50,716 nucleotides of DNA from a virus. The stretch spans positions 1 to 50,716 of IMG/VR virus record IMGVR_UViG_3300026319_000007; one strand, given 5' to 3'. The stretch's first letter is position 1. Each line of letters begins with the position of its first letter. This document shows positions 1 to 50,716 of the stretch, in pieces. The notes below the pieces were generated by a model that did not search any database, was not told the origin of the DNA, and saw nothing but the letters and a program-made list of their open reading frames with translations. The position numbers and the translations under genes are program-made.

Positions 1-1
1 T

Positions 2-235
2 ATCATCGGCGACACCGAGATCAAGGGAGGCTATGCCAAAGCAGTGGCGGAGATCCAGGACTGGCTCCAGGGCTTCGATGCAACGGTCAAAAGCCAGATC
101 CAGGCCCTTCAGTCCTTCCTTCCCAAAGAAGATCCAAAGCCTATTGAGATAGCAGTTGTGCCTGCGGATGCCACAATTCCCCAGGAATCCTCAGAAACGT
201 CCACAACCCCAGAAATTCTGGCAGAGGTGAAGTAA
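2..235 (+). CDS. Hypothetical protein, 5' end cut by window edge
   Basis: An open frame enters from the left edge with no in-window ATG; the first possible start is a GTG at 44, but coding-like sequence continues upstream of it. The visible 77 residues have an amphipathic N-terminal part and a Pro/Glu/Thr-rich tail. The stop codon directly abuts the ATG of the next gene at 236. If the two window ends are joined, the frame gains an ATG at 50706 and becomes an 81-aa protein. No family recognised. Confidence 0.55.
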   Translation: MIGDTEIKGGYAKAVAEIQDWLQGFDATVKSQIQALQSFLPKEDPKPIEIAVVPADATIPQESSETSTTPEILAEVK

Positions 236-496
236 ATGATTGCCTTCAAAGCTTCCTATCTCGGTCATGTACTTGCCTTTGGACTCTTTGCCGACAGCCT
301 CGTTAGAGGAAATACTTCAATGGCTGCGTGTGCTGTGGCTTCATTTGCCGTAGCCCTGGCCTACGACTTCGTGGAACGCCATTATTCGGTCAGGAACGTC
401 GAGTTCGCCATTCCTGAAGACTTCAAGCGGAAGGTGCAGGACTTGGAGGCCCGCGTGACGACAATTGAATACGGCATCAAGGCGAGGGGGTTCTAA
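236..496 (+). CDS. Small membrane protein with C-terminal coiled coil
   Basis: 86 aa. Two hydrophobic stretches (about residues 8-24 and 29-45) are followed by a charged helical tail ending in a short coiled coil (about 65-80). The topology resembles small holin-like or membrane-anchored phage proteins, but nothing assigns a function. It starts immediately after the preceding stop, so the two are probably co-translated. Confidence 0.55.
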   Translation: MIAFKASYLGHVLAFGLFADSLVRGNTSMAACAVASFAVALAYDFVERHYSVRNVEFAIPEDFKRKVQDLEARVTTIEYGIKARGF

Positions 497-499
497 ATC

Positions 500-616
500 A
501 TGAAAATGGAATTGACCTTTTACAGCCCGACAGGGGAGCCAGTTGTGCTGACGTTGGACGAGGCCAGAGAACTTTATGTTCTTTTAGCAGAACTGTTTGC
601 AGTGAAGGCAAGTTAA
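500..616 (+). CDS. Small hypothetical protein (38 aa)
   Basis: ATG at 500, stop at 614-616. The sequence is acidic and helical at its C-terminus, with LTLDEARELY around residues 17-26. It fits between its neighbours with gaps of 3 nt upstream and 1 nt downstream, as in the rest of this tightly packed leader cluster. Function unknown. Confidence 0.5.
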   Translation: MKMELTFYSPTGEPVVLTLDEARELYVLLAELFAVKAS

Positions 617-617
617 G

Positions 618-827
618 ATGGCCGAAGAACAAAAGGAAAGAGATGAAGACGCTTTGAATGAGTTGGGACAAAAAACCCCCATACCATCAAATCAATTTGT
701 TCCACCCACCTATATAGCTCCAAATACCTGTCCTTCATGTGATTACTGCCCCACTTGTGGCAGACATGGAAACCATTGGAATCTTCCGTATACTTATCCA
801 ATTTGGGGTGGAGGAACATTCGTATGA
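618..827 (+). CDS. Small zinc-knuckle protein
   Basis: 69 aa. A dense cysteine cluster C-x2-C-x2-C-x2-C-x2-H (residues about 38-50) predicts a bound zinc ion. The remainder is Pro/Tyr-rich and probably extended. Its TGA overlaps the ATG of the next gene (ATGA at 824). The role is unknown; position just before terminase suggests a late gene. Confidence 0.55.
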   Translation: MAEEQKERDEDALNELGQKTPIPSNQFVPPTYIAPNTCPSCDYCPTCGRHGNHWNLPYTYPIWGGGTFV

Positions 828-1201
828 TTTCCTTCGGGCTGGTGGTGGCGGCGAACAATCTCCTTGCCCTCAAGAACTTCACTGTCTTTCTTTCCAATTA
901 CAAGATCTTTGATAAGCCTTCTTTTTTGGAGAAGTGGCTGATTGCCAGGGAACAAATCTGGATCAATCGGAAGGCCATAAAGAACTTCCTCGACATCGTT
1001 GGAGAAGTTAAGAAAACTGAGATTAACATTGGACTTAATGACTGCGCTACGGGAATGTTCACGGTGCTTTACATTGCCAATGAATACAAATTCGGTCGCA
1101 TGGTGATCCACGATTCCCAGGAATTATTCCAGTTAATTTCCCACACCGAGTTGGAGTTTGAGAAACTGAAAAAACCCCAGAGTGACGAGAGTTACAAGTA
1201 A
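824..1201 (+). CDS. Hypothetical protein upstream of terminase
   Basis: 125 aa from the ATG at 824, chosen because it forms an ATGA overlap with the preceding gene; an upstream in-frame start at 755 would overlap that gene by 73 nt. Mixed alpha/beta, no membrane segment or known motif. Its stop overlaps the next start as TAATG (1199-1203), so the next gene is probably translationally coupled. Confidence 0.55.
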   Translation: MISFGLVVAANNLLALKNFTVFLSNYKIFDKPSFLEKWLIAREQIWINRKAIKNFLDIVGEVKKTEINIGLNDCATGMFTVLYIANEYKFGRMVIHDSQELFQLISHTELEFEKLKKPQSDESYK

Positions 1202-1572
1202 TGTCCCTCCTGAATCCCTACAGAAAAGGCAATCCTGGATGGGCAAAAGGAAAGTCCGGCAATCCAGATGGTAGGCCAAAGCTGGGGGCCACAATGGGAG
1301 TGAAACGTACACTTGCCAGGATGAAGCGGAATCCAGTTGAAGAACTTGTCCTGCTAGCAGATATGAGTAGGGACAAGGGTGATTGTAACACCGCGATAAA
1401 GATTTGGGAAAAGCTGTATGATGATAGCCTGGATTCGGGACTCGATCCGGAGAAAGAGAAGAGGACTACGGAGCAACTTTTGAAGGAGTTGGAAAAAGAT
1501 GAGTCAAGATCCAGCAATGGAAGCAGCCATCCGTCTCAGTTGGGAGACGGGGAGATTAAAACGGCTTCTTAA
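1201..1572 (+). CDS. Terminase small subunit-like protein
   Basis: 123 aa. The N-terminus carries the Gly/Asn/Pro-rich motif KGKSGNPDGRPK (about residues 16-27), common in phage proteins encoded directly before the large terminase and often annotated as small terminase-like. A helical, basic central part and an acidic tail follow. The large terminase start lies inside this gene (74-nt overlap in another frame). Expected role: recognising phage DNA and recruiting TerL. The assignment rests on motif and position and is weaker than that of TerL. Confidence 0.55.
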   Translation: MSLLNPYRKGNPGWAKGKSGNPDGRPKLGATMGVKRTLARMKRNPVEELVLLADMSRDKGDCNTAIKIWEKLYDDSLDSGLDPEKEKRTTEQLLKELEKDESRSSNGSSHPSQLGDGEIKTAS

Positions 1573-2944
1573 GCCTGTCCAAAAAGAAATTTACGACGCC
1601 ATCAAGGCATCTACTGAGCTTATCTATGTGGTCAACTGCTCCAGAAGGATTGGAAAGACTACCACGCTCGGGGTGATAGCAACAGAAATTGCTATCCAAT
1701 ATCCAGAGGCCCAAGTGCACTTTGGTGCACCCTATCAGAATGCTCTTAAGGACTTCCTCCTACCAATTTTTAACCAGATTTTATCAGACTGTCCCCCAAA
1801 TCTTCGTCCGAAGTGGAAGCCGAATGATGGGAAATTTGTATTTCCTAATGGTTCCTCAATCAAACTTTGTGGAGCTAACAATGGGCAATTTGAAAATCTT
1901 CGTGGAAATAAGTCAGATTATTTTATCCTGGATGAAGCGGCACAAGTGGATGAGCTGGATGCTATTGTTAAAGACGTTGCTCTTCCTCAGCTACTTTCTT
2001 CTAAATATCCCGGCAAGAAAATGATCTTACCTTCCACTCCCCCAAACACACCCGACCATCCCTTTAAAGTTTATGCCGAGAAGGCAAAGTCGCGGGGGGC
2101 GTATAGTGAATACGACATCGAACAGAGTTGGTATTCCAAGGAAGAAATAGAAAGATTTATCGAAGAGATGGGAGGTAGAAACTCCACCAGATGCCAGCGA
2201 GAGCTATTTTGCAAGTTTGTTACCGATGCATCCCTTCAGATAATCCCCGAATGGAATACCCAACTCCATGTACAGGAAATCAAGGAGGATGACTATTTCC
2301 AATTTTACTTCCTTCTTGAAGGAATGGACGTTGGATACCGCGACTTCACTGCATGGTTGTTAGGTTATTATAATTTTCTTGATGCGAAGCTTTATATAAA
2401 AAAAGAAATCGCTATGAGAGAAAATGAGTTTAGAACTGATCGGCTTGCCGAGAGCATCAAAAAGACTGAGGAAGATTTTGCCAAGATAAGTGGACCTCAG
2501 TCTCGGATACGCCGCATTGCAGATAATGCAAACTTGAATATCCTTGCTGATTTATCTAGTATTTATAGGCTTCCATTCACTCCCGTTAGTAAGAAGAATG
2601 GGAAGGAATGGATGGTGAATCAGTTGAGGCAAGCTGTGAAGGCAGGAAAAATCATTATAGATCCCTCCTGCAAGATGCTGATCTCCTCTCTTGAATTTGG
2701 AATCTGGCGGCGCAACAGAGACGATTTTGACAAATCTCCCGATCTTGGCCATTATGACTTTATTGATGCTTTGATTTATTTGGTCGCAGTACTCCTCCCC
2801 ACAGTTGTCAACATAAATCCGATTCCCCCGCTATATAAAATCAATGTGACCAACACAATGTTTCCAAATAACCAGGTTCCCTATAATGAGAGCCAGGTAA
2901 CAACTGATGCAGCCGTAAAGAAGATGTTTCCCAAACTATTTTAA
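1499..2944 (+). CDS. terL: Terminase large subunit (packaging ATPase/nuclease)
   Basis: 481 aa, normal for the family. N-terminal ATPase: Walker A SRRIGKTT (48-55) and Walker B YFILDEAA (141-148; D145, E146). C-terminal RNase H-fold nuclease: acidic residues in GMDVGYRD (D277), ADNA (D342) and HYDFID (D420/D423). It powers DNA translocation into the prohead at the portal and cuts concatemers. The ATG at 1499 has AAGGAG about 10 nt upstream, inside the previous gene. The portal gene follows after 10 nt. Headful or cos packaging cannot be told from the sequence. Confidence 0.95.
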   Translation: MSQDPAMEAAIRLSWETGRLKRLLKPVQKEIYDAIKASTELIYVVNCSRRIGKTTTLGVIATEIAIQYPEAQVHFGAPYQNALKDFLLPIFNQILSDCPPNLRPKWKPNDGKFVFPNGSSIKLCGANNGQFENLRGNKSDYFILDEAAQVDELDAIVKDVALPQLLSSKYPGKKMILPSTPPNTPDHPFKVYAEKAKSRGAYSEYDIEQSWYSKEEIERFIEEMGGRNSTRCQRELFCKFVTDASLQIIPEWNTQLHVQEIKEDDYFQFYFLLEGMDVGYRDFTAWLLGYYNFLDAKLYIKKEIAMRENEFRTDRLAESIKKTEEDFAKISGPQSRIRRIADNANLNILADLSSIYRLPFTPVSKKNGKEWMVNQLRQAVKAGKIIIDPSCKMLISSLEFGIWRRNRDDFDKSPDLGHYDFIDALIYLVAVLLPTVVNINPIPPLYKINVTNTMFPNNQVPYNESQVTTDAAVKKMFPKLF

Positions 2945-2954
2945 GGAATGAATA

Positions 2955-5060
2955 ATGGACAGTCACGTTTTTGACTCATATTGGGCCGCAGAACAGGATG
3001 TTCTGAAATTGGTTGGATATCTTGAGCATAAGGTATCTGACTTTGATCGTCATATTGATATGGCTGGTCGTTGGCTCACATGGCGGGATCTTTATTACAA
3101 CTATTATTTGGTTAATGAGCAGAACTATCTTTTTCCCAACTATGGTGCTGATGGATTCAAGCGGCTTAATATAAATCATTTTAGGGAAATTCTTAAGCAT
3201 CTTCTTTCATTGGTCACGGCGCAAAGAGTAGTTCCAGAACCGATGTCCACGAACACGGATGCCAAGTCCCAGGCCCAGACGATTTTTTGCAAGAACATCC
3301 TGACCTATGAGAATAAAGAAAAACGACTTGACAAAACTTTTGAGTTTGCTTGTGAAACAGCCATTCTCCTTGGAGGAGCCTACGTCTCAAGAGAATGGGA
3401 TGCTTCAATTGGTGATATTTATGGAGCTGACCCAATATCGGGACAGCAACTCCATAAAGGTGATTATGTAGTCAACATCTACAATCCTCTCGACTGTATC
3501 TTCGACTTTGCCCAGAGTGGATGGGATGTGAATAATTGGGTTATTCTTCGAAAATATTATAATCGGTGGGATCTGATTGACAAGTTTCCTCTTCATGCGG
3601 ATGCGATTAAGGCAATTTCTATTGCTCCTGAAACAAAGAGACACCGATTGGGGCATATCATCAATGAAAAGAATGAGGACTTGATCCCACTGTATACTTT
3701 TTACCATAAAAAGACAGCCTCAGTTCCAATGGGCCGCACAACCATCTTTTTAGACTCGCATACATGCCTATTTGATGGCTCCCTTCCCTATAAAAGAGTT
3801 CCCGTGGATCGTATTGCTGCTGATGACCAGATGAACAATCCTTTCCCCTATTCGGTTTCGATGGATCTTCTGCCCATCCAGAAGGTATACAATGCTCTTG
3901 TGTCTGCTGTCTGCACGAACCAGGCCGCATTCGGTGTACAGAATATTATGATTCCCCGAGAATGCTCGATTGCACTCACGCAACTTACTGAAGGAATGAA
4001 TGCGATTTACTATGATGCCTCTGTTGCTCAGGGAGCGAAGCCAGAACCATTGAATCTTTTAATGACTCGTCCCGAGATATTTCAATTTATTGAATATCTT
4101 GAAAAGAAGATGGCGCAAATCTCTGGAGTCAATGATACAATTCAAGGAAATCCTGCTGCTAATCTTAAATCGGGAACTGCTTTAGCTTTTGTTGCTTCTC
4201 AAGCTCTCACTTTTATTAGTCCCCTTTCTCGATCTTATAATGCTCTTCTTGAGGCTACTTGGACTGGTATTGTTGATATCATCAAGGAATTCGCCACGAC
4301 GCCAAGAATGCTCCTCATTGCTGGAAAGTCAAATTCCTATGAAGCCACTGAATTTACGAATAAGGACATTGAGGATATTGATCGGGTTATAGTGGAGACA
4401 GGAAATCCCCTCACACAAACATTGGCTGGAAGAATCCAAATTGCCCAAGATTTGCTGCAGGCTGGACTTCTAAACAAGGAAGAGTACATGACAGTCATAC
4501 AGACAGGACAGATTGAGCCACTTTATGCCTATGAAACAGCAGAACTCCTCTGCATCAAAAAGTCGGTGGAGGATCTTCAGGCTGGAAAGCCTCATAAGGC
4601 ATTGATAACAGATAATCATCCTTTGTTCATCCGGGAATTCTTGACCATTCTCGCCTCGCCAGATATCCGCCTTGCACAAGATAATGTTGTGATGACGAAT
4701 ACCCTGAATGCCATCCAGCAGCATATGGACTTGTGGAAGCAGGCGACCATATCGAATCCGGCAATCCTAGCAATCCAGAACGTGCCACCATTTCCCATGC
4801 CGCAGCCTTCAATGCCCCTTCTGGGTCCGGGAGCAGGAGCACCTCCTCCAGCAGTAATGCCAGGAAAGGAAAATCCGAATGGTTCTAAAGTTCCAAAAGC
4901 ACCAAATTTGCCAGGAGTGATTCAGTCCACTCCACCTGGAGCAGTTCCTCGTGTGGCTCCGCCACAAGCCCCAAAACTTCCTCCAGGAACTCCAGCAGTG
5001 ACACAAAATGCTGCCGCCCAATTACAGGCAGCTGTTCCACAAGTTCCACCAGTAAGATAA
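2955..5060 (+). CDS. Portal protein
   Basis: 701 aa, between TerL and the scaffold/coat genes, with the size and helical character of P22/T7-like portals. It would form the dodecameric DNA channel at the capsid vertex. About 85 C-terminal residues (from about 615) are strongly Pro/Ala/Gly-rich and low-complexity, an unusual appendage compared with the helical barrel that ends many podovirus portals. Assignment rests on position, length and overall character; no catalytic motif exists for this family. Confidence 0.85.
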   Translation: MDSHVFDSYWAAEQDVLKLVGYLEHKVSDFDRHIDMAGRWLTWRDLYYNYYLVNEQNYLFPNYGADGFKRLNINHFREILKHLLSLVTAQRVVPEPMSTNTDAKSQAQTIFCKNILTYENKEKRLDKTFEFACETAILLGGAYVSREWDASIGDIYGADPISGQQLHKGDYVVNIYNPLDCIFDFAQSGWDVNNWVILRKYYNRWDLIDKFPLHADAIKAISIAPETKRHRLGHIINEKNEDLIPLYTFYHKKTASVPMGRTTIFLDSHTCLFDGSLPYKRVPVDRIAADDQMNNPFPYSVSMDLLPIQKVYNALVSAVCTNQAAFGVQNIMIPRECSIALTQLTEGMNAIYYDASVAQGAKPEPLNLLMTRPEIFQFIEYLEKKMAQISGVNDTIQGNPAANLKSGTALAFVASQALTFISPLSRSYNALLEATWTGIVDIIKEFATTPRMLLIAGKSNSYEATEFTNKDIEDIDRVIVETGNPLTQTLAGRIQIAQDLLQAGLLNKEEYMTVIQTGQIEPLYAYETAELLCIKKSVEDLQAGKPHKALITDNHPLFIREFLTILASPDIRLAQDNVVMTNTLNAIQQHMDLWKQATISNPAILAIQNVPPFPMPQPSMPLLGPGAGAPPPAVMPGKENPNGSKVPKAPNLPGVIQSTPPGAVPRVAPPQAPKLPPGTPAVTQNAAAQLQAAVPQVPPVR

Positions 5061-5081
5061 AAATTCAGGAGAAAATTACCA

Positions 5082-5438
5082 ATGTCTAATTTAATTTCAG
5101 GCAAATTTCCGGCCCAAACATATCGAAACCTTAATGTGCAAACCACTGGATCAGTAATCAAGGCTGCCAAGGGGCAAATTTTTGACTTGCACATCTGCAA
5201 TCAAGCGGCTGCGACACGATTTGTCAAACTGTATGATAAAGCCACTGCTCCCACTGCATCTGATACTCCTTTGCGAACCTATTCGATTCCGGCCACCACC
5301 ACCATTTCTCTTGCCGTGACAACCGCAGGAATTGAGTTTCTGTTAGGAATTGGTGTTCGTGGAACTCAACTTCTTGCTGACAATGATAATACCGCACCCG
5401 CAGCCAATGACATCATTGTAAATGTCGGCTGGCTATAA
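5082..5438 (+). CDS. Putative virion/decoration protein
   Basis: 118 aa, beta-rich, Thr/Ala-rich, without membrane segment. A good ribosome site (AGGAG) precedes the ATG. Lying between portal and scaffold, it may be a head decoration or minor structural protein. No catalytic motif; function inferred from position only. Confidence 0.5.
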   Translation: MSNLISGKFPAQTYRNLNVQTTGSVIKAAKGQIFDLHICNQAAATRFVKLYDKATAPTASDTPLRTYSIPATTTISLAVTTAGIEFLLGIGVRGTQLLADNDNTAPAANDIIVNVGWL

Positions 5439-5456
5439 AATTTAAGGAGAATCAAA

Positions 5457-6542
5457 ATGGCACTTTTACTCAAGGCAATCAATAGTTCGGATACTACAAT
5501 CATGTTCTCCTCGGGGGATATAAATTTTCCCCAAGATGCCGGAGTGGTCCAAATTAACTCTGAAATAATTACTTATACCACCATTTACATGGGAACGATG
5601 TACGGGTGCACGCGCGGGGCGCAAAGCACAACTCCCGCCGCCCATGCAATTTCTAGTTCCATTCTTCTACTTAATTTCTTCAGCGGAATTCCCACTGATT
5701 TGGGAATAACTCAATTGACGGGGGATGTGACGGCTGGACCTGGAAGTGGGAGTCAGGCTGCCACATTGGCCAATACAGCAGTGACTCCGGGTTCTTATAC
5801 TCATACGAGCCTTACAGTGGATGCCAAGGGAAGACTGACGGCAGCCTCCAATGGAACTGCCCCAGTCACCAGTGTTACAGGAACAAGTCCCATTGCAAGT
5901 TCAGGGGGAGCCACACCGGCGATTAGCCTGAATGATACTGCCGTCACTCCTGGTTCATACACAAGTGCCAACATCACCGTAGATTCTAAAGGTCGTTTAA
6001 CTGCCGCTGCAAATGGATCTGGCGGAACTACATTTCCACTTTTAGCTCCAGATGGAATCAACAGTGCTCCATCATACTCATTTACAACGTTGCCAACGGG
6101 AGGGCTGTGGTGGGATGAGGCCAACGGATTTTTACGAGTAAATCGTGATGATTTGCACAGCCTAGCCATTAATGGTTCTGGTGGATCTGATGTGATCATA
6201 ACTAATCCAGCTGTCGGAGGAGGCATCGCGCTAATATCAGATGCAACAGGATCAGTAAGTGTGGGTAGCGCAGTAGCTCAATTGTCATTGAGTTTTGGCG
6301 CATTTGCAGCAGATTTATTCTCCACCACTTGTGAAATGACCTTTGATGATACATCAACAGGCGTTATTATTTTTAAAACAAATAATGGCACTAATATTGC
6401 GGCTGAATTTGACAGTTCCACCATAGCAGCAGATACACGCTTTCTTCTTTGGGACGTCACTGCTGGATCTTTAAAGCGAGTTAGCCGTGGAGCTACCGAT
6501 TCCGGCGGAGCTGGATTCCGAGTTTTAAGAATACCCAATTAA
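5457..6542 (+). CDS. Fibre-like structural protein with repeated module
   Basis: 361 aa. The N-terminal 75 residues resemble a small beta domain seen in phage structural proteins (INSEIITY ... GCTRG). Two copies of a module beginning AVTPGSYT and ending KGRLTAA follow at about 108-134 and 162-188; this module is typical of phage tail fibres. The C-terminal half is beta-rich. Its place between portal and scaffold, rather than in the tail cluster, raises the possibility of a head fibre. Translation starts at a consensus AAGGAGAATCAAAATGG site shared in part by other structural genes here. Confidence 0.65.
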   Translation: MALLLKAINSSDTTIMFSSGDINFPQDAGVVQINSEIITYTTIYMGTMYGCTRGAQSTTPAAHAISSSILLLNFFSGIPTDLGITQLTGDVTAGPGSGSQAATLANTAVTPGSYTHTSLTVDAKGRLTAASNGTAPVTSVTGTSPIASSGGATPAISLNDTAVTPGSYTSANITVDSKGRLTAAANGSGGTTFPLLAPDGINSAPSYSFTTLPTGGLWWDEANGFLRVNRDDLHSLAINGSGGSDVIITNPAVGGGIALISDATGSVSVGSAVAQLSLSFGAFAADLFSTTCEMTFDDTSTGVIIFKTNNGTNIAAEFDSSTIAADTRFLLWDVTAGSLKRVSRGATDSGGAGFRVLRIPN

Positions 6543-6548
6543 AAATTT

Positions 6549-6566
6549 CAGTATAAATTTATACTG
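6549..6566. promoter_or_regulatory. Perfect 18-bp palindrome
   Basis: CAGTATAAATTTATACTG lies 6 nt after the fibre-like gene and is a perfect inverted repeat without spacer. A half copy (CAGTATAG) follows at about 6576. It could be a DNA-binding site for a dimeric protein or part of an mRNA processing region. No protein partner can be assigned. Confidence 0.35.
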
Positions 6567-6596
6567 TAATCATCACAGTATAGATAAATACCAATT

Positions 6597-6615
6597 TGCC
6601 TATTGTAAATAGGCA
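6597..6615 (+). terminator. Stem-loop, possible weak terminator before scaffold gene
   Basis: TGCCTAT pairs with ATAGGCA (7 bp) around a TGTAA loop, followed by TTTT. The U-tract is short, so termination would be partial. It could attenuate transcription between the fibre-like gene and the scaffold/coat genes. Confidence 0.4.
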
Positions 6616-6690
6616 TTTTAAATATAAAGTAAACCCACACCACCTACGAGCTATCCATAACAAAGGCTCATGGTTCAAGGAGAACTGACA

Positions 6691-7644
6691 ATGAATGACA
6701 CACCCGTAACACCATCCGCTGAAATGGGGAATGCTTCAAGTAGCACAAATGATACTTCGACAAAACTAACATCTACAACAAAAGTTGATGTTACTTCCGT
6801 AAAAGCTGCTGCAACTGCACCAGTTGACAAATCTGCTGCAGATAAAGTTAAGACAGATACTCCAGCCGAAAAAGCCGTTATCCAAAAGATCAAAATTGGC
6901 GATATGGAGTATGATGAAGCCACTCTAAAATCAATGATTGAAAAATCATCAGGCGCGGAGAAGAAGTTCCTCGAAGCTGCGAAAATGCGGAAGGAAGCAA
7001 TGCGATTCTTCAAGCTTGCCAAGGAAAATCCCAAGGAATTCCTTGCCAAGACCGGACTGGACCCAAAAAAGTTTGCCTATGATGAAGTTGCCCAAGACAT
7101 AAAGAACAAACTTCGAGATCCAAAGGAAGTTGCTCTTGAAGAAGCAGAGAAGCGAATCAAAGAATATGAAGCAAAAGAAACTGAACAAAAGCGCTTGGCT
7201 GATGAAGCTAAACTTGAGCAGCAAGCAAAATCCCTTGAACAAAAGTTTCATGCTGAAATGATAGATGCCCTTGAGGCTTATCCCGAATTACCAAAGAATG
7301 GCTTTACGGTGGCAAAATTGGCTGAGGCAATTGAAACAGTCAGAAATAAAACGGGTATTTTGCTTACTGCGAAGGAAGTAGCCCCAAAAGTTGTTTCTGA
7401 TATGCGTAGACAGGTAGAAGGAGTTGTTAAAGGACTCACACCTGAACAATTGATTGCTCTTATCGGGCAAGAATCAGTTGATGCAATCTTAAAACATAGT
7501 CTTTCTAAAGTAAAAAATCCTTTATCTGGAAACAATGGTGCCCAAAGTTCTTCTGAAGGAAAACCGAAAGAGAAACGCTGGAAATCTTCAAATGACTTCT
7601 GGAAAACAATTGATAAGGCTGCAAAACAAGAGAGAGGTGAATGA
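6691..7644 (+). CDS. Scaffolding protein
   Basis: 317 aa from the ATG at 6691, chosen over an in-frame ATG at 6670 because AAGGAG lies 8 nt before it. It is rich in Lys, Glu and Ala, with a disordered Ser/Thr-rich N-terminus, a long coiled coil in the middle and a basic C-terminal segment, the classical architecture of an internal scaffold whose C-terminus binds coat protein. Its position one small gene before the coat gene supports this. It would guide procapsid assembly and leave before packaging. Confidence 0.75.
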   Translation: MNDTPVTPSAEMGNASSSTNDTSTKLTSTTKVDVTSVKAAATAPVDKSAADKVKTDTPAEKAVIQKIKIGDMEYDEATLKSMIEKSSGAEKKFLEAAKMRKEAMRFFKLAKENPKEFLAKTGLDPKKFAYDEVAQDIKNKLRDPKEVALEEAEKRIKEYEAKETEQKRLADEAKLEQQAKSLEQKFHAEMIDALEAYPELPKNGFTVAKLAEAIETVRNKTGILLTAKEVAPKVVSDMRRQVEGVVKGLTPEQLIALIGQESVDAILKHSLSKVKNPLSGNNGAQSSSEGKPKEKRWKSSNDFWKTIDKAAKQERGE

Positions 7645-7847
7645 TCATGGATAGCACAGTCAATAAAAAGCGAGTCATTCCCAAGATTGCCTATCAATTA
7701 GAAGAAAAGACTGGTGGATTTCAATTGTTTGTTATCAAACTCGATGATGATAATAAGATGGTGTCTAGGGAAAGGATCAGCGATCCCGATGCTTGGGATC
7801 AAATAATTCTTCTTCTTGAAGCGGAACTCGGAAGGCAGTTTCAATAA
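7641..7847 (+). CDS. Small hypothetical protein between scaffold and coat
   Basis: 68 aa, charged, no membrane segment. The start overlaps the scaffold stop as ATGA, implying coupling; a second ATG lies 6 nt further on. A 337-nt non-coding stretch follows. Function unknown; possibly a capsid accessory protein. Confidence 0.55.
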   Translation: MIMDSTVNKKRVIPKIAYQLEEKTGGFQLFVIKLDDDNKMVSRERISDPDAWDQIILLLEAELGRQFQ

Positions 7848-8184
7848 ATTTTAATTATATCATGCGCCGACATGGTAGCAGTCTTTCTTTTGGAAGGACT
7901 TAGACTGTAAATCGGCATAATTTAAAAGATTTCGGATTCGCCTTGCGAGAGGATAGAAATCGCTTTTGTACAAAAGTATATCTCGCTCTATTTAAATCCT
8001 CCTACACATTGCTTTCGAAAATGAATGGAGGCTAATCGAAAGGTTAGTTTGCAAACTATAGTACACAAATAGACTTGGAGTCTACAAGAGGGTTCAAAGG
8101 CCAAAACCCACCTAACCTTGTGGCAGAAGAGAGTGTTTGTCCTTCCAAATAAACAAAAATTCAAACCTTTAATGGAGAATCAAA
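7848..8184 (+). other. Non-coding structured region upstream of coat gene
   Basis: 337 nt without a convincing gene in a genome that otherwise has almost no gaps. Consecutive stem-loops can be drawn by eye: 7880-7887 with 7893-7900 (8 bp, loop TTTTG) enclosed by GCCGA/TCGGC (7866-7870, 7912-7916); 7924-7933 with 7956-7967; CCTC/GAGG plus CATT/AATG at 7998-8031; and a three-way junction at 8040-8119. Two perfect 14-bp palindromes are embedded: CTTTTGTACAAAAG (7963-7976) and TAGTTTGCAAACTA (8045-8058). The coat ribosome site (GGAG) follows at about 8173. This may be a long 5' UTR regulating the coat gene or a processed small RNA. Confidence 0.55.
8040..8119 (+). ncRNA. Candidate cloverleaf-like RNA element
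   Basis: AAGGTTAG (8040-8047) pairs with CTAACCTT (8112-8119), closing an 80-nt domain. Inside are a possible TTTG/CAAA arm (8048-8051 with 8066-8069), TAGACT-tgg-AGTCTA (8070-8084) and GGGTT/AACCC (8090-8094 with 8105-8109). Size and branching recall a tRNA, but the conserved D-loop GG and a correct T-loop are missing, so a normal tRNA is unlikely. Fold drawn by eye. Confidence 0.35.
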
Positions 8185-9462
8185 ATGGCCGCAACAATCC
8201 CCGCCTCAATTATCGGTGATTTTAAGGAACGCTACAATACCAAGGGTATTCAAGACGCGATTCCCGAATCCCGAGTAATCCTCAAAAATGTGGAGTTTGA
8301 CAAAGCAACCCTCGTCGGTAATGCTTTCCATACTCCGGTGATCCTGTCTGATGAAGCTGGATTTACGTATGCCGCGAACAATGCCGGAAATTACGCTCTT
8401 AACGGGCCGATTTCCCTCAATGTTCCGGATGCGCAAGTCCGTCCTGCTCAGATCACGCTCGTCTCTCAAATTGCTTATGATGCCCTGTCCCAATCACTCG
8501 GTTCTGGCGCTGCGTTTCTGTCCGCAACGAAGCTCATCACCAAGAGAATGATTGATTCCATGTCCAAGCGCGTTGAACTCGCTGCTCTCTACGGAGGCAA
8601 AGGTCTTGGCAAAACTGCCGCGACTGGTTCTTCAAGTGTTGATGCCACTCACGAAATTGTTGCTTTCACGCAACAGTCTTGGTCTGATGGTATTTGGGCT
8701 GGTACAGTAAATAATCAAGTTCAGTTCTATAATGGTGCAGCCCTTGTTAGTTCTGGTGCTGATTCCGTATTCACCATCACCGCTGTCAATCCGACTCTCC
8801 GTACATTGACTGTCTCTGGTACTGCTACTGGTATTGCTGCCCTTCATGCTCTTGTTGTTACAACTCCGACGACTCTCGACATCTACTTCAATAGTGCTCA
8901 TGGAAATGAGATGTTCGGAATCGACTTCATTCTCACCAACACGGGTGTTCTCTTCAACATTGATGCCTCAGTCTATGACTTGTGGAAATCAAATGTTATT
9001 GATAATGCAGCTGGAAAACTTACCTTCCTTGCTCTGCAGAATGCCGTTGCTGTTGCTGTGGGTCGTGGCTTGGACACTGCTGTTGATACTGTTATAAACC
9101 CGAAAGTTTGGGCGAACCTGGTCACCTCTCAAAGTGGTGCTCGTCGGTTTGACTCAAGCTACAAGAAAACCCTGATGGAGAACGGCGCTGAGAAGCTTAC
9201 GTTCTATTCCCAGAATGGTGTTATGAACGTCACCCCTTCACTTTATGTGAAAGAGGGAGATTGCTTCATCCTTCCGTTCGATACTTATCAACGGATTGGT
9301 TCTATGGACATCGAGTTCATGCCGCAAGTTATGGGTTCTGATGAGTTCTTCCAATACGTTCCTGGCTTCAATGCCTACGAACTGCGTCTCTGGACGAATC
9401 AGCAGATCTTCTGCACCCTTCCGGCGCGTTCAGTCAAAATCTTCAACATTTCGCTGAGCTAA
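8185..9462 (+). CDS. Major capsid protein
   Basis: 425 aa. It follows the scaffold gene, has an excellent ribosome site (GGAGAATCAAAATGG) and a composition typical of abundant capsid proteins. The N-terminal half (FHTPVILSDEAGFTY and on) and C-terminal half (GSMDIEFMPQVMG, QIFCTLPARSVKIFNISLS) resemble P22-type coat proteins with the HK97 fold. It would form the icosahedral shell. The Thr/Ser-rich middle (about 150-240) may be an inserted surface domain. No N-terminal delta-domain is obvious, consistent with the separate scaffold. Confidence 0.88.
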   Translation: MAATIPASIIGDFKERYNTKGIQDAIPESRVILKNVEFDKATLVGNAFHTPVILSDEAGFTYAANNAGNYALNGPISLNVPDAQVRPAQITLVSQIAYDALSQSLGSGAAFLSATKLITKRMIDSMSKRVELAALYGGKGLGKTAATGSSSVDATHEIVAFTQQSWSDGIWAGTVNNQVQFYNGAALVSSGADSVFTITAVNPTLRTLTVSGTATGIAALHALVVTTPTTLDIYFNSAHGNEMFGIDFILTNTGVLFNIDASVYDLWKSNVIDNAAGKLTFLALQNAVAVAVGRGLDTAVDTVINPKVWANLVTSQSGARRFDSSYKKTLMENGAEKLTFYSQNGVMNVTPSLYVKEGDCFILPFDTYQRIGSMDIEFMPQVMGSDEFFQYVPGFNAYELRLWTNQQIFCTLPARSVKIFNISLS

Positions 9463-9473
9463 TAAGCTAACCA

Positions 9474-9489
9474 CTTTAATCGGTTAAAG
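9474..9489 (+). other. Hairpin after coat gene
   Basis: CTTTAA-tcgg-TTAAAG, a 6-bp stem with a 4-nt loop, 12 nt after the coat stop. No U-tract follows, so it is more likely a 3'-end stabilising hairpin than a terminator. An alternative TAACC/GGTTA pairing is possible. Confidence 0.4.
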
Positions 9490-9503
9490 CAAACTACTTG
9501 TCC

Positions 9504-9527
9504 CGGAGTTTCTGTCGGAGAAATCCG
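9504..9527 (+). other. Long hairpin with bulged G in the coat-downstream gap
   Basis: CGGA and TTTCT (separated by a bulged G) pair with AGAAA and TCCG around a GTCGG loop: 9 bp. Together with the 9474 hairpin it fills the 110-nt gap between the coat gene and the next small gene. A very similar stem-loop occurs at 25404-25420. Confidence 0.4.
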
Positions 9528-9572
9528 TCTTTCAAGGGATATCTTTTAATTTGATCCAAAGGAGTCTTTATC

Positions 9573-9764
9573 ATGGCCGTTTTGACCGTAACCTTTACCG
9601 TTCCCGATTCTCACGCAACGATGCTTGAAAAACTTGAGATGAATGCCACCCAAGTGAGCCTTTCCGACCTTGCCAAACTTGTTGATGATGTTGTCAATGG
9701 GGCGCAAGTTTCCACGACCGTTGTTGACCTTGACGGAAGTCCAGTCGTAACAGTTCCCAAATAA
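9573..9764 (+). CDS. Small hypothetical virion-type protein
   Basis: 63 aa, Thr/Val-rich, probably a small beta structure with one helix. AAGGAG precedes the ATG. Placed directly after the coat gene and before a fibre-like gene, it may be a decoration or fibre-anchoring protein. No family recognised. Confidence 0.5.
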   Translation: MAVLTVTFTVPDSHATMLEKLEMNATQVSLSDLAKLVDDVVNGAQVSTTVVDLDGSPVVTVPK

Positions 9765-9786
9765 TTACTTTTGATCGGAGTTCATT

Positions 9787-11253
9787 ATGAGCATTTTAGT
9801 TCCGTTCAACGGATCTAACTTCATTATTCCCACGCCAAATGAAATCGGTTGGGGAACGAATTTAGACAATTATCTCGTCGCCATTGCCAATGGATGTTTG
9901 CAAAACATTGGTGGAAGTTTTGTTCTGTCCAATGATGTGGACTTTGGTGGAACCAATGGACTCAAGGCAGTCTATTATAAGACTCGATCCACAAACATTG
10001 CATCATCGGGTCAGCTTCGTCTGGCCAATGCTGTCGATTCGATCAGTTGGAGAAACTTTGCCAATGGGGCAGATCTTCCGCTTGCCGTAAATTCCAGCGA
10101 TCAGCTGACGTTCAATGGCATTCCCGTCGCCGTCGGAGGAAGCGGTACGGTCCTTCCGGGAACAGCCAATTCATTGGCCTATTATCCGGCGAGCACAAAC
10201 ACCGTTGATGACCTGCCCGCGATAACCCCTTCACGGGCCTTACAGAGTGATGTCAATGGCCTTCCCGTGGCCGCATCGGTAACCGCAACAGAGCTTGGCT
10301 ATTTATCCGGTGTCACATCGGCATTGCAAAGCCAGCTAAATTTAAAGGCTCCTCTTTCCTCCCCAACATTTACGGGCACGGTCACCATGCCCTCTCCCTT
10401 CACATTGGGAACAACTTCCGTTACATCCACCGGAACGGAATTGAACTATCTCGTTGGCGTGACATCCTCCATTCAAACACAATTGAATGCAAAGGCTTCA
10501 GATTCATTGGTCGTGCACCTTGCTGGAACGGAAACCATCACCGGAGCAAAAACAGTGGCAAATGCCTCATGGCTCCAATCCATCGCCAGTTCCGGTGCCC
10601 AGGTTTTGAACAAATCGACAAACAGCTCGAACACGGCTAGTTCGGATGCCCTGATTTTAACCGAAGTTGGCGGAACATCGGCTGGAGACGCTTTCTTTTC
10701 ATCCATAGTCACTTCGGGCAACTCTTGGTCCTGGGGTCTGGATAATTCAGACAGTGACGCCTGGTGTCTAACAAATGCCGCCACGTTAAATGGAACGAAT
10801 CTTATCAGAGCAACTTCCGCAACGGGAGTGGCGATCAAGGGAGATCCAACAGGGGCGGGAGTGGCCGCTGGAGACATCGGGGAATACCTGACAAATAATG
10901 CCTCGGGAAATTTTCCATCCTCCAATGTTGCTGGAGATATTACCTCACTTACACTGACATCGGGCGACTGGGACGTGGCGGCAAGTGCCAACATAACTCA
11001 TGGTAGCAGTGACACGCGATACATATTCGCAATCTCAAGCGTATCCGGGAATAGTCTCACCGGAGGCGGAATAGCCGATGGACTCAACCTTTTTAGATTT
11101 CCCGGAAGTTCTACTCAGGATAGTGCGATGTTTGTGCCTCGTTATCGCATCCAAGTTGGCAGTACGACAACATACTACTTAAAATATTTTGCTGTATACA
11201 GTGGGTCGACCCCGCAAATTAATGCGTATATTTCGGCCCGAAGAGCTACATAA
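9787..11253 (+). CDS. Tail/head fibre-like protein
   Basis: 488 aa. Two copies of the fibre motif E-L-x-Y-L-x-G-V-T-S-x-x-Q-x-Q-L-N (about 169-188 and 218-236) are known from phage tail fibres and short tail fibres. A short PTFTGTVT spacer motif lies at about 193-200, and the C-terminal part (from about 380, GDWDVAASANI) resembles a beta-rich knob. The N-terminus may attach it to the virion. It lies just after the coat gene and well before the tail genes, so a capsid-attached fibre is possible. It probably trimerises and binds a host surface. Confidence 0.7.
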   Translation: MSILVPFNGSNFIIPTPNEIGWGTNLDNYLVAIANGCLQNIGGSFVLSNDVDFGGTNGLKAVYYKTRSTNIASSGQLRLANAVDSISWRNFANGADLPLAVNSSDQLTFNGIPVAVGGSGTVLPGTANSLAYYPASTNTVDDLPAITPSRALQSDVNGLPVAASVTATELGYLSGVTSALQSQLNLKAPLSSPTFTGTVTMPSPFTLGTTSVTSTGTELNYLVGVTSSIQTQLNAKASDSLVVHLAGTETITGAKTVANASWLQSIASSGAQVLNKSTNSSNTASSDALILTEVGGTSAGDAFFSSIVTSGNSWSWGLDNSDSDAWCLTNAATLNGTNLIRATSATGVAIKGDPTGAGVAAGDIGEYLTNNASGNFPSSNVAGDITSLTLTSGDWDVAASANITHGSSDTRYIFAISSVSGNSLTGGGIADGLNLFRFPGSSTQDSAMFVPRYRIQVGSTTTYYLKYFAVYSGSTPQINAYISARRAT

Positions 11254-11299
11254 AAATTTCAACCAGATCGTAACCCAAAGATATTTAGGAGAATTAACA

Positions 11300-11647
11300 A
11301 TGATGCCCCATGAAGACGAAAAACAGGATGTGGATATGATTAAGACCGTGCTCCAAAAGATCATCGACGAGATGACCAATATGGAGTCACAGCGGATGTT
11401 GCCGGATGGCCATCCTGCGAAGCATGTTGAAATTGCCGCAAAAGTTGAGCCAGAAGGAAGTCCAGCTGAAGAAGCCGCAGAATCCCCTGAAGCGGAAGGT
11501 TCTGAACATGATGAAGGGGCATTGTCGGATCTTCTTGGCAAGGCTGATCATGCTGATGAGACTGGTGCACTTCCCGAAGACCATGAAGAGGAATTGCCAC
11601 CTGAAATCGCCGCGCTCGTTGCCGAAAAACGCAAGAAGCTTCAATAA
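11300..11647 (+). CDS. Acidic hypothetical protein
   Basis: 115 aa from the ATG at 11300, preceded by TTAGGAGAATTAACA; an earlier in-frame start at 11189 lies inside the fibre gene and is unlikely. A helical N-terminus leads to a Glu/Ala-rich, probably disordered middle and a short helical tail. The strong negative charge may mean a DNA-mimic or capsid-interior role, but this is speculative. Confidence 0.55.
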   Translation: MMPHEDEKQDVDMIKTVLQKIIDEMTNMESQRMLPDGHPAKHVEIAAKVEPEGSPAEEAAESPEAEGSEHDEGALSDLLGKADHADETGALPEDHEEELPPEIAALVAEKRKKLQ

Positions 11648-11658
11648 GTTTATATTTA

Positions 11659-11690
11659 AGTCTATAAATAGACTCAAAGTCTATTTCTTT
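11659..11690 (+). terminator. Stem-loop with partial U-tract, possible terminator
   Basis: AAATAGACT (11666-11674) pairs with AGTCTATTT (11678-11686), 9 bp with a CAA loop, followed by CTTT. An upstream AGTCTAT (11659-11665) could pair with the same ATAGACT, giving two exclusive folds. The same AAATAGACT-N3-AGTCTA core occurs at 8067-8084 before the coat gene. Confidence 0.45.
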
Positions 11691-11705
11691 AAGGAAAAAT
11701 GAACT

Positions 11706-12626
11706 ATGGCAATAGACTACAGCGTGACCACACTTTTGGCTTCAGTCAAACAGCGTAGCATGAGTGCCTCAAATCAAAACCTACTTCTCGATGAAGATAT
11801 GGTACGGATTGCTTCTGAGGAAGTTCAATCGGTGCTGATTCCTTATATTGAATCAATTAAAGGGGAATATTTTGTAAAAAATTTGGATACTCCGTTTATT
11901 CAAAATGTTACAACCTATTTGATGCCCCAACGAGCCACGGGAATGAAACTTCGTGATGTCTGTTTAGTGGATAATCAAGGAAGTGAGGTTCTTTTAAATT
12001 ATATTAATCCTGAAGACCTAAAATCTTCCTGGGCCTATGCACCCTATCAATTTGGCTTTTATCCAAAAGACAATTCGGTTGTTCTCGTTCTGGGAAATCT
12101 CGTGGGAACTGGTAATTATTCTTTTGTCCGATTGATTTACTTTCGGCGTCCAAATACGCTCTGTTTGCAAGGCGCAACAGGGCATGCCGCTACTATTGTC
12201 AATGTGAACTATGGACTGAACCAGATCACGGTTGACTTGGCCCCCTCCGAATGGGTTCCTTCCACAACTTTTGACATAATCAACAGCATGCCACCATTCC
12301 AGTCTTTTGGGGATGACTTGCCAATAACTACGATTGCAGGTAATGTCGTGACGTTTTCTGGCGTCCTTCCGGCGGGACTCTTGAATGGAATGTATCTCTG
12401 CACGGCTAATTTTGCACCGATTGCTCAGGTTCCAGTGGAATGCCAAAGACTTCTTGAATCCCTCACTGCCGCCAGGATTCTGCAATATTCGGGCGATCCG
12501 TCATTCCAGGTTTTTCAGGCCCAGGCGGAGCAGGAAAAGAAAGATTTGATCAATGTCCTGTCACCACGGATCGATGGCAGCCCTCGAAAGATTCCAATCC
12601 GCAATCGCCTGTGGGGCCCGTGGTAA
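11706..12626 (+). CDS. Putative head-tail adaptor protein
   Basis: 306 aa. The helical first 70 residues and C-terminal helices (VPVECQRLLESLTAARILQ and a following coiled segment) surround a beta-rich middle domain. Its position after the capsid genes and before the large tail protein, with this size, suits the adaptor ring that joins portal to tail in podovirus-like phages. No catalytic motif. Assignment is from position and architecture. Confidence 0.5.
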   Translation: MAIDYSVTTLLASVKQRSMSASNQNLLLDEDMVRIASEEVQSVLIPYIESIKGEYFVKNLDTPFIQNVTTYLMPQRATGMKLRDVCLVDNQGSEVLLNYINPEDLKSSWAYAPYQFGFYPKDNSVVLVLGNLVGTGNYSFVRLIYFRRPNTLCLQGATGHAATIVNVNYGLNQITVDLAPSEWVPSTTFDIINSMPPFQSFGDDLPITTIAGNVVTFSGVLPAGLLNGMYLCTANFAPIAQVPVECQRLLESLTAARILQYSGDPSFQVFQAQAEQEKKDLINVLSPRIDGSPRKIPIRNRLWGPW

Positions 12627-12629
12627 GAC

Positions 12630-15125
12630 ATGGCTAAACCTTCTTTTCCAGTACAGCTTCAGGAAACAATTGATCTTCAGCCGGTGGGTCTTTGGACATA
12701 TCCAAACCCGCTATCTGCCGTTCCAAAGGGCGCATTGACGATTGCGGAAAACCTTGTCCTTGACCGCCCGCATGTTCTGGAACCCCGACGGGGGATAAAC
12801 CCTATCGGTCCGGCATTCACCGCAAATGCGAACAAGCTCTATGGATTCCAAAATCAGGTAGTTGCCTCCTACAGCAACAAACTGTCTTATTATTCCTCGG
12901 ACTTTTTAACCCGCACGGACTATTCCGGAACTTTTTCCCCTCCGACCGGGGCCATAACAATCCATTCGACTCTGGCCAACAAAAACATTTATTTCACCAC
13001 GTCAACGGGAGTGAAAAAGCTCGACAGCATCGCGGGAAGCATCACCTTTGCTGGCGCTCCGGCGGGACTCGACGGAAGCGGAACGACGACGGGAGTGGGA
13101 TGGTTTACGAACAACACCCAGGTTGCCTACAGAATTTTATTTGGATATACCGATGCCAACGGAAATTTAATCCTTGGTGCCCCGTCCCAACGAATTGTTG
13201 TCTCGAACAGTAGTGGAGGAACCACAAATGTGTCCCTGACATTCACCCTGCCAGCAGGCTTGACAACTTCGTGGGAATACCAGATCTATAGAAGCCCGAT
13301 GTCGGCCAATCTCACCACTGAGCCAAACGATGAATGTGCGCTGGTCTTTACCGGGAATCCGACAGGAACGGATCTGACAAATGGCTACATAACCTTAACG
13401 GACACAATTGACGACTCCCTGAAAGGGGCCTTCATTTACACGGCATCGAGCCAGCAGGGAATTGCTCAGGCGAATTATCAGCCTCCCATCGCCACGGATG
13501 TCACGACTTTTCGCAACTTCACGTTTTACGCAAACACAACATCGCAACAGCAGTTTTTGATGACTCTTGTAGCGGTTGGCGCTCCAGCACTTCAAAACGG
13601 GGATACACTTACAATTGGCGGAATAACCTACACCGGACAGGCGACCGAGAATATTGGAACAGGGCAATTTCAGATTTTCACTGGAGGAACTCCCTCCCAG
13701 AATATAACCAACACGGCCAACTCAATCGTTCGGGTAATCAATCGGCATGTTGGTTCCACGGTCTATGCCTATTACCAGTCGGGCTATTCGGACCTTCCGG
13801 GAAGGATTCAACTGACTGAACGAGGCATTGGCGGAGCACCTTTTACTGTTGCTTGTTCAAGAAGTGGGGCATTCACTCCCAATATTGGACTCACCACGGG
13901 AACTTCCTTAAACTTAAATTCACCGAATTATGTTTTCATCTCAAAATTTCAGCAACCGGAAGCAGTACCTCTTCTCCAATTTATTCCAGTCGGTGCCGCT
14001 GACAAATCTATTTTGAGAATAATTTCCCTGCGAGACTACATCCTCATTTTCAAGCAGGATGGCGTGTTTCAGATTGTTGGAACTGACACCAACTCATTTC
14101 AGGCTCTTTTAGTTGATTCAACAACTATCCTTCGTGGAATTGAAACAGCTGTTGCTTTAAACAATAAGGTTTTCTTATTTTCAACACAAACAGTTATTTC
14201 ATTAACCTATAATGAAGGGGCAATCCTGAAATCCCAGCCAATCAAGCAGGATTTGCTCACTCTCTCGTCTCCCCTCTTTCCGGGATTCGACAATGCTAGC
14301 TTTGGAATCGCTTATGAATCTGAAAATAAGTATATTCTTGGTACCGTTACTAATACTACTGATACCGTCGCAACTCAGTATTTTGTCTATAATTATATAA
14401 CAGATGCCTGGACACAGTGGATTTTCCCATTCAACATGAAGACGGGATTCGTCAATCCCCTTGACAACAAACTTTATTTTGGATCCGGGGATTCAAACTC
14501 ACGATTTCTTTATCAGGAAAGAAAAAATTATGCAGTCACGGATTATGCCGATAATTCCTATCCCGTGACGGTAACTGGATCTTCCGGAACCACGGTAAAT
14601 CTAACGAGCACAACGAATGTTCAGGTTGGCTTCACCCTCAGCCAATCAGACACGATTGCAATTGTAAAACAGATCGTGAATTCCACGGACATCAAGGTTG
14701 ACCGGATTGCTACCTGGGTGAATGGAGCTGCCCTGGCCTATACTCCGATCCCATTAATGTTTCAGTTCATTCCGGAACCATGTGGAAATCCCGGAATCGT
14801 CAAGCAATTTAAAGAAATTCACACAGTTTTTTCTGCAATTGACTTTACATCAGTTGATCTGGGATGCTCAACAGATTTTTCTGAACAAGTAACAACTTTC
14901 ACCTTAGTTCCAAAATTAACCGGATTCGGAAATCAGGTCTGGGGTAATTCACCCTGGGGAAGCGGAAGCACCCAATTACCCAAGATCATTCGTGGTTTGG
15001 TACCAATCACACAAAGACGGGGGCACTGGTTGATTGTTACTTTGAATGAGTCCCTGGCCCTCACTCACTTCGCCCTTGACGGTTTTGTAATCTACTATCA
15101 ACAAATGTCCCAGAAGTTCCATTAA
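12630..15125 (+). CDS. Large tail/stabilisation protein (beta-propeller type)
   Basis: 831 aa, the largest protein here. It is beta-rich throughout, with a stretch (about 455-520) reading LRDYILIFKQDGVFQIVG ... ALNNKVFLFSTQTVISL that closely resembles repeats in podovirus tail tubular B or P22 gp10-like proteins. It would form the distal tail hub below the adaptor and close the DNA channel. The preceding gene ends 3 nt before it, so the two are probably co-expressed. Confidence 0.7.
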   Translation: MAKPSFPVQLQETIDLQPVGLWTYPNPLSAVPKGALTIAENLVLDRPHVLEPRRGINPIGPAFTANANKLYGFQNQVVASYSNKLSYYSSDFLTRTDYSGTFSPPTGAITIHSTLANKNIYFTTSTGVKKLDSIAGSITFAGAPAGLDGSGTTTGVGWFTNNTQVAYRILFGYTDANGNLILGAPSQRIVVSNSSGGTTNVSLTFTLPAGLTTSWEYQIYRSPMSANLTTEPNDECALVFTGNPTGTDLTNGYITLTDTIDDSLKGAFIYTASSQQGIAQANYQPPIATDVTTFRNFTFYANTTSQQQFLMTLVAVGAPALQNGDTLTIGGITYTGQATENIGTGQFQIFTGGTPSQNITNTANSIVRVINRHVGSTVYAYYQSGYSDLPGRIQLTERGIGGAPFTVACSRSGAFTPNIGLTTGTSLNLNSPNYVFISKFQQPEAVPLLQFIPVGAADKSILRIISLRDYILIFKQDGVFQIVGTDTNSFQALLVDSTTILRGIETAVALNNKVFLFSTQTVISLTYNEGAILKSQPIKQDLLTLSSPLFPGFDNASFGIAYESENKYILGTVTNTTDTVATQYFVYNYITDAWTQWIFPFNMKTGFVNPLDNKLYFGSGDSNSRFLYQERKNYAVTDYADNSYPVTVTGSSGTTVNLTSTTNVQVGFTLSQSDTIAIVKQIVNSTDIKVDRIATWVNGAALAYTPIPLMFQFIPEPCGNPGIVKQFKEIHTVFSAIDFTSVDLGCSTDFSEQVTTFTLVPKLTGFGNQVWGNSPWGSGSTQLPKIIRGLVPITQRRGHWLIVTLNESLALTHFALDGFVIYYQQMSQKFH

Positions 15126-15126
15126 T

Positions 15127-15519
15127 ATGAAGCTTCCAATTATTCCCTCATTAAATCGCCAGGATTTTCAGGAAGCCCCACAATGGGTGAGCAAATTGAT
15201 CTATCCCCTCAATCAGTTCATGACGGCGGTCAATCAGACCTTGGCAAACCAAATTACGCTTCAAGACAACGTTTCAAGTGTGGTCAAACAATTTTCAATT
15301 GTTGGTGGAACCCTGGATACTGACAATATCTTTTCCTTCCCTGTAATCTTCGGCAGGCAGATTGTTGAGCTTAATGCTTACTGTACGAATGCCGATGGGA
15401 GCTACACACCGGTTTATCCACAGGTCAGTTGGAACTTCATCAATAACCAGGTTGTCATCAATGGAATCAAGGGACTCACAACGGGCAAGAAATACAATTT
15501 CACCGTGACCGTGAAATAA
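15127..15519 (+). CDS. Small tail-associated protein
   Basis: 130 aa. A helical N-terminus containing WVSKLIYPLNQF and a beta-rich C-terminal domain resemble a recurrent small podovirus structural protein encoded next to tail genes. It starts 1 nt after the large tail gene and ends 1 nt before the next gene. Specific role unknown. Confidence 0.5.
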   Translation: MKLPIIPSLNRQDFQEAPQWVSKLIYPLNQFMTAVNQTLANQITLQDNVSSVVKQFSIVGGTLDTDNIFSFPVIFGRQIVELNAYCTNADGSYTPVYPQVSWNFINNQVVINGIKGLTTGKKYNFTVTVK

Positions 15520-15520
15520 A

Positions 15521-17008
15521 ATGTACATAGAGAATCCAGATGAAGAACAGCTGAAGTCCCAATCATCCAGTTCCCCATCAGTGGGAGCAGGGGGAGGAGG
15601 CGTTGCCATAGGAACTGGCGGAACTTCCACAGGTGGAAATCCTTCGACAATTTCTCCGATTCAGACCAATCCGACAAACCAATCATTTGCCACCGTCCAG
15701 GACTATTTAAAAGCCAACCAGCCTCAAGGGGAGGAATTCGGACAACAGTTTGTTTCTACGGTTGGACAGGGAGTCGGGCAGGCCAAGTCGGCCATAGACA
15801 CCTCTTCCCAAAATGCTCAGAATGAAGTCACTGCCGGAACGGTCAATGCAAATCCAGGACTGATCAGCGAGGCCCTAAAAACGCCAGCATTGGTTGCGAA
15901 TGACGCTGGAAAGTTGGCCGAGTTTCAGAAGGAATACAATGCGCAATATTCGGGACCATCTTCTTTTGAGTCTTCTGATCAGTATGCTCCTGCAGCCAGT
16001 GCTGTTAATGCTGCTACCCAGACTGGGACGGAATTGGGAAGCACGGGTGGAAGGGAGCAGATTCTTCAGGATACCTTTGGTGTATATGGCCAGGGAAACA
16101 AGGGACTTGATCAAACGCTTCTACAAAATTCATCGGCTTATCCAAATATACCTCCGCTAGAAAAGAGTTTCCAATCAGTCCAGGATTATCTCAAGGCTGC
16201 CTCGGCCAATACAAATGCGGCGGCCACGAATGCCGCTAAGACGACAGAGGCTACGAAGACCACAGCCACAGCCCCTTTTTCAAACAGCCTCACCAATTTT
16301 CAAAATAAAGTCAATTCAGAGGTTCAGGTTGCCCAACAGCAGGCCCAAACGGGAGGCAGTGCAATCCAGAACGACCTTGCCACTGGAAATGGGGCTGCAC
16401 TTTCCAAAGATCTTAAAGATGCTGGAGTGTCTCCCGAAAATGTAGCCAGCATTTCCGAATATCTCCTTGCATTGAACAAGGACTACAGGCAAAACCCAGA
16501 TTTGTCAAATTATCTCACATCGAATCCGATTTCAGACATAACATCAGCTAACGTTGCAACCCCAGAAGAGTATGCAAATGCAGCAGCCCTACAGAAACTC
16601 ACCGGAACAAATTACTCGGGAGTCCTCAATCCCGCTAATGCGGGCCAGGCTGGAACCGCGAACACACTCCCACAGGTCAATGCCAAAGATCTTCAATCCT
16701 ATCTCCGGAACAATTTAAGCCAGCGCGATTCCGAGATGGTTTCGGGAAAAAATTTAATATCCTCAGTGCTACCGATACTCAATGATCCGAAGGCAGTGCA
16801 GGATTACGCGGGAACGATTAACAATGCCATTTCCCGTCAATTAACGGCGGCATACAGCTCAAATGACCCAAAGCAATATCAGGCAGTGAAGCAGCAGGTT
16901 CAGGCGCTTCATGGACAAATTTTGAACTATATCCGTGAACATTCGGGCGATGATCCTAAGATTGGGCTGACGCTGGGTCCATTGGCACAATCAATCACTC
17001 AAGTATAA
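15521..17008 (+). CDS. Internal virion / ejection protein candidate
   Basis: 495 aa, Gln/Asn/Ser/Ala-rich, with a Gly-rich N-terminus (about 20-40) and long predicted helices. The motif VQDYLKA occurs at about 59-65 and again at 220-226, and a related DLQSYLR near 386, suggesting repeated units. Such proteins after the tail genes of podoviruses are usually packaged in the capsid and ejected with DNA to form a trans-envelope conduit. No enzymatic motif seen. Confidence 0.5.
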   Translation: MYIENPDEEQLKSQSSSSPSVGAGGGGVAIGTGGTSTGGNPSTISPIQTNPTNQSFATVQDYLKANQPQGEEFGQQFVSTVGQGVGQAKSAIDTSSQNAQNEVTAGTVNANPGLISEALKTPALVANDAGKLAEFQKEYNAQYSGPSSFESSDQYAPAASAVNAATQTGTELGSTGGREQILQDTFGVYGQGNKGLDQTLLQNSSAYPNIPPLEKSFQSVQDYLKAASANTNAAATNAAKTTEATKTTATAPFSNSLTNFQNKVNSEVQVAQQQAQTGGSAIQNDLATGNGAALSKDLKDAGVSPENVASISEYLLALNKDYRQNPDLSNYLTSNPISDITSANVATPEEYANAAALQKLTGTNYSGVLNPANAGQAGTANTLPQVNAKDLQSYLRNNLSQRDSEMVSGKNLISSVLPILNDPKAVQDYAGTINNAISRQLTAAYSSNDPKQYQAVKQQVQALHGQILNYIREHSGDDPKIGLTLGPLAQSITQV

Positions 17009-17025
17009 ATTTAAGGAGAACTACA

Positions 17026-26018: not shown

Positions 26019-26210
26019 TTATAATAATCGAACTGGAATATTACAAAATCTATATTCCCGTTTCTCATAAGGCGCAATTGGATATATACAATTCTCTAGG
26101 CAAATTTTTTGAAATTCCTTAAAAGATTCCTTATCAATAAACAGAACGAATTTATTTAATTTATACTGCTTACTTTTAGAGTAGATGTATCTTAATTTTT
26201 GTAATAGCAC
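26019..26210 (-). CDS. Small hypothetical protein
   Basis: 63 aa if it starts at the GTG at 26210, one nucleotide after the stop of the 26212 gene, a spacing used repeatedly in this arm. An ATG at 26261 would add 17 residues but overlap that gene by 50 nt. Lys/Phe/Ile-rich, helical and AT-rich. Last gene of the leftward arm; unknown function. Confidence 0.45.
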   Translation of the reverse strand: MLLQKLRYIYSKSKQYKLNKFVLFIDKESFKEFQKICLENCIYPIAPYEKREYRFCNIPVRLL

Positions 26211-26211
26211 A

Positions 26212-26682
26212 TCAATTCCAAAGATTAAGATAGTATTTGCTGAAGAACCTGAGTCCCTCATTCAGTTGGGCCTGTAAAGAATCCAATTCCTTAGCCCCTC
26301 TGAAGTCATAATCGCAGATTCTCTTGCCAGCCTCGAATCCAAGGGCAATGGTGTCTAGGATCTCGTGCCATTTGGCATGGGCAATTGCGGAATGCGCCGG
26401 GGCGTTCGTGGAAAGGTCATCCTCAGGAAACAGCTCAACATAGACCTGGACGGGATAGCCATAAGCACTCTTGAGACTTCGGACAGCCTTCGGCATCCAG
26501 GAGCTGAGATATCCGTCGATACTCCAGCCATCGCAGTCAGCGTATCCCCGCCAGCCGCGCTGAATGACCCATTTGGTGCGTCGATAGCTTTCTCCAACCA
26601 AAATCCAGGGATGAAGCAAAATATACCTATAGTTGTAACCAAAAATACCCTCATCCTTTAAATACTGTAGTAGTGTTCTCAT
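26212..26682 (-). CDS. Conserved phage hypothetical protein
   Basis: 156 aa, rich in aromatic residues. The segment YILLHPWILVGESYRRTKW followed by RGYADCDGWSIDGYLSSWMP is characteristic of a recurrent phage protein of unknown function. No membrane helix or catalytic motif. Visibly more GC-rich than its neighbours, suggesting separate ancestry. Coupled to the upstream gene by ATGA at 26679. Confidence 0.6.
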   Translation of the reverse strand: MRTLLQYLKDEGIFGYNYRYILLHPWILVGESYRRTKWVIQRGWRGYADCDGWSIDGYLSSWMPKAVRSLKSAYGYPVQVYVELFPEDDLSTNAPAHSAIAHAKWHEILDTIALGFEAGKRICDYDFRGAKELDSLQAQLNEGLRFFSKYYLNLWN

Positions 26683-26879
26683 AATGATATTCCAATTAAT
26701 AAATTAAGAAATTCTTTTGCGGCTTCATTTGATAATTTATGAAGATCAGGAAAATTATATCCAGCTCGATGAACAACATCCTGAAATTTTACTGCAATAT
26801 TTGCTTGCCAAGAATAGTAATATGAACTATCTTCACTAAGAGCTTTAGATAAGTGATCAACTGCTTCTTTTGTAGTCAC
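26679..26879 (-). CDS. Conserved small phage protein
   Basis: 66 aa from the GTG at 26879; a TTG at 26891 is possible but overlaps the upstream small gene. The pattern MTTKEAVDHL ... YYYSWQANIAVKFQD is typical of small phage proteins of unknown function that open with T-x-K-E-A. Helical and acidic. Stop overlaps the next start. Confidence 0.55.
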   Translation of the reverse strand: MTTKEAVDHLSKALSEDSSYYYSWQANIAVKFQDVVHRAGYNFPDLHKLSNEAAKEFLNLLIGISL

Positions 26880-26880
26880 T

Positions 26881-26961
26881 TTAATATCCAATTAACCTAA
26901 AAATAACGGAGAAAGTCACCCCAATGAATATGCCAACCATAACACTTTGATAATCCAGCAT
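26881..26961 (-). CDS. Tiny membrane protein (26 aa)
   Basis: ATG at 26961 with a strong AAGGAG 8 nt upstream. Residues 7-24 form one hydrophobic helix. Gene-sized only by its ribosome site and fit between neighbours. Function unknown. Confidence 0.45.
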   Translation of the reverse strand: MLDYQSVMVGIFIGVTFSVIFRLIGY

Positions 26962-26971
26962 TATTTTCTCC

Positions 26972-27094
26972 TTAGAAAAATTTTGAATAAATCCAAAGGA
27001 TGAACTTTCTCCATCCTCTATAAATTAAGTCACTAAGAGCAAACAAAGTCCAACCAAGAAGCATGGAAATAACCAATAGGCTCATTCGACTCAT
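26972..27094 (-). CDS. Tiny membrane protein (40 aa)
   Basis: ATG at 27094 with GGAGG 6 nt upstream. A hydrophobic helix (about 4-20) is followed by a basic aromatic tail. It overlaps the end of the 27033 gene by 62 nt in another frame; the ribosome site argues that it is real, but both frames may not be used. Confidence 0.4.
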   Translation of the reverse strand: MSRMSLLVISMLLGWTLFALSDLIYRGWRKFILWIYSKFF

Positions 27095-27236
27095 TTCCTT
27101 CCTCCACTTTACACAAACTCTTTTGTGTATTTTTCGCTTTACTCAAATCAGCAGATGAGGCCGGATTCCCACTCGGCTCCCAAACAATTCCATGTGCTTC
27201 TCCTGAATAAGTCGAAATAAATTTATGAACCTTCAC
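27033..27236 (-). CDS. Small hypothetical protein (67 aa)
   Basis: Starts with MKVHKFISTYSGEAHGIVWEPSGNP; Lys/Glu/Ser-rich, probably partly disordered. Overlaps the upstream stop by 4 nt (ATGA). Its last third is shared with the overlapping tiny membrane-protein frame. Function unknown. Confidence 0.45.
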   Translation of the reverse strand: MKVHKFISTYSGEAHGIVWEPSGNPASSADLSKAKNTQKSLCKVEEGNESNEPIGYFHASWLDFVCS

Positions 27237-27538
27237 TTTTTCTCCTCACTTGGTTTGGTGATAAAAAGGGAAATTCGATTGATTACCTCAATCGCATAAT
27301 CCATATGATTATTGAATTCAACGGTCATACCTTTAGCGTCTTCAAGTTCATAGATAATTTTGGCAGCAAAATTTTCTTTCCCTTCCTTGAAGGCTTGGTC
27401 ACGGAGGGACATAAAAGCATGATAAATATGATCCTCTGAATTACATTCAAAAGGATGCGCTGAACTAATTTTAGTGCAAGCGTAAATAACTTCACTTAAA
27501 TCGTCGGCTTTCTTTCTTAATTCTTCGTCGGAGATCAT
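27233..27538 (-). CDS. Hypothetical helical protein
   Basis: 101 aa, acidic and helical (DEELRKKADDLSEVIYACTKI; EGKENFAAKIIYELEDAKG). No known motif. ATGA overlaps at both ends tie it into a long co-translated series. Confidence 0.55.
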   Translation of the reverse strand: MISDEELRKKADDLSEVIYACTKISSAHPFECNSEDHIYHAFMSLRDQAFKEGKENFAAKIIYELEDAKGMTVEFNNHMDYAIEVINRISLFITKPSEEKK

Positions 27539-27696
27539 AGTTCCTTCACGAGAATACGGATAGTTCTTCCTAATTCTGGACTTAACAATTTCTTGGCTGA
27601 TTTCTTTGTTCGATGCATAACTAAACTATCAGAGTGTAAATAATAATTCGCCCACATCTTCTTCATGAATTTCTTCTTTCGCTTAGAGGGTTTCAT
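27535..27696 (-). CDS. Small basic protein (53 aa)
   Basis: ATG at 27696, stop at 27535-27537. Very Lys/Arg-rich (KPSKRKKKFMKKMW), followed by a helical part. ATGA overlaps with the genes on both sides support it. It may bind nucleic acid. Confidence 0.55.
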   Translation of the reverse strand: MKPSKRKKKFMKKMWANYYLHSDSLVMHRTKKSAKKLLSPELGRTIRILVKEL

Positions 27697-27971
27697 TTCG
27701 TCTCCGATAAGTATTTAGAGACAGCTCTTTTACAATCAGCAATTTCACTTGCGTCCAAATGCCCATTTGTCCACATCTCAATAACTGTTTCTAAAACTTC
27801 CACTAATTCCTTTATCTCCGGGCCTTCGAGGGCATCAAGATACCCTTGTGCTCGAACTGTCCAATATCTTCTTGCTATATGATCGCCACCAAGATCTAGC
27901 TCAATAATTCGTTCCGTCGTCATTCCATGTTCAAGTGTTTCGACAATTTCTTTTGCTTCTTTGGCATTCAT
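27693..27971 (-). CDS. Hypothetical helical protein
   Basis: 92 aa, acidic, helical, containing MTTERIIELDLGGDHIARRYW and a second helix pair EIKELVEVLETVIEMW. The phrase IKELVE also appears in the adjacent Lar-like reading frame. Function unknown. Confidence 0.55.
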   Translation of the reverse strand: MNAKEAKEIVETLEHGMTTERIIELDLGGDHIARRYWTVRAQGYLDALEGPEIKELVEVLETVIEMWTNGHLDASEIADCKRAVSKYLSETK

Positions 27972-28325
27972 TTATTTTCTCCCTGATGTTTGGAGAGAAC
28001 CATATTTAAATCATGGATTCTCTTAGGTAATCCTTGCGGCAACTTTTGATACGATAGAGATCCTTGTGTGAAAGCTGGATGTGTTACAACAATCCAGGCG
28101 GCTTCCACCAATTCCTTTATACTCGCGTCCCGCTCGCGAATGGCCTGTTTGTCTTGGTTGATTATTTTCCAGCAATAGGCCGAGTTCCACTCCTCCACAG
28201 ATGGGCGAACAAAAAAAATCACAGGTAATATCCTTACATCTAACTACAGGAACAAAGTTGCCATTAAAGATCCCAACCTCTTGTCCACAAAACGGACACG
28301 GCCTTAGTTCATTCTCTTGAGTCAT
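27968..28325 (-). pseudogene. Lar-like zinc-finger protein gene split by a frameshift
   Basis: The 5' frame (28325 to stop at 28023) begins MTQENELRPCPFCG, the hallmark of Lar-type restriction-alleviation-like zinc-finger proteins, with a second Cys pair about residues 30-35. The normal continuation (VEEWN ... IRERDASIKEL) lies in the other frame (to 27968). The switch falls at eight T (A at 28211-28218 on the + strand); with seven T one 118-aa frame would result. This could be a real mutation, a sequencing error or +1 slippage. Family proteins are linked to modulation of host restriction; here function is unproven. Confidence 0.6.
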
Positions 28326-28654
28326 AATTTACCTCCGGCTTTGATGTTTCTTTTTAATGGCAATAGTGGTCCCATCTTTTTTATCCAAGCACGGAGTCCT
28401 GGCACTTCCAATGCAGAACGCACCGCGGTAATGTCAAATTTATGGGCCTCTTTTGGATCGGTCCCCTCATCAACATGGACAGCAATTGATCCGAGAGCAA
28501 TAAGAATTTGGATGGATGGTTTGAGTGGATCATTGAACATATGCTCATCCTCTTGTTTGTCGGGTGTGGTTACAATTTGATGGTTAAATATCTTTCGTGC
28601 GGCAATTTCTTGGTTACGAATGGCATCTAGTTCTTTTTTATGTTCATCAGTCAT
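28322..28654 (-). CDS. Hypothetical protein
   Basis: 110 aa. Charged N-terminal helix (TDEHKKELDAIRNQEIAARKIF), then a segment IQILIALGSIAVHVDEGTDPKEAHKF. No known motif. ATGA overlaps with both neighbours. Confidence 0.5.
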   Translation of the reverse strand: MTDEHKKELDAIRNQEIAARKIFNHQIVTTPDKQEDEHMFNDPLKPSIQILIALGSIAVHVDEGTDPKEAHKFDITAVRSALEVPGLRAWIKKMGPLLPLKRNIKAGGKL

Positions 28655-28800
28655 AAAGTTATTAACCTATAACGACCACAATTTTTATTTGAGCAATAGT
28701 TCAATGAAACAGTATTAGTTGCAGAAGTTATCACTGTATGAGAAACAAGTTTTAAATTACAATTGAGACATTTTAAAGACAGTTTTTTCTTACCTTTCAT
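28651..28800 (-). CDS. Small zinc-ribbon protein (49 aa)
   Basis: ATG at 28800, AAAAGG about 10 nt upstream. CLNC (11-14) and C-x4-C (36-41) make a two-knuckle zinc ribbon between basic ends. Overlaps the next ATG as ATGA. Possible nucleic-acid binding. Confidence 0.5.
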   Translation of the reverse strand: MKGKKKLSLKCLNCNLKLVSHTVITSATNTVSLNYCSNKNCGRYRLITL

Positions 28801-28831
28801 TTCATCGAATCCTTTTTATTCATTGAGTTGA

Positions 28832-28936
28832 TCATTTATTTGTCCAATTCCATATCGCCAACGAAAACCAAATTCCCATGCAGGCTGGGGTGAAAATAAT
28901 TACCCAGTATGCCAGCTGATCAATGATTTCAATCAT
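28832..28936 (-). CDS. Tiny membrane protein next to endolysin (34 aa)
   Basis: ATG at 28936 abuts the endolysin stop. A Trp-rich hydrophobic stretch covers residues 9-30. Its position directly after the peptidase gene suggests a lysis role (holin- or spanin-like), but it is very short. Confidence 0.5.
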   Translation of the reverse strand: MIEIIDQLAYWVIIFTPACMGIWFSLAIWNWTNK

Positions 28937-29380
28937 TTATTTTCCCACATATTTTTGATAGTTTGGTATTTGAATATGCGGCCAATCCTTCAACGAGTGC
29001 CAGGCTCCCCCCGATTCGAGTCCAACTCCTTGAGCAATTTCCAGTAAGCAATGATAGTGGCTTTCCTCCCATAAAGTCTGCCCAGTTTGGTTATCGACCA
29101 CTGCAACATCGATAGCGCGGCTAGGCATGTAGTTGTGAGCACTGAGAACTGAATGTCCATCCGCATTAGTAACAATCTGCTCCGGATGCTGGATAACCCA
29201 GCGTCCTTGAGTATCCATTGTTCTTCCTTTTTTAAAGAGCTCAAACTGTTCCTCAACCGGACGATGGACGCAGCTAAGGATAAGATATTTTCCTGGGTTA
29301 CGGTTGAAAAATTCATTTTTTATTTCCTCCCATTTATCTCTAATTGGTTGAGCTGCATCATCAATATCAGTAGTTGTCAT
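28937..29380 (-). CDS. M15 family peptidase endolysin
   Basis: 147 aa. Zinc-peptidase motifs: S-x-H-x6-A-x-D (S80, H82, A89, D91) and W-x4-D-x2-H (W127, D132, H135), as in VanY and L-alanyl-D-glutamate peptidases. The whole protein is the catalytic domain, without a cell-wall-binding domain or signal peptide, so a holin or other export route is expected. It cuts peptidoglycan cross-link peptides to release virions. Unusually for a late function it sits at the far end of the leftward arm. Confidence 0.85.
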   Translation of the reverse strand: MTTTDIDDAAQPIRDKWEEIKNEFFNRNPGKYLILSCVHRPVEEQFELFKKGRTMDTQGRWVIQHPEQIVTNADGHSVLSAHNYMPSRAIDVAVVDNQTGQTLWEESHYHCLLEIAQGVGLESGGAWHSLKDWPHIQIPNYQKYVGK

Positions 29381-29585
29381 ATTTTATTTGATCCCAAAAT
29401 TTCTTTTGATTATCTTCTAAAAGTAACTTTTCAATTAAATGGAAAAGAGACATAACAGAATGTTCATCATTAGCTAAAACTTCAAATGTATGCCCAACTT
29501 CATCTGCACTTCCTTTAATAGTAATGTACCAAATATTTTTTCCATCTGAAGTAAGAGAATGAAATTTTTTATTATCATCTAACAT
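29367..29585 (-). CDS. Small hypothetical protein
   Basis: 72 aa, beta N-terminus (KNIWYITIKGSADEVGHTFEVLA) and helical C-terminus. Overlaps the endolysin start by 14 nt. AT-rich. Unknown function. Confidence 0.5.
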   Translation of the reverse strand: MLDDNKKFHSLTSDGKNIWYITIKGSADEVGHTFEVLANDEHSVMSLFHLIEKLLLEDNQKKFWDQIKYDNY

Positions 29586-29587
29586 AT

Positions 29588-29863
29588 TTATTCCTCTGGT
29601 TTAATGATCTCAACAGTTCCATCTTCTTTTAAATGCAATACTTGACCAAAATTTTTAACTGAGTCTTTAAGAATTTCTTCTTTAGTACGATTTGTTTTCA
29701 TCACTGAATCTACATACCCCATCTTAGCCATTTCTGTGAGAATCATAACTCGTTCTTCTTCTGTAGCAGATCTTTTTTGCCATTCCTCTAATTCTCTTAC
29801 AGACTGAAAGAAAACTAAAGCTGCTTCACTTTTCATAGTAAATAAGTACATTTTAGCCTTCAT
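29588..29863 (-). CDS. Hypothetical protein
   Basis: 91 aa from the ATG at 29863; an upstream start at 29926 would run deep into the cREC gene. N-terminal beta-like stretch then charged helices (ATEEERVMILTEMAKMG) and an acidic tail. It overlaps the cREC gene by 11 nt. Function unknown. Confidence 0.5.
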   Translation of the reverse strand: MKAKMYLFTMKSEAALVFFQSVRELEEWQKRSATEEERVMILTEMAKMGYVDSVMKTNRTKEEILKDSVKNFGQVLHLKEDGTVEIIKPEE

Positions 29864-30161
29864 TGTATTGTACCGCAGTTTTCCAATAGTCCAATCCCAG
29901 AATCTCCGCCATTCTCTGCCCGCCATAGGGATTGCCCGTATGGAACTGCACTATGGGACGCTTTGGCATCAGGGCTATGTACCGAGCGACGGGCTCGAAA
30001 GTCTCGAATCCCCTGGTTCCCGGAATCGATTGCTGGATGTCGTGGTCTAGGCTCACGACCTCGACAGGAACCGTCGCCAAAAGCCTGATAGCATCCGTGA
30101 TGGTGCTGGCCTTGTACCAATCTACCCATTCCTTTCTGATGTCATCAACAAAAAGCTTCAT
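29853..30161 (-). CDS. Cyclic-phosphate-processing receiver (cREC) domain protein
   Basis: 102 aa. Matches the cREC pattern: LFVDDIR at the N-terminus (acidic D6, D7), VVSLDHD (S37-D41) and a late QFHTGNPYGGQRM (72-84). This receiver-like family is predicted, from its genomic links to RNA ligases and phosphoesterases, to process cyclic phosphates at RNA ends. An RNA ligase (32441) and a metallophosphoesterase (31735) are encoded 1.6-3.2 kb upstream in the same direction, which fits RNA repair. GC-richer than its neighbours. The catalytic role has not been demonstrated here. Confidence 0.7.
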   Translation of the reverse strand: MKLFVDDIRKEWVDWYKASTITDAIRLLATVPVEVVSLDHDIQQSIPGTRGFETFEPVARYIALMPKRPIVQFHTGNPYGGQRMAEILGLDYWKTAVQYNEG

Positions 30162-30198
30162 GTTTTTCTTGCCCGTCTAGTTAAATAAGTTACTTTCA

Positions 30199-30429
30199 TT
30201 ATCGTAATCCATTCATAATTCCAAAACATCCGCTACATTTAGCTTGATAGTTTTTATCTGTTAATGAACAGTCTGTTTTACAAAATTTGCATCGCCCAAC
30301 AATGACAGTTAAATTAGCTTCATTTGTTCCCTGAACATGAATGTGACCACTCCAAACTATTGCCAATTCTTGCGGATGATATATGCATGTTCGCATATAT
30401 AATCCAATAGTAATTTTAAGTTTTTTCAT
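30199..30429 (-). CDS. Small zinc-ribbon protein
   Basis: 76 aa from the ATG at 30429, 1 nt after the upstream stop; an in-frame upstream ATG at 30552 lies within the neighbouring gene. The beta-rich N-terminus is followed by C-x2-C-x3-C and C-x2-C (CKFCKTDC ... CSGC) near the end. Possible RNA/DNA-binding zinc ribbon. Confidence 0.5.
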   Translation of the reverse strand: MKKLKITIGLYMRTCIYHPQELAIVWSGHIHVQGTNEANLTVIVGRCKFCKTDCSLTDKNYQAKCSGCFGIMNGLR

Positions 30430-30430
30430 T

Positions 30431-30601
30431 TTAACACCCTGCTGGGGAATCCTCATTTTCCACGATGATGCTGCCGCATCCCATCCTGGTGCAACTATAA
30501 ACACTTCGTTCCGGTGACGACACCAGGCTATTGTACTCAAATTTGCAGACATGCTTATCTTTGCTTTGTCTGATACGCTTATTATTTTTTAATTTTTTCA
30601 T
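30431..30601 (-). CDS. Small Cys-containing protein
   Basis: 56 aa from the ATG at 30601, which has AAGGAA upstream; an ATG at 30622 is less likely. Basic N-terminus, then four Cys (HVCKF, SCTRMGC, AGC) compatible with zinc binding. Overlaps the metalloprotease-like gene by 20 nt. Confidence 0.45.
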   Translation of the reverse strand: MKKLKNNKRIRQSKDKHVCKFEYNSLVSSPERSVYSCTRMGCGSIIVENEDSPAGC

Positions 30602-30908
30602 TTGTTCTTCCTTTTCTTTCAAGAACCAATGCGGTTCTACTGAGGATTGTTGGAATCACTTGTTCCAGGATTTCATGTTGCTCTTTTTCAGATGGAACCC
30701 GGATCGCCACTGTGCTGATTATGAAGAACCACAGGTGGAGGAGCTCATGAAGCATCGTTTCTGAAAAAATGTATCCATCCTTCAGCGCCAGATCGGATAG
30801 ATAGATTCTGAACTTCTTCTTATCCACGCTTGTCAGCCCGTAGCAGGCATCCCTGCCGTGGTACAGCCTCTTTCGGCTTTTTATAGTACCCGAAAGGTCA
30901 ATCTTCAT
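30582..30908 (-). CDS. Putative zinc metalloprotease (HExxH)
   Basis: 108 aa. HELLH at residues 54-58 inside the helix SETMLHELLHLW, with downstream Glu residues (74-82) that could supply the third zinc ligand. The size matches small phage proteins with a minimal zincin core. It overlaps the serine-protease start by 4 nt, so the two are probably co-translated. Substrate unknown. Confidence 0.6.
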   Translation of the reverse strand: MKIDLSGTIKSRKRLYHGRDACYGLTSVDKKKFRIYLSDLALKDGYIFSETMLHELLHLWFFIISTVAIRVPSEKEQHEILEQVIPTILSRTALVLERKGRTNEKIKK

Positions 30909-31594
30909 TTGTCCATAATCCGTAGGTCCGGCTGAAGCCCATACTCACCCAATGCCTTCCTGTTCTTTCGGAGAAAGAACACGATGGAATCCAGGCTTTG
31001 TGCCTGGGAGAGATGTGTTACGCCAAGTCCGACAATCGCCACGGAAACCGCGCACCCGACCAGTTCCTCATTCTTGTTGAACACCACCCCGCCAGAATTT
31101 CCTGGAAGCACCGACTCGTCCATGAATAGGATGTCCCCGTCAACCTTCGCCACCTTGCCCCACGATTGCGTTCCAGTTAGAGCCAGGGGAGATCCAAGGG
31201 TGGAAATATCCTCTCCCTGGGTCACTGAGGATGCCAGAAGGAAATAAGAGGTATTGCGCCTGTCTATGTGGATCAAGGCCAGATCTTGCAGGGCTGAGGA
31301 GCTTACGATAGTGCCGCGATACTCTTTGTTGTCGGAGGTCACTACCATTATAGTGTCCGCATCCTCCGTGCAATGTTTTGCCGTAATTATATCGCCGTAA
31401 CCGTCGATAAATCCGGCAGAGCAGACGAAGTGCCTGTCAACGAGGAGAGGCACTTTCTTCTTTCCATGTCGCATCTCAACCGTATTGGTGATATCGGCTT
31501 TTGTTATTTGAAGTTCGACGACCTTTGGGGTAACATCAGCCTTTGCCATTTGTATTGCCCCAAGAAAAAGCAAAATTCCAACTAATTTTTTCAT
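30905..31594 (-). CDS. Secreted trypsin-like serine protease
   Basis: 229 aa. An N-terminal signal peptide (hydrophobic 4-15, AKA before residue 20) precedes a chymotrypsin-fold domain with H74 (TAKHC), D104 (DLALIHID) and S167 (PGNSGG), the complete catalytic triad of the DegP/trypsin-like group; no PDZ domain follows. It would act in the periplasm or outside the cell. A phage protease with a signal peptide is uncommon; it is not the usual prohead protease. AAGGAG ribosome site. Confidence 0.8.
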   Translation of the reverse strand: MKKLVGILLFLGAIQMAKADVTPKVVELQITKADITNTVEMRHGKKKVPLLVDRHFVCSAGFIDGYGDIITAKHCTEDADTIMVVTSDNKEYRGTIVSSSALQDLALIHIDRRNTSYFLLASSVTQGEDISTLGSPLALTGTQSWGKVAKVDGDILFMDESVLPGNSGGVVFNKNEELVGCAVSVAIVGLGVTHLSQAQSLDSIVFFLRKNRKALGEYGLQPDLRIMDK

Positions 31595-31603
31595 CCTGGC
31601 TCC

Positions 31604-31735
31604 TTATTCATTAAATGAGTCGAAAATTCTATCGATAACTTCGATCAAAAGAACACTTCCAACAAATAATACTAAAAGAATAAAAGTAGCTGCAATTAAG
31701 CCTAAAAATCCCTCAAGTAATAAATCTGTAAACAT
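31604..31735 (-). CDS. Small membrane protein (43 aa)
   Basis: ATG at 31735 overlaps the upstream stop as TGATG. A single long hydrophobic segment (about 9-32) with acidic ends. The AAGGAG for the serine protease begins at its stop codon. Function unknown. Confidence 0.55.
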   Translation of the reverse strand: MFTDLLLEGFLGLIAATFILLVLFVGSVLLIEVIDRIFDSFNE

Positions 31736-32454
31736 CAGATCTTTCCCGACACATCCACAATAACTTCCTTTTCCCTTGTGTTGAGATAGAGAATTGCGAA
31801 TCCCTTGCGCTGCGGAGCATAGTAAGCTTCGTCAGCATAGGAAGGGAAATTCAGTAGGCTTCCTGTATTGACAAGAGTAACATCGTGTCGTACTCTCTTT
31901 CCTTGCTTATTTATATCCCAAAATCCACGGTTGGTTGTCGCAAGTTCATGAGTGTGAGAACAAGCGCAAACATCCGCTGAGGGAAATTGGCGCATAAGAG
32001 TAACCGAATTTCCGAAGGTGTTTGAACCAAATCCAGTTCCATGCTTGTAGGCCACGCCGTAGTTGACCTTTCCGGCCTTGACCACGACAAATCCCTGGTT
32101 GGGATTGTAAAGTTTTTTGAGCCCGAGATGCTTTGCAAGCTCATAGTCCATGTCAATCCCCGCCTCGTGCCGAGTTCTTCCCGAGTGATTTCCCTGGACC
32201 AATCCAAGGATCTTCTTCCGAATTGGATAGAATAACTCCTCTCCATAATCCAATTGCTCTTGGGGAGTCAGAACTTGATCAAACATCATATGGCCCTTTT
32301 TGGGAATTACATTCTCGAAATTGTCGGACAGGAGAAGTGCATTGGCATCAGTCTCCTTAACAAAGTTCACATATCTCTGGGCCATCTTAAGGTCGGCATT
32401 GCGGTGTCCGATGTGAACGCATCCAAAAATCACTAATGGCCTATAATTTTTCAC
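31735..32454 (-). CDS. Metallophosphoesterase (calcineurin-like)
   Basis: 239 aa. Motifs in order: GCVHIGH (11-17), LSDNFEN (42-48), QGNHSGR (87-93), KHG (137-139) and CSHTH (165-169). These are the metal-binding blocks of calcineurin-like phosphoesterases, except that block I has Cys12 where Asp is usual and block II reads SDN. Next to an RNA ligase (14-nt overlap), it could remove RNA-end phosphates, but DNA or nucleotide substrates are equally possible. The altered first motif may affect metal use. Confidence 0.75.
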   Translation of the reverse strand: MKNYRPLVIFGCVHIGHRNADLKMAQRYVNFVKETDANALLLSDNFENVIPKKGHMMFDQVLTPQEQLDYGEELFYPIRKKILGLVQGNHSGRTRHEAGIDMDYELAKHLGLKKLYNPNQGFVVVKAGKVNYGVAYKHGTGFGSNTFGNSVTLMRQFPSADVCACSHTHELATTNRGFWDINKQGKRVRHDVTLVNTGSLLNFPSYADEAYYAPQRKGFAILYLNTREKEVIVDVSGKI

Positions 32455-33358
32455 TTGTCACCTCTTCAGTTTTAAACATTGATTCTGCCAATTTTTGCTT
32501 GTAAAATTCCGGAAAGCCTCCCATGATTCCTCTGCTGATCTGGGGCCATGCCTGCTTAAACAACTCCTCTTTAATCTCTTCGGCTCGTTCCTTGAAAACA
32601 TCCTGGCCAATCTCTTTAAGAATAGGGCCGATGTCCTGGGGGGCATTCAACAACTTGCTATCCTCCCGAAGGTGCTGTATGGCCTTGTTCCATGTTGCCT
32701 CGGTCTTGTACATCAAAATTATGTTCTGCACCACGTCCTTGCTATTCGGATTCGACTTCTTCCATTCGGCTTTGTGATCTTCCTTGAACTTCTCGCTCAC
32801 CCACTTTCCCATCAGGGTTTTTTTGTCAACTCCAAACTGATCATATGCCTTGATGACAAAGCCCTCGATCTTGCTTCCTCCAAGAAAGGATTCTCGATCA
32901 AAAAATTCTCGAAGAGTATTAACATCCTTAACCAGACCATGCCAAAATGCTGGAACTACTTCAAGATCTAATCGAGCTGCTTCAATACATTTAACAGCAT
33001 GACTAACATATTTTTGATCTCCCATATCAATATCAAAGATCACAATATTATGTAAAGGAACTCGTCCATAAGTAAGTGTATTATGGTGTTCTCTAAAAAG
33101 AACCTCTCCCCGAAAAGTCCAGTTGAGTGGAAGCAGGTGCCGAATCGACATCACATACTCGCAAGCGCCTTTGAAGAGCTTATTGTCTATCGGCGGGTAT
33201 AGTATAGCCCCTTTTGACTTCATTATCAAGCCCCCAGCTTCATACATCCCAAAAGAGAATTGAGAGCCATCCACCTTCTCTTCAATTAACACCTCTGAAT
33301 TAAAGAGTGTTTCTATACGCTTATGCCCCAGATTGTAAATCGAGCTATAGCTGTTCAT
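32441..33358 (-). CDS. RNA ligase (Rnl2-like nucleotidyltransferase)
   Basis: 305 aa. Nucleotidyltransferase motifs: I EEKVDGS (adenylated Lys28), III FRGEVLF (E85), IV IEGFVIK (E165), V GKWVSEK (K185). The C-terminal 110 residues are helical, as in Rnl-type ligases. It seals 5'-phosphate and 3'-hydroxyl RNA ends using ATP. Neighbours are a phosphoesterase downstream and a SAM methyltransferase upstream, both overlapping by 14 nt. Repair of host-nuclease-cut tRNA or other RNA is a reasonable inference. Confidence 0.85.
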   Translation of the reverse strand: MNSYSSIYNLGHKRIETLFNSEVLIEEKVDGSQFSFGMYEAGGLIMKSKGAILYPPIDNKLFKGACEYVMSIRHLLPLNWTFRGEVLFREHHNTLTYGRVPLHNIVIFDIDMGDQKYVSHAVKCIEAARLDLEVVPAFWHGLVKDVNTLREFFDRESFLGGSKIEGFVIKAYDQFGVDKKTLMGKWVSEKFKEDHKAEWKKSNPNSKDVVQNIILMYKTEATWNKAIQHLREDSKLLNAPQDIGPILKEIGQDVFKERAEEIKEELFKQAWPQISRGIMGGFPEFYKQKLAESMFKTEEVTSEKL

Positions 33359-33860
33359 TATTTGTTTCCTTGGCGTTATTCAATAATTTCATGAAACAGA
33401 ACCAGTGTGTTTTAGATTTTGACCCACTTGGATGGCCAAATAAAGGCTCGCGTTGAAGTATAGAAAGTATTTCCTTGGTCTTAATCTCTACTTCATTCCA
33501 CTTAAAAATTAATGTGCCAAAAGGTTTTAAAACTCGCCAACATTCATCAAATCCCTTTTTAAGATCATTTTGCCAAGTATTAGGATTTAATCGTCCATAA
33601 GTCTTTCCCATATCAGCAGTTTCAGAAAAAGTGCTGATGTGTGGAGGATCAAATACTACTAATGAAAAAGAATTATCTGGAAATTGTAGAGCTCTAAAAT
33701 CCATTATTTCGTCAGGCATAACTTGATGATTAGGCCGATGAATGCGATGACCTTTTTCTGCTACACGATTATCAACATAAATAGCATTTTTATGTGTCTT
33801 ATTGAACCAAAACATTCGACCCCCGCAACAAGCATCTAAAATAAATTTATTTTTTAGCAT
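33345..33860 (-). CDS. SAM-dependent methyltransferase
   Basis: 171 aa. Motif I variant ILDACCGGRMFWF (7-19), acidic binding of the SAM ribose at YVDNR, and catalytic-type motif VVFDPPH (68-74). The C-terminal part (FGTLIFKWNEVEI, PLFGHPSG, KTHWFCFMKL) is typical of a widespread phage/bacterial class I methyltransferase of unknown target. DPPH resembles the DPPY motif of N6-adenine or N4-cytosine enzymes, so DNA or RNA modification is possible. Confidence 0.8.
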   Translation of the reverse strand: MLKNKFILDACCGGRMFWFNKTHKNAIYVDNRVAEKGHRIHRPNHQVMPDEIMDFRALQFPDNSFSLVVFDPPHISTFSETADMGKTYGRLNPNTWQNDLKKGFDECWRVLKPFGTLIFKWNEVEIKTKEILSILQREPLFGHPSGSKSKTHWFCFMKLLNNAKETNNEQL

Positions 33861-34188
33861 CTAAATTCTCCAATTTCATTTTTTCAATCTCATTGATCTT
33901 ATAAGTATCACCAGTATCTTCAAACTTAAATTTCAAATAGTCAGCTACGGCTTTGGTTTCTTTGGTACCCAAAAGAAGGTCATTGAACATGACAGCGAAG
34001 ACGGTGAACTTCCCGTCTACCAAATCGCCATACACCATAACTTCCTCTTGGCAAAAGGCGGCGAGCTTGTCCGCAGTACTCTGCTTCTCCGACTGGCCTA
34101 TTCCAGCCCTGTCCAAATCAGGATGGACGGTATCGTCGAGGAAATTCTGCCTCAGTTTCCCCTTCTTATACTGCAAGTAGTTTAGCAT
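33847..34188 (-). CDS. Hypothetical protein
   Basis: 113 aa from the ATG at 34188; a TTG at 34206 is in frame. Middle segment EEVMVYGDLVDGKFTVFAVMFNDLLLG is beta-rich, the rest helical and charged. Overlaps the methyltransferase start by 14 nt. Function unknown. Confidence 0.5.
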   Translation of the reverse strand: MLNYLQYKKGKLRQNFLDDTVHPDLDRAGIGQSEKQSTADKLAAFCQEEVMVYGDLVDGKFTVFAVMFNDLLLGTKETKAVADYLKFKFEDTGDTYKINEIEKMKLENLDAKK

Positions 34189-34209
34189 TTGACTTTCTAA
34201 CCCCAAAGA

Positions 34210-34473
34210 CTATTTATTTTTAAAGCTCAGTAGGGCCTGCGTATAGAGCGCATTAATCTGTCCCTCGGACATCTGCGGAATCGATTCAATATTCTGATAC
34301 TGACTCAGCTCGACAAAATAAACTCTTATCGCCTCTTTTTTAACTTCCAAAGGGGCCGACAATGCAACTGAATCGAATCGAGTCTCGTCTTCTCGGATCA
34401 AGTCCCTCTTGGCGGCATTGCTGGCCCCAAATATGGCCAGGCTACCCACTATGAATGCTATCAGAATTCCCAT
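34210..34473 (-). CDS. Secreted or membrane-anchored small protein
   Basis: 87 aa. Hydrophobic residues 2-18 form a signal anchor or cleavable signal (GASNA site about 16-20), then a charged helical periplasmic part. The topology would suit an inner-membrane spanin-type or periplasmic protein, but sequence gives no family. Confidence 0.5.
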   Translation of the reverse strand: MGILIAFIVGSLAIFGASNAAKRDLIREDETRFDSVALSAPLEVKKEAIRVYFVELSQYQNIESIPQMSEGQINALYTQALLSFKNK

Positions 34474-34494
34474 GTTAATTTATCTCCTATAACT

Positions 34495-34560
34495 TTATTT
34501 TAAATGCCGAGCTAAGAAAACCATTATTGCAGCAATTATATTAGCAGCAACTCCAATCAT
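34495..34560 (-). CDS. Possible micro membrane peptide (21 aa)
   Basis: ATG at 34560 overlaps the upstream stop as TAATG. Residues 3-16 are hydrophobic, ending in basic residues. Very short; support is only the coupling and the frequency of similar peptides in this arm. Confidence 0.3.
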   Translation of the reverse strand: MIGVAANIIAAIMVFLARHLK

Positions 34561-34835
34561 TAAATTCCAAATAACCAGCGACGGCTTGCTTCTGCATAAA
34601 GTTCATCATAGAGAGGATGGAGAGATTCTTCATTTTCGAGCATATCAATATCTTGCTCGATATCCCATGAGGCTTGTTCCCCTGTAAGATTACATGAAAA
34701 AGAATAAGCAGCATTTATTTCCAATTGATGAACACGCTGGAGCATTTTGATAGTGTTTAGAAGATGAGAATCAGTCATATCTTTGATTCTAATTTTCTCA
34801 CCACCACGCATTGTCCACTTCTTAATATTACCCAT
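34560..34835 (-). CDS. Conserved small phage protein
   Basis: 91 aa from the ATG at 34835, overlapping the upstream endonuclease by 8 nt. The opening W-T-M-R-G-G-E-K-I-x-I-K-D-M-x-x-x-H-L-L-N is a recurrent phage signature of unknown function (often near replication genes). The C-terminal part is acidic and helical. Confidence 0.6.
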
Positions 34836-35175
34836 TTGTGTTTCCATCAATAATAATTGTTTTTGCACTGTCAAATGTGGTACTTGCCTTAATTCTTTCA
34901 ATTGAGAGATAGTTTAAGACTCTACGAGCTGCTTCATAATCAAGTCTGCCAATAACATACTTATTACATCGGTAACAAAGTAATCCCCGAACTTGCCCAG
35001 TTTTATGGTTATGATCTACATTTAATTTACGTTTAAATTCATTCTCTGATTTTTGGCAAAGTCCACATTTACCATTCTGAGCGACGAATAATTTTTGACG
35101 CTGTTCTTTTGCTCCTGCTTCAGTGAATTGTGGCCAATACTTTCTTAAGCCGTAAAGTTTAGATTTTTTCCTCAT
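34828..35175 (-). CDS. Endonuclease VII-like HNH nuclease
   Basis: 115 aa. Contains CGLCQ, then the core [20 protein letters not shown]: the H-x-H of endonuclease VII with paired CxxC zinc ligands. Probably a free-standing homing-type or branch-cutting nuclease. Two further members lie at 40471 and 45697. It overlaps the dNMP kinase by 4 nt. AT-rich, unlike the kinase. Confidence 0.75.
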
Positions 35176-35780
35176 ACTTTACTCTTAAGAGCACATTTAA
35201 CTATATTCCAAAGTGTTATTAAATCCTCAGGTGTTTTATTTACTTCGGCAGGTTGAATAAAATCAAATCCTGAATAATCATCTAATGCTGTTTCTGAAAG
35301 ATTCTTTTTTGTTTCTTCACTGACTGCATTATCACGACTTGAATGACGCTCAAGTCGAATCAAAAATCCCCCAGAATTTTTTATGGCATCCGCCTCATTG
35401 GGAAACCTCACATCGGTGATCATGTAGTTCTCGTCGGCGTTAGTGCCAGCTATTTTCCCGAGGATAACTTTAACCCAATAAAGGGAATCGAATTGACGAT
35501 AAAAATGGCCATACTCAATCATCATTTCCCTTGGCGTCCAATATAATGTTGAATTTATTGTCGATCCATCCTCGTCAAATGAAACTATTCTGCCACTTTT
35601 ATAGTGCGTCGGCTTTTCTTTAAGAAATCCATCCGTATGCTCGGTGGTGAGATCAAAATCTTCCCGAAGTTTTTTCTTTAGTTCATCGGCAAAAGCTAGC
35701 CTTTTCCATCCATCCTTGGCCGCAATAGAGGCAAGTAAATCTTTCCCCGCATGAGCTTTTCCAGATATTCCAATTATCAT
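35172..35780 (-). CDS. Deoxynucleoside monophosphate kinase
   Basis: 202 aa. P-loop GKAHAGKD (7-14) and a layout (RLAFADELKKKL; WTPREMMIEYGHFYRQFD; YMITDVRFPNEADAI) matching phage dNMP kinases of the T4 gp1-like P-loop superfamily. It would phosphorylate dNMPs to dNDPs, feeding phage replication. Overlaps both neighbours by 4 nt. Confidence 0.82.
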   Translation of the reverse strand: MIIGISGKAHAGKDLLASIAAKDGWKRLAFADELKKKLREDFDLTTEHTDGFLKEKPTHYKSGRIVSFDEDGSTINSTLYWTPREMMIEYGHFYRQFDSLYWVKVILGKIAGTNADENYMITDVRFPNEADAIKNSGGFLIRLERHSSRDNAVSEETKKNLSETALDDYSGFDFIQPAEVNKTPEDLITLWNIVKCALKSKV

Positions 35781-36181
35781 TGCGAAACTCCCGCATAAAA
35801 TTCCTGAACTAGCTTTTCCATTTGTTTTATGGCTACCTTGTACTCTTCGAGGTCACCATTTTTTATCCGTGCAAATCTCTCATAGAATGAGCCTATTCGG
35901 CTGTAAAACTCAAGCCATGCACATCCCCTGGCGATATTTCGATCTACAGGGTTGATGCCTTCAGCAATCAACCTATCTTCCACTAATTTGACATCATAGA
36001 TTGCCTCTGGGAAAATAGAGGCCTTTCCAATTCTGTGAATATTATGATATCGCTGATTTCCGGGTTGGTTCCAAAAGGCCAAGTATGCCTTTGAATAGAG
36101 AAAATTCCAATCACCTTCCTTATCAGGAAACACAGAGGGAATTTCAAGTTCCTTTTTACGATTAGTTGGGAGATAGGGCAT
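35777..36181 (-). CDS. Hypothetical protein
   Basis: 134 aa from the ATG at 36181, decided by an excellent AAGGAGG site; an in-frame ATG at 36214 would be deeper in the upstream gene. Residues GCAWLEFYSRIGSFYERFARIKNG form an aromatic helix. No motif. Located between nucleotide-metabolism genes. Confidence 0.55.
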   Translation of the reverse strand: MPYLPTNRKKELEIPSVFPDKEGDWNFLYSKAYLAFWNQPGNQRYHNIHRIGKASIFPEAIYDVKLVEDRLIAEGINPVDRNIARGCAWLEFYSRIGSFYERFARIKNGDLEEYKVAIKQMEKLVQEFYAGVSQ

Positions 36182-36347
36182 TTTGTATGGCCTCCTTCGC
36201 CTCGATTTGTGCATGCAGGGCCATCAAAGTACTTCGTACGAGTTCTCGTTGATTCTCCATTTTTGCAATCCGATAGTCATATTTGTCAATGAGTTGCATG
36301 CATCGAACAACCTGAATTTTCAGTTTGGATAAATTTGTTCTTGACAT
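36162..36347 (-). CDS. Small coiled-coil protein
   Basis: 61 aa, basic and helical throughout with heptad-like spacing (LSKLKIQVVRCMQLIDKYDY). It overlaps the next gene by 20 nt and carries that gene's ribosome site. Function unknown. Confidence 0.5.
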   Translation of the reverse strand: MSRTNLSKLKIQVVRCMQLIDKYDYRIAKMENQRELVRSTLMALHAQIEAKEAIQNALSPN

Positions 36348-36392
36348 TAGTATATTACCTCACTATTTTTTGTTTGGCTGTTAATTGGTACA

Positions 36393-36920
36393 TTATCGAA
36401 ATAACTCCTTTAATTTGTCAATATTATGTTTAATCATTGCTAAAGGCCAAAAATGAAGTCTCCAAAGAATTCTTGTATACCTTGTTTTATGTGTCTTCAA
36501 AGCATCTTCAATGGCTAATTCAAAATTATCAGTAACAAAATCATCCTCATAATAACAAACAGCAGCTTTAATTGGAAGTTGTCCTTTAGGAAATACACTT
36601 ATAACCTTTTTCCATAAATAATAACGTGCATACCCATATTCTCTAATAACTCCTAAAGAGGATAAATGAGGTGACATATTAAATACAATATCAGCTTCTC
36701 GAATCATGGCTTTATCTCTTGGCCAATATTGATCCATTGCCTTTTTTGAAGAACGAAGGACTTCTTTGGTTGAAGCAACATTTTCTTCAGTCACAGGGCA
36801 TAAAACTTTAAAGCCTGCTTTTTCAAGTTGTTCTTTATCTTTGACTGCTTCGACAACAACCTCTTCTTTAATTCTTCCAGTCATTGCTCGGGCTGTATAA
36901 CATATAGGTTGTCTTGTCAT
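36393..36920 (-). CDS. Nucleoside 2-deoxyribosyltransferase-like protein
   Basis: 175 aa. N-terminal YTARAMTGR, then WPRDKAMIREADIVFNMSP (66-84), SLGVIREYGYARY (87-99) and KVISVFPKG match the Rossmann-like fold of nucleoside deoxyribosyltransferase relatives, in which an Asp and a Glu (here D70 and E94 region) handle the nucleoside. A role in nucleotide salvage is likely but some relatives have other functions. Its own promoter places the predicted transcription start on the ATG, with no ribosome site visible. Confidence 0.7.
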   Translation of the reverse strand: MTRQPICYTARAMTGRIKEEVVVEAVKDKEQLEKAGFKVLCPVTEENVASTKEVLRSSKKAMDQYWPRDKAMIREADIVFNMSPHLSSLGVIREYGYARYYLWKKVISVFPKGQLPIKAAVCYYEDDFVTDNFELAIEDALKTHKTRYTRILWRLHFWPLAMIKHNIDKLKELFR

Positions 36921-36926
36921 AATATA

Positions 36927-36955
36927 AGTATATCAGGAATTCTCATCATCGTCAA
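36927..36955 (-). promoter_or_regulatory. Extended -10 sigma70-type promoter giving a leaderless start
   Basis: On the - strand: TTGACG, 17-nt spacer, TATACT, with TGA before the -10 (extended -10). Only six nt (TATATT) separate the -10 from the ATG at 36920, so transcription would begin on or near that A. No Shine-Dalgarno is present. It overlaps the end of the upstream small membrane gene. Confidence 0.65.
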
Positions 36956-37079
36956 TAGACTTTTTACTTAAATACTGTGTCAATCTCTCCAAATTGATGC
37001 CAAAAAGCACACCAAAACAGAAGGCTAAGAGATTTAGCAAAATTAATTCATACATTAACCATCGCATTGCTTCATTCAT
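36933..37079 (-). CDS. Small membrane protein (48 aa)
   Basis: ATG at 37079, 1 nt after the polymerase stop. One transmembrane helix (about 8-27) and an acidic tail (DDDENS). A longer form starting at 37121 lies inside the polymerase gene and is unlikely. Unknown role. Confidence 0.55.
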   Translation of the reverse strand: MNEAMRWLMYELILLNLLAFCFGVLFGINLERLTQYLSKKSIDDDENS

Positions 37080-37080
37080 A

Positions 37081-38955
37081 TTATTCTCCTTTTGCTTCCG
37101 CCCAGGACTTTCCAACTCCAATGTCTGCCACCAAGGGCACTCGAAGGCTCACAATATTTTCCATTGAGTATTTAATTTGGGCCAGCGCCTCATCAACATT
37201 GGCATTTTCAATTTGATAATTCAGTTCGTCGTGAATCAGAAGATTTGGAACATACCCATACTCTTTATAAATTCTTAAAGTTGCAAGTTTACACATAGAA
37301 CTAGCAGTGCCTTGAACTAAAATACTCATTGCACTCCGTTCTGCTTCTTCTCTCATAAAACAATTTCTGCAAAACTTACCAGACTTTGAGCAATTCCAAT
37401 TTCCACAAGTCAACACAAGTTGAGGAATAGATACCCATCTACCATACCAATCGGTTACACCTCGATTAGCTCTTGCTTTTCTTTTCTCTTCTTTGAGCCA
37501 TGCTGCCAGGACTGGATATCCTTCCCAAAACTTTTCAAAGAGTCTTTCAGCTTCTTTTTCAACAACATTTAATTCATTGGCTAATCGAGAAGCTGTGCCT
37601 GAATTAGTAAGAAGGAAGTTACAAGTTTTTGCAATAGTACGTTTTTCTTGATAATCAGATCGAGATTCTACATCATTACCAAAGATTAATTGAGCAGTTA
37701 CTTTATGAACATCTCCACCGTCAGACTTAAGATATTCATTTACAAGTTTAGGTTCTCTTGAAAAATGTGCTGGAAGTCGAAGTTCAATATTGCTCCAGTC
37801 TGCATTGATAAATTTTGAACCATCATCAGCCACAAATGCTTCACGAACTTCAGGTGGTTGATTTTGAAGATTTACTGGATCGGAACTGCTGAGGCGTCCT
37901 GTAATAGTGTTCTGCGCAAATCGTGCATGAATATGGTGGTTGGCATCCTTGATGGCATTGGTATAAAGTGGAGTGGTATAAGTCGAGCATAGCTTTTGGT
38001 AACCGCGATACTCAAGAAGAATCGATATCATAGGATTTTTGCTATAACGATTTAAAGTGCTCTCATCGGTTTTTTTAACTCCGATCCCATTTGATTGAAG
38101 GACATTGAGAACCTGCTTTGGAGAATTGAGGTTAATGGTTCGATTGGCTAGCCGCGTGAACTCTTTTCGATATTGTCGTCGAGACTTACTGAACTGATTG
38201 TGCAGTTGGAGAATTTTTTTGGTATCAATTTTAACTCCCTGTTTTTCAGTATGATAGAGAAGGCGATTCATCGGCATCTCGATAGTCTCGAAAAAATTCT
38301 TCTGAGCCACAGAAAAATTGGTTTCTAACCATTTCCATAATTTGAACTGGAAGAAAACATCACAAGCATTATAAGCAGCTACATACTCTTTAGGCATTTT
38401 ATCCAATGTCAATTCTTTTGGATATACCACACCTTTTTTCTTTTGAACCATTAAATTTGAATCCTGATCACAAACTTGTTTGATCATCTCCACATTCGTT
38501 GTCATCTCCTCATATGTAGGGTATTCAACGCCAAAAGTATCTTTGATAAGAGGCTTAAGAGAATAATTTTTACGAGAGGAGTCATACACATAGAAACCAA
38601 TTTTAGTATCAAAATACAATTGATCAATCGTAACGCCAGCCGAAGTGAGCCAAGGGATTTCAGCTCTCTTACCATCTTGCGCCACAAAGCCAACAGTACG
38701 GAGGTAAGCAAGAAGCTGAGGACGAACATCGAAATATATATAAGCATCCCGCCCATTGCCACAAATGCCCACGCAAACAATTTTGAAATCACGATCAGTA
38801 ACCTCCTTTCCATTTGTTTCTAAGTCAATAGAAGCAATAGTCTCAGTGGGAAAATGTTCATAGTCATCAATATGGACTATTCCTCCATATTGTTCTATGC
38901 CCCAATCAAATTTACTTTTCGGTAATGTAACCGGAGTTTCGGACAATAATTCCAT
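37081..38955 (-). CDS. Family A DNA polymerase with 3'-5' exonuclease domain
   Basis: 624 aa from the ATG at 38955, which has GAGG 9 nt upstream; an ATG at 38964 is possible (numbers here count from it). Exonuclease: DLE (47-49) and Y198-x3-D202. Polymerase motif A FINADWSNIELR (D389), B R442-x3-K446-x3-F450, C HDE (578-580). Departures: W and N replace the common Y and Q of motif A, N454 replaces the usual Tyr of motif B, and a CxxxxC...CxxC insert (C520, C525, C532, C535) precedes the last helix of the fingers/palm. It replicates the phage genome with the adjoining prim-pol/helicase. Confidence 0.92.
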   Translation of the reverse strand: MELLSETPVTLPKSKFDWGIEQYGGIVHIDDYEHFPTETIASIDLETNGKEVTDRDFKIVCVGICGNGRDAYIYFDVRPQLLAYLRTVGFVAQDGKRAEIPWLTSAGVTIDQLYFDTKIGFYVYDSSRKNYSLKPLIKDTFGVEYPTYEEMTTNVEMIKQVCDQDSNLMVQKKKGVVYPKELTLDKMPKEYVAAYNACDVFFQFKLWKWLETNFSVAQKNFFETIEMPMNRLLYHTEKQGVKIDTKKILQLHNQFSKSRRQYRKEFTRLANRTINLNSPKQVLNVLQSNGIGVKKTDESTLNRYSKNPMISILLEYRGYQKLCSTYTTPLYTNAIKDANHHIHARFAQNTITGRLSSSDPVNLQNQPPEVREAFVADDGSKFINADWSNIELRLPAHFSREPKLVNEYLKSDGGDVHKVTAQLIFGNDVESRSDYQEKRTIAKTCNFLLTNSGTASRLANELNVVEKEAERLFEKFWEGYPVLAAWLKEEKRKARANRGVTDWYGRWVSIPQLVLTCGNWNCSKSGKFCRNCFMREEAERSAMSILVQGTASSMCKLATLRIYKEYGYVPNLLIHDELNYQIENANVDEALAQIKYSMENIVSLRVPLVADIGVGKSWAEAKGE

Positions 38956-40471
38956 TTTGAACATCCTCTATTTCGATCTTAAAACTTTCATGCTTCTTTT
39001 GATATCGAGCTTTACTATGCTCAAAAAGTAATACTCCATCTTGCCAATCAAGGCTTATCACCTGATCCACCGCATCGCCCTTTGCTCCGCTTCCCCTCAA
39101 TCGTTTATTTCCCGCCTGGTGATACTGGGCCGATCCCTTCGTCTCGTGGTCCACGAGCATCACGGCGCATTTATAGGTGTCACAAAGGGGCGCGATGAGC
39201 TCATCAAAAAAGTATCTCATGTCCTTCGACTGGTTTTCGTCAAGCGTGTGCGCCGATGCGAATGAATCTATCACAACCAAGACTGGATGAATCTTCTCAA
39301 TCGTTTCGCACAGCTTTCGATAATGGTTATTGTTCGTGATCTTGATCCGATTGCGGATAAAGTAATAAAGGCTTAAATCATCCGTCGTGAGTCCCTTTGG
39401 CGAAATCAGCTGGCGAAGTCGATATGAGGTTAAATTACCACCAAGCTCATTGTCTATAAAAAGAACCGATCCGTGCTTTGTGCCAAATGTGTCCAGCCAT
39501 TTACCGTTCCCCTTCTTGCGTGAAATCTCGATGATGAGGTCGGTGGCAACAAACGTCTTCCCGAGTCCCTGATACCCACTGAATATCACCGATGAGGCCA
39601 TCGGAATTAGGCCATCCACAAGATAGTCAATCCTATTGGCAAACTTATGCACCACCTCAGTCGCGCTGAGAGGAGAAATTACCGACTCCTGCTTCAGTTG
39701 CTCAATGTACTGCGAGCTATATTCACCCTTCGTGAACCTCTGAGTAAAATCAACTATTTGTTCCTCAAGTTCCTTGTCCTTGTACGGTGGCCGGTTCTTT
39801 TTATTCCACTCTCGCAGATGTTGTGCCGCCACATCTGAATTCATGCAATTGTAATAGTAACCCGCGAGTCTTACCAATGCTTGATGGCGTTCCCCCTCTC
39901 CAACTCCATCAAGGATATCTTCGAGCCAAGATTCCTTGTTTTCAATCTGCAAATTACTTTCCCGAACTTCTGGTTCTTTGAGTAATAAATCAAGCAGCCA
40001 TTGGGGACAGTCTGAAATGGGTTGAGATAGATCATTCCATGTATACCGTGCGCCATCGGACCTGACTGATGGGGGCAATTTGACATAACCCCCCGTTCCA
40101 CGAACATCTATTTCTTTTTGTATTCTAGCAAGAGTTGTTTTCTTTTCATCAAGAGACTTAGGCCAGTTGAAGTGATATTGCATTCCCCGTTTAGTATGAA
40201 CACTGAGTGTAAGGGGATCTTTTCTGTCAAGATAAGTTCGTTGGCCTTCAGCTCCATCAATATCCAGCACGATCCGTTTTGAGATAGGCCCCGTAACCAT
40301 GCCAATATCTGCCGTTGGCCATTGGGTCCACCATTTGTTGATTTCTTCTTCATTTGCCTTCCTTGTTTGAAATTCTTTCCACAGAATTAATGGGGTTTTA
40401 TCCTTCACTGGAATGATAGATAGGCCGAGCTTCTGATAGTACAAGGCCCAATCACGCATTGCATTATCCAT
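38912..40471 (-). CDS. Primase-polymerase / RecA-like helicase
   Basis: 519 aa fusion. N-terminal bifunctional prim-pol domain (about 10-165): LSIIPVKDKTPLILW, MVTGPISKRIVLDIDG with catalytic D70/D72, and a later basic/His part (VHTKRGMQYHF). C-terminal RecA-like ATPase (about 285-480): Walker A SGYQGLGKT (298-306), Walker B VLVVIDS (397-403), then MLVDHETKGS and RLRGSGAKGD typical of phage helicases. It would prime and unwind DNA at the fork. Overlaps the polymerase gene by 44 nt and the upstream nuclease by 1 nt (TAATG). Confidence 0.88.
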   Translation of the reverse strand: MDNAMRDWALYYQKLGLSIIPVKDKTPLILWKEFQTRKANEEEINKWWTQWPTADIGMVTGPISKRIVLDIDGAEGQRTYLDRKDPLTLSVHTKRGMQYHFNWPKSLDEKKTTLARIQKEIDVRGTGGYVKLPPSVRSDGARYTWNDLSQPISDCPQWLLDLLLKEPEVRESNLQIENKESWLEDILDGVGEGERHQALVRLAGYYYNCMNSDVAAQHLREWNKKNRPPYKDKELEEQIVDFTQRFTKGEYSSQYIEQLKQESVISPLSATEVVHKFANRIDYLVDGLIPMASSVIFSGYQGLGKTFVATDLIIEISRKKGNGKWLDTFGTKHGSVLFIDNELGGNLTSYRLRQLISPKGLTTDDLSLYYFIRNRIKITNNNHYRKLCETIEKIHPVLVVIDSFASAHTLDENQSKDMRYFFDELIAPLCDTYKCAVMLVDHETKGSAQYHQAGNKRLRGSGAKGDAVDQVISLDWQDGVLLFEHSKARYQKKHESFKIEIEDVQNGIIVRNSGYITEK

Positions 40472-40959
40472 TACAGCTCCTTAAGTATCTCTTTCCATTT
40501 CTTTAAATAGTTAATTGCATTTTCTAAAACTAATAAATTTTCTTTAAAACATCCTAATCCAACATTACATGGATGACATAATAATCCTCTTATTTTTCCT
40601 GTTATATGATTATGGTCAACTGCAAATGCTTTAGAACAATTTTGTTGATCAATAAAACAAAGAGCACATTTATTATTTTGCTTATGTAGAAATTGATTAT
40701 ATTCTACCAATGTAATACCAAATCTATTTTTTAACTGCCCATTTTTAACAATTTGCGGATGTTTCTCTGCATACTTTTTTCTATAAGCTAATACTTTTTC
40801 TCTGTTTTTCTTTTGCCATTTTTTATCATACTCATAAGATTTTTCTGGGTACTCTTGTCGATATCTACAACTTCTAGCATTGTGCCATAATCGGCATCTA
40901 TCACACCGACATCCATAACTATATCCTGTACTCGGTTTTAAACTAATATATTTACATTC
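40471..40959 (-). CDS. Endonuclease VII-like HNH nuclease
   Basis: 162 aa if started at the GTG at 40959, which has GGAAGGA 8 nt upstream; an ATG at 41007 lies inside the exonuclease gene. An N-terminal Cys cluster (CRCDRC) precedes a long basic linker and the core CALC ... AFAVDHNHITGKIRGLLCHPCN. Either a Holliday-junction-type debranching enzyme or a homing nuclease. It lies between exonuclease and primase genes, a typical site for mobile nuclease genes. AT-rich. Confidence 0.72.
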   Translation of the reverse strand, partial: ECKYISLKPSTGYSYGCRCDRCRLWHNARSCRYRQEYPEKSYEYDKKWQKKNREKVLAYRKKYAEKHPQIVKNGQLKNRFGITLVEYNQFLHKQNNKCALCFIDQQNCSKAFAVDHNHITGKIRGLLCHPCNVGLGCFKENLLVLENAINYLKKWKEILKEL

Positions 40960-41599
40960 CACGTAAAATGTCCTTCCAACGACCCCGTTTTTTGAAAAAC
41001 TGAACAATATTTACACCTTCTAAAAACACGGGAAGAAATGTTCCTTTGAGATCATGATATGGATGAGTCTCAAATTGCTTTTCAGCATTTGGATCACTTG
41101 GAGTCCGAACTATAACTCCATCATTGATTATAATACCATGTTCTTCTTCAGCAGCATGAGCATAAGCAGCCATTTGAAGGGGATATTCAAGCCGTGATTC
41201 TTTAGATGTTTTCCAATCAGCTACCCATTTTGTTTGATCTTCTCCAAAAGTACAAAGCAAGTCTGGATGTCCACGAAAACCATACTTTTCACTTGTTAAT
41301 GTACATTCAATAGCTGGAGAATTATTAATTGTAAGTGGTTTAACTTTCGTTTCTTGACACCACTTGACAAGCAATCCACCACAAAATAATTGCCGATTGG
41401 TAAATGTTGGAGGAACTTCAGTTCCTAGAAGATGATTCTCTACAACTGTATGAACAGCCTTTCCAAAGTCTGTAGATTCTTTGCTAATTCGTTCACATTC
41501 ATCAATACCCACTGATTTAGCCCAGTATTGCCACCATGATGAGTTTATAAAACTACATACTTCTGTTACTCTTATATATTTAGAGGCTGGTCTTCCCAT
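40952..41599 (-). CDS. PD-(D/E)XK exonuclease (RecB/lambda-exo-like)
   Basis: 215 aa. H50 in DFGKAVHTVVENHL, D113 in GFRGHPDLLC, D128-W-K130 in WVADWKTSK, and Q142-x3-Y146 in YPLQMAAYAH form the RecB-like nuclease signature. It probably resects or processes DNA ends in recombination-dependent replication. No Cas4-type cysteine cluster. Its first 20 nt overlap the HNH gene upstream. Confidence 0.8.
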   Translation of the reverse strand: MGRPASKYIRVTEVCSFINSSWWQYWAKSVGIDECERISKESTDFGKAVHTVVENHLLGTEVPPTFTNRQLFCGGLLVKWCQETKVKPLTINNSPAIECTLTSEKYGFRGHPDLLCTFGEDQTKWVADWKTSKESRLEYPLQMAAYAHAAEEEHGIIINDGVIVRTPSDPNAEKQFETHPYHDLKGTFLPVFLEGVNIVQFFKKRGRWKDILRGM

Positions 41600-41930
41600 T
41601 TAATTCCCTTTTATTGTGGGCTTGCTGACTTATTGTAGCCCATCTGCAATTGGACGGAGTATAATTACCATTTACATTCATTCGATCTAATGTGTATTCT
41701 TTCCCTGGTTTACGGCCCATATCATTAAGAAAATTTACATAATTACTCCATCGTTTACAAAATTTAATTCCTCTTCCACCATACCATTTATACGCGCAAT
41801 GATTAAAATTTGTGCAACGACGTTTCATAGCATACCAACTATTATACTCTGGAGAAAAACAATCTCCATGAATAATTGGAAAATATAGTGGTTTATGCCC
41901 TTTCTTAAAGGTTGTTGAACTTTTAGCCAT
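41580..41930 (-). CDS. Free-standing HNH-type homing endonuclease
   Basis: 116 aa from the ATG at 41930; a longer frame to 42110 runs into the neighbouring gene. Pattern YNSWYAMKRRCTN ... YKWYGGRGIKFCKRW ... FLNDMGRKP ... LDRMNVNGNYTPSNCRWAT is characteristic of phage HNH endonucleases of this short type. Inserted between the 41962 gene and the exonuclease, overlapping the latter by 20 nt, which suggests recent invasion of the replication cluster. AT-rich. Confidence 0.75.
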   Translation of the reverse strand: MAKSSTTFKKGHKPLYFPIIHGDCFSPEYNSWYAMKRRCTNFNHCAYKWYGGRGIKFCKRWSNYVNFLNDMGRKPGKEYTLDRMNVNGNYTPSNCRWATISQQAHNKRELNGKTSL

Positions 41931-41961
41931 TAAAGAAGATATGGATTGGCCTTCCGAGGCA

Positions 41962-42501
41962 TTATAGAGTCCCATTAAGAGCATCCTCATAATCTTTAAG
42001 ACTTGATTTGAACCATTCACGCTTCGTTGCTTGAGCCTCTTCCAATCGTTTGCCAACGACAAGTTGAGCGAGTGCCGGAGATTCAAGAGTGCTTTTGAGA
42101 ATCGCGTCAAGATGAATCAAAAAGGATTTTCTGTCCCAATCTTCCTTGCTCATTTTATCATTGGCCAAAGGCAATGCTGCCTCTGCGCGTTTTTGGGCCG
42201 GAGCCACGGGGGGAACTCCACCCGGAGCTTTAGTGTCGGTGACCGTCGTCGGAGGAAGTGCCGGCGGCAATGGCAAGCCCACTGGGGCCTGGCCAACTGG
42301 AACCGGACCAAAGCTGTTCACGCTCTTTCCGCCCTTTGGACCTGTATAAACTTCCATTTGATAGGAAGTTCCCACTCCGAAATGCTGGGGAGTGATGCCG
42401 CTTTCTTTTAATCTTGGGCTGATGTTGTAATTCTTTCCAGCCGCCCGAAAACCATACTGTGTGACTGCTTCAACTGTCAAAACTTCTTGTGTTGTGTTCA
42501 T
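41962..42501 (-). CDS. Putative replication-associated protein
   Basis: 179 aa. Beta-rich N-terminal domain (about 1-65), a Pro/Val/Ala-rich linker (65-110) and a helical charged C-terminus. It is the first gene of the replication cluster. A single-strand DNA-binding or recombination accessory role is possible from position only; no OB-fold signature could be confirmed. GC-richer than its neighbours. Confidence 0.45.
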   Translation of the reverse strand: MNTTQEVLTVEAVTQYGFRAAGKNYNISPRLKESGITPQHFGVGTSYQMEVYTGPKGGKSVNSFGPVPVGQAPVGLPLPPALPPTTVTDTKAPGGVPPVAPAQKRAEAALPLANDKMSKEDWDRKSFLIHLDAILKSTLESPALAQLVVGKRLEEAQATKREWFKSSLKDYEDALNGTL

Positions 42502-42511
42502 TTAATTCTCC

Positions 42512-42667
42512 TTATTTAATCCAAATAGGATTAGTGCCATTAACTTGATGGTATCCTTGTTGAATATACAAAGCATTTTCATCAAAATTTCTTTTTATAG
42601 CATAGCCACTTAATAAACCAGCAACGACGAGAAAACTTAGTAAAAATATCGTTCCTTCATCATACAT
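42512..42667 (-). CDS. Small membrane protein (51 aa)
   Basis: ATG at 42667 with AAGGAG upstream. One hydrophobic helix (7-24), then a soluble tail of about 27 residues. Role unknown. Confidence 0.55.
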   Translation of the reverse strand: MYDEGTIFLLSFLVVAGLLSGYAIKRNFDENALYIQQGYHQVNGTNPIWIK

Positions 42668-42679
42668 ATCAATTCTCCT

Positions 42680-43258
42680 TTAAAACTTTGTATTCACACC
42701 CAAAACAAAACTCTTATCCAAATCAGTGCCAATGACCAGAGATGTGTTGGTTAAATATTTCCATCGAGGCCCATAAGCATATGCAACATATGGTCTTATT
42801 TCTTTATTTCCTGACAAAGCAAATCTCAATCCGACAAGTGCTTCATGCTTTCGGTAGAAGAAAAAGCCATCATTCAGAGTGATTCCGGCGTGGCCGGAGG
42901 CATAGCACGTTCCTGCTCCTGGAGCAAACTCGAATCCCCACGTTCGGAATGCATAGCTAACATTTCCCCGATTATCAATTGAGATACGTATGTCTCTAGC
43001 TCCATCAGTTCGTTTAACAATCTCTGGAGGGATCTGTGGGGATTGAGAGGAAAGGTTAGTTCCATTAAAACTTCTTCGCGTAATCGTTGTAACCTGTCCC
43101 GTGTCTGTGTCAATAATAATCGCTGTTTTTTCCTGTGGTCTGAGATGTTCATCGGTTACCTCTTTGATCTTTCGATTGTCACATTGTTTAAATACTAAAA
43201 CACTAAATATAATAATTAAAAGTCCTAAAAGTAAATATTTTTTATTCATTTTCATCAT
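42680..43258 (-). CDS. Membrane-anchored phage protein
   Basis: 192 aa. Hydrophobic N-terminal anchor (about 8-23), short linker with Cys26, then a beta-rich outer part (GRNVSYAFRTWGFEFAPGAG-like region and GPRWKYLTN near the end). No lipobox fits well. It may sit in the inner membrane facing the periplasm. Function unknown. Confidence 0.55.
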   Translation of the reverse strand: MMKMNKKYLLLGLLIIIFSVLVFKQCDNRKIKEVTDEHLRPQEKTAIIIDTDTGQVTTITRRSFNGTNLSSQSPQIPPEIVKRTDGARDIRISIDNRGNVSYAFRTWGFEFAPGAGTCYASGHAGITLNDGFFFYRKHEALVGLRFALSGNKEIRPYVAYAYGPRWKYLTNTSLVIGTDLDKSFVLGVNTKF

Positions 43259-43499
43259 CCTTGTTGGCTATCATTCGACTTACTCCATGCACTGTAAAGC
43301 CCGCCAGCACTGAACCGTAAGCCGTAAGAATGCTCGCCTTGATGTCATAACCCGTAAAAAAGGCCACCCACATCATAATCCAAACTTGTAATGTAAACAA
43401 GCCGAGTATCGAACCACTTGGAATGTCGAGAAACTTCAGGATCTTTCCCCAAAAGGAAAGTTCTTGTTTCATTTTATAAATAAAAGATTTCTTTTTCAT
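43242..43499 (-). CDS. Two-helix membrane protein, holin candidate
   Basis: 85 aa. Basic N-terminus, hydrophobic segments at about 29-48 and 53-71, acidic tail: a class II holin-like topology. It overlaps the membrane-anchored gene downstream by 17 nt and the upstream zinc gene by 4 nt. An alternative to the 25478 gene as lysis holin; not decisive. Confidence 0.45.
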   Translation of the reverse strand: MKKKSFIYKMKQELSFWGKILKFLDIPSGSILGLFTLQVWIMMWVAFFTGYDIKASILTAYGSVLAGFTVHGVSRMIANKDDENE

Positions 43500-43645
43500 A
43501 AACTTTCACAATAATCATATTGCTGAATATATTTATAACATTCAACAGGTTCTATGGGTTTTGGGGAATATTGTCTCTCTTTAATCTCTTTACCACGTCC
43601 ACAAACAGGGCATTCGTAAATCCAAAATAAATACCAGTATTTCAT
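43496..43645 (-). CDS. Small zinc-ribbon protein (49 aa)
   Basis: ATG at 43645. CPVCGRG (12-18) and two later Cys (about 35 and 47) with an aromatic N-terminus. ATGA overlaps with both neighbours make expression likely. Function unknown. Confidence 0.5.
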   Translation of the reverse strand: MKYWYLFWIYECPVCGRGKEIKERQYSPKPIEPVECYKYIQQYDYCESL

Positions 43646-43845
43646 TTCAATTCATCCTCTGAAGGAATATAAACAGTTCCGTCATCATAGACTTCAGCAG
43701 GCCATTTAAAAAATCTATTTCCCGCATATTTTTGAGCTTCTTCTAAGAAAAAGAAATACTGTTTTGTCAATGTATAACCAGATTGATTAACTTCTTTCAC
43801 CAAAGCTTGGAATGCAAATTCCCCTAATAAATTATTTATCTTCAT
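43642..43845 (-). CDS. Small hypothetical protein
   Basis: 67 aa, helical with aromatic-rich centre (LTKQYFFFLEEAQKYAGNRFFKWP). Overlaps the sigma/HTH gene by 14 nt. Unknown. Confidence 0.5.
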   Translation of the reverse strand: MKINNLLGEFAFQALVKEVNQSGYTLTKQYFFFLEEAQKYAGNRFFKWPAEVYDDGTVYIPSEDELK

Positions 43846-44359
43846 CCTTCTTCCTCTTACCTTCTTTCAGTTCTGGATGCTCTTTGTAAAATGTGTCGAT
43901 CTCCAGTTTGTGCTGTTCCATACGCTCCTTAAACAATGGATCAATATCCGTATGGCCCTTAATTGTTATGCCTTTCTGAAATCCCGACATATCATTGTTA
44001 TCCAAAGACTGTTTTATTTTTTCACATTGAAACCTCAATTTTTCTATGGCAGTCTTAAGTGTTCTGCTGATAGTAGACTTATCAAGGCCTAATTGCGAGG
44101 CCATGCGAGTGACAGTGTAACCTTTCAATGAGAAAAGTTCCCAAACAATCTTTTGTTGAAAAGAAAATTTTACTCTTTCTATTGCCTTTAAATATAAGCT
44201 ATATTGCTCCTCTTGTTGAGGGGTTAAAATACTTTTAGGAAAAAGTGCCTCCGCTTCAGAAAGTAAATCTGGATTAGCCCTTGGATTTTCCATCCAGTTT
44301 TGGTTGCCCACTTTATTCCAGTAAGGGCTATTTTCATTGCTCGAATTCTTCTTGCTCAT
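43832..44359 (-). CDS. Sigma-70 region 4-like HTH protein
   Basis: 175 aa. FSFQQKIVWELFSLKGYTVTRMASQLGLDKSTISRTLKTAIEKLR (positions about 69-113; key residues GYT, LGLDKST, TAIEKL) is a helix-turn-helix of the sigma-70 region 4 / sigma-like type. No region 2 is visible, so it may be a transcription activator, or a terminase-small-like DNA binder rather than a full sigma factor. The C-terminus is strongly charged. Confidence 0.6.
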   Translation of the reverse strand: MSKKNSSNENSPYWNKVGNQNWMENPRANPDLLSEAEALFPKSILTPQQEEQYSLYLKAIERVKFSFQQKIVWELFSLKGYTVTRMASQLGLDKSTISRTLKTAIEKLRFQCEKIKQSLDNNDMSGFQKGITIKGHTDIDPLFKERMEQHKLEIDTFYKEHPELKEGKRKKDEDK

Positions 44360-44371
44360 GTAGCTATCCTT

Positions 44372-44758
44372 TTATTCGCTTAGTCGCCGTTTGATGACGT
44401 ATACTCGATGTCTTTGGGTGCCAATTTTCTTCTCTTCATCGTATGAAGGAACCCATATATCAATATGCTGACATAATTTGAATCTTTTGTGAGAAATCTT
44501 GTCATAAGTTGTATCATTCATTACATCATTCACTTGATAGATTCCCAAATTCTCAATATAGACATAATCTCCATAATTCAAAGGCCCTTTCCAGCGGGTT
44601 AGGAGATCTCGACTGACTGCTACTCCTCCTTTGTGTGTCCTGTCCCCAATTGAAGTGTAATTTGGAGAAGAGTCGGTTTGTGAAGGAATGGATCTGTAGG
44701 CTGTAATAGTCATGTTTGAATTCAATAAAATGCCTAAGAACAAAATTACCTCATTCAT
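44372..44758 (-). CDS. Secreted 3D-domain protein (lytic transglycosylase-like)
   Basis: 128 aa. Hydrophobic start (3-12) may act as a signal. TAYRSIPSQTDSSPNYTSIGDRTH (19-42), LNYGDYVYIEN and GIYQVNDVMN match the double-psi beta-barrel 3D domain found in MltA-like and Rpf-type cell-wall enzymes; the final acidic residue lies in HIDIWV. It may help cut glycan strands during infection or lysis. GC and codon use like its neighbours. Confidence 0.65.
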   Translation of the reverse strand: MNEVILFLGILLNSNMTITAYRSIPSQTDSSPNYTSIGDRTHKGGVAVSRDLLTRWKGPLNYGDYVYIENLGIYQVNDVMNDTTYDKISHKRFKLCQHIDIWVPSYDEEKKIGTQRHRVYVIKRRLSE

Positions 44759-44949
44759 CGTGCCTCCTCAATCTCTTCTATCAGGCAAACCATGCGAATT
44801 TTTCTCGTTCCAAATTCGTCGAATATCAAGAACTTCATGAATTCATTAGTGTGATTGAGGCCATAGCATTCGACTCTCTTTTCCTCTCTATATGGGCCTT
44901 TCGCCTTCAGATTATACAACCGCCCTTCAATTGCAGATTCAGCTTTCAT
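44755..44949 (-). CDS. Small hypothetical protein
   Basis: 64 aa, charged beta/alpha (AIEGRLYNLKAKGPYREEKRVECYG). Coupled by ATGA at both ends. No family. Confidence 0.5.
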   Translation of the reverse strand: MKAESAIEGRLYNLKAKGPYREEKRVECYGLNHTNEFMKFLIFDEFGTRKIRMVCLIEEIEEAR

Positions 44950-45137
44950 TTTTTCCTTATTTTAGAAAGTTTTAAGACTTCAATCTTTTTCATATCCTTT
45001 CCACCACAACGGAAATAGTCATATCCACCATCTATGAAAGTTTGATTTGGGCATTTACATTCAGTAAAATCATGCCGGTAGTTGCTTACAAGAACTATAC
45101 TACATTGAAGACATTTAATTACATTCGGATATTTCAT
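44946..45137 (-). CDS. Small zinc-binding protein
   Basis: 63 aa from the ATG at 45137 (TAATG overlap with the upstream gene); an ATG at 45149 is also in frame. Four Cys (CLQC, CKC, C further on) make a zinc knuckle; basic C-terminus (KKIEVLKLSKIRKK). Possible nucleic-acid binding. Confidence 0.5.
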   Translation of the reverse strand: MKYPNVIKCLQCSIVLVSNYRHDFTECKCPNQTFIDGGYDYFRCGGKDMKKIEVLKLSKIRKK

Positions 45138-45250
45138 TAGTGTTTCCAACTTAAAATGATTAATTGAAGTTGCAACTTACTGATTTGATATTTTAATTCA
45201 CAAATCATTGCTTGTGTGTTAATCCATTGAACTAATTCAATATCGTTCAT
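45137..45250 (-). CDS. Tiny hypothetical protein (37 aa)
   Basis: ATG at 45250, stop at 45137-45139. One amphipathic helix (CELKYQISKLQLQLIIL). ATGA overlap upstream and TAATG downstream. Unknown function. Confidence 0.45.
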   Translation of the reverse strand: MNDIELVQWINTQAMICELKYQISKLQLQLIILSWKH

Positions 45251-45363
45251 TTAGAATTGCTTCCTGGACGACGATAAGCTTTAGGGTCTTTCTTACCAAC
45301 TGTATCATCATAATCTCTCTGCCTTGTGGCAAGTTTACGTTTCATTTTCTTTGCATGTTTCAT
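45247..45363 (-). CDS. Tiny basic protein (38 aa)
   Basis: ATG at 45363. Lys/Arg-rich N-terminus (KHAKKMKRKLATRQRDY). Overlaps the upstream stop as ATGA. May bind nucleic acid. Confidence 0.5.
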   Translation of the reverse strand: MKHAKKMKRKLATRQRDYDDTVGKKDPKAYRRPGSNSK

Positions 45364-45617
45364 TTAAAATACTCTCTAAGATCAGCAAATAAAGTTGCCA
45401 GTGTATCAAGTTTTTGAATATGAAATGAATCAAAAAATTGTTTATTAGTTTCTTGAACTTCTAAAGGCCAAAAAGAACACTCAAAATCATTAGAATCTTT
45501 TGGAAAATAACCAAATTTTAATGCAAATGAATTAATGCATTCATCTAGCTGAGAATTATATTCATAAAATAATTCATCAATAGTTTGATTAAATGGATGT
45601 TTATTTCTATTTTTCAT
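45360..45617 (-). CDS. Hypothetical protein under its own promoter
   Basis: 85 aa, acidic and aromatic, helical (NQTIDELFYEYNSQLDECINSF). A promoter at 45634-45662 and the ribosome site AAGGTG directly precede it, so it begins a transcription unit of small genes. Unknown function. Confidence 0.55.
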   Translation of the reverse strand: MKNRNKHPFNQTIDELFYEYNSQLDECINSFALKFGYFPKDSNDFECSFWPLEVQETNKQFFDSFHIQKLDTLATLFADLREYFK

Positions 45618-45633
45618 GAATTCACCTTTGATA

Positions 45634-45662
45634 AGTATACCATGAGTTCAGGCCATATGCAA
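45634..45662 (-). promoter_or_regulatory. Extended -10 promoter
   Basis: On the - strand: TTGCAT, 17-nt spacer, TATACT with TGG before it (TGnTATACT). The start point would be about 10 nt before the ATG at 45617. It shares TGnTATACTTAT with the promoter at 36927-36955. Confidence 0.6.
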
Positions 45663-45696
45663 ACCTTTCTTATCATCCGTTAGAAACTCCTGTGGT

Positions 45697-46080
45697 TCAA
45701 TGATTATTCCAATATTTTAAGTATTTATTGCAAATGGTTACAAAATCTTGCCGTTCAATTACTCCTAAATTAATATTACAAGGAACACATAGTAGTCCTC
45801 TTATTTGTGCTGTCTTATGATTATGATCTATTACCAATAATTTAGTAAGCTTTTGTTGATGCTTTTGACAAATTGCACATTTATACTTTTGAAGAACTAA
45901 TTTTTTCTCATAATCTTCAATAGATAAGTTATAGGCTCTTTTTAAATGCTCTTTTCTTTTATATTTTTTATAGCATTTTTTACAATAAGAGCATATTCCA
46001 GATTTACTAAATGGAAAAGCTTCTAACGGAAGTAATTGCTTACAAGTTGGACACTTTTTGTTGGATATCCCAATTTCCAT
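45697..46080 (-). CDS. Endonuclease VII-like HNH nuclease
   Basis: 127 aa, RBS GGAGG upstream. Two Cys pairs near the N-terminus (CPTC, CSYCKKC), then CAIC ... LLVIDHNHKTAQIRGLLCVPCN, the endonuclease VII core. Third such gene in the window; AT-rich. Likely a mobile homing-type nuclease. Confidence 0.72.
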   Translation of the reverse strand: MEIGISNKKCPTCKQLLPLEAFPFSKSGICSYCKKCYKKYKRKEHLKRAYNLSIEDYEKKLVLQKYKCAICQKHQQKLTKLLVIDHNHKTAQIRGLLCVPCNINLGVIERQDFVTICNKYLKYWNNH

Positions 46081-46198
46081 AGTCTTTGGTTTCCTCCTTT
46101 ATAATTCCTGTTAGATGTCTCTCTTTACATTCATACAATTGCACATTTTGGTAAACTTCTGATGGAGTTGCCTTTAATCCACATTGTAAACAATTCAT
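46040..46198 (-). CDS. Small Cys-containing protein (52 aa)
   Basis: ATG at 46198 overlaps the upstream TGA as ATGA. CLQC (3-6) and C24 with H28 suggest zinc binding. Its 3' part contains the ribosome site of the endonuclease VII-like gene, which it overlaps by 41 nt. Confidence 0.45.
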   Translation of the reverse strand: MNCLQCGLKATPSEVYQNVQLYECKERHLTGIIKEETKDYGNWDIQQKVSNL

Positions 46199-46479
46199 TT
46201 ATAAATGTCCTTAAAATATTTTTGTCGAAGTATGTCATTAAAACTTTCACAAGTTTTACCAACACAAAGATGAACTACAGCATACTTTTTTTCGTCCTGA
46301 CATTTTCGGCATGGTACATAACCAACATGAGGATAACCTTTAAAGTAAAGCTTACTTTTCCATCTATCTGGCCAAATTTGTTGCCATTCTTTTATGAAAA
46401 ATTTAATGCAACATTCGGGAATATTGGAATGTCTGCCATATTCTATATCGTAAGCATTAAATCTTTCTTTTCGATTCAT
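46195..46479 (-). CDS. Conserved Cys-rich phage protein
   Basis: 94 aa. SNIPECCIKFFIKEW (18-32) and GYVPCRKCQ (53-61) form a conserved-looking Cys pattern of a recurrent phage hypothetical protein, probably metal-binding. Coupled to both neighbours by ATGA. Confidence 0.55.
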   Translation of the reverse strand: MNRKERFNAYDIEYGRHSNIPECCIKFFIKEWQQIWPDRWKSKLYFKGYPHVGYVPCRKCQDEKKYAVVHLCVGKTCESFNDILRQKYFKDIYK

Positions 46480-46631
46480 TGTGGTTTTTCCTCTGGATTA
46501 AGCCAGATTCCGTTGATTTTCACGGCCAGTTTTTTACCGGTCTTCATTTCCAGCATGTACTCCATGCCCGTTTCCGAATCCACAACCCACTTGGCTTCCA
46601 ATGTGTCCTCCATCGCATTATCAATGTTCAT
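46476..46631 (-). CDS. Small hypothetical protein (51 aa)
   Basis: ATG at 46631; beta-like (AKWVVDSETGMEYMLEMKTGKK). GC-richer than its surroundings. ATGA overlaps at both ends. Unknown. Confidence 0.5.
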   Translation of the reverse strand: MNIDNAMEDTLEAKWVVDSETGMEYMLEMKTGKKLAVKINGIWLNPEEKPQ

Positions 46632-46753
46632 AGATCATTCTCCTCTTCGACAAAATTTGACAGCTCATCTTCTTCATTTAGCATCACTAGTTCTGAAACA
46701 GTCAGATCTTCCATCAACTCGTGAAGCGGCTCATTTCCTGATTTGCGGTCCAT
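46628..46753 (-). CDS. Small acidic protein (41 aa)
   Basis: ATG at 46753 with AGGAGGAAT just upstream. Strongly acidic helix (ELMEDLTVSELVMLNEEDEL). Could mimic DNA or act as an inhibitor; no evidence beyond charge. Confidence 0.5.
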   Translation of the reverse strand: MDRKSGNEPLHELMEDLTVSELVMLNEEDELSNFVEEENDL

Positions 46754-46835
46754 AATTCCTCCTCTTAGGCTTATCTGAAAGCTTTGCGATTAACAACCAA
46801 AACATTGTAAGCATTCCGAATTCAAAAATCCACAT
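46731..46835 (-). CDS. Tiny membrane protein (34 aa)
   Basis: ATG at 46835 overlapping the upstream frame by 14 nt; hydrophobic residues 2-18 then a basic end. It overlaps the next gene by 23 nt. Weak ribosome site (GGCAAAGAG). Confidence 0.35.
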   Translation of the reverse strand: MWIFEFGMLTMFWLLIAKLSDKPKRRNYGPQIRK

Positions 46836-46992
46836 TTCTCTTTGCCTCCTCGGTCAGCTCATCGTAGCATAGCCAGCAACCCAGCCTGTCCCATGCGCTC
46901 CGGTCATTGTCATGCCCTCCCTCCTCATGGCATCCGACGCATTGGCAAAGCTCGTGACGCTCGGGGGGATCAAACCAGGAATCAATGATCAT
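46822..46992 (-). CDS. Small Cys/His-rich protein
   Basis: 56 aa from the ATG at 46992, 1 nt after the upstream stop. C-x-C-x2-C-H and C-x2-C (HELCQCVGCHE ... CWLC) suggest zinc binding. Longer in-frame starts (to 47088) are inside the upstream gene. Confidence 0.5.
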   Translation of the reverse strand: MIIDSWFDPPERHELCQCVGCHEEGGHDNDRSAWDRLGCWLCYDELTEEAKRNVDF

Positions 46993-46993
46993 A

Positions 46994-47200
46994 TCACCAC
47001 CGCTGACCATATTGGCCATAATTGGGCTCGAATGACTTGCCATCTCGCCAATCCCGACGGTCCTGAAGCCACGCATCCCTTGTCTCACACCACAGGCCCA
47101 AATAATTCACTGCCTGATTGTGCTCTTTCACGTAAACACTGCCCACCGCCAAACAGCCGATGAGAAATCCTGTCAATATGCCAATTAGAAATGCTTTCAT
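46994..47200 (-). CDS. Membrane-anchored small protein
   Basis: 68 aa. Hydrophobic residues 3-24 (with Cys16) form an anchor, followed by an aromatic, Asp/Arg-rich soluble part. Spanin-like topology, but no defining motif. GC-rich relative to neighbours. Confidence 0.5.
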   Translation of the reverse strand: MKAFLIGILTGFLIGCLAVGSVYVKEHNQAVNYLGLWCETRDAWLQDRRDWRDGKSFEPNYGQYGQRW

Positions 47201-47580
47201 TAGTTTACCCTCCGAGGAATGTCGTCTTTGACAATTTGAAGGGGATTAAAATAGACGCTTCTTTCCTTTGGCGTCGCATCCGCCGGAACCAAATCATAAA
47301 AAACATAGGTCTTTATCTCGTTCGGCTCGTCGAAGTACAGCCTCGTCGCAAACACCTTGTTTCCTCTGCTGTCGGTCGCATGCTCGATGAGACGTTCTGC
47401 CGCCTCCCTCGATTCACAGTTGTAGACTACGATCCTGTCGATTCCGGGCGGGATGCTTCGCTTGTGGATGTTGTAAAGCCTCTTCGAAGCTATTTTTTCC
47501 GCAATTCGCGCCTCTACATCCTGGTGCTCTACATTGCGCTTCCTGAATTCGGCTATTTTCTTTTGAATAAAGTCATCCAT
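47200..47580 (-). CDS. Hypothetical protein
   Basis: 126 aa from the ATG at 47580, chosen for the AGAGGAGGATT site before it. Helical N-terminus (DDFIQKKIAEFRKRN), then an alpha/beta part (IDRIVVYNCESREAAERLIEHATD). Overlaps the next start by 1 nt. GC-rich patch. Unknown function. Confidence 0.5.
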   Translation of the reverse strand: MDDFIQKKIAEFRKRNVEHQDVEARIAEKIASKRLYNIHKRSIPPGIDRIVVYNCESREAAERLIEHATDSRGNKVFATRLYFDEPNEIKTYVFYDLVPADATPKERSVYFNPLQIVKDDIPRRVN

Positions 47581-47593
47581 TGGAATCCTCCTC

Positions 47594-47686
47594 TTATTGA
47601 ATAGCATCAAGATAGGCAAAGTAAATCAATCCAATAACTCCACCAATAAGATAAATGGTAAACCATAAGGTTAAAAATTTTTCCAT
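47594..47686 (-). CDS. Tiny membrane protein (30 aa)
   Basis: ATG at 47686 abutting the upstream stop; AAAGGAG inside the upstream gene end. Nearly the whole peptide is one hydrophobic helix (5-25). Its own stop leads into the AGAGGAGG site of the next gene. Confidence 0.45.
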   Translation of the reverse strand: MEKFLTLWFTIYLIGGVIGLIYFAYLDAIQ

Positions 47687-47845
47687 TTAATTTACTCCTT
47701 TATTGGTTAAAACTAAATAAGTGGTGTAACCTTTTTTTGTTTGTTCAAATAATTTAACGATTTGATGATCTCTTTTTGTTTCATTAAAATTAGCTCTAAC
47801 AATACCAATTCCAATCACAAACCATAAAACAATGAAATAAGGCAT
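47687..47845 (-). CDS. Small membrane protein (52 aa)
   Basis: ATG at 47845. N-terminal transmembrane helix (2-17) and a basic soluble tail. Ribosome site not strong. Unknown. Confidence 0.45.
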   Translation of the reverse strand: MPYFIVLWFVIGIGIVRANFNETKRDHQIVKLFEQTKKGYTTYLVLTNKGVN

Positions 47846-47893
47846 ATTATTTTACTTCCTTAATTTGATTTCTTAATTTGGTTTGAAAATCTC

Positions 47894-48187
47894 TTATAAT
47901 GATTTTCTTTCTTCAGCCTGAATAACAACTTGCTCTAAATCTTCTATTTCTGGCATTACAATCGCTTCTAAATCTGGACCAACTGGCAACCGAAGATAGG
48001 CTTTAAGAACTCTTTTCGCTACTCTCAATAATGCCTCATAGTTATTAATGGTATTAATGATGACTCTTGCATTATTCGGAGTATATACTTCTGCCACAAA
48101 ATAGCCATTTGTATCATAAATTATTAGACCATTGATTCTACTTACTTTCCATGGCGGTGGCGCATGCCTTTCTGTTGTGGTTTTCAT
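47894..48187 (-). CDS. Hypothetical protein with shared helical module
   Basis: 97 aa from the ATG at 48187 (GAGGAT upstream). N-terminal HAPPPWKVSRINGLIIYDTNGYFVAEVYTPNNA is beta-like; the C-terminus NNYEALLRVAKRVLKAYL ... QAEE is shared with the genes at 49320 and 49696. Probably a paralogous set of unknown function. Confidence 0.55.
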   Translation of the reverse strand: MKTTTERHAPPPWKVSRINGLIIYDTNGYFVAEVYTPNNARVIINTINNYEALLRVAKRVLKAYLRLPVGPDLEAIVMPEIEDLEQVVIQAEERKSL

Positions 48188-48201
48188 AGTTTTATCCTCT
48201 T

Positions 48202-48345
48202 TTATGTCTTTAAGTTCATACAATGTATCGAACAAAATTGACTAAACATTGCTTTTAATTGTTCTTTAACCTTTTGAAATGGATTTAAAATAGCGTTTAT
48301 AGAACGTTTACATTGTTTACATTTAACAAATTTTTTAGTTTTCAT
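48202..48345 (-). CDS. Small zinc-binding protein (47 aa)
   Basis: ATG at 48345 with AAGGAGAAATAA before it. CKQC (9-12) and later C38/C42 with H41; basic. Possible nucleic-acid binding. Confidence 0.5.
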   Translation of the reverse strand: MKTKKFVKCKQCKRSINAILNPFQKVKEQLKAMFSQFCSIHCMNLKT

Positions 48346-48357
48346 ATTTATTTCTCC

Positions 48358-48537
48358 TTACCAAGATTGGTGATGCCTACTATGATGTAGTCGACCTTTT
48401 GGCTTGTTCCAATAATCAAACAATCGGTCATATGATACTAATATTTGTTTTTCGTTACGCCGCGCATTAACTAATGGTTTAATCATTATACCGGCACCAA
48501 TTATTAAACCGCATAAAAATATGTATAAGATTTTCAT
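48358..48537 (-). CDS. Small membrane protein (59 aa)
   Basis: ATG at 48537. N-terminal hydrophobic helix (3-22) and a basic, His-rich tail (HHSRHHQSW). One nt from the upstream stop. Unknown. Confidence 0.5.
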   Translation of the reverse strand: MKILYIFLCGLIIGAGIMIKPLVNARRNEKQILVSYDRLFDYWNKPKGRLHHSRHHQSW

Positions 48538-48538
48538 A

Positions 48539-49177
48539 TTATTTATCCTTTGTTAAATCATCAAAGTTTGAAGCACAAATATAATTACTGTCATTCGTTT
48601 GCTCATAGATCCATATATCTATATCATCTATGTTTTCCTCATTCTTAAGATGATGCTTTAATATGAAATTAAGTACCGCGCCTAGTTTATGCTTATGCGT
48701 TAAGTAATCATCATTTAACCATACATTAACGTCATTCGAGTAGGAGGATATAAACCCATCATATGACGTGTAATGATTTTTTAAGTATTCTTTAAACTCT
48801 TTTTTGTTAGTCTTTAAATATCCTCTAATGGCCTTCTCATTCTCTGAATCTAACGTATAGATTACATGGATGCTATCATTTGAAAAGTTATACTCTTTTG
48901 GTGAGGCTAGCTTTTCAAACTCATATTCTCCTATAAAACTGGCTTTCTTAAGATAATTTGACACAACCCTCGCGATATCTTCCGATAAGGTTTTAAAAAA
49001 GGTTGTATAATCCCATTTACAATCATCATAAGTAATAGGCTCTAATCCTTTTCTTTTCCTTTCGTTGTTTATGTTTTCAATTTCTTGGTCTTCTTGTCCG
49101 TCATCCCATAAAGAACCATAGAAACCATCGAACCCTGGCAACCAAGTTGAAACTTTGTTAAGTGTTTTAGTTTTCAT
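48539..49177 (-). CDS. Conserved phage hypothetical protein
   Basis: 212 aa from the ATG at 49177 (AAGGAG 9 nt upstream; an ATG at 49183 is too close). WLPGFDGFYGSLWDDGQEDQE near the start and NHYTSYDGFISSY in the middle are recurrent in a phage family of unknown function. Very acidic overall, no membrane segment. Early position in the arm would suit a host-takeover or anti-defence role, but this is only inference. Confidence 0.6.
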   Translation of the reverse strand: MKTKTLNKVSTWLPGFDGFYGSLWDDGQEDQEIENINNERKRKGLEPITYDDCKWDYTTFFKTLSEDIARVVSNYLKKASFIGEYEFEKLASPKEYNFSNDSIHVIYTLDSENEKAIRGYLKTNKKEFKEYLKNHYTSYDGFISSYSNDVNVWLNDDYLTHKHKLGAVLNFILKHHLKNEENIDDIDIWIYEQTNDSNYICASNFDDLTKDK

Positions 49178-49189
49178 ACTCATTTCTCC

Positions 49190-49318
49190 TTATTTCACAA
49201 ATACTTGATATTCATCTACTTCCCCGCAAAACAATTTGACAAGAAGAAGAATGAATCCCATATGCTTCAAGTCTTTGGCTTGATGTGGTGTTAATTTCAT
49301 TGTTCGGATGAGGGTCAT
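49190..49318 (-). CDS. Small hypothetical protein (42 aa)
   Basis: ATG at 49318 preceded by AAGGAGG. Contains a hydrophobic stretch (20-31) after a basic N-terminus. Unknown. Confidence 0.5.
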   Translation of the reverse strand: MTLIRTMKLTPHQAKDLKHMGFILLLVKLFCGEVDEYQVFVK

Positions 49319-49319
49319 A

Positions 49320-49691
49320 TTATTTTCCTCCTTCGGCTTGGGCGATGATTTTTCTAATAATAGCTACAATTTTATTTAACTTTTCTGCGTCGGTTCCTTC
49401 AGCATCTTCCCAATATTGAACCTCATGTTTGAATGACAATCGAAGTACTTCTTTCGCCGCTTCCAACAATACCTCATGGTTGTTGACGGCGCGGACGATG
49501 AATTCGTCTCCGTGATAAGCACGAAGGCGTTCAATGCAACGCAAATACGCATCGCCTTTTGTGTCGAAGTAGTCTAACTGAGACAAGCTATTGTCCCTGC
49601 CGACCACCCACTGTTTACTTTCACTTCCGTACACCTCCTTAACTTCAATTGAGTCGAACGCTACTGTGTGTTTCTCAATTTTGGTTTTCAT
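49320..49691 (-). CDS. Hypothetical protein with shared helical module
   Basis: 123 aa, AAAGGAG before the ATG. Beta-like N-terminus and C-terminal module NNHEVLLEAAKEVLRLSF ... AQAEGGK, also found at 47894 and 49696. Probably expressed early; function unknown. Confidence 0.55.
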   Translation of the reverse strand: MKTKIEKHTVAFDSIEVKEVYGSESKQWVVGRDNSLSQLDYFDTKGDAYLRCIERLRAYHGDEFIVRAVNNHEVLLEAAKEVLRLSFKHEVQYWEDAEGTDAEKLNKIVAIIRKIIAQAEGGK

Positions 49692-49695
49692 AGTT

Positions 49696-50094
49696 TTATT
49701 CTCCTTTGGTTTGGGTAATAACTTCTTTTAAGGCGTGCCATTCCTGAAGAACAGCACCACCAACAATGCTTGGATCAATGACAGTTGCCAATCTTTTCGC
49801 TACTTTCAATAACGCTTTATGAGAATTTTTAAGCATTTTTATTTCTTCATCTTGTTTATTTATCGTGTTTAAATATCCATGAAGATCTGCTTGATCCTGA
49901 TCATAATTATTGACGGCACGGAATGCCTTCTCAACGAGTGGATTGTTTTTTCCCCATACTTTTTTAAGGACATCTGAAATTGCCACTGCTTCCATCGTTG
50001 TATCTGCCGGTGTATGCTTCAGCCGTGGATAACAATCTTCACAATTTCCGTCTTTTTCATTAATCATGTGTTTTACTTCTTTTTTTTGTTTCAT
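49696..50094 (-). CDS. Hypothetical protein with shared helical module
   Basis: 132 aa. Basic start (KQKKEVKHMINEKDG), a C-x2-C pair (CEDC), a central coiled region, and the module NSHKALLKVAKRLA near the C-terminus. The ATG at 50094 abuts the upstream stop; an ATG at 50067 is also possible. Function unknown. Confidence 0.55.
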   Translation of the reverse strand: MKQKKEVKHMINEKDGNCEDCYPRLKHTPADTTMEAVAISDVLKKVWGKNNPLVEKAFRAVNNYDQDQADLHGYLNTINKQDEEIKMLKNSHKALLKVAKRLATVIDPSIVGGAVLQEWHALKEVITQTKGE

Positions 50095-50241
50095 TTAAAC
50101 ACCTCGCTTTGAAACATAGAACTTTCTTTCCGGATATCTGGCTTGAAGCTTCTTAAGCACGTCCAAAGCTCCATATTTGGTCAAGGCCGTCAGCATCAGC
50201 CTATCAGAGCCCTCTTCTTTGATCAAGTATTTCTTTTCCAT
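50095..50241 (-). CDS. First gene of leftward arm (48 aa)
   Basis: ATG at 50241. Basic, helical, with TKYGALDVLKKLQARYPERKFYV. No Shine-Dalgarno is obvious; the TTGACA-containing promoter ends just before it. Unknown, probably early-expressed. Confidence 0.5.
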   Translation of the reverse strand: MEKKYLIKEEGSDRLMLTALTKYGALDVLKKLQARYPERKFYVSKRGV

Positions 50242-50246
50242 GATTA

Positions 50247-50275
50247 AGCATTGGTCCAGAAGTTTAATTTGTCAA
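50247..50275 (-). promoter_or_regulatory. Possible leftward early promoter
   Basis: On the - strand: perfect TTGACA, 17-nt spacer, weak -10 AATGCT, five nt before the ATG at 50241. A second TTGACA lies 12 nt upstream of the first. The weak -10 lowers confidence, but its place at the head of the arm supports it. Confidence 0.35.
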
Positions 50276-50293
50276 GGCCTCTGTCAAAAGAAT

Positions 50294-50323
50294 TTTACCT
50301 TGATAATCAATACTTTGTATGAT
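50294..50323 (+). promoter_or_regulatory. Possible rightward promoter
   Basis: TTTACC, 18-nt spacer, TATGAT on the + strand, facing away from the leftward promoter. If the genome is circular it would read into the gene at 50706/1 and the late arm. Confidence 0.35.
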
Positions 50324-50716
50324 TTTTTGAAAGTTTACAAAATTGTTACAACTCGTTGGTATTAAAAAGGCTCTAAATACTCAATTTATTGCGTTTATTC
50401 GACATTATCGAACCTCTGCAAAATAAATATATTTCTTTAAACTGATTGAGAATCTGTTCTTTTCTTATTAAAGCATTCGCCCTTATACCAACAAACAAGC
50501 TTTCTGCCTAGACTCATAGAAGGGGCATTGTGTTCAATTCATAAGCCCGACTTACTTCGGGCCATTGTCGGCCTGAGTCCATTCGCTTGTAGATAGCTGA
50601 AGGTGCCAAGATAAAGAAACACTTGGTAAGGGATAGCTTGAAGCACCAAGCCTAAGCAATGAAGCTTGACGAGACAGGGCAAGAGGGACGACTCAAAGGG
50701 CAATCATGAGGGGCCT

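Follow-up and report, generated by a model that had tools for sequence, protein, structure and literature searches.

Gene content and layout of the locus

The window, i.e. the whole stretch of 50,716 nucleotides analysed here, comes from a small uncultured phage of about 50 kb, and a near-DNA search of 50,697 phage records returned no match to it. An earlier note had described a cREC protein, a calcineurin-like metallophosphoesterase (MPE), an Rnl2-like RNA ligase and a SAM methyltransferase on one strand within 4 kb, and had read them as one probable RNA-repair group. Indeed, all four open reading frames were found with the corresponding family matches (Table 1). The methyltransferase, ligase and MPE genes overlap by ~14 nt each in an operon-like manner, the MPE overlapping the ligase stop by 14 nt, and a gap of 1.6 kb separates the MPE from cREC. 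This gap holds the genes of a trypsin-like protease and a SprT-like protein as well as an open reading frame without a family match; cREC is therefore not adjacent to the other three. Furthermore, all four genes lie within a long early region that runs on the same strand throughout, so that their shared direction carries little information. The operon-signal scan found one weak terminator-like site, located inside the ligase gene, and no excess of promoter signals compared to shuffled sequences. No tRNA genes were found within the window. The trypsin-like protease, which has homologues on the downstream side of the ligase at 8 loci, is a constant neighbour in this lineage and no part of RNA repair.

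Table 1. Genes at the locus, with positions in the window and the family matches obtained
Feature	Position	Strand	Family match or remark
Small conserved protein, upstream	33847..34206	-	69% identical at L003:9667-9984; no Pfam/PHROG match
SAM methyltransferase, phage DNA-methyltransferase family, DPPH motif, 171 aa	33345..33860	-	phrog_954 'DNA methyltransferase' E 2e-66
Rnl2-like ATP-dependent RNA ligase, 305 aa	32441..33358	-	PF09414 E 1.4e-13; phrog_548 E 8e-22
Calcineurin-like metallophosphoesterase (MPE), 239 aa	31735..32454	-	phrog_7339 E 1.6e-36; Pfam Metallophos_2 only 0.026
Trypsin-like serine protease	30905..31594	-	PF13365 E 2.7e-15
SprT-like protein, between MPE and cREC	30582..30908	-	PF10263 E 6e-4, below cut-off
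Open reading frame next upstream of cREC, containing pairs of Cys	30199..30552	-	no Pfam/PHROG match
cREC (cyclic-phosphate-processing receiver-like), 102 aa	29853..30161	-	PF20274 E 5.8e-13, cut-off passed

The RNA ligase and its changing neighbours

The ligase carries the nucleotidyl-transfer motifs K28-x-D-G, R83-G-E, F-D109, E165-G, K170 and K185; residues K28, D30, G31, E85, G166, K170 and K185 are invariant in 53 homologues and E165 is nearly so, and the PF09414 match lies above the cut-off. The best PDB match of its AlphaFold model (pLDDT 90) is T4 RNA ligase 2 (Z 16.8, 189 residues, 2.9 A; Foldseek E 4e-10), with the Naegleria RNA ligase as the other nearest fold and DNA ligases below the Rnl2 score (Z 10-12). 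Judged by its motifs and predicted nucleotidyltransferase fold, both of which it has in common with T4 Rnl2, the protein is an Rnl2-like RNA ligase. However, its identity to T4 Rnl2 is about 18%, and in all 53 homologues Val187 occupies the position of the second lysine of motif V of the T4 enzyme. The C-terminal helical domain of the model (helices 189-295) is also placed differently or is not comparable: the alignment to 2hvr_A reaches residue 268, but with an rmsd of 14.4. Searches with phmmer of the ligase, the MPE and the methyltransferase against PDB sequences gave nothing useful.

Which genes accompany this ligase in other phages? Family searches covered 50 long contigs of ligase phages, and neighbours were counted in 80 of 181 ligase loci. 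The sister phage (L003/G001), with a ligase 82% and an MPE 92% identical to those of the window, has neither methyltransferase nor cREC and encodes a T4-type Pnkp that lies upstream of the ligase at a distance of 0.8 kb (PF25109 E 6e-52; phrog_505 E 4e-94). The dN of the ligase between window and sister is low (0.12). A search with this Pnkp found no Pnkp or Pnkp remnant in the window, which may be incomplete. Elsewhere Pnkp lies 1.1 kb (L019) or 5 kb (L024) downstream of the ligase, and in L025, L026 and L027 the ligase is directly followed by HAD_SAK_2, a family entitled 'HAD domain in Swiss Army Knife RNA repair proteins'. The carriers of cREC in the ligase clade are the window, L023 and L025. 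Pnkp, HAD_SAK_2 and cREC are three unrelated families, all linked to RNA-end healing. One or another of them is found in 8 of the ten phages of this clade (support 0.98, FastTree), compared to 2 of 43 other ligase phages and 1 of 34 comparison phages (Fisher p about 1e-5 for the core, 6 of 7, relatedness being ignored). Small as the count is, and related as these phages are, the ligase is probably the constant part of the arrangement and the end-healing partner the exchanged one. The classical repair pathway is nevertheless incomplete, because neither the window nor the phages with cREC or HAD_SAK yielded a 5'-kinase.

This pattern also bears on the suggestion that the combination differs from T4 Pnkp/Rnl1. 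The window resembles the T4 tRNA repair pair in having an RNA ligase in the phage early region, but its ligase is Rnl2-like instead of Rnl1, and it has cREC and no Pnkp that we could find. The contrast is weakened by the sister, which encodes a Pnkp of the T4 type next to this ligase.

The cREC protein scores 49.8 bits against PF20274 (cut-off 27) and, aligned with other phage cREC proteins, keeps the acidic DD and D-H-D motifs and the HTxNP motif; the protein of L023 is a natural variant (LNHNI). It is present in 2 of the 50 ligase phages, and the syntenic site of the sister holds no full counterpart of cREC and the open reading frame directly upstream of it. Neighbourhoods of cREC, RNA ligase and calcineurin-like genes were already predicted in jumbo, V5- and Mydo-like phages (PMC7824862, PMC9503650), in which cREC and an RNA ligase, sometimes with a calcineurin-like phosphoesterase, share one region as they do here. 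Unlike those, the window belongs to a phage of about 50 kb, sets its cREC apart from the ligase by other genes and contains no recognised sirtuin, kinase, Nudix or 2H gene. The activity of cREC is a prediction, the protein being called experimentally uncharacterised (PMC9503650), and its RNA-repair role is supported, more weakly than that of the ligase.

Could the ligase serve DNA metabolism instead? Rnl2-like enzymes can take RNA-containing or hybrid nicks. Of the 80 loci, 25 have PolA and 25 a primase-helicase no farther than 8 kb from the ligase, in most cases on its strand, and the nearness of primase and DNA polymerase in about one third of the ligase phages also fits a role of this kind. 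Only 2 of the 50 ligase-phage records, and not the window, contained a conventional ATP DNA ligase, and in about 41 of the 43 ligase phages beyond the clade no healing gene was detected. The ligase would then mainly seal nicks of replication or recombination, cREC would act separately on NAD/ADP-ribose-type signals, in line with the cREC genes of Eldridge, DSS3P8 and S-SKS1, which have no RNA ligase annotated nearby, and the nearness of the two would reflect the clustering of small early genes. We consider this a serious but unlikely alternative: the ligase fold is nearest to RNA ligases and not to DNA ligases, and the three healing families that stand beside the ligase in its clade hardly occur in other phages.

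The metallophosphoesterase and the methyltransferase

In bacterial Pnkp, a calcineurin-like phosphatase domain removes 2',3'-cyclic or 3' phosphates. The MPE might likewise strip such phosphates and hand the end to the ligase, the two genes forming a healing and sealing unit. Their overlap in the window is consistent with this, as is the presence of both in the sister, where the MPE has changed less than any other gene compared (dN 0.06). Calcineurin-like enzymes have been counted among the possible RNA-end phosphatases of jumbo phages (PMC7824862), and a few further ligases (L097, L084, L076) have unrelated MPEs nearby. However, G051, which belongs to this lineage and seems to be complete, keeps the MPE and has no ligase, which weakens the case for the MPE as a fixed ligase partner; the sister has two small genes between ligase and MPE, in addition to its Pnkp; and a strong phrog_7339 match was found in only 1 of the 50 ligase phages. 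In the window, the sister and L103, the motif-I Asp (DxH) of the MPE is replaced by Cys (GCVHIGH), with the other metal-ligand motifs all present (GD, GNH, H, GHxH). Its model (pLDDT 89) has the calcineurin-like fold and is closest to exonucleases and phosphodiesterases (PolD DP1 exonuclease, Z 17; MJ phosphodiesterase, 16.7; Mre11, 15.5), and the absence of the bacterial Pnkp phosphatase domain among the fold matches listed excludes nothing. Because the MPE occurs in a lineage member without the ligase and has an unusual motif-I Cys, its role in RNA repair is unproven, and we find a dedicated unit of these two genes improbable.

The methyltransferase family was found in 233 phage records and a relative of the ligase in one phage species; a full-length methyltransferase is absent from the sister and from the 50 ligase phages. 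Between window and sister, the gene is a clean 0.5-kb indel with homologous flanks, and in the sister the small upstream protein is the immediate neighbour of the ligase. The DPPH motif of the sequence resembles that of amino-methyltransferases, and EExxH, the metal motif that Hen1 is expected to carry, is absent. The methyltransferase comes and goes independently of the ligase and is probably a bystander; its family and its lack of co-occurrence led us to reject it as an RNA modifier. A calcineurin-like phosphatase, a ligase and a methyltransferase would combine as in the bacterial Pnkp-Rnl-Hen1 system (PMC4411300), but the window has no kinase, its methyltransferase is not Hen1-like, and its MPE is an independent gene with other nearest folds. 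A single trim-ligate-modify pathway of all four genes along this logic, as the earlier note had proposed, would fit their common strand, their 4-kb span and the overlap of methyltransferase, ligase and MPE. It is barely credible, since the closest relative lacks two of the four, the methyltransferase family occurs widely among phages that lack this ligase, the MPE persists without it in G051, cREC is rare among ligase phages and three other genes precede cREC.

A candidate repair kit with exchangeable parts

RNA repair is the best reading of the locus, with the ligase and cyclic-phosphate activities predicted from sequence; a four-step pathway is not supported. Of the proposed repair group, the ligase and, more weakly, cREC stand, as related phages pair the ligase with Pnkp or HAD_SAK_2; the methyltransferase drops out. 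We favour, with a probability of roughly 60%, a variable phage RNA-repair kit, in which the ligase is kept and the end-preparing enzyme is exchanged. In this reading the ligase would join broken RNA that carries 3'-OH and 5'-phosphate ends, such as that cut in the anticodon loop or elsewhere by host defence nucleases. The ends would be prepared by a T4-type Pnkp, by a HAD_SAK_2 phosphatase or, in the window, by cREC, which would open 2',3'-cyclic phosphates. Remaining phosphate removal and phosphorylation of the 5'-end would have to be supplied by the MPE, by the host or by a gene not recognised here, or would be unnecessary where cleavage itself produces a 5'-phosphate. The genes with their families, the predicted fold of the ligase and the exchange of partners are what the data show. 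That RNA is the substrate, that the steps follow this order and that they counter host defence is what we infer. A more specific version, in which a kit without 5'-kinase combines the constant ligase with Pnkp, HAD_SAK_2 or cREC exchanged to match host RNases, and the Cys-type MPE is a new RNA-end phosphatase, seems to us clearly unlikely.

Related ligases with different partners make the predicted activity of cREC directly testable: if the exchangeable kit is right, one and the same ligase would be expected to depend on cREC in the first phage and on Pnkp in the sister. RNA repair would then extend beyond T4-like or jumbo phages to ordinary phages of 40-60 kb, and would be built from a fixed ligase and exchangeable end-healing parts.

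Gene layout and the ligase

The window, a 50.7-kb IMG/VR virus record, divides into a plus-strand structural half and an early half that lies mostly on the minus strand. Besides PolA and the primase-helicase, the early half encodes a dNMP kinase, a PD-(D/E)XK nuclease and homologues of endonuclease VII. We found no tRNA genes in the window. A 19-kb contig, IMGVR_UViG_3300002906_000009, is 100% identical to it at the protein level across the covered early region.

Features of the window (named genes in transcription order, then other early genes)
Feature	Positions	Remark
Methyltransferase	33860-33345	first
RNA ligase	33358-32441	second
Metallophosphoesterase (MPE)	32454-31735	third
Trypsin-like protease	30905-31594	after MPE
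SprT-like protein		after protease
Unknown ORF		before cREC
cREC	30161-29853	last
PolA	37081-38964	early half
Prim-Pol/AAA primase-helicase	38912-40471	early half
Endonuclease VII/HNH-like ORF	34828-35175	
Endonuclease VII/HNH-like ORF	40471-41007	
Endonuclease VII/HNH-like ORF	45697-46080	

The three endonuclease VII/HNH-like ORFs, two of which have a common stretch of 51% identity, are probably free-standing homing endonucleases. The trypsin-like serine protease, with seven related loci, is a constant neighbour downstream of the ligase in this lineage; it has a hydrophobic N-terminal stretch and looks unrelated to nucleic acids.

The ligase is matched by PF09414 and phrog_548, and its catalytic K28-x-D-G and other nucleotidyl-transfer residues are invariant across 53 homologues; Val187 in that alignment occupies the position of the second motif-V lysine of T4 Rnl2. 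The closest structure to its AlphaFold model (pLDDT 90, pTM 0.66) is T4 Rnl2 (Z 16.8, 189 residues, 2.9 A), followed by Naegleria RNA ligase (Z 16.4), with lower scores for T4 Rnl1 (Z 14.2) and DNA ligases (10-12). On every available test of sequence and model it is an RNA-ligase-type enzyme, with RNA as the predicted substrate. Relatives (30-44% identity) also occur in Chloroflexi, Gemmatimonadetes, Gammaproteobacteria and Micrarchaeota genome contigs (L181-L194).

Conservation of the neighbouring genes

Is the four-gene RNA-repair and modification group proposed in the earlier note a conserved unit? The methyltransferase, ligase and MPE genes are joined by 14-nt overlaps, but cREC lies 1.6 kb beyond the MPE end, behind three other genes. 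Co-conservation fails in the sister phage (IMGVR_3300017605_000425; 52.7 kb), which has most of the early region in common with the window (identities: ligase 82%, MPE 92%, PolA 73%) and in whose record we found neither cREC nor methyltransferase. The methyltransferase is a clean gap there: window 33344-33873 is absent, and the flanking homologous DNA abuts within 37 nt. The sister encodes, 0.8 kb upstream of the ligase on the same strand, a 285-aa protein that combines a kinase P-loop domain with a HAD phosphatase domain, by profile match a T4-type Pnkp (PF25109, E 6e-52; phrog_505, E 4e-94), of which the window has no trace.

The methyltransferase (METHYLTRANSFERASE) matches phrog_954, a DNA methyltransferase family, and occurs in 233 phage records; a distant relative of the ligase, by comparison, is present in just one phage species, Troll. 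No link of the methyltransferase to RNA emerged, and we do not regard it as an RNA-modifying step.

The MPE model (pLDDT 89) is closest in fold to the PolD DP1 exonuclease, an archaeal phosphodiesterase and Mre11. Motif I of nearly all its relatives is DxHxG-type, with Asp as first metal ligand; the window, its sister (L003:11535-12254) and L103:661-1362 have GCVHIGH, with Cys for Asp. This Cys-type motif marks a metallophosphoesterase subfamily in which the remaining metal-ligand motifs are all kept. L103 is part of G051, a 38.4-kb record, apparently complete because of its 127-bp terminal overlap, with replication genes as in the window lineage. There, PolA is followed by MPE and a trypsin-like gene, and no ligase, Pnkp, cREC, HAD_SAK_2 (HAD domain in Swiss Army Knife RNA repair proteins) or methyltransferase was found. 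The MPE is therefore independent of ligase presence.

Putative healing genes among ligase phages

A ligase profile search gave 181 viral loci, of which 80 were kept; the family census covered 50 long records, a membership that varied by two records from search to search. Full-length Pnkp occurs in four (G001, the sister; G003, G027, G042), cREC in two (G002, G004) and HAD_SAK_2 in three (G004, G005, G006), while a strong phrog_7339 MPE match is confined to G001 and full-length methyltransferase was found in none of the 50. Among 34 comparison records, picked solely for carrying MPE or methyltransferase and thus not a random phage sample, cREC and any strong Pnkp match were absent and HAD_SAK_2 was present in one. 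The positive records cluster within a single clade of the ligase tree (support 0.98), to which the window belongs; a healing gene is carried by eight of its ten members (L019 included). HAD_SAK_2 immediately follows the ligase in all three cases, and cREC lies downstream on the same strand, at 2.6 kb (locus L025) or 5.4 kb (L023). Fisher tests gave ~1e-5, ignoring relatedness; more weight lies with the recurrence, in one and the same setting, of three families that are unrelated yet share a proposed role. Because the clade's Pnkps (50-53% identity) diverge about as much as their ligases, the data fit an ancestral Pnkp that would have been replaced in some branches, the window's among them.

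The cREC homologue L023:14288-14593 has LNHN in place of the conserved LDHD and a shortened C-terminal part, and is possibly inactive; a low-molecular-weight-phosphatase-like ORF (L023:13924-14295; relative at L028:9789-10139) overlaps its start. One TAG codon interrupts the HAD_SAK_2 gene of an 88.7-kb phage record (G067:C1:74376-74798), which may reflect stop-codon reassignment or a broken gene.

Proposed role and relation to known systems

An Rnl2-like ligase requires a 3'-OH and a 5'-phosphate, and RNases that leave cyclic phosphates also leave a 5'-OH. In our best reading, the ligase would seal broken RNA in an ATP-dependent manner once its ends are healed, and cREC is predicted to open 2',3'-cyclic phosphates before sealing. 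As no kinase was detected in the window, the 5'-phosphate would come from a host kinase, from targets cut with 5'-phosphates or from an overlooked gene.

Sets of cREC, RNA ligases and occasional calcineurin-like enzymes have been described in jumbo and V5/Mydo-like phages, with cREC termed experimentally uncharacterised (PMC7824862, PMC9503650). Unlike those, the present lineage consists of phages of about 40-60 kb. New here are this lineage, in which the ligase is constant and the healing enzyme changes, and, within it, two close relatives with different enzymes of this kind, Pnkp in the sister and cREC in the window.
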